Source of the DNA: an uncultured Bacteroidota bacterium
GTDB lineage: Bacteria > Bacteroidota > Bacteroidia > Bacteroidales > P3
Direction of reading: 5' to 3'
NCBI GenBank assembly: GCA_902784465.1
Contig: CACZUZ010000029.1
Location: 1 to 32,270, forward strand
Length of the DNA stretch: 32,270 bases
The translations under genes were made by a program, and so were the position numbers. This document shows positions 1 to 32,270 of the stretch, in pieces. Below the pieces are notes generated by a model that saw only the letters and a program-made list of their open reading frames with translations, was not told the origin of the DNA and did not search any database. Position 1 is the first letter of the stretch. Each line of letters begins with the position of its first letter.

Positions 1-268
1 CACTATGTATGTCTTCTTCAAGATGCTGGGCTTCCACGTGGAGGTGGAGCGGCACACCAGCCGCGGGCGCATCGACGCCGTGATGCAGACCAAGGACTAC
101 GTCTACATCATCGAGATAAAGACGGACCAGTCGGCCGACATTGCCCTGCAGCAAATCGAAGAAAAGGGCTACGCCACTCCCTTCGCTGCCGACCCACGCC
201 GCCTTATCCGCATCGGCATCAACTTCAACACCCGTCACCGCTGCATCGACGACTGGAAGGTGGTGTGA
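1..268 (+). CDS. PD-(D/E)XK nuclease-domain protein, C-terminal fragment (5' end outside window)
   Basis: The reading frame is open to the left edge, so only the C-terminal ~88 residues are present. Counting from the ATG at position 5, they show the PD-(D/E)XK core: Asp24 in GRIDAV, then Glu37 and Lys39 in IIEIK, followed by a helix with a Gln (ALQQIEEKGYA). In Bacteroidales this arrangement is the usual C-terminal domain (PDDEXK_9 type) of predicted AAA-ATPase proteins of about 500-580 residues. That family carries the domain downstream of an AAA-ATPase-like domain, and its cellular role is not settled. The ATPase half cannot be seen here, so the full architecture is inferred. The gene is convergent with the gene at 392-1330. 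Confidence 0.75.
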   Translation, partial: TMYVFFKMLGFHVEVERHTSRGRIDAVMQTKDYVYIIEIKTDQSADIALQQIEEKGYATPFAADPRRLIRIGINFNTRHRCIDDWKVV

Positions 269-360
269 TTGTTTGGGTTTACAAAAGGATAGCATAACCA
301 TCACATTCTCGCCCTTGTCCCTTTCACTTTGGTAATGCACAAGTTCTTAAGCATTAGAGA

Positions 361-384
361 GGGGTTCATCGTGTAACGGACCCC
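361..384. other. Possible short RNA hairpin in the convergent gap 269-391
   Basis: GGGGTTC and GGACCCC flank a 10-base loop. On plus-strand RNA this gives seven pairs with one G-U. No T-run follows, so it is not a classical terminator. It lies between two converging genes. The rest of 269-391 shows no gene or other signal that I recognise. Confidence 0.25.
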
Positions 385-391
385 ATCACCG

Positions 392-1330
392 TCATCGTTG
401 ACTAATGTGATGAGACTTGAAACCATTATCATTCGCACACAAGTCTGCTCTGCGCGATTCCAAAGCTCCACTGGAGCTTGTACCACCTTGGCCAATCGTT
501 TCTTGAGGATTTAGTATTTCTCCAAGGGTAAAAGACGGCTTATAGATGGCAGGCCTCTTTTCAAACTCGTTGCAGATCATCTGTTTCTTGCCTTCAAGGT
601 TTTGGTGCAGAAAGCGGGATGCCTCCGTCGTGTCTTTCCACTGACGTTTCTCGGGCCATTTCTTGTACTCGTGGTATTCCTGCTCCGTGAGGAGGTAAAA
701 TTCGCGCTCTTCTTTGTTGCGACTGGGATAGCCGTAAGCGATGCTGTATATCTTGCCTACGTTGTATTCCCGACTCAATGCTCTTTCGAAATAGCCGAGC
801 AACAGTGGGATGCCCTCATATAGAACCTTCTCGCACACGAAATCGCGGGCATCGAACTGGAGGGCATTGACACCCTTCTCCCTTACCAAATCCTTCTGCA
901 TCTCGTTCTCAACCTCGTCTATCTGGCAGTCATAGAAGCTTTCGACTGCGGTGGTGAGCAAACGGCAGAAACGCTCAGCATTGTGGTGCCTGCCCGTGAT
1001 GGTGTTCACCGTATAGTCACGGTTCTCGATGAAGCTTTTGCACTCGTCGGGATAGAAGGAGTTGTGGATAAACGAGACCTCTTTCCCTTCACGCAAGATG
1101 ATAGCCATAGGCTCGTTTGGATGGCAGCTGAATGTATAGCGGTCACCCTTGAATATCATTATCAGCTCACGGTTCTCGAAATATAGTTTGCGATTGTCAT
1201 CCTGCCATACAACCTTGTCGTCGAGAAACAGCGGTTCATTCCCATCCTTCTCGGTCTTAATCTCAGAATCCGACTTACACTCGGGTATCGATTGATGCCT
1301 ATGACCTTGATTTATCATTCCATCTAGCAT
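392..1330 (-). CDS. Hypothetical protein, 312 aa, not recognised
   Basis: I do not recognise this family. The frame is open for 312 codons, with an ordinary mixed composition, a charged N terminus, no signal peptide and no membrane segment, so a soluble cytoplasmic protein is likely. The middle part (about residues 40-270) has alternating hydrophobic and charged stretches that look like a folded domain. The last ~35 residues are different, being rich in Ser, Gly and Arg (GGTSSSGALESRR). They overlap a second open minus-strand frame (301-495), so the native C terminus is uncertain. The start may be the ATG at 1330 or the one four codons later. A period-7 array and the korB terminator lie just upstream, so it is probably transcribed on its own. 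Confidence 0.55.
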   Translation of the reverse strand: MLDGMINQGHRHQSIPECKSDSEIKTEKDGNEPLFLDDKVVWQDDNRKLYFENRELIMIFKGDRYTFSCHPNEPMAIILREGKEVSFIHNSFYPDECKSFIENRDYTVNTITGRHHNAERFCRLLTTAVESFYDCQIDEVENEMQKDLVREKGVNALQFDARDFVCEKVLYEGIPLLLGYFERALSREYNVGKIYSIAYGYPSRNKEEREFYLLTEQEYHEYKKWPEKRQWKDTTEASRFLHQNLEGKKQMICNEFEKRPAIYKPSFTLGEILNPQETIGQGGTSSSGALESRRADLCANDNGFKSHHISQR

Positions 1331-1364
1331 TTTAACTTAAAATGTAAAACGTATAACGTAAAAA
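1330..1364. repeat. Period-7 degenerate array, GTTTTAC type (minus-strand sense)
   Basis: Units start at 1330, 1337, 1344, 1351 and 1358. The best are GTAAAAC, GTATAAC and GTAAAAA on the plus strand, which read GTTTTAC-like on the minus strand. The array fills the space between the start of the gene at 392-1330 and the korB terminator, and merges with the terminator A-run. The same heptamer family recurs at 10289-10316 in the other orientation. Confidence 0.6.
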
Positions 1365-1402
1365 ACGGTGACACAAGAGTTGTCGCCACTCGTATCACCG
1401 TT
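1360..1402 (-). terminator. Rho-independent terminator after korB
   Basis: The arms AACGGTGA (1364-1371) and TCACCGTT (1395-1402) pair perfectly over eight bases, with a further GAGT/ACTC pair inside. On the minus strand the hairpin runs directly into six T residues. It lies about 62 bases past the korB stop and should end the korAB transcript. Confidence 0.8.
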
Positions 1403-1419
1403 CAATGTAGGAAAGAAGT

Positions 1420-1465
1420 GAGAATTGAGAGATTCTAAATTCTCAATTATCAATTCTCAATTCAT
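1420..1465. repeat. Period-7 array (AATTCTC) with inverted copy at the korB stop codon
   Basis: Units AATTCTC, AATTATC, AATTCTC and AATTCAT start at 1438, 1445, 1452 and 1459, and the last one runs into the korB stop codon. An inverted copy (GAATTGAGA, 1422-1430) pairs with TCTCAATTC at 1455-1463. The resulting AT-rich hairpin has no T-run, so the stronger terminator at 1360-1402 is the likelier end signal. Confidence 0.6.
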
Positions 1466-2496
1466 CACACTTCCCAAGTGTCGCCGCTATTGAGCAGGTC
1501 GTCGACACATTTGTATTTGCCATTGGCCATCTGCTCGTCCATCTGATCCTCATACAGCTGGGTGTAGGAGGTCTTCTTGACGTTGCGGATAACGCCGAGG
1601 GCAACGGGAAGGTCGCCACCCATGTGGGCAAGCATCATGTGGATGCCGGTATCCTCGATGGTCTCGTCATGAACCATGATATCGTCGATGGTGATACCGT
1701 TCTCGCCGATGGTTACGCTCTCGAGCTGACGGCCGTTGAAGCGGAGACCCTTGTTTTTCTCCTTGCCGTAAATCATGGGCTTGCCATGCTCGAGAACGAT
1801 GGTGCGGTCGTCGCGGACAGCGCGGTCGGTGATGGCGGCATGGGTCTTATCGTTGAAGATCATGCAGTTCTGCAGAACCTCGACGACAGAAGCGCCGTCA
1901 TGCTGTGCGGCATGGGTCATGACTTCGGTGGTGAGGGCGGGGACGCAGTCGAGGGTACGGGCGAAGAATGTGCCCTGGGCACCCATTACAAGCTCACCGG
2001 GATTGAAGGGATAGTCTATAGTACCATAGGGAGAGGTCTTGGTGACCTGGCCGAACTTGGTGGTGGGGCTGTACTGGCCCTTGGTGAGACCATAGATTTC
2101 GTTGTTGAAGATGGTGATGTTCAAGTCCTGGTTACGACGGATGGCATGGATGAGGTGGTTGCCACCAATAGCCATCGAGTCACCGTCACCCATGTTGACC
2201 CACACGCTGAGGGCGGGATTGGCAAGCTTGACGCCAGTGGCGATGGCGCAAGCACGGCCATGGATGCTGTGGAAACCGTAGGTGTCCACATAATAAGGAA
2301 TACGGCTGGAGCATCCGATACCCGACACCATGACGACGTTCTCCTTCTTGGTGTGCGTCTTTGGGAAGGTGTTGAGCAGCGAAGAAAGGATGGCGTGGTC
2401 GCCGCAACCGGGACACCATTTCACCATCTGGTCGCTGGTGAAATCAGCCTTTGTATATTCTATGTCCGTTTTCGGAACAAAATGTCTTTCACTCAT
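1465..2496 (-). CDS. korB: 2-oxoacid:ferredoxin oxidoreductase, beta subunit
   Basis: This is the thiamine-diphosphate-binding subunit of a 2-oxoacid:ferredoxin oxidoreductase, which converts a 2-oxoacid (probably 2-oxoglutarate) plus CoA to the acyl-CoA, CO2 and reduced ferredoxin in the anaerobic cytoplasm. The 343 residues contain CPGCGDH (Cys28, Cys31), Cys62 in GIGCSSR and Cys211 in LQNCMIF, which fit the four ligands of the single [4Fe-4S] cluster of two-subunit enzymes. The thiamine/Mg motif is GDGDSMAIGGNH (103-114) followed by NN at 131-132. The length is normal for the family. It lies 60 bases after korA on the same strand, so the two form an operon. Substrate choice between 2-oxoglutarate, pyruvate and branched-chain acids cannot be decided from sequence by eye. 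Confidence 0.93.
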   Translation of the reverse strand: MSERHFVPKTDIEYTKADFTSDQMVKWCPGCGDHAILSSLLNTFPKTHTKKENVVMVSGIGCSSRIPYYVDTYGFHSIHGRACAIATGVKLANPALSVWVNMGDGDSMAIGGNHLIHAIRRNQDLNITIFNNEIYGLTKGQYSPTTKFGQVTKTSPYGTIDYPFNPGELVMGAQGTFFARTLDCVPALTTEVMTHAAQHDGASVVEVLQNCMIFNDKTHAAITDRAVRDDRTIVLEHGKPMIYGKEKNKGLRFNGRQLESVTIGENGITIDDIMVHDETIEDTGIHMMLAHMGGDLPVALGVIRNVKKTSYTQLYEDQMDEQMANGKYKCVDDLLNSGDTWEV

Positions 2497-2513
2497 GATA
2501 TTTAATTTTTTAT

Positions 2514-2555
2514 TCTAGATGCTCTAGACATTCTAGATTATCTAGAGGTTCTAGA
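2514..2555. repeat. Period-9 array of five TCTAGA palindromes between korA and korB
   Basis: TCTAGA occurs at 2514, 2523, 2532, 2541 and 2550, exactly nine bases apart. The four three-base spacers are TGC, CAT, TTA and GGT. The array occupies most of the 60-base korA-korB gap and ends just before the korA stop codon. A second array of the same design is at 10323-10373, and the two share the 17-mer TTCTAGATTATCTAGAG. Confidence 0.9.
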
Positions 2556-2556
2556 T

Positions 2557-4395
2557 TTAACCAATTAAACTATTAAAACATTCTTTCAACTCGCCAACCT
2601 CGAAGGGCAGACCCATGATTTTGTTGTACTGGCTCATGGGGCATTCGGGGAACTTGGTACGGAGATAACCTGCAAACTGGCCGTTGTTGAGCTCGCAGAC
2701 GACAATCTTCTTGTATTTGCGGAGGATGTCGCCAGTGTTCTTAGGCAACGGGCAGATGTAGTTGAAATGAGTGTAAGCCACTTTCTTGCCTTCGTTGTTC
2801 ATCTCCTCGACGGCGAGGGTGAGGGCTCCGGAGGTGCCACCCCAACCGACAACGAGCAGGTCGGCGTCGGGATTGCCGGTGACTTCCTGGTCGGGGATGT
2901 AGTTGGCTACGCGGTCAACCTTCTCCTGGCGGTTTTTGGTCATGAGGGCGTGGTTCTCGGGATCGGTGCTGAGAGGACCGTCGGGACATTTCTCAAGACC
3001 GCCGACACGGTGACGCAAGCCTTCCATGCCGGGAAGTGCCCATTCGCGAGCGTAGGTCTCGGGGTCGCGGCGGAAAGGACGGTAATTGGGATCGTTGGGC
3101 TTTGCCAGACGCGGGGTGATGGCGGGCAGGTCGGCAACCTTGGGGATGCGGAAGAGCTGCGAACCATTGCCGAGATAACCGTCGGTGAGCAGGATGACGG
3201 GAGTCATGTGCTCGAGGGCAAGCTTGGCAGCGGTGTAGGCCCAGTAGAAGCAGTTGGCGCTACTGCTGGCTGCAACGACGATGAGGGGAGCCTCACCGTT
3301 GCGGCCATAGAGAGCCTGTGCGAGGTCGCTCTGCTCGGTCTTGGTGGGCAGACCCGTCGAGGGGCCGCCACGCTGTACGTCGACAACGACGAGCGGGAGC
3401 TCGGTCATGACGGCGAGACCAAGGGCTTCGCTCTTCAGCGAGAGTCCGGGACCCGAAGTAGAGGTGCAAGCCAGGGCACCGGCAAAAGAGGCACCGATGG
3501 CGGAGCAAATGCCGGCAATCTCGTCCTCGGCCTGGAAGACGCGGGCACCAAGCGATTTGTGCTTTGCCAACTCAACCATGACGTCGGTGGCAGGGGTGAT
3601 AGGATAGCTGCCCAGGAAGAGGCGGCGACCGCTACGCTCGCTGGCAGCGAGGAGACCCCATGCGGTAGCGACGTTACCAGTGATGTTGCGATAACGACCC
3701 TTCTCCATCTTGTCGGCATGTGCGACCTCGAAAATGTGCGAATGCATCACTTCCAGCTTGTCGGCATATTCGTAACCTTCTGTGAGGACAGCCTTGTTAA
3801 GCTCAACAACAGCAGGTTTCTTTGCGAACTTGCGCTCCAGATAGGCAAAGGTCTTCTCGAGGGTCTTGTGGGTGGCGTAGAAGATAATGCCGAGGGCAAA
3901 CATGTTGCGGCTCTTGTCGGCAGTCTTCTTGTCCACGCCCTTGTCCACACCAATCTTCTCGGTGAAAGAAGTGATGGGAGCCTTGATGATGGTGTAGGCT
4001 CGTTCAAGTTCGTCGGTAAAGGGATTCTCCTTGTAACCAGCCTTCTCCATAGCCTCGTCGGTAAAGGTGTCGATGTCAACAATAACTGTGGCACCCTTCT
4101 TGGCCCATTTGAGCTGCGACTTGAAGGCGGCGGGATTCATGGCGACAAGGATGTCGCATTTGTCGCCCGAGCTGTAGATGTGGTTTCCCACATGCACTTG
4201 GTAGCCCGAAACACCGGCGATGGTGTTATGCGGGGCTCGGATTTCAGCGGGATAGTCTGGGAATGTGGCGATGTCGTTGCCTGTGAGGGCACTGGCGTCG
4301 GAGAACAGCGTACCTGACAGCTGCATACCGTCGCCCGAGTCACCAGCAAATCGGATAACAAGGTCATCCTTATTAACAATCTGATCTTGTGACAT
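2557..4395 (-). CDS. korA: 2-oxoacid:ferredoxin oxidoreductase, fused gamma-alpha subunit
   Basis: This is the partner of korB. The 612 residues are a fusion of the gamma domain and the alpha domain. The gamma domain is N-terminal, roughly residues 1-190, starting VIRFAGDSGDGMQLSG. The alpha domain runs from about 240, with the YPITPATDVMVELA segment typical of the pyrimidine-binding domain, an ISGPGLSLK-like stretch (TSTSGPGLSLKSE) and the C-terminal transketolase-like domain. The length fits fused subunits (about 580-630 residues). No separate ferredoxin-like delta subunit gene is adjacent, which fits the two-subunit type. It is first in the operon, with a promoter-like box about 44 bases upstream. 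The start ATG is the only reasonable one, since the gamma domain begins a few codons later. Confidence 0.93.
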   Translation of the reverse strand: MSQDQIVNKDDLVIRFAGDSGDGMQLSGTLFSDASALTGNDIATFPDYPAEIRAPHNTIAGVSGYQVHVGNHIYSSGDKCDILVAMNPAAFKSQLKWAKKGATVIVDIDTFTDEAMEKAGYKENPFTDELERAYTIIKAPITSFTEKIGVDKGVDKKTADKSRNMFALGIIFYATHKTLEKTFAYLERKFAKKPAVVELNKAVLTEGYEYADKLEVMHSHIFEVAHADKMEKGRYRNITGNVATAWGLLAASERSGRRLFLGSYPITPATDVMVELAKHKSLGARVFQAEDEIAGICSAIGASFAGALACTSTSGPGLSLKSEALGLAVMTELPLVVVDVQRGGPSTGLPTKTEQSDLAQALYGRNGEAPLIVVAASSSANCFYWAYTAAKLALEHMTPVILLTDGYLGNGSQLFRIPKVADLPAITPRLAKPNDPNYRPFRRDPETYAREWALPGMEGLRHRVGGLEKCPDGPLSTDPENHALMTKNRQEKVDRVANYIPDQEVTGNPDADLLVVGWGGTSGALTLAVEEMNNEGKKVAYTHFNYICPLPKNTGDILRKYKKIVVCELNNGQFAGYLRTKFPECPMSQYNKIMGLPFEVGELKECFNSLIG

Positions 4396-4438
4396 TTTAA
4401 TATGTTTTACTTGTTTGTTTATTAACGTTTAGAAAGTG

Positions 4439-4446
4439 CAAAAATA
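4439..4446 (-). promoter_or_regulatory. Bacteroidetes-type -7 box for korAB
   Basis: On the minus strand this reads TATTTTTG, matching TAnnTTTG, 44 bases before the korA start in an AT-rich 113-base gap (4396-4508). No convincing TTTG -33 element was found at the expected distance, so the call rests on the -7 box and its position. Confidence 0.45.
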
Positions 4447-4508
4447 CAATTTTTTTTCAAATAATTAACATTTTGCGGAAATAAGTTACAAAATAGTTAT
4501 CAACCATA

Positions 4509-5936
4509 CTATGCGAATAGAGCACGGAAGGCATCCTCGATAACTGATACTTCGACAATATCTATGCCGAATCGTTTCTTGTTGAGGCTACGAGCATTGT
4601 ATTTGGAGACGAAAATCTTCTCAAAACCAAGGCGGTCGGCCTCGGCGATGCGATGCTCGACCCGTCCCACTGAACGCACCTCGCCGCTCAGTCCCATCTC
4701 GGCAGCGAAACAGTAGCGTGGCGATATGGGTATGTCGACATTGGACGAGAGTATGGAGCAGGCCACTGCAAGGTCTATGGCTGGGTCGCTGACACGTATG
4801 CCACCAGCTATATTGAGGAAGACATCCTTTGCTCCCAGCTTGAAGCCACAGCGCTTCTCGAGGACGGCAAGCAGCATCGACAGGCGACGGAAATCGAAGC
4901 CGTTGGCGTTGCGCTGTGGAGTGCCGTATACGGCAGTGGAGACAAGCGACTGGACTTCGATAAACATAGGCCTCACGCCCTCCAGCGTGGCGGCGATGGC
5001 GCACCCGCTGAGATTCTCATCTCGCTGCGAGAGAAGAAATTCCGATGGATTTGCCACCTCACGTAGTCCGTCTCCGTGCATCTCAAAGATGCCTATCTCG
5101 GCTGTGGAGCCAAAACGGTTTTTGAGGGAGCGGAGCAGACGGTAGCCATAATTGCGGTCGCCCTCAAACTGCAACACACAGTCGACAATGTGCTCCATCA
5201 CCTTGGGACCGGCAAGGTTGCCGTCCTTGGTGATATGGCCAACAAGCAGCACTGGCACACCGCTCTCTTTCGCATAGCGCTGGAACTCAGTCGTGCATTC
5301 TCGTATCTGAGAGATGCTGCCAGCCGAAGAGTCGATGGTCTCAGTGCAGATGGTCTGGATGGAGTCGACAATGAGAAGGTCGGGCTTTATGGCTTCAACG
5401 TGTTCCATAATGCGTTGTGTGACAGTCTCCGACACTACATAGCAATCCGTAGAGAATCCGTTCGCTCCCTGACGGTCGCGTTCGGATTCTCTCCATTCTC
5501 CGTTCTTCGTTCTCCGTTCTCCGTTCAACCTGTCAGCTCGCATTTTAATCTGTTGCTCACTCTCTTCTCCGCTGACATATAGTATTTTGCAATTGGGGAT
5601 GGAAAGGGCTGTCTGTAGCAGAAGCGTCGATTTCCCGATGCCTGGTTCGCCACCCAACAGCAACAGGGAACCTGGCACAATGCCACCTCCTAGCACTCGG
5701 TCGAATTCGCCGCATAGCGTCGGAATACGTTTTGTCTCGCTAGTGCTTACTTCGTGTATCAGCTTCGGTTTTGAAACATTCGATTGGGAATATGTCTTTG
5801 CCTTTGAGCTTGTTGCAGCCTGAATAACCTCTTCCGAGAATGTGTTCCATTTGCCACATTCAGGGCACTTGCCTAGCCAAGAGCTTGACTGGTAGCCACA
5901 ATTGCTGCAGAAGAAATAGGTCTTTGCTTTTGCCAT
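4509..5936 (-). CDS. radA: DNA repair protein RadA, with an extra ~20-residue insertion
   Basis: RadA is a RecA-like ATPase and branch-migration helicase that helps process recombination intermediates. The order of parts is standard: a C4 zinc finger (CSNCG 10-14 and CPECG 24-28), Walker A GEPGIGKS (96-103), Walker B LLIVDS (187-192), the RadA-specific KNRFG (272-276) and a Lon-like C-terminal domain. The 475 residues are about 20 more than usual. The excess sits between RADRL (133-137) and the SET segment (169-171), about residues 138-160, in a very polar stretch with no hydrophobic core. The DNA there is a 7-base tandem repeat plus an inverted repeat, so it looks inserted in frame. The gene is last in a tight minus-strand run, 11 bases after the thioesterase gene. 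Confidence 0.93.
   Translation of the reverse strand: MAKAKTYFFCSNCGYQSSSWLGKCPECGKWNTFSEEVIQAATSSKAKTYSQSNVSKPKLIHEVSTSETKRIPTLCGEFDRVLGGGIVPGSLLLLGGEPGIGKSTLLLQTALSIPNCKILYVSGEESEQQIKMRADRLNGERRTKNGEWRESERDRQGANGFSTDCYVVSETVTQRIMEHVEAIKPDLLIVDSIQTICTETIDSSAGSISQIRECTTEFQRYAKESGVPVLLVGHITKDGNLAGPKVMEHIVDCVLQFEGDRNYGYRLLRSLKNRFGSTAEIGIFEMHGDGLREVANPSEFLLSQRDENLSGCAIAATLEGVRPMFIEVQSLVSTAVYGTPQRNANGFDFRRLSMLLAVLEKRCGFKLGAKDVFLNIAGGIRVSDPAIDLAVACSILSSNVDIPISPRYCFAAEMGLSGEVRSVGRVEHRIAEADRLGFEKIFVSKYNARSLNKKRFGIDIVEVSVIEDAFRALFA
5452..5526. repeat. In-frame insertion in radA: inverted repeat plus period-7 tandem repeat
   Basis: TTCTCCG-type heptamers start at 5496, 5503 (TTCTTCG), 5510 and 5517, with TTC following. 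Next to them, GAGAATCCG (5452-5460) and CGGATTCTC (5483-5491) form a 9-bp inverted repeat, extended inwards by CGC/GCG after a two-base mismatch. Together they encode the extra polar residues (about 138-160) of RadA. Confidence 0.8.
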
Positions 5937-5947
5937 GGACAGTGTGT

Positions 5948-6349
5948 TTATTGAATGATACTCTGGGATTTGCTATAGCCAACCCCCGTCGTATGGCAGA
6001 CGAGCCGTCCTTCCTGGTTGGTCACGCGTGCTTCGACGGAAGGCACCTTGGAATGGTCGGAAATCCAGATGGCTTCGGCTCGCAACACATCACCCTCTTT
6101 GGCACTTGATACAAAAATAATGGTGTAGCTGATGCTAAACGTTAGCTGTCCCTTGAAGTTCATCAGTGCAGCCATGGCCAAGTCGGTCAACGTAAACAGT
6201 GCCCCACCCTGGCATACCTTGCCGGCATTGAGGTGGTTGGGCGTAACCGCCATCTCTGCCACAGCATGTTGAGCGTCGACTTCGGCAATCACGCAACCGG
6301 TATTGGCAGCAAACCGGTCGGTGGTATTTAAAAGTTCCTTTATGTTCAT
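5948..6349 (-). CDS. PaaI-type hotdog-fold thioesterase
   Basis: This is a 133-residue single hotdog domain, likely an acyl-CoA thioesterase of the PaaI/YbgC-like superfamily, acting in the cytoplasm on an unknown acyl-CoA. The helix motif NAGKVCQGGALFTLTDLAMAAL (residues 41-62) matches the family pattern Asn-x-x-Gly-x-x-His-Gly-Gly followed by an acidic residue (Asp56). The usual His of HGG is Gln here, seen in some members but worth noting for activity. The frame is open 22 codons further upstream, to 6415, but that would overlap the M28 peptidase gene and add residues unlike the family. The ATG at 6349, eight bases after the peptidase stop, is therefore chosen. It is in one run with radA downstream. 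Confidence 0.82.
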   Translation of the reverse strand: MNIKELLNTTDRFAANTGCVIAEVDAQHAVAEMAVTPNHLNAGKVCQGGALFTLTDLAMAALMNFKGQLTFSISYTIIFVSSAKEGDVLRAEAIWISDHSKVPSVEARVTNQEGRLVCHTTGVGYSKSQSIIQ

Positions 6350-6357
6350 CGGTGCAA

Positions 6358-7674
6358 TTACAGTGACAAAGAGGAAATCAAAGTGACATAGTTGAGATAG
6401 TTTTCGAGTCCACAACGCTCGCAGGTGTCGAGTGGGTCGTGGTAACCGCCGTAGCGTTGTCCCATGCTGAGGATGAAAATTGCCGGTATTTCCTTGCTGA
6501 AGTACCAGTGGTCGCTGTTGGGACGGTTTTCGCGACGGCGTATCTCGGGTGCAATCTGAAGGGCGGCGTTGAGTTTTTCAAGGCGTTCCACAAAATGGGT
6601 GGTCTTGGGGTCATTGGCATTGAAAACCATGATGCCTTCATTGCCACCACAGAACATGTCGATATTGATCATTAGGCGAACCTTGGAAAAGTCGAAGACT
6701 GGGTGTTCGGCGGCATATTTGGAGCCTCTAAGGCCTGCCTCCTCGCCACTGAAAAAACAGAATACGGTGGTGTAGTGGGGCTTTGAACGAGCCGTCTCGT
6801 GTGCCAGGTCGAGCAGGGTTGCAACGCCGCTGGCATTGTCGTGGGCACCATAGAAAACAATGGAGTCACCCATCGTGCCCAGGTGGTCGTAGTGGGCTGA
6901 ATAGACAATCATTGTATCCACTTCACCAGGCACATAGCCGTAGATGTTCTGTGTTTCATAACGGGGATGGAACTGGGTAAAGAAATAGCAATCCAGTGTT
7001 TTGGCATTGCTGGGCATCTCTGCGGCCAGCATCTCGATGTAGGCATAGCCATGCTCAATGTCGGTGCCGGCTGGCGAATAGGTGGAAAGTTCGTTCACGC
7101 CCACGATGATTCCTTTGGAATTGAATGGGTTGCGTCGTTTCATGTCTTGGATGATATTGACGGTGATGCTTTTCTGCTCCTCATCTTTCGGCGAAAACTT
7201 TGCAAAATCGATATAGACAAAAGATTCGTCAAGACGGCCTTGGTATTTGTTGAGGAATTTCTTGAACAGTTTGGCATCAATCAGCGTCTCGCAAGGGACC
7301 TGGACTATGGGGTATTCGCCCCACGACGACTTCGACCAAGCAGGAATACGATAATGGGTGTATGGTATAAGTTTTTTGTTGTCAACCTTGACAGAGACAG
7401 GACCTTCCATGGAGTGTACGCTGAAGGTGTAGGGTTGGTAGTAGTTCTCTGTCAGCGGTTGTAGTTTCAGTCGTTTCAGCTCGTTACGGATGTAATCGGC
7501 AGCAATGCTGTCGCCTCGGAACGAATAGCCCCGGCCTTTCATCCTCGGCGAGGTGAGTTGACGCAACGTATGGCGCATATAGATGGTGTCCTGTGCGTTC
7601 AGTTGGTTTGCCAGCTGGAATTGACAGCTGACAGTCAATACAATAAACAGTATTGCTTTTAATGTTCTTTTCAT
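6358..7674 (-). CDS. Secreted M28-family zinc metallopeptidase
   Basis: This is a 438-residue exported aminopeptidase-like protein. An N-terminal signal peptide (about residues 1-28, hydrophobic AILFIVLTVS then LNAQ) points to the periplasm or outside. The C-terminal half is the M28 catalytic domain with all expected zinc ligands: His261 (SAHYDH), Asp279 (GAHDNASG), Glu312 next to the catalytic base Glu311 (FSGEEAGLRGS), Asp339 (NIDMF) and His412 (GGYHDP). The middle region (about 90-240) is an unassigned insert, common in Bacteroidales M28 proteins. Three bases separate it from the upstream carrier gene, which suggests shared use of peptides or amino acids. The exact substrate is unknown. 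Confidence 0.88.
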   Translation of the reverse strand: MKRTLKAILFIVLTVSCQFQLANQLNAQDTIYMRHTLRQLTSPRMKGRGYSFRGDSIAADYIRNELKRLKLQPLTENYYQPYTFSVHSMEGPVSVKVDNKKLIPYTHYRIPAWSKSSWGEYPIVQVPCETLIDAKLFKKFLNKYQGRLDESFVYIDFAKFSPKDEEQKSITVNIIQDMKRRNPFNSKGIIVGVNELSTYSPAGTDIEHGYAYIEMLAAEMPSNAKTLDCYFFTQFHPRYETQNIYGYVPGEVDTMIVYSAHYDHLGTMGDSIVFYGAHDNASGVATLLDLAHETARSKPHYTTVFCFFSGEEAGLRGSKYAAEHPVFDFSKVRLMINIDMFCGGNEGIMVFNANDPKTTHFVERLEKLNAALQIAPEIRRRENRPNSDHWYFSKEIPAIFILSMGQRYGGYHDPLDTCERCGLENYLNYVTLISSLSL

Positions 7675-7677
7675 ATA

Positions 7678-9288
7678 CTAAAAACCAGGGAATGGGATAA
7701 AAAGCGTTGGAAGTATAAGAAGGAAACCGACAATAATCATGGCAAGGATGAATTTCCACACCCATTTGAGCCATACGCCGTATGGTATCTTGGCAATTCC
7801 AAGGCAGCCGATAAGCACTCCTGAAGTGGGGGTAAGCATGTTGGTAAATCCGTCGCCAAACTGGAATGCCAAGACCACAGCCTGACGCGAGATATTGGTT
7901 AGGTCGGCAAACTGTGCCATGATGGGCATCGTCAGAGCTGCTTTGGCAGAGCCGGAGGGCATGATGATGTTGAGCAGTGTCTGAAAAGCGTACATGGCTC
8001 CCATCGAGGTGACCTCCCCTGCCCTAGCCAACGACCTGGTCAAACCGTACAGTATTGTATCGATGACCTTCCCGTCTTTAAGAACGAAAATGATGCCGCT
8101 GGCAAGACCGACGACAAGCGCGGCAGAGAGAATATCCTTGCAGCCGGCGAGGAAAAGTTTTGCCAGGTCATCGGCACTCTGCTTGTCGGCAATGCCCGAC
8201 AGCAGGCCCATCGCAAGGAAGAGAGCCGAAATCTCCATGACATACCAATCGTAGCCCAAGACTCCGACAATGAGATAGAAAATGGTGAAAATCAACAAGT
8301 CGAGGATGAAAAAATGGACTGACTTGCGAAGGAGAAAGAAGCCGGAGACAACGTAGAGGGCTGCCAGGACAGGCATGATGCATAGCGACGTGGTGCCGTG
8401 GCCTACAGCGATTTCTGTCATAGGGTAGCGTATTCCACACCACACCAGAACTGCTCCAAGCAATACATAGAGCACCCATGCCACACGGGGCGTGTAGTAT
8501 TTGACCTGCTGTGTCTCCTGCTGTTCGACACGCTCACGCCAATAGGCATCAAGCTTGTAGACTGGCGACTTCTCGGGATGACGTTTTACTCGCCGAGCGT
8601 ACATCAGGACAAAAGCGATGCCGATGATTGTCAATATCACCCAACATACAAAACGGTATTCGATGCCGGAGAAGATAGGCAATCCCGCAATGCCTTGCGC
8701 TATGCCGATAGTGAAGGGGTTGAGCATGGCACCGGCGAAGCCTACATGTGCGGCCATGTAGCACATGCAGACTCCGACGATGGAGTCGTAGCCCATCGAT
8801 ATTGCCAGAGGCACAAAAACCACAACAAACGCTATGGTCTCTTCGCTCATTCCGAAGACGGCACCAAAAAGGCTGAACATTATCATAATCAACGTTATGA
8901 TGACATTTTCGACACCTATGCGTTGAAAGAGTTTGAAACGGTTGAGCCGCTGGACACGCCGCAAGAACGCCATTACACCTATGTCGATAGCATGGCTATT
9001 GTTGAGTATCCAGAATGCCCCACCCACCATGAGGATGAAGATAATGATATCGGCCTTGTCGCAGAACCCCGAGAATAGCGAAGAGAAGACCTGCCATGTC
9101 TGTGGACTGTTGTCCACAAAATGGAACGAGTCGCCTTTCACCACCTCGCGCTGTGTCACCGAGCCGTCAGCGTTGGTGACGTCGATGCTCTCTCTAACAA
9201 ATTCGCCGCCCGGGATAAGCCAAGTCAGCAGGGCGGCGAATAAGATTAGGAAAAAGACTATCGTAAAAGTATGCGGAATCTTTTTCAA
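7678..9288 (-). CDS. YfcC/DcuC-superfamily membrane carrier
   Basis: This is a 536-residue polytopic inner-membrane protein, starting with KKIPHTFTIVFFLILFAALLTWLIPGGEF, the typical opening of the YfcC branch of the DcuC/ArcD-like carriers. I see about 12 hydrophobic segments. Characteristic stretches are FGMSEETIAFVVVFVPLA, the AHVGFAGAMLNPFTIGIAQGIAGL loop and NIIMPSGSAKAALTMPIMAQFADL. Known relatives move C4-dicarboxylates or basic amino acids, but the substrate of YfcC types is generally not established. A polar loop at about residues 38-60 probably lies in the periplasm. The secreted peptidase gene follows after three bases, so uptake of amino acids or peptides freed by that enzyme is a reasonable inference. 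Confidence 0.85.
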   Translation of the reverse strand: MKKIPHTFTIVFFLILFAALLTWLIPGGEFVRESIDVTNADGSVTQREVVKGDSFHFVDNSPQTWQVFSSLFSGFCDKADIIIFILMVGGAFWILNNSHAIDIGVMAFLRRVQRLNRFKLFQRIGVENVIITLIMIMFSLFGAVFGMSEETIAFVVVFVPLAISMGYDSIVGVCMCYMAAHVGFAGAMLNPFTIGIAQGIAGLPIFSGIEYRFVCWVILTIIGIAFVLMYARRVKRHPEKSPVYKLDAYWRERVEQQETQQVKYYTPRVAWVLYVLLGAVLVWCGIRYPMTEIAVGHGTTSLCIMPVLAALYVVSGFFLLRKSVHFFILDLLIFTIFYLIVGVLGYDWYVMEISALFLAMGLLSGIADKQSADDLAKLFLAGCKDILSAALVVGLASGIIFVLKDGKVIDTILYGLTRSLARAGEVTSMGAMYAFQTLLNIIMPSGSAKAALTMPIMAQFADLTNISRQAVVLAFQFGDGFTNMLTPTSGVLIGCLGIAKIPYGVWLKWVWKFILAMIIVGFLLILPTLFIPFPGF

Positions 9289-9321
9289 GTTATGAATGAA
9301 GAATTAATGGTTAAAATTGTA

Positions 9322-10275
9322 TTAATCATTCAGTTTGCCGAGACATTCTCTGACGTTCTTCTCGATACGGGCGCTGACATCGGTGCAGTCGTCGGCCTTG
9401 ATGAATTTTTCGCCGGTGATATGCTCGTAGAGTTCGATGTAGCGGTCGGTGATGGAGTTGACGATGGCGTCTGTCATCTCGGGTACTTTCTGACCCTCTT
9501 TGCCCTGAAATCCATTCTCCATGAGCCATTCGCGGACAAACTCTTTGCTCAGCTGACGCTGGCGTTCACCTTTGGCCTGACGCTCCTCATAACCTTCGGC
9601 GTAGAAGTAGCGCGACGAGTCAGGAGTGTGTATTTCGTCAATAAGGTAAATCTTGCCGTCGCGTTTGCCGAACTCATACTTTGTGTCGACAAGGATGAGT
9701 CCTTTTTGGGCTGCTATCTCGGTGCCACGCTGGAAGAGCTGCAGAGAATAGCGTTCCAGCTGGTCGTAGTCTTCCTGCGAAACAAGGCCTGTGCGGATAA
9801 TCTCGTCACGCGAAATATTCTCGTCGTGACCCTCGTCGGCTTTTGTAGTGGGAGTGACTATAGGCGTGGGGAATTTCTGGTTCTCAACCATGCCCTCCGG
9901 AAGAGTGATGCCGCAAAGCACACGGTTGCCAGCCTTGTATTCGCGCCATGCAGAGCCTGCAAGATAGCCACGGACAATCATCTCTACGCGGAAACCCTCA
10001 CATTTGAGGCCCACTGTGACCATCGGGTCGGGGGTGGCAATCTTCCAGTTGGGGACAATGTCGGAAGTGGCATCGAGAAATTTGGATGCTATCTGGTTCA
10101 GCACCTGACCTTTAAAGGGGATTCCTTTAGGCAGGACAACATCGAATGCCGATATGCGGTCGCTGACAACCATGGCCATATACTTGTCATCGATATTGTA
10201 TACATCACGAACCTTACCAACATAAAGGCTCTTCTGTTTTGGGAAATTAAAATTGGTTTTAACTATTGCTTGCAT
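9322..10275 (-). CDS. purC: Phosphoribosylaminoimidazole-succinocarboxamide synthase
   Basis: SAICAR synthetase of de novo purine synthesis joins aspartate to CAIR with ATP use. The 317-residue protein has the recognisable family stretches: KVRDVY (21-26) in the ATP loop, [12 protein letters not shown] near residues 38-49, [13 protein letters not shown] near 101-113, LVDTKYEFG and [11 protein letters not shown], which binds metal and nucleotide. The length is that of the longer type common in Bacteroidetes. The gene is separated from rsmD by 93 bases packed with two short-period arrays and from the YfcC-type gene by 33 bases, all on one strand. No TAnnTTTG box is evident directly upstream. 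Confidence 0.95.
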
Positions 10276-10281
10276 TGTATG

Positions 10282-10316
10282 GTTTAGTGTTTTACGTTTT
10301 ATGTTTTACGTTTTAA
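10282..10316. repeat. Period-7 array, GTTTTAC type, upstream of purC
   Basis: GTTTTAC, GTTTTAT, GTTTTAC and GTTTTAA start at 10289, 10296, 10303 and 10310, with a decayed unit GTTTAGT at 10282. It lies immediately upstream of the purC start and directly abuts a period-9 TCTAGA array. The same heptamer family is at 1330-1364. Confidence 0.85.
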
Positions 10317-10322
10317 GATGTT

Positions 10323-10373
10323 TCTAGACTTTCTAGATTATCTAGAGTCTCTAGAGCTTCTAGGTTATCTAGA
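10323..10373. repeat. Period-9 array of six TCTAGA-type units between rsmD and purC
   Basis: Units start at 10323, 10332, 10341, 10350, 10359 (TCTAGG) and 10368, exactly nine bases apart, with spacers CTT, TTA, GTC, GCT and TTA. The last unit contains the rsmD stop codon (TAG on the minus strand). It has the same design as 2514-2555, with a shared 17-mer. Confidence 0.9.
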
Positions 10374-10908
10374 ATTTCATTGCAAAAAAGGTGAAATTCA
10401 CCTTACCATAGGCGCGATGCTGCCAGAAATGAGGGTGGTCTTCGAAAGAATACTCCTTGGGATGCTCAAGTATGAATATGCCATCTTCAGTCAACACATT
10501 GCTTTCAAAAACAATATCAGGCAATTGCGGCAGGTCGTGCAACGAGTAGGGAGGGTCGGCAAAGATGATTTCAAACTTGCGGTTGGCACGTTTCAAGAGG
10601 TCGAAAACATCGGCTCGTACAACATGTATATTGTCCAAACCTAATTGGCGGGCCGTCGACTTGATGAATTCTGTGCAGGCATTGTTGATGTCGATAGAGG
10701 TAACCTCACGAGCCCCACGGGATATGAACTCGATGCTTACAGCCCCTGTACCGGCAAAAAGATCCATGACAGAACACTCCTCGTAATCGACGTAGTTGTT
10801 GAGGATGTTGAAAAGGCTCTCGCGTGCCATGTCTGTTGTTGGGCGGACAGGCAAGTTGTTTGGTGGGTTGAGTCGTCGGCCGCGCAGATTTCCAGCGATA
10901 ATACGCAT
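10369..10908 (-). CDS. rsmD: 16S rRNA (guanine966-N2)-methyltransferase
   Basis: RsmD methylates G966 of 16S rRNA during 30S assembly. The 179-residue protein starts MRIIAGNLRGRRL, the usual RsmD opening, followed by RPTTDMARESLFNIL. The SAM-binding motif is VMDLFAGTGAVSIE (47-60) and the catalytic motif is DPPY (118-121). The length is typical. The DUF3822 gene ends two bases upstream, a pairing common in Bacteroidetes. The stop codon lies inside the last unit of a TCTAGA array, so the array has contacted or replaced the original end of the gene. Confidence 0.93.
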   Translation of the reverse strand: MRIIAGNLRGRRLNPPNNLPVRPTTDMARESLFNILNNYVDYEECSVMDLFAGTGAVSIEFISRGAREVTSIDINNACTEFIKSTARQLGLDNIHVVRADVFDLLKRANRKFEIIFADPPYSLHDLPQLPDIVFESNVLTEDGIFILEHPKEYSFEDHPHFWQHRAYGKVNFTFFAMKF

Positions 10909-10910
10909 GA

Positions 10911-11738
10911 TTACGAAAGAGTTAGTGCATAGCGGTAGATTGGGGCACGACGAAGGTCATCTGTCGACATGGCGAAGTTGTGTCCGGTATAGAGAGCCAC
11001 ATCGTTGAAGAATTCGCGTACTCTACTGTAGTCTTCCCTCTTGGTTTCGCCGCAAAGTGCCACCGTCAGAGGCAGATCGTCCAGACGCAGCTGCTTGTTG
11101 ATGTTGACGGCATGATAGAGCGTTTCGTCGAGGTTGGAACAATCAAAAGTGTTGCTGAGTTGCAGCTTACGGTTCACAAAGATGGCGAAATCGCTCTCCT
11201 TTTCACGAAGATTGATAACCATCAGCGACTTCATCTGGCTTGCATCGAGCGTGTCGGCATTAACCAGCTTGCTATGCTGGGCGCGTACGCGTATTCCCGT
11301 CACTGCAATACGGAAAGTAGATACCAGAGTGCTGTTAGCCACAAATATAAGCTGAGCGCCTGCGGCGGCATTATAGTCGGCAAAGACACTTTCCCCGACA
11401 GCGATTTTATGGATTGAGTCGATGTACTGGCTATTCTTCGTCTCGTCGTAGAGGTGCATAGGAATCCAAACAAAGTAGCGGGCCGGAACAACCAGCTCGG
11501 TCTCTTTAAGGCCGAATGTCTTGAGCCCCACCTCGTTGAACGCACCTTTTATGTCGCCAAGCAACTGCGACATCGACGCATTCATATCGCACTCAATGTC
11601 GCCAAGTGCGAGCAGCTCGTCATCCTTTGACACTACCGAAAAAGAAAATCCATTTGACGAGATGCAAATGGATAATCTTTTTTCATACGATGCAACTTCT
11701 TTGTCGGATTTGATAAAAGAGTTGATTCTATATGACAT
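10911..11738 (-). CDS. DUF3822 family protein
   Basis: This is a 275-residue protein of the Bacteroidetes DUF3822 family, recognised by its overall sequence (LSICISSNGFSFSVV near the start, VFADYNAAAGAQLIFVANSTLV, LREKESDFAIFVNRKLQLSNTF) and by its position immediately before rsmD. The function is unknown; the fold has been suggested to resemble actin-like ATPases, which I cannot confirm here. The frame is open upstream to 11816, but those extra residues are encoded by a period-8 repeat array. The ATG at 11738 (MSYRINSF) is the better start. The two-base gap to rsmD suggests co-translation. Confidence 0.8.
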   Translation of the reverse strand: MSYRINSFIKSDKEVASYEKRLSICISSNGFSFSVVSKDDELLALGDIECDMNASMSQLLGDIKGAFNEVGLKTFGLKETELVVPARYFVWIPMHLYDETKNSQYIDSIHKIAVGESVFADYNAAAGAQLIFVANSTLVSTFRIAVTGIRVRAQHSKLVNADTLDASQMKSLMVINLREKESDFAIFVNRKLQLSNTFDCSNLDETLYHAVNINKQLRLDDLPLTVALCGETKREDYSRVREFFNDVALYTGHNFAMSTDDLRRAPIYRYALTLS

Positions 11739-11748
11739 TATTTTAATT

Positions 11749-11780
11749 GTTTGATTGTTTGATTGTTTGACTGTTTGAAT
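11749..11780. repeat. Period-8 array (GTTTGATT) upstream of the DUF3822 gene
   Basis: GTTTGATT, GTTTGATT, GTTTGACT and GTTTGAAT start at 11749, 11757, 11765 and 11773. The array lies 10 bases upstream of the DUF3822 start. It is open in the gene's frame but is probably not translated. Confidence 0.85.
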
Positions 11781-11813
11781 ATTTAAAAGACTGAAGCGGC
11801 ATATACTGCTTAG

Positions 11814-11853
11814 CACTCAATCATTCAAGCATTAAAACATTCAAGCATTTTAT
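11814..11853. repeat. Period-8 array (CATTCAAG type) at the stop codon of the 11850-12575 gene
   Basis: CACTCAAT, CATTCAAG, CATTAAAA, CATTCAAG and CATTTTAT start at 11814, 11822, 11830, 11838 and 11846. The last unit includes the stop codon of the neighbouring gene. Only about 33 bases separate it from the GTTTGATT array. Confidence 0.8.
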
Positions 11854-12575
11854 TCGAAGTTACCTTCAGTGACGGGAGCGGTAATGTCACCAACCTTCCA
11901 ACCCAGGAAGCGGTTCATGTCTTTAAGCTCTGCCTTCTTGTTGATAAGCCACTGGGCATCGCTGCCTGTGAAGATTTCAACGAACTTGTGGAGACCACCC
12001 TTGGAGTCAGCATTGTTATAGTCGGCAAAGAGATCGTCGAGTGTGACGTAAGCCTCGAAAGTGGGGAGCTTGCCACCAGCGCCGGAGAGAGAGGCGGCCA
12101 CAGAGTCAGCCTTGACGGTGAACTTGGTCTGTTTGTGGGTGTAGGGGACATAGATGACATCAGCCAACTGTTCATCGGTGAGAGTGAGTTTGCCATCCTC
12201 ACGCAATTTCTCCAGAGGAACGACATAAACCTCTTTCTGGACAATCCAGCCTTTGCGGATAGCTTCGAATTCTGGCATATCGTACACAGAGTCAGGAGCA
12301 TTCTCGGCTTTTTCTTTCTTCATCACACGCTGTTTCTCCTGTTGGAGATTGTAGATAAGGGTGTCGAAATCGCCGCAGTAGGTACCGTAAGCAGCCTTGT
12401 GGGCCTCCTCCAGGGTACGGATTACCTTGAGGCGTTCGCCACAGGCATCACGGCGTGTAAAATACTCAGTCTCACGCTGTTGAGGACGATTGACGCAGAG
12501 GAAAATCATAACTGCCAGGAATACAATAAGTAAACCCAGGACACTTTTAAGGATAATTGATCCAGTCTTGCTCAT
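11850..12575 (-). CDS. Single-pass membrane protein with pilin-like layout, function unknown
   Basis: This is a 241-residue protein. A short basic N terminus is followed by one membrane segment (about residues 8-27, IILKSVLGLLIVFLAVMIFL). A long helix follows (RRDACGERLKVIRTLEEAHKAAYGTYCGDFDTLIYNL), the layout seen in type II secretion or type IV pilin-like proteins and in many unnamed Bacteroidales envelope proteins. There is no prepilin cleavage motif, so it is probably anchored in the inner membrane with the rest in the periplasm. The C-terminal half has no recognised motif. It starts the long minus-strand run, with its own promoter-like box. The name and role remain open. Confidence 0.6.
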   Translation of the reverse strand: MSKTGSIILKSVLGLLIVFLAVMIFLCVNRPQQRETEYFTRRDACGERLKVIRTLEEAHKAAYGTYCGDFDTLIYNLQQEKQRVMKKEKAENAPDSVYDMPEFEAIRKGWIVQKEVYVVPLEKLREDGKLTLTDEQLADVIYVPYTHKQTKFTVKADSVAASLSGAGGKLPTFEAYVTLDDLFADYNNADSKGGLHKFVEIFTGSDAQWLINKKAELKDMNRFLGWKVGDITAPVTEGNFE

Positions 12576-12617
12576 TTTATTAGTATTTTTTTGTTTTTAT
12601 TCAGATTTTTGAGATTG

Positions 12618-12646
12618 CAAATATACAAATAATTATTCAATTCAAA
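12618..12646 (-). promoter_or_regulatory. Promoter for the 11850-12575 gene
   Basis: On the minus strand a -7 box TATATTTG (12618-12625) matches TAnnTTTG, and a TTTG (12643-12646) lies 17 bases upstream of it. The gene starts 43 bases downstream. The rest of the 210-base gap 12576-12785 is AT-rich with no gene that I can see. Confidence 0.5.
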
Positions 12647-12785
12647 CCAATAGCAAAAGTATTTTTTTGAAATGTTGATGTGAAAAGCATAATATACAAA
12701 TCGTTAAAAGGAGATGACTTCACAACAAAACGAATGAGAATCTGGCTTAAAACATCATTTTTATACCCTATTTCTTAATTTTTTA

Positions 12786-14195
12786 TTAAAACTTGCCCTG
12801 CTCCAGATGAAAGACGTTGACGGTGATGGAATCCTCATATTTCTCGTTGAGGTGAAGGGCTGTCTGCTCGGCACAGTAGACAGAGCGGTGGCGGCCTCCG
12901 GTACACCCGAAATTGAGCATCAGTCTTGTATATCCACGCGACATGTAACTCTCTACCGACTGGTCGACAAGGGCAAATAGATTGTTCAAATACTGTTCTG
13001 TCTCAGGATATTGCAAGAAAAAGCCTTTCACCTCCTTGTCGCGACCATTGAGCTGCTTGTATTCATCGTATAGTCCAGGATTGGGGAGTGCACGGCAATC
13101 GAAGACATAGCCGCCGCCATTGCCTGACTTGTCGAACGGGATACTCTTACGATACGAGAAACTAAATATTGTAACTATCAATCCATCAGTATTTTTCGAA
13201 TACTCAGGCAAATCGGTGATATATTTCAGGACCGACAATAGATGTGGTATTTCAATAGGAAACTGTATGCAAGAGATGATTTTTCGAAGATTGGTGACTG
13301 CGAACGGGATGCTTTTCACAAAATGCTCTTTCTTCTCGATGATGCCACGAAATCCGTAGGCTCCCATGGCCTGCAATATACGTGCCAGCACATAGCCGTA
13401 GAATTTCGAACGGAAAGCTTCCGCGTCGAAAGCATCCCCGTCCTGTTCCTTGCGACTGGAGATATAGTATTCCAGCAGTTCGTTTCGCATCTCGTCGGGA
13501 ACATCTGATTTCGAACTGTATAGCAGAGAGGCCAGGTCGTATTCGGCTGCACCTTGACGAGCTCCTTGGAAGTCGATAAAGTACATGTCGTCATCACGGA
13601 GCATTATGTTCCGCGACTGGAAGTCGCGAAACATGAAGTAGTTGCAGTTTTCATCAAGCAAATAGTCTATAAAGGTCTGATAGTCTTGCTCAAGCAACTG
13701 TTCGTCAAACGGTATGTGGAATAGCCTCAAGAAGTAGTATTTGAAATAGTTGAGGTCCCATTGGAGTGCTTGACGGTCAAAACGGGGACGTGGATAGGAT
13801 TTCGAAAAATCGACATCGTTGCACACATGCTGAATCTTGATGAGTGCGTCTATCGCTTTCATATACAGCTCCTTCATCGGTTGAGAGACATCCACGTTGT
13901 TGCTCTTCCGCGATGAGAGATAGGTGTAAAGAGTCACGTTGCCCAAGTCTTCCTGAATATAGGTTCGGCGGTCATCGCTAACGGCATAGACCTCAGGGAC
14001 ATTGATGCCTCTCGACTTCAACTCTTTGGCAAAGTAGAAGAATGCCTCATTCTCGCGTATATCGTCGTTGATGGCAGCTATGCATTTTTTCGTTTCTCCC
14101 TCCAGACGGTAATAAAGCCTGTTGGAGCCGTTGGCAGTAAGCTGGTAGGTGTTGATACAGGGTTCACCTGCCCATTGTTCAAATAATGTAGTCAC
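12786..14195 (-). CDS. AmgK-like sugar kinase fused to a RapZ C-terminal domain
   Basis: The 469 residues contain two domains. Residues ~1-310 form an aminoglycoside-phosphotransferase-type kinase: an FRDFQSRN catalytic loop (189-196, Asp191 base, Asn196) and IDFQGARQG (207-215, Asp208 metal ligand), closest in pattern to AmgK, which phosphorylates N-acetylmuramate/GlcNAc at C1. Residues ~338-469 match the C-terminal domain of RapZ: FDCRALPNPG (365-374), a GRDKEV segment and GCTGGRHRSVYCAEQ (430-444). In E. coli that domain binds glucosamine-6-phosphate. The RapZ N-terminal P-loop domain is absent. A MurU-like gene lies nearby at 15139-15834, which supports a role in cell-wall sugar recycling. 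Substrate and regulation by amino sugars are inference. Confidence 0.82.
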   Translation of the reverse strand: MTTLFEQWAGEPCINTYQLTANGSNRLYYRLEGETKKCIAAINDDIRENEAFFYFAKELKSRGINVPEVYAVSDDRRTYIQEDLGNVTLYTYLSSRKSNNVDVSQPMKELYMKAIDALIKIQHVCNDVDFSKSYPRPRFDRQALQWDLNYFKYYFLRLFHIPFDEQLLEQDYQTFIDYLLDENCNYFMFRDFQSRNIMLRDDDMYFIDFQGARQGAAEYDLASLLYSSKSDVPDEMRNELLEYYISSRKEQDGDAFDAEAFRSKFYGYVLARILQAMGAYGFRGIIEKKEHFVKSIPFAVTNLRKIISCIQFPIEIPHLLSVLKYITDLPEYSKNTDGLIVTIFSFSYRKSIPFDKSGNGGGYVFDCRALPNPGLYDEYKQLNGRDKEVKGFFLQYPETEQYLNNLFALVDQSVESYMSRGYTRLMLNFGCTGGRHRSVYCAEQTALHLNEKYEDSITVNVFHLEQGKF

Positions 14196-14399
14196 TTATA
14201 GTGGTTTGTGTTTTAAAGTTAGAAAGAGTAATCTAGTCAAAAGAAAGAATGTGGAGTCAATAAAAGTTCAACAGCAGCACCTTTTCCCTTTCATAACAAG
14301 AAAACCTGTTTTTTATTGCACTAATACGAACAATAAAAGTATTCACCATACGTTAAAAAGAAAAAATGTATTCTGAATAAACAGTAAACCATATATAAA

Positions 14400-15155
14400 A
14401 TGAAAAAAACAGTATTGATAACAGGTGCGACGAGCGGCATTGGCCTGGCTTGCGCCCAAAAATTTGCTGCCAATGGCGACCGTCTCATCCTCACTGGTCG
14501 CAATGGACAGCGCCTCGAAGAGATTTGCAAAGAGCTCACCAACAAGGGGACAGAAGTTCTCACCCTCGTTTTTGATGTACGCGATCGCCAGAAAGCAACG
14601 GAGTGCATTGAAAACCTTCCTGCCGCATGGAAAGATATCGACGTGCTGGTGAACAATGCAGGTCTTGCCCTGGGGCTTGAACCCGAGTATGAGGGTCATT
14701 ACGATGACTGGGACACCATGATAGACACCAACATCAAAGGCTTGTTGACCATGACCCGCCTGGTGGTGCCTGGAATGGTGAAACGCGACCGTGGACATAT
14801 CATCAATATCGGTTCTGTGGCTGGCGATGCCGCATACGCCAACGGCAATGTCTATTGCGCCACCAAATCGGCCGTGAAAACCATCACTGACGGTCTGCGT
14901 CTCGACGTGGCCAACACAGCCATCCGCGTCACCAACCTCAAGCCCGGCCTTGTGGAAACCAACTTCAGCAACACCCGTTTCCATGGCGACAGCGAGCGCG
15001 CCGCCAATGTCTACAAAGGCATCAAGCCTCTCACTGGTGACGACATCGCCGATGTGGCCGTCTACGCTTCCAACGCTCCCGACCATGTACAGGTTGCCGA
15101 GGTGCTCATCCTCGCCACCCATCAGGGCAGCGGCAGCGTCATCGTCCGCAAATAA
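14400..15155 (+). CDS. Short-chain dehydrogenase/reductase, YdfG-like
   Basis: This is a 251-residue classical SDR that oxidises or reduces a small hydroxy compound with NAD(P). It carries TGATSGIG (8-15) for cofactor binding, NNAG (85-88), Ser139, Tyr152 and Lys156 (YCATK). The overall pattern resembles YdfG, the NADP-dependent 3-hydroxy acid (serine/malonic semialdehyde) dehydrogenase. It is the only plus-strand gene between 0.3 and 20.5 kb, diverging from the AmgK/RapZ gene across a 204-base gap (14196-14399) with no clear TAnnTTTG box. Its 3' end overlaps the 3' end of the murU-like gene by 17 bases. Substrate specificity is not determinable here. Confidence 0.88.
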   Translation: MKKTVLITGATSGIGLACAQKFAANGDRLILTGRNGQRLEEICKELTNKGTEVLTLVFDVRDRQKATECIENLPAAWKDIDVLVNNAGLALGLEPEYEGHYDDWDTMIDTNIKGLLTMTRLVVPGMVKRDRGHIINIGSVAGDAAYANGNVYCATKSAVKTITDGLRLDVANTAIRVTNLKPGLVETNFSNTRFHGDSERAANVYKGIKPLTGDDIADVAVYASNAPDHVQVAEVLILATHQGSGSVIVRK

Positions 15156-15176
15156 GTGAAGCCGCTGCCAGTTTTT
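15126..15176 (+). terminator. Rho-independent terminator for the SDR gene, inside the murU-like gene
   Basis: GGCAGCGGC (15126-15134) and GCCGCTGCC (15161-15169) form a perfect 9-bp GC-rich stem, with the SDR stop codon in the loop, followed by TTTTT at 15172-15176. The whole structure lies within or next to the last codons of the convergent murU-like gene. Confidence 0.82.
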
Positions 15177-15834
15177 CAGGAGTACCCACGTCGAACCACC
15201 TGTCTGGAGAATGCATGAAATAACGTATCGGATGATGTTTCGACAGTTCCAGATAAGTGTCGATGACAGGGTACGGATGGTCGTCGGGGGGCAACAGATT
15301 GAATAGCGCAGGGCTTATCATCGATACACCGCTGAATGCCAATGGTATTAAACCCGCATCATCAACCTCGCCAACCCTTCCCACAAGGCGACCATCCTCA
15401 TCGAACAGCAGCATTCGCTTTGTTGAACGATGACTGGCACAGAGTGTCACAAGATTGTCATTTGCAAGATGATGACGGCAGAGGGCATGAAAGTCTATGT
15501 CAGAAATGATGTCGACATTGTGAACCAGTATGGGTTCTTTGCCTGAAAATAAATGCGTTGCATGTCTTAATGCTCCTCCCGTGTCGAGGAGCATTTTTCG
15601 TTCGTCGCTTATAAGCACCTCGCAGGGCCATTGGTGGCTGTTGATGTAGTCGATAAACATGTCACCAAAATGGTGGACGTTGACAACACACCTACGAATG
15701 CCGGCATCAGACATTCGCTGCATGTTTATCTCCAGCAGTGTCCTTCCACCAATCTCGACAAGAGCCTTCGGCCGGTCGTTTGTGAGAGGACGCAGTCGTG
15801 TGCCCAGACCTGCGGCCAGAATCAATCCTTCCAT
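15139..15834 (-). CDS. MurU-like sugar-1-phosphate nucleotidyltransferase
   Basis: This is a 231-residue nucleotidyltransferase with the NTP-binding signature AAGLGTRLRPLT (7-18) and PKAL (22-25). The HNVDI stretch, about residue 105, gives the metal-binding Asp, and the end is FDVGTPEKLAAA. The length and pattern fit MurU, which makes UDP-MurNAc from MurNAc-1-phosphate and lets cells bypass de novo UDP-MurNAc synthesis. General mannose/glucose-1-phosphate transferases are longer or have extra domains. The AmgK-like kinase gene, which would supply the substrate, is on the same strand 1.6 kb further down, separated by the opposing SDR gene. The assignment to MurU rather than another sugar is inferred from this pairing. 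Confidence 0.75.
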   Translation of the reverse strand: MEGLILAAGLGTRLRPLTNDRPKALVEIGGRTLLEINMQRMSDAGIRRCVVNVHHFGDMFIDYINSHQWPCEVLISDERKMLLDTGGALRHATHLFSGKEPILVHNVDIISDIDFHALCRHHLANDNLVTLCASHRSTKRMLLFDEDGRLVGRVGEVDDAGLIPLAFSGVSMISPALFNLLPPDDHPYPVIDTYLELSKHHPIRYFMHSPDRWFDVGTPEKLAAASLICGR

Positions 15835-15879
15835 ATCTGTTTTAGACGTTGTTGGCTGGTGATCAATACCATGTAGCGA

Positions 15880-16086
15880 CTATTTCAAGCCCCTGATGAG
15901 GCGAATCATCGCCACTGTAAGACCTAGAAATGCAAAAAGGATTGTGAAGAATGGGAACGAGGCAGCCCTGCGGCGATCGATGGTCACACCGCCCCACACA
16001 GCTGCACCTATAATCACGGCCATCTCGATACCGAGGGTCGAATAGCGCAACCACTCCCCTTCTTTGTCACTTTTTGGCAGACCCAT
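15880..16086 (-). CDS. atpZ: AtpZ/AtpI-family small membrane protein
   Basis: This is a 68-residue protein with two membrane segments (about LGIEMAVIIGAAVWGGVTI and FPFFTILFAFLGLTVAMIRLI) separated by a short basic loop, the layout of AtpZ. In other bacteria AtpZ with AtpI assists F-type ATP synthase assembly or Mg/Ca supply. An upstream ATG at 16137 is in frame but would extend 17 codons into the bactofilin gene with unrelated residues. The ATG at 16086 (MGLPKSDKEGEW) is therefore preferred and gives a 20-base overlap with bactofilin. No atp genes are nearby, but association of atpZ with bactofilin and a SprE-like gene is familiar in Bacteroidales. Confidence 0.75.
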   Translation of the reverse strand: MGLPKSDKEGEWLRYSTLGIEMAVIIGAAVWGGVTIDRRRAASFPFFTILFAFLGLTVAMIRLIRGLK

Positions 16087-16438
16087 CTTCGCGACGCACC
16101 TCGTCAAGCATACGACAACTACCTGAGAATGTCGCACCTGGCTCGATACTCAAGCGGTTAATAAGGATGTCACCCTTTACTTTGGCAGTGCTGTTCAGAG
16201 AAAGTAATTCTTTCACGGAGATATTGCCTTCAACCATGCCTATTATATTGGCGTTCTGGCAGACGACATTACCTTTGACATAGCCAGACTCGCCGACAAC
16301 GAGTTTACCATTGAGGGTTATGTCGCCCTCTAGTTTTCCATCAAGCCGGAAGTCACCAACAGCACTCACACTGCCCTTGATAGCGGTACCCTTTGATATG
16401 GTATTGATGGGACTTTCCATTTCTGCAAATTTTGCCAT
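16067..16438 (-). CDS. Bactofilin family protein
   Basis: This is a 123-residue polymer-forming cytoskeletal protein. The central beta-helix shows the usual repeating hydrophobic pattern: AIKGSVSAVGDFRLDGKLEG, then GKLVVGESGYVKGNVV, then AKVKGDILINRLSIEPGATFSG, with short polar tails at both ends. Bactofilins form non-polar filaments on the inner face of the membrane and organise envelope-building enzymes. The gene overlaps atpZ by 20 bases and lies 80 bases from the SprE-like lipoprotein gene upstream on the same strand. Confidence 0.9.
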   Translation of the reverse strand: MAKFAEMESPINTISKGTAIKGSVSAVGDFRLDGKLEGDITLNGKLVVGESGYVKGNVVCQNANIIGMVEGNISVKELLSLNSTAKVKGDILINRLSIEPGATFSGSCRMLDEVRREDGSAKK

Positions 16439-16450
16439 AATTATTGTGGG

Positions 16451-16512
16451 TTAATTGTTTACAGTTTATAGGATAAGGTCTTTCTCATCATCCAACACTC
16501 ATCATCCTATGG
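16451..16512. repeat. Two short period-7 arrays between the SprE-like gene and bactofilin
   Basis: GTTAATT, GTTTACA and GTTTATA start at 16451, 16458 and 16465. CTCATCA, TCCAACA, CTCATCA and TCCTATG start at 16485, 16492, 16499 and 16506, so CTCATCATCC recurs 14 bases apart. They fill most of the gap 16439-16518. They are weaker than the other arrays. Confidence 0.5.
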
Positions 16513-16518
16513 TTTTTA

Positions 16519-19266
16519 CTATTCTTTTTTATAGTAGTATTCATAGAATTTCCTGTAGGCCTCAATATTTTTCTGATTGTAGAAAGTATTGTAATTCTGT
16601 GTCGAAATGCTGAAAACGATATAGTCCTTGGGGTCGTATTTTGAGAGAGGACCTCCGTCGAGAAGCAGATGCGTGCGATACGATTCCGCCTCGGCGGCGT
16701 TCTGGAAACGATGGATGGTCAGCATCTGTATGGTATCGGTGAAAAGAAGTGGACTTGCGCGGTAACCGCTGTTGGAATAATTCTGCATGTTGAAGTCGGC
16801 AATGGCATATTGCAACTGTGTTGCCACAATCTTCTTGTCGTTAATAAGCACTGCCACATAATGTTGCAGTTGTTCACGATAGCGATACATGAGGCTTTCC
16901 TGCGGCAACGCCGAGTCGTCGTTTTTCTCACCTCCATCCTTGGCAGTCAGGCTTGCCACATCGCGTACATTTTCCTTGTAACGGCTGCGACCCTGAGCCT
17001 CTTCGTCGCTGCTCACCTCTTCGTTGCCACCCATCGAGCTGTAGCGTCCGGTGCGAAGATACGCAAGCTGCTCCTTGGCGAGTTCGACCAGACGGGTCGT
17101 GTCGGGATAGTCGGCGACGATGGTCTCGAAAGTCACAGTGGCCACTGCGGTGTCACCCATCTGTGCCGATGCAAGTCCTTTCCAGTAGCGGAATTTGCCC
17201 ATCAAAGGTTGTTCATTATAGGTCTGCAGGGCGGCATCGACATGTGTTACCACATCATGATATTTCTTCCTACGGTAGAGGTTATACACTGTAGAATATT
17301 CATTTTGTGCCACTTCGCTACGCTGGATAATCTCAAGATAGTATTGGTCATCGCGTATCATATTGGCATAGTCGCTGTCGGGAAATCCTCTAAGCACCAT
17401 GTCGCGATAGTAGTTGGCTTGCGGGGTGTTGCCCTGTTTCGAGTAGATGCGCCATAACTGATAGAAAGCCTGTACTATCTCGTCGGCATCAGGGTAATCC
17501 TTGGCGAGGCGAAGATAGCATTCCAATGCACGTTCGGTATTCTCTATACCATCGTAGTATATGTAACCGGCATTGAGCAGACAACGTGCTATGTCGGCAT
17601 GCATTGTGTCGCGTTGCCCCTGGGTCTTAGGGATGTTCTTTAGGTAATAAGCCTGATTGTGAGGATCATCGGGGTCCTCCTTGCCGTTCATGACGAGCTG
17701 TGTGCTATCGACCGCCATTGTGTCGGAGTCATCGCCCATATCGTCATCAGCATTCTCCATGCCAGGAATCATCGAACCCATCCCGAAACTGTTCTTTTTG
17801 GAGATGAACCAGTAGTCGTCAAGCACCCTCACACCCCAGCGTTGGCGGAATGTCTGTTTTCCTTTCGATACGGTGTTGTGGTTGTAGAAATACCAGTCAC
17901 CTTCAAGGGTGTTCATCTGTCCCTGGCTCTCTTTTTTTAGCTCTTCCAGCAACTTGCGTTCTTCGGCTTCCTTCTCCTGTTGACGCAACTCATTGATTTT
18001 GTTTTCTATGAGTTTTGAACGCTTAACAGGATCCATATCAGCCCATGTCAGCAAACTGTCGTTCAAGTGAATAAGCCTTGTATTCTCAACCAATGCTGAA
18101 AGGGTGTTGTATCGTGTGCGTATTTCGTCGAAATGAGGGTATCCGGCTTTGATGATGTGAATGGCGGTGTCGTAGTATTTCTGAGCCTCGTCGTAATTCT
18201 CATAGTACTCATACAAGACGTCTGCCATTTTCAATGCCGATTTGGCTTTCTGCATGGGGTTGCCGTTGGCAGCTGCAACAGACAACTTATAGTTGTCGCA
18301 GGCTTTTTTGGCATCCTTCATGCCCATATACATGTCGCCCTTGGCATAGTAAATCTGATCCTGAAACTCTTGGTTCTTCTTGTCCTTGAGCATTTTGTCG
18401 AGACTTTTCTCTATAGCTGCCAGGTCTGTATGCTCCTCGGTGGCACAGGAGGCTATGCTTATCCTGGCGTTGAACTCCATTACATAGTCAGGTCTGCATT
18501 TCAGCACTTTCTCGTAATATTTTGTGGCCGTAGGGCGCTTATCGAGTGTCTGATATATCTGAGCCATAATGAAGTAGAGTCGGGCCTTGGTTTGCCGGCT
18601 GCTCGTCTCGTCGAGAGCCGAACGGATATATTGGACAGCCTTCTTGTACTTCTCCTGTGGCAAAAGGGTCTCAATCATGGCAAGATACAGCTTGTCGTTC
18701 AGTTTGGCTGAGAAATTGCCCTTTTGCTGCTCGTTGACAAGCTGATCCAGAGCCACTTCGGCATCGGTGTATTGCTTCTCTTGCGTCTGGCAACGAGCAA
18801 GAAGAATTTTGGCCTCGTCGCTCTCTGGGCTTCCGGCAAACTGGGTCATTATCAGGCGACAGGTATTGGCTGTGGCGGCATAGTCTTGCTTCTGGAATGT
18901 GGCGTAAGCAGTAAGCAAGTAGCAGTTTTTCACATATTTCACATATTCTCTGCCCTGAAGATAGATGCTATGCTTCTGGATGCCCTTTATACCTTTTTCG
19001 ATGGCTTTGTCCATCTGCTGATAGATGCCCATTGCCTGTTCTTTGCTGCCAATTTGATAGACAGGGAGAATCTGTGTGTAGTCGTCCTTAAAAGTCTTCT
19101 CTAGTTTGCGCATGCCTTCCTTGTAGCTCTCGTTACCATTCCACCACACATTGTAATGGCACGTGGTGTTGTGATAGGTCACATTTGTCCAGTTGGCCTT
19201 CCGCGTGGAACAGCCAGCCAGAACAACAATGGCTGAGAGGATGATTGGAATCTTGCGCCAGTTCAT
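16519..19266 (-). CDS. SprE/PorW-like TPR lipoprotein
   Basis: This is a 915-residue outer-envelope lipoprotein. The signal peptide ends in a lipobox, LAGC, with the acylated Cys at 19. The opening after it (NVTYHNTTCHYNVWWNGNESYKEG) matches the start of the SprE (Flavobacterium) and PorW (Porphyromonas) proteins needed for type IX secretion and gliding. About residues 110-380 and 560-720 carry TPR-like helical repeats, with a charged coiled-coil-like stretch around 420-450 (NELRQQEKEAEERKLLEELKK). The C terminus is a small domain often seen in these proteins (YVAVLINDKK, FQNAAEAESYRTHL). No other type IX secretion genes are in the window, so whether secretion is its role in this organism is open. 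Confidence 0.82.
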   Translation of the reverse strand: MNWRKIPIILSAIVVLAGCSTRKANWTNVTYHNTTCHYNVWWNGNESYKEGMRKLEKTFKDDYTQILPVYQIGSKEQAMGIYQQMDKAIEKGIKGIQKHSIYLQGREYVKYVKNCYLLTAYATFQKQDYAATANTCRLIMTQFAGSPESDEAKILLARCQTQEKQYTDAEVALDQLVNEQQKGNFSAKLNDKLYLAMIETLLPQEKYKKAVQYIRSALDETSSRQTKARLYFIMAQIYQTLDKRPTATKYYEKVLKCRPDYVMEFNARISIASCATEEHTDLAAIEKSLDKMLKDKKNQEFQDQIYYAKGDMYMGMKDAKKACDNYKLSVAAANGNPMQKAKSALKMADVLYEYYENYDEAQKYYDTAIHIIKAGYPHFDEIRTRYNTLSALVENTRLIHLNDSLLTWADMDPVKRSKLIENKINELRQQEKEAEERKLLEELKKESQGQMNTLEGDWYFYNHNTVSKGKQTFRQRWGVRVLDDYWFISKKNSFGMGSMIPGMENADDDMGDDSDTMAVDSTQLVMNGKEDPDDPHNQAYYLKNIPKTQGQRDTMHADIARCLLNAGYIYYDGIENTERALECYLRLAKDYPDADEIVQAFYQLWRIYSKQGNTPQANYYRDMVLRGFPDSDYANMIRDDQYYLEIIQRSEVAQNEYSTVYNLYRRKKYHDVVTHVDAALQTYNEQPLMGKFRYWKGLASAQMGDTAVATVTFETIVADYPDTTRLVELAKEQLAYLRTGRYSSMGGNEEVSSDEEAQGRSRYKENVRDVASLTAKDGGEKNDDSALPQESLMYRYREQLQHYVAVLINDKKIVATQLQYAIADFNMQNYSNSGYRASPLLFTDTIQMLTIHRFQNAAEAESYRTHLLLDGGPLSKYDPKDYIVFSISTQNYNTFYNQKNIEAYRKFYEYYYKKE

Positions 19267-19302
19267 ATCTTATTGTTTATGTTGCTTAAAAGAACAAAGG
19301 CG

Positions 19303-20403
19303 TCAGACATTAAATCTAAAATGCATTATGTCGCCGTCTTGCACCACATAGTCTTTGCCTTCCACGGCTATTTTGCCGGCCTCACGACATTTGGCCTCAC
19401 TGCCCAGGGCCACATAATCTTCGTATTTGATGACCTCGGCACGAATAAAGCCACGCTCGAAGTCGCTGTGTATAATTCCCGCAGTCTGAGGTGCTTTCAT
19501 ACCCTTGCGGAAAGTCCATGCACGGCACTCTTTGGGTCCTGCCGTCAGGAATGTCTGCAGGTTGAGCAGACGATAGGCAGCCTTGATAAGGCGGTTGACG
19601 CCCGACTCTTTAAGTCCCAGGTCTTCGAGGAACATCTGTTTCTCTTCGTATGTTTCGAGTTCAGCAATGTCGGCCTCGATGCCGGCACCGATAACCAGAA
19701 CCTCGGCTTCCTCATCCTTGACAGCCTCACGCACCATGTCTACATATTTGTTGCCCGTAACCACGGAGGCTTCGTCGACATTGCAGACATAAAGTATAGG
19801 CTTGGCAGTCAGAAGCATAAGGTCTTTTGCTGCTTCCTGCTGACTATCGTCGAGTTTAACAGTGCGGGCACTCTTGCCTGCGAGCAAAGCCTCCTTGTAT
19901 AACGACATCACTTCTACAAGTTTCTTCGACTTTGGGTCACCTCCTGTCTTAGCCTTCTTCTCCTCTTTGGCGTAACGGTTCTCGATGGTTTCCAAGTCTT
20001 TGAACTGTAGTTCGAGGTCGATTGTGAGTTTGTCGCGAACAGGATCCACACTGCCGTCGACATGGGTGACGTTGTCGTCATCGAAACAACGAAGCACATG
20101 AATAATGGCATCTGTTGTCCTAATATCGCCTAAAAACTTGTTACCCAAGCCTTCTCCTTTTGAGGCCCCTTTGACCAGGCCTGCAATGTCTACAATCTCT
20201 ACCGTGGCTGGCACCACGCTTGCCGGATGTTCAATCTCGACCAGCTTAGCCAGTCGCTCGTCGGGGACGGTGATGACGCCCACATTGGGTTCAATGGTGC
20301 AAAAAGGGAAGTTGGCAGCCTGTGCTTTGGCGTTGCTGAGACAGTTGAAAAGGGTTGATTTGCCCACATTTGGCAAACCTACTATACCACACTGAAGCGA
20401 CAT
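19303..20403 (-). CDS. ychF: YchF, Obg-family ribosome-associated ATPase
   Basis: This is a 366-residue YchF. Walker A is GLPNVGKST (9-17), the switch segment is VEIVDIAGLVKGASKGEG, and the base-specificity motif is NVDE (NxxE rather than NKxD), which makes YchF prefer ATP to GTP. The C-terminal TGS domain ends FNV, as in most YchF proteins. YchF binds ribosomes and affects redox and stress responses. The start ATG fits the family (MSLQCGIVGLPNVGKST). A promoter-like box is about 65 bases upstream, divergent from the LOG gene. The SprE-like gene follows after 36 bases. Confidence 0.96.
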   Translation of the reverse strand: MSLQCGIVGLPNVGKSTLFNCLSNAKAQAANFPFCTIEPNVGVITVPDERLAKLVEIEHPASVVPATVEIVDIAGLVKGASKGEGLGNKFLGDIRTTDAIIHVLRCFDDDNVTHVDGSVDPVRDKLTIDLELQFKDLETIENRYAKEEKKAKTGGDPKSKKLVEVMSLYKEALLAGKSARTVKLDDSQQEAAKDLMLLTAKPILYVCNVDEASVVTGNKYVDMVREAVKDEEAEVLVIGAGIEADIAELETYEEKQMFLEDLGLKESGVNRLIKAAYRLLNLQTFLTAGPKECRAWTFRKGMKAPQTAGIIHSDFERGFIRAEVIKYEDYVALGSEAKCREAGKIAVEGKDYVVQDGDIMHFRFNV

Positions 20404-20467
20404 ATCGTATTGATTAGTTGTTAATTAATTTATCTTGATATTGTTTTGGCATACCGAAGCCAAATAG

Positions 20468-20475
20468 CAAAGTTA
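20468..20475 (-). promoter_or_regulatory. Bacteroidetes-type -7 box for ychF
   Basis: On the minus strand this reads TAACTTTG, a full TAnnTTTG match, 65 bases from the ychF start. It lies back to back with the -7 box of the LOG gene in the same 137-base gap. No good -33 element was seen. Confidence 0.5.
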
Positions 20476-20505
20476 CAAAAAATAACGCAAAACAATATTT
20501 TTTAT

Positions 20506-20513
20506 TATCTTTG
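20506..20513 (+). promoter_or_regulatory. Bacteroidetes-type -7 box for the LOG-polymerase pair
   Basis: TATCTTTG followed by CA matches TAnnTTTG and lies 28 bases before the ATG at 20541. It overlaps the TTG at 20511 that would otherwise give a longer frame, which argues for the ATG as start. Confidence 0.6.
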
Positions 20514-20540
20514 CATTTTATTCTCTATTCACTAATCATC

Positions 20541-21077
20541 ATGCTTATCGCTGTTTTCTGCGCCTCATCGGTGCCAAACAATCCAAAATACGTAAGTGCC
20601 GCCACCGAACTCGGCACCAAAATCGCACACCAAGGCCACACTCTCGTCTATGGGGGCAGCAATCTGGGCACCATGGGCGATGTGAGCGGTGCCGCCCTTG
20701 CCGCCGGTGGCGAAGTGATAGGGGTCATACCCTCTTTTTTCAGCGACGAAATCATTCATTCACAACCCGTAACCAAGCTTCTAAAAGTTGCTTCCATGGC
20801 AGCACGCAAGGAATGGATGATACACAACTGCGATGCCTTCATTGCACTCCCCGGTGGCATAGGCACTCTTGATGAGATACTTGAAGTAATGGTGGCTAAC
20901 CAGCTAAAACTCATTAAAGAGAAACCTATTGTCATTTATAATCACGACGGTTTTTTCGACCATCTTGTTCAGCAGATTGAGACGATGGGACAGAATGGCT
21001 TTTTCAGAAGTGGCAAGCGTCCCGGACTGCGTATGGCCGGCACAATTGATGAACTGCTTCACCATTGCGGTGCATGA
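20541..21077 (+). CDS. LOG-family nucleotide 5'-monophosphate phosphoribohydrolase
   Basis: This is a 178-residue Rossmann-like protein of the LOG (TIGR00730) family, which cleaves ribose-5-phosphate from N6-modified or plain nucleoside monophosphates. The motifs are VYGGSNLGTMG (36-46), RK (89-90) and PGGIGTLDE (104-112). The start is set at the ATG at 20541 because the longer frame begins with TTG inside the promoter box and adds ten residues outside the family. The stop overlaps the next gene's ATG (ATGA), so the two are translationally coupled. In bacteria the natural substrate is generally not known. Confidence 0.9.
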   Translation: MLIAVFCASSVPNNPKYVSAATELGTKIAHQGHTLVYGGSNLGTMGDVSGAALAAGGEVIGVIPSFFSDEIIHSQPVTKLLKVASMAARKEWMIHNCDAFIALPGGIGTLDEILEVMVANQLKLIKEKPIVIYNHDGFFDHLVQQIETMGQNGFFRSGKRPGLRMAGTIDELLHHCGA

Positions 21078-22591
21078 CAAAAAAACGCACATACATAGCC
21101 ATAGACCTCAAGTCTTTCTACGCCTCGGTGGAATGTGTGGAGAGGGGGCTGGACCCGCTCACCACCAATCTCGTGGTTTCCGACAATTCGAGAACGGAGA
21201 AGACCATCTGCCTGGCAGTCTCTCCTTCTCTCAAGGCCTATGGCATACCAGGGAGGGCTCGTCTCTTTGAGGTGGTACAGAGACTAAGAGAGGTCAATAA
21301 CGATAGGCAATTCAAGGCTCCTCAACTGCGTTTTTGCGGCAAATCGACCAACGACGTCGAACTCCGCTCCCACCCTGAACTGGCTGTTGACTACATAGCT
21401 GCACCGCCACGCATGGCTTTCTACATTGACTATAGCACTCGTATCTACAACATCTACACTCGCTACATTTCGCCCGACGACATTCATGTATATTCTATCG
21501 ACGAGGTCTTCATCGATGCCACCAATTACCTGAAGAACTACCACCTCTCGCCCCACGACCTGGCAATGAAACTGGTACGCGAGGTGCTGAATGCAACAGG
21601 CATCACTGCAACTGCCGGCATTGGCGACAACCTATTTCTTGCCAAGGTGGCTATGGATATCGTTGCCAAGCATATACCTGCCGACAAGGATGGCGTCCGT
21701 ATCGCACAACTCGACGAACAGTCCTATCGCCAGCAACTATGGGACCATCGTCCGCTCACCGACTTTTGGCGTGTGGGACGCGGCATAGCCCGACGGCTAG
21801 AGCAGAACGAGCTATACACTATGGGCATGATTGCCCGATGCTCTATCGAGAACGAGGAACTTCTCTACCGTCTCTTCGGCGTCAATGCCGAACTGATTAT
21901 CGACCATGCATGGGGTTGGGAGCCTTGCACCATTGCCGACATAAAAAACTACAGGCCTGAAAACAATTCCCTCTCCTCAGGTCAGGTGCTTTCCACTCCT
22001 TACACTGCCGACAAGGCGCGCATCGTGACACAGGAGATGTGCGACCACACAGCTCTGGACCTTCTGAACAAACGATTGGTAACCAACCAAGTGGTGCTGA
22101 CAATCAACTATGACACCGAGAGCCTCGCCGACCCAATACGGCGAAAAGGCTACAAGGGAGAGATTGTTGTCGACTACTACGGCCGCCCAGTGCCCAAGCC
22201 AGCACACGGGTCTGTCATGTTACCGTTCCACACCTCGTCATCGCATATTATCTCTGATGCAGTCATTTCAATCTACAACCGTGTAGTCAACCCCGACATG
22301 TTGGTACGCCGAATAACGATTGCGGTTATGAATGTTCTTTATGAAGATGACGAGCGGGCAAAGACCACAATACAAGAAAACCCTCAACTAGACCTCTTTA
22401 CCGACTATGATGCTTTGGAACGGCAAAAACAAGAGACCGTTGAAGAACTAAAAAAAGAGCGAAGAATGCAAAAAACCATCCTGGATATAAAGAAGAAATT
22501 CGGCAACAATGCCATCCTCAAAGGACTCAGTTTTCAGGAGGGTGCCACCGCCAAGGAACGCAACCGCCAAATCGGCGGCCACAAAGCATGA
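21074..22591 (+). CDS. Y-family DNA polymerase (DinB/UmuC-type)
   Basis: This is a 505-residue translesion DNA polymerase. The palm has the metal-binding Asp11 in AIDLKSFYASVE and Asp143-Glu144 in YSIDEVFIDAT. A helix-hairpin region follows (WRVGRGIARRLEQ), then the little-finger domain. The C-terminal tail carries QLDLF (438-442), a good beta-clamp-binding motif, and ends in a basic helix. It acts in error-prone bypass at stalled forks. I chose the ATG at 21074, which overlaps the LOG stop by four bases, over a TTG three codons earlier. The BREX locus starts 247 bases downstream on the same strand. The protein itself looks like the ordinary chromosomal Bacteroidales type. Confidence 0.92.
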   Translation: MTKKRTYIAIDLKSFYASVECVERGLDPLTTNLVVSDNSRTEKTICLAVSPSLKAYGIPGRARLFEVVQRLREVNNDRQFKAPQLRFCGKSTNDVELRSHPELAVDYIAAPPRMAFYIDYSTRIYNIYTRYISPDDIHVYSIDEVFIDATNYLKNYHLSPHDLAMKLVREVLNATGITATAGIGDNLFLAKVAMDIVAKHIPADKDGVRIAQLDEQSYRQQLWDHRPLTDFWRVGRGIARRLEQNELYTMGMIARCSIENEELLYRLFGVNAELIIDHAWGWEPCTIADIKNYRPENNSLSSGQVLSTPYTADKARIVTQEMCDHTALDLLNKRLVTNQVVLTINYDTESLADPIRRKGYKGEIVVDYYGRPVPKPAHGSVMLPFHTSSSHIISDAVISIYNRVVNPDMLVRRITIAVMNVLYEDDERAKTTIQENPQLDLFTDYDALERQKQETVEELKKERRMQKTILDIKKKFGNNAILKGLSFQEGATAKERNRQIGGHKA

Positions 22592-22673
22592 AACAAATAA
22601 ATCATTAAAGAGGAATTAGGAGGGGATGAGAGGATGGTACATTGGCTTCGCCTGATGAAAATAATAACGGGTA

Positions 22674-22683
22674 TTAACGTTAA
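22674..22683. repeat. Perfect 10-bp palindrome upstream of brxA
   Basis: TTAACGTTAA is self-complementary and lies in the gap 22592-22838 about 40 bases before a -7 box. It could be a regulator site. Palindromes this AT-rich are also common by chance. Confidence 0.3.
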
Positions 22684-22708
22684 AAGATAGAATAATGGCT
22701 ACTAAATC

Positions 22709-22754
22709 GAAAATAATTGTGTATATTTGCATCGAAATAAAATTAATTATTTTC
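22709..22754 (+). promoter_or_regulatory. Candidate BREX promoter flanked by a 10-bp inverted repeat
   Basis: TATATTTG (22722-22729, followed by C) matches TAnnTTTG. It sits between GAAAATAATT (22709-22718) and AATTATTTTC (22745-22754), perfect inverted copies 26 bases apart. The arrangement could let a dimeric regulator cover the promoter. No regulator gene of the WYL type is present upstream of brxA in the window. Confidence 0.45.
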
Positions 22755-22776
22755 AATTTTTGACGTTCTTATTTGT

Positions 22777-22784
22777 TAATTTTG
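22777..22784 (+). promoter_or_regulatory. Second candidate -7 box for brxA
   Basis: TAATTTTG matches TAnnTTTG and lies 55 bases before the brxA ATG. A TTTG at 22759-22762 is 14 bases upstream of it, closer than usual for a -33 element. It is an alternative or additional start to the one at 22722. Confidence 0.35.
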
Positions 22785-22838
22785 TGAATTATTGATGTTT
22801 TTATATTGTATGTATATTTACGCTTAAAAACATGAACG

Positions 22839-23573
22839 ATGGAAGGAAAAAAGAAGAATAACAGAAAATATGATTCAGGAGTCAACATCATGGGTAGTGT
22901 TCCAAACTACAACGTGATGCTTGACTATATCAGTGATACATACGGCATCACGGAAGGCAGTGCAGGTGCCTTTGAGTTCAGGACAGAAAAATCCTTGCAA
23001 CGGTTTGTCTCTGCCATAGAATCCTGTATTCTTAAATTTAGGAATGACACTCACAAGAAAATGTTCTTCGATGCCATCGGAAACAAAGCATTTTCAGTAC
23101 AAGAAAGACTGATCATCCTATTTTGGCAACTGACATATTCCAATCTTTTATTCTCTCGGATAACATCAGAAGTGTTTATGAAGGCTGTCTATTCGGGTCG
23201 TGTCATCATTATGGCTGAAGAAATCACAAATTTCTTACGTTTTATAAAAGAAACAGAGAATGGAGAGTTGGATTGGAGTGAAGACACCATTAAGATTTCA
23301 GGTAGCAAGTATCTAACCATCATGAAGAAGTTGGGGCTTGCTGATGGTGCGGTCAAGAAAAGCATTGTTCATCCTGTCATTACAAACAATCTATTTGTTT
23401 ACTATATCCGTTTCATCCAGACTATAACAGATGACAAGACTTTGCACAACCCATACATCATATTCTCGTTCAGCGAAGAACAGAATATGATTAGCCGATT
23501 AAAAAGGATTGAGAATATCCAGCATTGGGATATTACCCAAATAGGTAATGAAATAACTATAGATTTGAAATAA
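22839..23573 (+). CDS. brxA: BREX protein BrxA (DUF1819)
   Basis: This is a 244-residue protein matching BrxA. Like other DUF1819 proteins it is mostly helical, with LIILFWQLTYSNLLFSRITSEVF in the middle and a C-terminal winged-helix-like part. BrxA is the first gene of type 1 BREX loci and binds DNA; its precise job in restriction and modification is not settled. The gene starts after an AT-rich gap. The ATG at 22839 is preferred over one at 22832, which is out of frame and ends after nine codons. One base separates it from brxB, so the two are coupled. Confidence 0.88.
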   Translation: MEGKKKNNRKYDSGVNIMGSVPNYNVMLDYISDTYGITEGSAGAFEFRTEKSLQRFVSAIESCILKFRNDTHKKMFFDAIGNKAFSVQERLIILFWQLTYSNLLFSRITSEVFMKAVYSGRVIIMAEEITNFLRFIKETENGELDWSEDTIKISGSKYLTIMKKLGLADGAVKKSIVHPVITNNLFVYYIRFIQTITDDKTLHNPYIIFSFSEEQNMISRLKRIENIQHWDITQIGNEITIDLK

Positions 23574-23574
23574 T

Positions 23575-24126
23575 ATGTCTTCTACTTATATTCAAGAACA
23601 TAACCGTTTATTCGGTGACTTGACGGCAGCTTTAGGAAGAGACCTTGCCCACTTGTCTTCAGAGGCAAATGGTGGAAGGAGCATCCTGTTTGTCTATCCA
23701 CCTGTTGACGAAGAGAAGTATATAAAGGAGGCAAAACAAAGGTTCACCGACGGATATGAGTTCATTGATATCCGACAACTATTTGTAGAGTTTGTCGATT
23801 CCAAAGGACTTGACAAGTTCAAACACCAATTCAAGAATATGGGTACGGAAGTTTTTGTCAGCCAAAACTATACTGAGGGAACTTTTTATAGTTTTCTGAT
23901 GAAAAGAATTGTAGATTCAGCAACAAAAGGTGTCTCTCCGATATTGATACATACGGGCGTCATCTACAAGATGGGGTTCTCCAATCAGAACATCATGGAA
24001 GATCCAAATGTGATGAAGTTCCAAAAGCCGCTTGTGTTTTTTTATCCTGCGGTGGCGAGGAATGAAACGATATATTTTCTCGACCTACAGCCAGCCTCAA
24101 AATATCGCTGTGTGGTTATTATGTAA
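23575..24126 (+). CDS. brxB: BREX protein BrxB (DUF1788)
   Basis: This is a 183-residue DUF1788 protein. Recognisable parts are LSSEANGGRSILFVYPPVDEEKYI near residues 27-50, the central GVSPILIHTGVIYKMG and the C-terminal VFFYPAVA then ASKYRCVVI, the usual end of BrxB. BrxB is a small core BREX component of unknown biochemical role, required for defence in tested type 1 systems. It follows brxA after one base and precedes brxC by 20 bases, in the standard type 1 order. Confidence 0.9.
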   Translation: MSSTYIQEHNRLFGDLTAALGRDLAHLSSEANGGRSILFVYPPVDEEKYIKEAKQRFTDGYEFIDIRQLFVEFVDSKGLDKFKHQFKNMGTEVFVSQNYTEGTFYSFLMKRIVDSATKGVSPILIHTGVIYKMGFSNQNIMEDPNVMKFQKPLVFFYPAVARNETIYFLDLQPASKYRCVVIM

Positions 24127-24146
24127 TCCATTTATTATTCACGAAT

Positions 24147-27100
24147 ATGACCAAGATAAAAGATATACTTTCAATTCGTCTCGAAGATGACATCAAAAGT
24201 GTGATTGACCTTAACCAGCAGGACGAGAATAGCATCATGAATGAACTTGACGGATTCATCCTGACAGAGAGTCTGGCAAAACATTTGGCAGACTTCTGCG
24301 ACTTCTTTACCTCAAACACAGCTCAACCAGGATTATGGTTGAGCGGCTTCTATGGTTCTGGTAAGTCATATTTCTCAAAGATGATAGGTTTCCTGCTAAA
24401 GAATCCTACTATTCAAGGAACCTCTGTTCGTGACCGTTTCCAGAATAAGCTCATAGGATTGCCCAATGCAGGGCTGCTCCAAAACAGCATTAACGAACTT
24501 GGACGTACCAATAACCATATTGTGCTCTTCGATGCAGCCAAGACTACAGGCAATCATGGTATAAGCTACATGATGATGGGCGCATTCCTTAAATCTTTAG
24601 GACTTAACGATGACTGGGTAGGTATCATTGAGTTCAATTTGCTGATGAGCGGTCGATATCAGGCTTTCTGCGATAAAGTCCAACAGAAGTTTGGAGAGTC
24701 ATGGTTGAAGCGCCGTCAGAATATGGATGAAGTGTATGACACTTTGGAGGACACCATGCTCGACGGTTTTTGTTCTGAGAATGCTTACGACGAGATGCGT
24801 GAGGCCGCAAAACTGCGCATACAGGACTATGACGCTGTAAAACTTCAAGAAGACTTGACGCGCTATCTTGAAAATAACTCAGACATCCGTATTGTATTCA
24901 TGATTGATGAGGTGAGCGAGGCGATTGCTCAGAAGAAGATCAATATCCTTGACCTTGAAGGTGTGGCGGAAGCTGTAGCCGCCCTCGGACGCAAGGTGTG
25001 GACCATTGCCATTGCTCAGCTTCAGTTGGATGATGTCATCAATGGCACCAATGTCAATCGTAGTCTGCTCACAAAAATTATTGACCGTTTCAAGAAGCGC
25101 ATCCCTATTGCCGCCGAAGAGGTGGATATGATTATTCGTAAGCGTCTTTTGGCCAAGACTGCTGACGGTAACGACCTCTTGCAGGACTACTATAAGAAGA
25201 ACAGTGGCAAGATTTCCGATATTACCAATATTGTCGGCACGGGACTCAACAAGACCACCGATGCCAAAACATATGCAGACTACTTCCCGTTCTATGAGCA
25301 TCAGTTCAAGATGCTTCAGTACTTCCTGTTTGGTACCCAAAAGCTTGTCAAGACGCAGGTGGGTACTCGTGGAATGTTGATTTCCGCATTCGACGTATTG
25401 AAGAAAGAGGCTCTTTCCAACAAAGACATCCACACTCATGTCAATGCCTCACAACTTTGCCGACAGGCTGAAGAAGCTGTGGCAGAATCACTACGTGTTC
25501 GTTATAGTCAGGCCGATGAGCATCTGAAGGAAATGAATCTTCATTTCGTTGTGGGACATGACATGCTTCAGACCATTCACTTTCTTACAGAATCAGGTGC
25601 CAAGACAACTGCCGAGAATATCAGCCGTGCATACGTCAATTGTCCTGACGATTATTTCTCCGTACTTGAAGAAGTAAAGAAGGCATGTAAGAAACTGGCC
25701 GATGATGAGATTCTTATCCTTTCTGGCGATGAGTACCGTATCACGAGTGAGACTCAGCAACGCATCTTTGAGATGATGAACAACATTGACATTGCCAACT
25801 ACCGCATCAAAGGCGAGATTACCAAGCAGGTGAAGCAAATGTCGCTCGTCCGTGGTGCTCAAAACCTGATGGTTGATTCTGTTAATGTGGGATTCGCTGT
25901 TCAGTCAGACAGTGGCGAACCATTTTCTACTGGCGGTGATCAAGGCATGAAGGTAGTGTTCCATGACATTCTCAGTGTCAAGCCATCTTTCAATGAGTAT
26001 GTTGAACACGTTAAGGAAGAAACGCAGTCTCAGAAAGGCATCATCAGTATTGTGCCTTCTTCCAACTATGCCTCTGAGATACAGAAAATAGCAGAGGATA
26101 TCCTTCGTATCAACTATATCAAGGATGTACCTAATCTCACTTCTGAAGAGAAAAAGGTTGTAGAAGAAATTGCCAGCTCTTTGGATAGTAAAACAGCTCA
26201 ACTGGAACAAGTCATCGTGAAGTCGTATGCTAATGGTATGCTTGTGTATCTCTATAATGCCAGCATTATGACTGCCCAGAATGCAACAACCATTATCAAG
26301 GAGGCTGAACTGAAGATGTATGGCAATATCTATACCAAGCGCCTTGGTGGTTCACTGAAAGATAGCGTAGCCCTTCAACTGCTGAAAGTGGCTCAGAATC
26401 AGCTCCAGAATGTCATCGGTCAGCAGCCTGACTTCTTGTTCTTTGATACCACAGGACAGTTTATTGGCGACCAGTTACCCGTCATTACAGAAATGATGGC
26501 ACAAATGGCATCTTATAAGAATGGTGCCGATTTGGAGCGTGACCTTGCAGCTGCTCCTACCGGCTATAGCTTCGGTACGGTATTCTCAACCTTGGCAGCA
26601 CTCTTCCGTGCCAGCAAGGTTATCATCAAGTACAACAACCAGGAATACCACTCTTGGCAGCAGGAAGGAGCTAAAGAGCCTTTCGCCACCAGTCGTAATT
26701 TCCAACGTGCTTCGTTCAAGGCCATCACCAAGAGCCTGACCTATAATGAGAAGCGTGACATTGTTGACACCTTAAAGGACTGTCGCTATAAGGAACTGAC
26801 AGGAAACAATCTCAGTTACAACATGAATGATTTTGAGCTGGTTGCAGCCATTCAGTCACTTTCCGTTACTGAGATTCACAAAGTCAATAATCAGATTTGT
26901 AACGACACAGAGCGAGAGCGCATCTTCCGTCGTTCTCTTGCAGCCAAGGATGTACTTCGACAATATGCTGGAACAGTCACAGAATACAACTATTTCAATA
27001 CTGCCAGAACGTTCCTTGGCGACAACGAAAATGAGGAGTTCTGCAAGGCGGTGGAGAAGATAGAGGCAGATATTCGTTTTATTGATACCAATATGCGTGA

Positions 27101-27800
27101 GATTGAGTATCAGAAAGATTTCTTCCTCGATGTAAAGAACGAACTGGAGTTTGTGGGTTCTCCCATGCAGTCTTTTGACCAGATTCATGAAGCCTATCTG
27201 CAGATGCTCGATAGTGATCCTGTACACAATTATCAGCAGATGAAGAAAGAGTACCAAAACGTCAAGGACTTGTACTACCAAAACATGGATCATCAAGCTG
27301 AACAGATGATTAATGGATATGGAGACCTGTTGACCCGCATTGAAGCTATCAAGAAAAATGCTGAGCAATACCCTGCGGAATGGAACACAAGGCTCTATGC
27401 TAAAGTTAGGGGAAAGGAAGATGTATGCAAGAAATACATCATTTCGAAAATCCAGTTGAAAGACTACGAAATTCGTTGCTCCAATTGTCACCTTCAGCTT
27501 CGTGACATCGTGAGTGCCATCAATATGCTGCCACAACTGAACGTTGACGTAGATGTGATGGAAACAGAGATTTGCACATCTGACCCGAAACCTGCGCCAC
27601 AGCCACAGCCCCAACCACAGCCTGGTCCTGGAGATCCCAATCCGCAGCCGCAACCAAAGCCACAGCCTAAGGAACGCAAGTTGCGTAACCAACTGCCAAC
27701 AGGGCAACTCAGCGTTGCACAGTACAAGCAATGGCTGAAACAACAGTTGGCGATGGTCAATCAATTTGATACAAACGACATTCTTAAATTTGACGAATAA
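24147..27800 (+). CDS. brxC: BREX ATPase BrxC
   Basis: This is a 1217-residue P-loop protein of the BrxC/PglY group. Walker A is GFYGSGKS (67-74) and Walker B is IVFMIDEV (about 249-256), with an AAA-like core in the first 450 residues. The long rest is mostly helical. Near the C terminus are CSNCHL (a CxxC pair, about residue 1111), then a Pro-Gln-rich linker (about 1147-1174) and a final basic helix (about 1183-1205, KQWLKQQLAMVNQ). BrxC is thought to form an ATP-dependent part of the complex that marks host DNA and blocks phage replication. Its stop overlaps the pglX start by one base (TAATG), which implies translational coupling. Confidence 0.93.
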   Translation: MTKIKDILSIRLEDDIKSVIDLNQQDENSIMNELDGFILTESLAKHLADFCDFFTSNTAQPGLWLSGFYGSGKSYFSKMIGFLLKNPTIQGTSVRDRFQNKLIGLPNAGLLQNSINELGRTNNHIVLFDAAKTTGNHGISYMMMGAFLKSLGLNDDWVGIIEFNLLMSGRYQAFCDKVQQKFGESWLKRRQNMDEVYDTLEDTMLDGFCSENAYDEMREAAKLRIQDYDAVKLQEDLTRYLENNSDIRIVFMIDEVSEAIAQKKINILDLEGVAEAVAALGRKVWTIAIAQLQLDDVINGTNVNRSLLTKIIDRFKKRIPIAAEEVDMIIRKRLLAKTADGNDLLQDYYKKNSGKISDITNIVGTGLNKTTDAKTYADYFPFYEHQFKMLQYFLFGTQKLVKTQVGTRGMLISAFDVLKKEALSNKDIHTHVNASQLCRQAEEAVAESLRVRYSQADEHLKEMNLHFVVGHDMLQTIHFLTESGAKTTAENISRAYVNCPDDYFSVLEEVKKACKKLADDEILILSGDEYRITSETQQRIFEMMNNIDIANYRIKGEITKQVKQMSLVRGAQNLMVDSVNVGFAVQSDSGEPFSTGGDQGMKVVFHDILSVKPSFNEYVEHVKEETQSQKGIISIVPSSNYASEIQKIAEDILRINYIKDVPNLTSEEKKVVEEIASSLDSKTAQLEQVIVKSYANGMLVYLYNASIMTAQNATTIIKEAELKMYGNIYTKRLGGSLKDSVALQLLKVAQNQLQNVIGQQPDFLFFDTTGQFIGDQLPVITEMMAQMASYKNGADLERDLAAAPTGYSFGTVFSTLAALFRASKVIIKYNNQEYHSWQQEGAKEPFATSRNFQRASFKAITKSLTYNEKRDIVDTLKDCRYKELTGNNLSYNMNDFELVAAIQSLSVTEIHKVNNQICNDTERERIFRRSLAAKDVLRQYAGTVTEYNYFNTARTFLGDNENEEFCKAVEKIEADIRFIDTNMREIEYQKDFFLDVKNELEFVGSPMQSFDQIHEAYLQMLDSDPVHNYQQMKKEYQNVKDLYYQNMDHQAEQMINGYGDLLTRIEAIKKNAEQYPAEWNTRLYAKVRGKEDVCKKYIISKIQLKDYEIRCSNCHLQLRDIVSAINMLPQLNVDVDVMETEICTSDPKPAPQPQPQPQPGPGDPNPQPQPKPQPKERKLRNQLPTGQLSVAQYKQWLKQQLAMVNQFDTNDILKFDE
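27585..27672 (+). repeat. Pro-Gln-rich low-complexity stretch in brxC
   Basis: Codons for repeated Pro-Gln and Pro-Lys pairs, many of them CCA CAG or CCG CAG, cover about 28 residues near the BrxC C terminus. It looks like a flexible linker between the CxxC-containing part and the last helix. The DNA repeats could change length by slippage in steps of six bases without loss of frame. Confidence 0.7.
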
Positions 27801-30800
27801 TGAAACTAATCAATCATGTTCTCGACATACGACGCCTGATTCAGCATGCATTCGATAATCGTTTCTCACGCATGGGACTTCGCAAGGAGGCTGCTACGCC
27901 TGTAGAGCAGATTCTGGCAGAGCACCAAGAGAAGCGTAGGAAACTGGATGAACTGATGAGTAGCCACCTGAGCGAGTTGGGTGACTATGAGGAGGCACGT
28001 CAGGCAGCCGTCAACGAGTGTGTATTTACGCTCTTTAACCGCATTGCTGCCATCAAGGTGATGGAGTCGAAGGAATTGTTTCCTGAGATTATCACCCGAC
28101 GAAAGGAGAATGCGGGACGTTCTTTTGAGCACAATGTGTGGTTGGAGAACCACCCAGAGGAGCGCAATGCGGAACGTGAGGGATTGAAGCATTTCCTTAG
28201 TGACCAGTTTGAAAGTCTTGGTGAGCATATTCCCCTTTATCGTAAAGACTATCCATACGCATTGATGCCGACAGCCGATGAACTGAATGAGATTATCGAG
28301 CAGTTCAATGCCATAGAAGTGGATGCTGACTGTGGAGCTGATGTATGGAAGGGTGACGACATCCTTGGCTGGCTCTACGAGAACTTCAATGCCGTAGAAA
28401 AAGAGGCATTGAAGCAGAGTGGCGAGAAGACAGAATACAATAAGGTGTCACTTCAGAGTCAGGTTTATACGCCCCAGTGGGTGGTGAAGTTCCTTGTTGA
28501 CAACACGCTGGGTAAGGCATACATGGAGATGTTTCCCGATAGCCGTATCAAAGAAAAATACCAGATTGCTAATATCCCCTACCATCAGGTGCGTCATCCC
28601 GAGGATTTGCGCCAGATGCGACTGCTCGACCCAGCCTGCGGTTCGGGCAACTTTCTGATTTATGCTTTTTCGCTCTTCTACGACTTGTATGTAGATCAGG
28701 TGGAAAATTACGAGCGTGACTACAGCCGCCGTGATATCCCGAAAATGATTGTGGAGAACAACCTCTTTGGTGTTGACTTGGATGAGCGAGCAGCACAGAT
28801 TTCTCAGATAGCACTCTTCATCAAAGCACGAGAATTAGGTGGTCATCGCAGCCATTGGCCAGCATATACCAATGTGGTGAGCACGCATTTCTTCCTGCCC
28901 AAATATGAAGAGATAGAAGGAGTGTTTGAAATTTTTGGGGAATGGAATGAGAAACAGAGGAATATGATTCCCAAGATCTGGGAGGATTTAACAAATGCCT
29001 ATAAATTCGGCTCCCTTATCCGCATGGAAGAATTGTTGAACGAGATGATGCCTAACGACGTGAACCATTCACTTTTCAAGGAGTATGAAATGAAAAGCCT
29101 CTTTGAGTACAAGAATAATGTTATTACACAGTTACGCAATAATGTAAACCAATGGGGAGGTGTTGGCAGTAACAAATATACATTAGCCAAAGCTAATGAT
29201 GCCATTTCTTTTCTCGATATCATCAGTCAACGTTACGATGTGGTAGTGGCAAATCCCCCATATACTGATAGTGGGGACTTTGGTACTGAACTGAAGGCTT
29301 TCGTGGAGGAGAATTATAAGAAGCCTTTGAAGTTCAACAGCAACCTCTATGCTTGTTTTATCAAACGTTGTTGTGAATTGGCAGGAGATGACGGAAAGGT
29401 GGGAATGATTCATCCTCACACCTTTATGTTTATCAAGACCTTTGAGGATGTGCGTAAGTTTATGCTCGAACAGACACATATCAATGTGATGGTGGACTAT
29501 GGACTTGACCGAGTGAATCTGTTCGGCCCTGGCATCCTGCTTGACGCTACCTTCTATACGCTTGATATGAATGTGCGGGATAAAGCTAATGGCATATACT
29601 TTAATATTACAGCAGGGCAGCAGGAGAAATTCAAGAAAGGCTCGCTGGCGCAGGCATATTCTGACTATCTCAACGGTCAGTCTAATGACCGTGTTTATAC
29701 CCTTCCTCAATCGAAGTTGAAGGGTATCAAGTCATATCCTTTTATCTACTGGATTTCTGATGAGTTCAGAGAGAAGTTTGCTCTTCCGACAATAGAAGAG
29801 AAACTCAAAAATTGCCAAGGATTAATTACCTCTAACAATTATAGGTTTCTCCGCTATTGGTGGGAGATTTCTTCTAACACTGATTTCAGATATTGGATAA
29901 AATATGCTAAAGGAGGACCTTACCAAAAATGGTATGGCAATGATTGGTTAGTTGTTGATTGGGAGAACAACGGCAAACGAATCAAAGAATTTGTTGACGA
30001 AAATGGGAAACAAAAATCGAGACCTCAAAATGAGCAATTTTATTTGACAGAAGGAATAACTTATTGCAGCACTGGTTCGAAAGGTGCATCTTTTAGGTAT
30101 ATGCAGGATGATCACTTATTTGATTCTGGCGGATCTTCTATTTTCACACTCGATAAAATAGATGTGTACGTATTACTTGCAATATTGAATTCCAGCCTTA
30201 CTAAATACATCATTAATTGTTTGAATCCCACTGTAAACACACAGGTTGGAGACATCGGAAGAATTCCAGTAGTTATTGAACAATCTGAGTTCTATAACAT
30301 CATCAGTGCTTTAGCAAGGCAAAACGTAGAATTATGTGAGATGAAAAGTGTATACTCATTAATCGAATACAACTTTAAGATGTCTCCTTTTTCTGCTGCA
30401 TTTGAAGTTTCAGCATCACTGAATCGTTTCTTTAATATTGAGAACGCCCTCCTTACTCAAATTCTCCTCAATGAGAGCATTATCAACAAGACCGTCTTTG
30501 AGGTCTATGAATTGAGTGATCACGATAAGCAGATGGTATTGGACAAAGAGGGCATTCCTGTTGGCGACCTGCCTGTGAGTTATGAGGCAAAGGTTGCCTA
30601 TAAGCAGTGGTTGACCGAAGAAAGCGAGTTCAAACCAACGAGTGATGTACTTGAACATTTAGAGAGCTTGGAGGAGCGCGATGACTTGCCAAAGATCACT
30701 GACTTCGACACTCTCTATCAGAACAACAACGAGTGGGAGGAGTTCTGCATCAAGCGTAATGTGAATCCCGTGGAAGCATGGTGGCAATTTAAGAACGCCA

Positions 30801-31468
30801 ATGTGCTGCCCCCTCAGCGTACACAGGTGTTAGCTTTTGAACTGATTACCGATGTCATCCGCACCGTGCTGGCTAAGGACGATGACAGCATTATCCCATT
30901 AGGTGACCGACTGGGCGAGGAACGCCTTGCCATCCGCATAGAAAAAGAAATGATGGAGCGTGGATACTCGGTTGCACAGTTCTCTCAGGTGTGCCAGTTG
31001 TTGGGTTGTGGCTTGGAGAAATATCTGCAAGAGCGATTCTTCCAGCAACTCAGCGACCACCTGAACCTCTTTATGTATCTGCCTAAGACTCCGTTCATCT
31101 GGCACCTCAGCAGTGGTCCACATCACGCCATAGAACTTTACGTCAGCATATATAAGTGGAACCGCGATGCCCTGTATCGTGTCCGCTCTATCTATGCTGC
31201 CAACCGTGAGGCTGCCCTTCGTGACCGTCTCAACTCCATTGACACCAGCAACACCGAAGGACGCATGGAGGCACAAGAGCTTCGTGTCACGCTGACAGAG
31301 CTACAAGAGTTCTGCCAGAAAGTGGATGACCTTCTCGCCACTGGCTATGACCCGAAACTTGATGACGGCGTTGGCAAGAACATCGCCCCACTGCAGAAAC
31401 GCAAGATGCTCAGCTATGAAGTGCTCAATGCCGGACAGCTGAAGAAATATTTGAATGCGGATTGGTAA
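27800..31468 (+). CDS. pglX: BREX adenine-specific DNA methyltransferase PglX
   Basis: This is a 1222-residue N6-adenine methyltransferase that marks the host BREX site. The SAM motif is DPACGSGNF (277-285) and the catalytic motif is NPPY (485-488). The N-terminal part (about 1-230) has the family start (FDNRFSRMGLRKEA, EHNVWLENHPEERNAEREGLKHF). The region between about 650 and 900 should hold the target-recognition domain. The C-terminal part (PFIWHLSSGPHHAIELYVSIYKWN) is typical of PglX. It overlaps brxC by one base. By direct count, 30181-30240 has 18 G+C in 60, against 31 in 60 at 31081-31140, which suggests the recognition part was exchanged. No frameshift or long homopolymer was seen. 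Confidence 0.95.
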   Translation: MKLINHVLDIRRLIQHAFDNRFSRMGLRKEAATPVEQILAEHQEKRRKLDELMSSHLSELGDYEEARQAAVNECVFTLFNRIAAIKVMESKELFPEIITRRKENAGRSFEHNVWLENHPEERNAEREGLKHFLSDQFESLGEHIPLYRKDYPYALMPTADELNEIIEQFNAIEVDADCGADVWKGDDILGWLYENFNAVEKEALKQSGEKTEYNKVSLQSQVYTPQWVVKFLVDNTLGKAYMEMFPDSRIKEKYQIANIPYHQVRHPEDLRQMRLLDPACGSGNFLIYAFSLFYDLYVDQVENYERDYSRRDIPKMIVENNLFGVDLDERAAQISQIALFIKARELGGHRSHWPAYTNVVSTHFFLPKYEEIEGVFEIFGEWNEKQRNMIPKIWEDLTNAYKFGSLIRMEELLNEMMPNDVNHSLFKEYEMKSLFEYKNNVITQLRNNVNQWGGVGSNKYTLAKANDAISFLDIISQRYDVVVANPPYTDSGDFGTELKAFVEENYKKPLKFNSNLYACFIKRCCELAGDDGKVGMIHPHTFMFIKTFEDVRKFMLEQTHINVMVDYGLDRVNLFGPGILLDATFYTLDMNVRDKANGIYFNITAGQQEKFKKGSLAQAYSDYLNGQSNDRVYTLPQSKLKGIKSYPFIYWISDEFREKFALPTIEEKLKNCQGLITSNNYRFLRYWWEISSNTDFRYWIKYAKGGPYQKWYGNDWLVVDWENNGKRIKEFVDENGKQKSRPQNEQFYLTEGITYCSTGSKGASFRYMQDDHLFDSGGSSIFTLDKIDVYVLLAILNSSLTKYIINCLNPTVNTQVGDIGRIPVVIEQSEFYNIISALARQNVELCEMKSVYSLIEYNFKMSPFSAAFEVSASLNRFFNIENALLTQILLNESIINKTVFEVYELSDHDKQMVLDKEGIPVGDLPVSYEAKVAYKQWLTEESEFKPTSDVLEHLESLEERDDLPKITDFDTLYQNNNEWEEFCIKRNVNPVEAWWQFKNANVLPPQRTQVLAFELITDVIRTVLAKDDDSIIPLGDRLGEERLAIRIEKEMMERGYSVAQFSQVCQLLGCGLEKYLQERFFQQLSDHLNLFMYLPKTPFIWHLSSGPHHAIELYVSIYKWNRDALYRVRSIYAANREAALRDRLNSIDTSNTEGRMEAQELRVTLTELQEFCQKVDDLLATGYDPKLDDGVGKNIAPLQKRKMLSYEVLNAGQLKKYLNADW

Positions 31469-31506
31469 AAGAAATATAAACAGTTGATTATAAAGAACCA
31501 TATAAT

Positions 31507-32270
31507 ATGAAGATTATAGATATCACAATCGAAAACTTCAGAGGCTTTACACACAAGTTCTTTGAATTTGATCCCAAGATGAATGTCATACTTGGTGACA
31601 ATACAACAGGTAAGACAACATTACTACAAGCGGTACAAATCGCGTTGGGGGCATTCCTCCAAGAAATGACTTTCTTGCCTGGCGGAAATGGTTATAGTCG
31701 TAATTTTCGACCTACAGACCATGTTAAAGTTTATAGTGAATCAAGCAAAGGCTTTATTCCCATAGCCGAGAAACCCAGTATTGAAGTCAATGCAGAATGT
31801 CTTGTTGGGCAATTCGATGAATTGACACAACAAGTAAACACGTCGACAAATCACATTAGGTGGAAAAGGACAAGTAACAAAAACTCCAAAGCCAATGCTC
31901 AAGAACTGATGGACTTTGTGGCAGACATAGAGGCCCGAAGAAGAAATGCAGACAATGAGGGCACAAATTCTCTTTTTCCACTCTTTTTGTCATTTGGTGC
32001 AACTCGCCTCGAAAAGAACTACAAAGGAGCCGAAAAAACGAAGCAACGTGAAACACGAGAAGCAAGGGCCTATAAATGTGCTCTTGATGAACAGGTTGAT
32101 TTCAAAGGGGCTTTTGATTGGATCTATAGATACGAAAAGAGTTTTAATAAAGGAGGTGAATTCGCTGACACGAATGAGGCTTTTCTGAATGCAATAAAGG
32201 AAGCGATTCCTGCCATTCGCCAAATTGACATCGATACAAAGAACAATGAATTCACAGCACTGATCAAGAT
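31507..32270 (+). CDS. P-loop ATPase of the RecF/SMC-like (COG3950-like) type, N-terminal part only
   Basis: The frame is open from the ATG at 31507 to the right edge (254 codons plus two bases), so the 3' part is outside. The start MKIIDITIENFRGFT is the usual opening of RecF/SbcC/OLD-type ATPases. Walker A is GDNTTGKT (30-37). Further on, LSFGATRLEKN (about 160-170), a YKCALDEQVDFKGAFDWIYRYEKSF stretch (about 194-218) and EAIPAI resemble ATPases grouped as COG3950 and the PtuA-like ATPases of some defence systems. The signature motif, Walker B and any nuclease part are not visible. It starts 38 bases after pglX, on the same strand, where pglZ would be expected. An accessory defence role is inferred from place alone. 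Confidence 0.8.
   Translation, partial: MKIIDITIENFRGFTHKFFEFDPKMNVILGDNTTGKTTLLQAVQIALGAFLQEMTFLPGGNGYSRNFRPTDHVKVYSESSKGFIPIAEKPSIEVNAECLVGQFDELTQQVNTSTNHIRWKRTSNKNSKANAQELMDFVADIEARRRNADNEGTNSLFPLFLSFGATRLEKNYKGAEKTKQRETREARAYKCALDEQVDFKGAFDWIYRYEKSFNKGGEFADTNEAFLNAIKEAIPAIRQIDIDTKNNEFTALIK

Follow-up and report, generated by a model that had tools for sequence, protein, structure and literature searches.

BREX genes and a truncated ptuA gene in the window

The stretch of DNA analyzed here (the window) is the whole of contig C29, 32270 bases long, from a genome assembled in 88 contigs. According to PADLOC, NCBIfam and Pfam profiles, its last genes are brxA, brxB, brxC and pglX, followed by the 5' part of a ptuA gene that the contig end cuts, all on the plus strand. 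The brxA gene (22839..23573) was identified by the PADLOC BrxA profile (2e-43) and by Pfam BrxA (4.5e-06; 27 bits against a cut-off of 23), and brxB (23575..24126) by the PADLOC BrxB profile (1.9e-30). For brxC (24147..27800), the PADLOC BrxC match (6.8e-284) was accompanied by 415.2 bits with NCBIfam NF033441 (cut-off 400), and for pglX (27800..31468), encoding the BREX type 1 adenine methyltransferase, the PADLOC PglX match (E = 0) by 596.5 bits with NCBIfam NF033452, BREX_1_MTaseX (cut-off 500). The PADLOC matches and the NCBIfam scores above cut-off bear out the type 1 BREX gene order brxA-brxB-brxC-pglX that a preliminary description of the window had proposed.

The truncated gene (31507..32268), which comprises 254 codons of about 444, starts 38 bases past the pglX stop (31468) and is open at the contig end (32270). 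The same description had placed an ATPase frame at this distance from pglX on the same strand, with a clear Walker A motif and a likeness to PtuA, and these points were confirmed: the motif reads GDNTTGKTT, and the partial protein matched the PADLOC PtuA profile at 9.2e-73, as well as Pfam AAA_23 (7.9e-16) and AAA_15 (2.7e-11). Other identities of the ATPase were rejected. The best GajA match was 1.1e-12, against 9.2e-73 for PtuA, and the NCBIfam models of RecF (7.5e-09) and Rad50 (1.4e-07) matched more weakly than that of retron PtuA (1.4e-14), all three models scoring under the NCBIfam cut-off on the partial protein.

The second half of the locus

A PtuA profile search of the same genome (G000) found the remainder of ptuA where contig C48 ends (1.0e-87, over profile positions 242-430), and the own-genome profile search placed a PglZ match on that contig likewise. 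A match to PF08665 on contig C25 was set aside as lying outside the operon; its protein is presumably PorX-like. On the minus strand of C48 (L013), the 3' part of ptuA (18620-19186; PADLOC PtuA, 2.8e-88) is followed by ptuB (17874-18623; 1.9e-62), by pglZ in two overlapping frames (16487-17863 and 15708-16514; 1.3e-91 and 1.2e-71) and by brxL (13654-15687; 5.6e-275). Thus the pglZ and brxL genes that had been expected downstream, and whose absence was to count against the proposed arrangement, were both found, on C48 and not on C29. The predicted nuclease partner, for which either an HNH or a TOPRIM type had been considered, is an HNH-type PtuB encoded downstream of ptuA.

When genome contigs were scanned with the truncated PtuA as query, four loci were returned. 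The close relative L010 carries an unbroken brxA-brxB-brxC-pglX-ptuA-ptuB-pglZ-brxL array. A second close relative, L009, reads brxC-NsnA-NsnB-NsnC-pglX-ptuA-ptuB-pglZ-brxL by PADLOC, with the region 5' of brxC outside the stretch; L009 and G121:C33, whose gene sizes agree, were counted as one locus. The six genes of type 1 BREX (brxA, brxB, brxC, pglX, pglZ, brxL) are therefore found in order, unbroken in L010 and over two contigs in the window's genome. The two parts of the window's PtuA correspond to residues 1-254 and 257-444 of the 444-residue PtuA of L010. Over the lengths tested, 9 to 60 bases, the C29 and C48 ends do not overlap, and no contig bridges them; from the split ptuA gene and the unbroken order in L009 and L010, we infer that the two contigs are adjacent. 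In this assembly, ptuA is split over two contigs and pglZ lies in two frames, so the operon of this genome is at most putatively intact. The pglZ gene is a single frame in L009 (733 aa) and L010 (742 aa), and its double frame in the window's genome may be real or an assembly error.

Identity of PtuA and PtuB and spacing of their genes

The PtuA homolog of L010 matched the solved PtuA 8ee4 at 5.6e-31. In an alignment of 12 PtuA relatives, from which the window's own protein was excluded, residues G30, K36, D309, E310 and H341, belonging to the Walker A and Walker B motifs and the histidine of TTHSP, were invariant; the two parts of the window's protein, judged by eye, contain these motifs. The locus thus has the features by which Septu is recognized, namely a PtuA ATPase that has both Walker motifs (A and B) as well as the conserved C-terminal ones and, directly 3' of it, a PtuB with an HNH motif.

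The HNH assignment is weak when taken from single sequences. The window's PtuB scored 21.5 bits with Pfam HNH, narrowly above the cut-off of 21.4, and the PtuB of L011 and that of G212 did not match the family at E 0.001. A phmmer search of the PDB with the window's PtuB returned no PtuB, its sole match being one unrelated chain (E 0.018). A profile built from 11 PtuB rows retrieved solved chains, both of PtuB and of retron HNH proteins, the best at 4.6e-13; 8ee7 is the solved PtuB relative. The HNH histidine and asparagine are invariant in 11 of 11 rows, the window's own included, as is the second cysteine pair, the cysteine spacing being longer in G212. Judged by the ATPase motifs and the HNH residues, both halves of the pair look intact.

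A 4-base overlap joins ptuA to ptuB in C48, L009 and L010, and ptuB is separated from pglZ by 10 bases. Together with the 38 bases between pglX and ptuA, this spacing suggests that ptuAB and the BREX genes form one shared operon. Counts of promoter-like sites (38, against 31.2 with sd 5.4 in shuffles) and terminator-like sites (12, against 10.9 with sd 4.0) in L010 showed no excess.

Comparison of the three close cassettes

Between the window's genome and L010, identity is 93% for BrxA, 95% for BrxB, 97% for BrxC, 82% for PglX, 93% and 99% for the 5' and 3' parts of PtuA, 92% for PtuB, 90% and 87% for the two frames of PglZ, and 98% for BrxL. In all three pairs formed by these two cassettes and L009, PglX is at least 86% identical in windows 1 to 350 and again from 890 onward. 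In windows 650 to 889, which we take to be the target recognition region, identity among the three falls to just 32-56%. Since PtuA is 93-99% identical, it does not track that region of PglX, and the three cassettes may read different DNA motifs with PtuA nearly unchanged. The PglX of L009 diverges already from 551, and that of the window dips at 351-500 against both L009 and L010; the divergence of PglX (27800-31468) in patches looks as if parts had been exchanged.

DNA similarity between the window's genome and L010 begins at brxA, and it ends at the end of brxL against L009 and L010 alike. The 22.8 kb 5' of brxA and the 13.6 kb 3' of brxL showed no match to L009 or L010 except for 34 bases (L009), in a comparison whose reach was about 1.3 kb on the brxA side (L010) and 4.4 kb past brxL. 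We infer that the cassettes lie at different sites and have moved as one unit. The pairing of Septu with BREX is kept in all three close copies, which is compatible with a functional link too.

Each relative has a feature of its own. In L010, a frame of 1071 aa (L010:16421-19636) lies directly 3' of brxL and was matched by neither PADLOC nor Pfam models at E <= 0.001. In L009, NsnA, NsnB and NsnC (L009:3197-6332) are a GmrSD_N/DUF262 protein, an OLD-like ATPase and a third protein, so that its BREX operon holds two nested modules, ptuAB and, between brxC and pglX, NsnABC. The order of the NsnABC genes is reminiscent of that of the ptuXYZ operon described in PMC11980606.

PtuA homologs outside BREX loci

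Searched with the PtuA of L010, the family sample of 190 genomes gave 6 matching genomes and the order sample of 393 gave 8 (both at E <= 1e-30), and the phylum sample of 395 gave 8 (E <= 1e-60), the window's genome being included in each count. With the genome-contig scan, this amounted to 23 distinct PtuA loci besides the window's own, 19 of which were annotated. Two of the 19, L009 and L010, lie in BREX operons. The remaining 17 have a PtuB-like gene adjoining PtuA and no BREX gene in the fetched stretch, as sought by phmmer with a few representatives in stretches that were partly short (3.3 to 10.5 kb). Among them, the stretch of L011 ends 68 bases past ptuB and is therefore BREX-free on its upstream side only; ptuB lies in two frames in L088; the ptuA frame of L053 was placed from the order-wide search and not by the automatic call; and the PtuA neighbors in L062, L063 and L064 matched the PtuB of G212 alone (5e-08 to 1e-10). 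Outside the 19 are L012 (10.8 kb, with no BREX gene and no ptuA frame called), G205, G466 and G521. Viral contigs scanned with PglZ and with the PtuA of L010 yielded no relatives.

These results bear on the choice, left open by the preliminary description, between a nested second defense module and an accessory BREX factor. If PtuAB acted in the BREX complex and were needed for methylation or restriction, its position within the operon and its retention in three of three close cassettes would be expected. However, 17 of the 19 annotated PtuA loci lack a BREX gene, which favors an independent nested module and disfavors an obligate BREX factor. The near-constancy of PtuA across cassettes with divergent PglX also speaks against such a role, as do the BREX loci of G498 and G262, which have no gene of at least 120 aa in either of the two intervals described below. 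We consider an accessory factor very improbable. A PtuA with an HNH-type PtuB, followed by pglZ and brxL, supports the first option, and ptuAB looks like a module rather than a part of BREX. The occurrence of the ATPase in many places without BREX, which had been named as a possible refutation, does hold for the PtuA family in general, but it does not refute a nested module.

Gene content of two intervals in BREX loci of the order

BrxC (NF033441, E <= 1e-20) was found in 14 of the 393 genomes of the order sample, the window's included, with 12 exceeding the model's cut-off. The nearest PglZ model (PDLC02545, E <= 1e-30) matched in 2 of 190 family genomes (the window's and G121) and in 4 of 393 order genomes. 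The full pglX-pglZ interval was visible in ten loci, including L009, L010, the window's own (over two contigs) and G209 (on a 3.8 kb contig). Seven of the ten contain a gene of at least 120 aa in this interval, or five of eight when the three close cassettes are counted once. The interval is filled by ptuAB in the window's locus, L009 and L010, by an OLD-like ATPase of 559 aa in G209, by PADLOC PDC-S05 in G237, by AbiGi in G409 and by Schlafen AlbA_2 in G293; no gene of this size is present in G498 (one base), G262 (238 bases) or G212 (112 bases). In G535, a frame without a PglX match ends at pglZ and pglX is outside the view; G202, G206, G344, G345 and G549 were not scorable. The best PADLOC matches of the OLD-like ATPase of G209 (L061:630-2309), which occupies the same slot as ptuAB, are AriAB and AriA.

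The brxC-pglX interval was visible in twelve loci, of which six contain a gene of at least 120 aa: NsnABC in L009, a ptuAB pair in G212, PDC-S02 in G409, several genes in G344, and one short frame each, with no PADLOC match, in G237 and G209. It holds no such gene in the window's locus, L010, G498, G262, G293 and G345, and G202, which has a short weak PglX-like frame after brxC, was excluded from the count. The long insert of G344 (L067:5313-13550) encodes an ATPase that matched IetA and PD-T4-6, together with a protein resembling Hsp70.

The pair in G212 (PADLOC PtuA, 1.7e-164; PtuB, 3.3e-66) belongs to a different Septu branch. Its locus was found via the BrxC search, and its PtuA is absent from the order-wide matches to the PtuA of L010. 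In a 14-row PtuA tree, which predates the phylum loci and in which the window's row is partial, two changes are needed for the BREX label, and as many are forced by the starred branches, with the placement of the very long G212 branch (3.4) being unsure. Subject to that placement, Septu appears to have entered BREX operons of one order twice, at two slots. A scan of 72,556 plasmid records gave one PtuA match at E <= 1e-30. On the Rhizobium plasmid pC6.5e, a helicase gene flanks one side of a PtuA gene (26% identical) and an HNH gene; on the other side come a DUF1156 gene and then the gene of an ATP-binding protein. In our reading, this locus may be the BREX-related type 1 of PMC12839542.

The position of ptuAB could alternatively reflect a guard of BREX, in which PtuAB stays inactive and fires when a phage inhibitor blocks BREX, cutting tRNA or DNA. 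Such a role would fit the placement of ptuAB between core genes in three close cassettes with flanks unmatched over the visible stretch, the separate nesting by another Septu branch in G212, and the pC6.5e arrangement. It also has precedents in PrrC, encoded in a type IC restriction locus, and in PARIS, which answers the anti-restriction protein Ocr (PMC12707154). However, PARIS in the Salmonella BREX was not activated by Ocr in the study that described it there (PMC11341690), the PtuA relatives of L011 (68% identical to that of L010) and G081 (50%) have no BREX gene in view, and unrelated genes fill the same slot elsewhere, which makes position alone a weak argument. We regard this alternative as unlikely, though clearly less so than an accessory factor. 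If it were true, the brxC-pglX and pglX-pglZ intervals of BREX operons would both be places where one guard can replace another, and what sets off the nested Septu would be an inhibitor of BREX.

Proposed role of the nested Septu pair

Our preferred reading, to which we assign a probability of roughly 85%, is that ptuAB is a Septu pair lodged in a type 1 BREX operon, with pglX on one side and pglZ on the other, and that it provides a second, abortive layer of defense. In this pair, ptuA encodes the ATPase of the Septu anti-phage system and ptuB the HNH nuclease, and both are probably co-transcribed with the BREX operon. By analogy with studied relatives, PtuA and PtuB would form a joint oligomer, as Li et al. 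are said to have found in 2024. Upon infection, PtuB would cut nucleic acid (phage DNA or host tRNA-Tyr in the studied relatives), and the infection would be aborted. In an E. coli Septu, the Walker residues of PtuA and the HNH residues of PtuB are required for defense against phage, and tRNA-Tyr is cut (PMC13096335); the PtuAB of retron-Eco7 depletes tRNA-Tyr, and another Septu is reported to act on DNA (PMC11555353). As suggested by the arrangement, the first layer would be BREX, acting through methylation; Septu would be a second one, expressed and transferred together with it and directed mainly against phages that escape BREX.

With this locus, Bacteroidales gain a complete and named example of Septu within BREX; a different Septu branch is nested in the other slot of another BREX locus. 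If the nesting is functional, these loci are well suited to the question of what triggers Septu, the sensed neighbor possibly being encoded in the same operon. If it is not, they show that fixed borders between BREX genes take up other systems as cargo.

Comparison with known systems

With Septu, the pair shares the order of ATPase and HNH nuclease genes, their overlap and the conserved motifs, with 8ee4 (PtuA) and 8ee7 (PtuB) as solved relatives. It differs in being encoded within a BREX operon, and is known here from sequence. The effectors of type I-A retrons (Ec78, Ec83) are PtuA-PtuB of the same ATPase and HNH families, whereas the pglX-brxL interval of L010 contains ptuA, ptuB and pglZ only, a content on which a retron effector was provisionally set aside.

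Nested pairs of this kind have been described. OLD-ABC ATPases paired with HNH, PD-(D/E)XK or PIN nucleases occur in 594 taxa, in BREX and related systems; the auxiliary nucleases of BREX loci include an HNH-OLD-ABC ATPase dyad, and such dyads are located within BREX core loci or close to them (Rakesh and Krishnan 2026, PMC12839542), making them the same kind of pair as ptuAB. The names PtuA and Septu are absent from that article's main text. A type 1 BREX operon also houses PARIS (ariA-ariB), again an ATPase with a nuclease, in Salmonella (PMC11341690), but AriB is a TOPRIM nuclease where the window's locus has the HNH protein PtuB. Genomes in which pglZ and pglX occur together number about 9000; genes lie between the two in about 7000 of them, and about 2000 of these have a known defense system there (PMC11341690).

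The preliminary description knew of no report of this combination. That statement holds for the name Septu, since the literature titles and abstract openings surveyed contained no Septu-in-BREX so called; it does not hold for the nesting of an ATPase and nuclease as such, going by what PMC12839542 and PMC11341690 present. Since OLD-ABC and HNH dyads and PARIS in BREX are already published, this kind of nesting is known. What the present comparison adds is the identification of the pair as Septu, the completion of the locus over two contigs, the common borders of the cassettes and the presence of nested Septu at two different slots in a single order.
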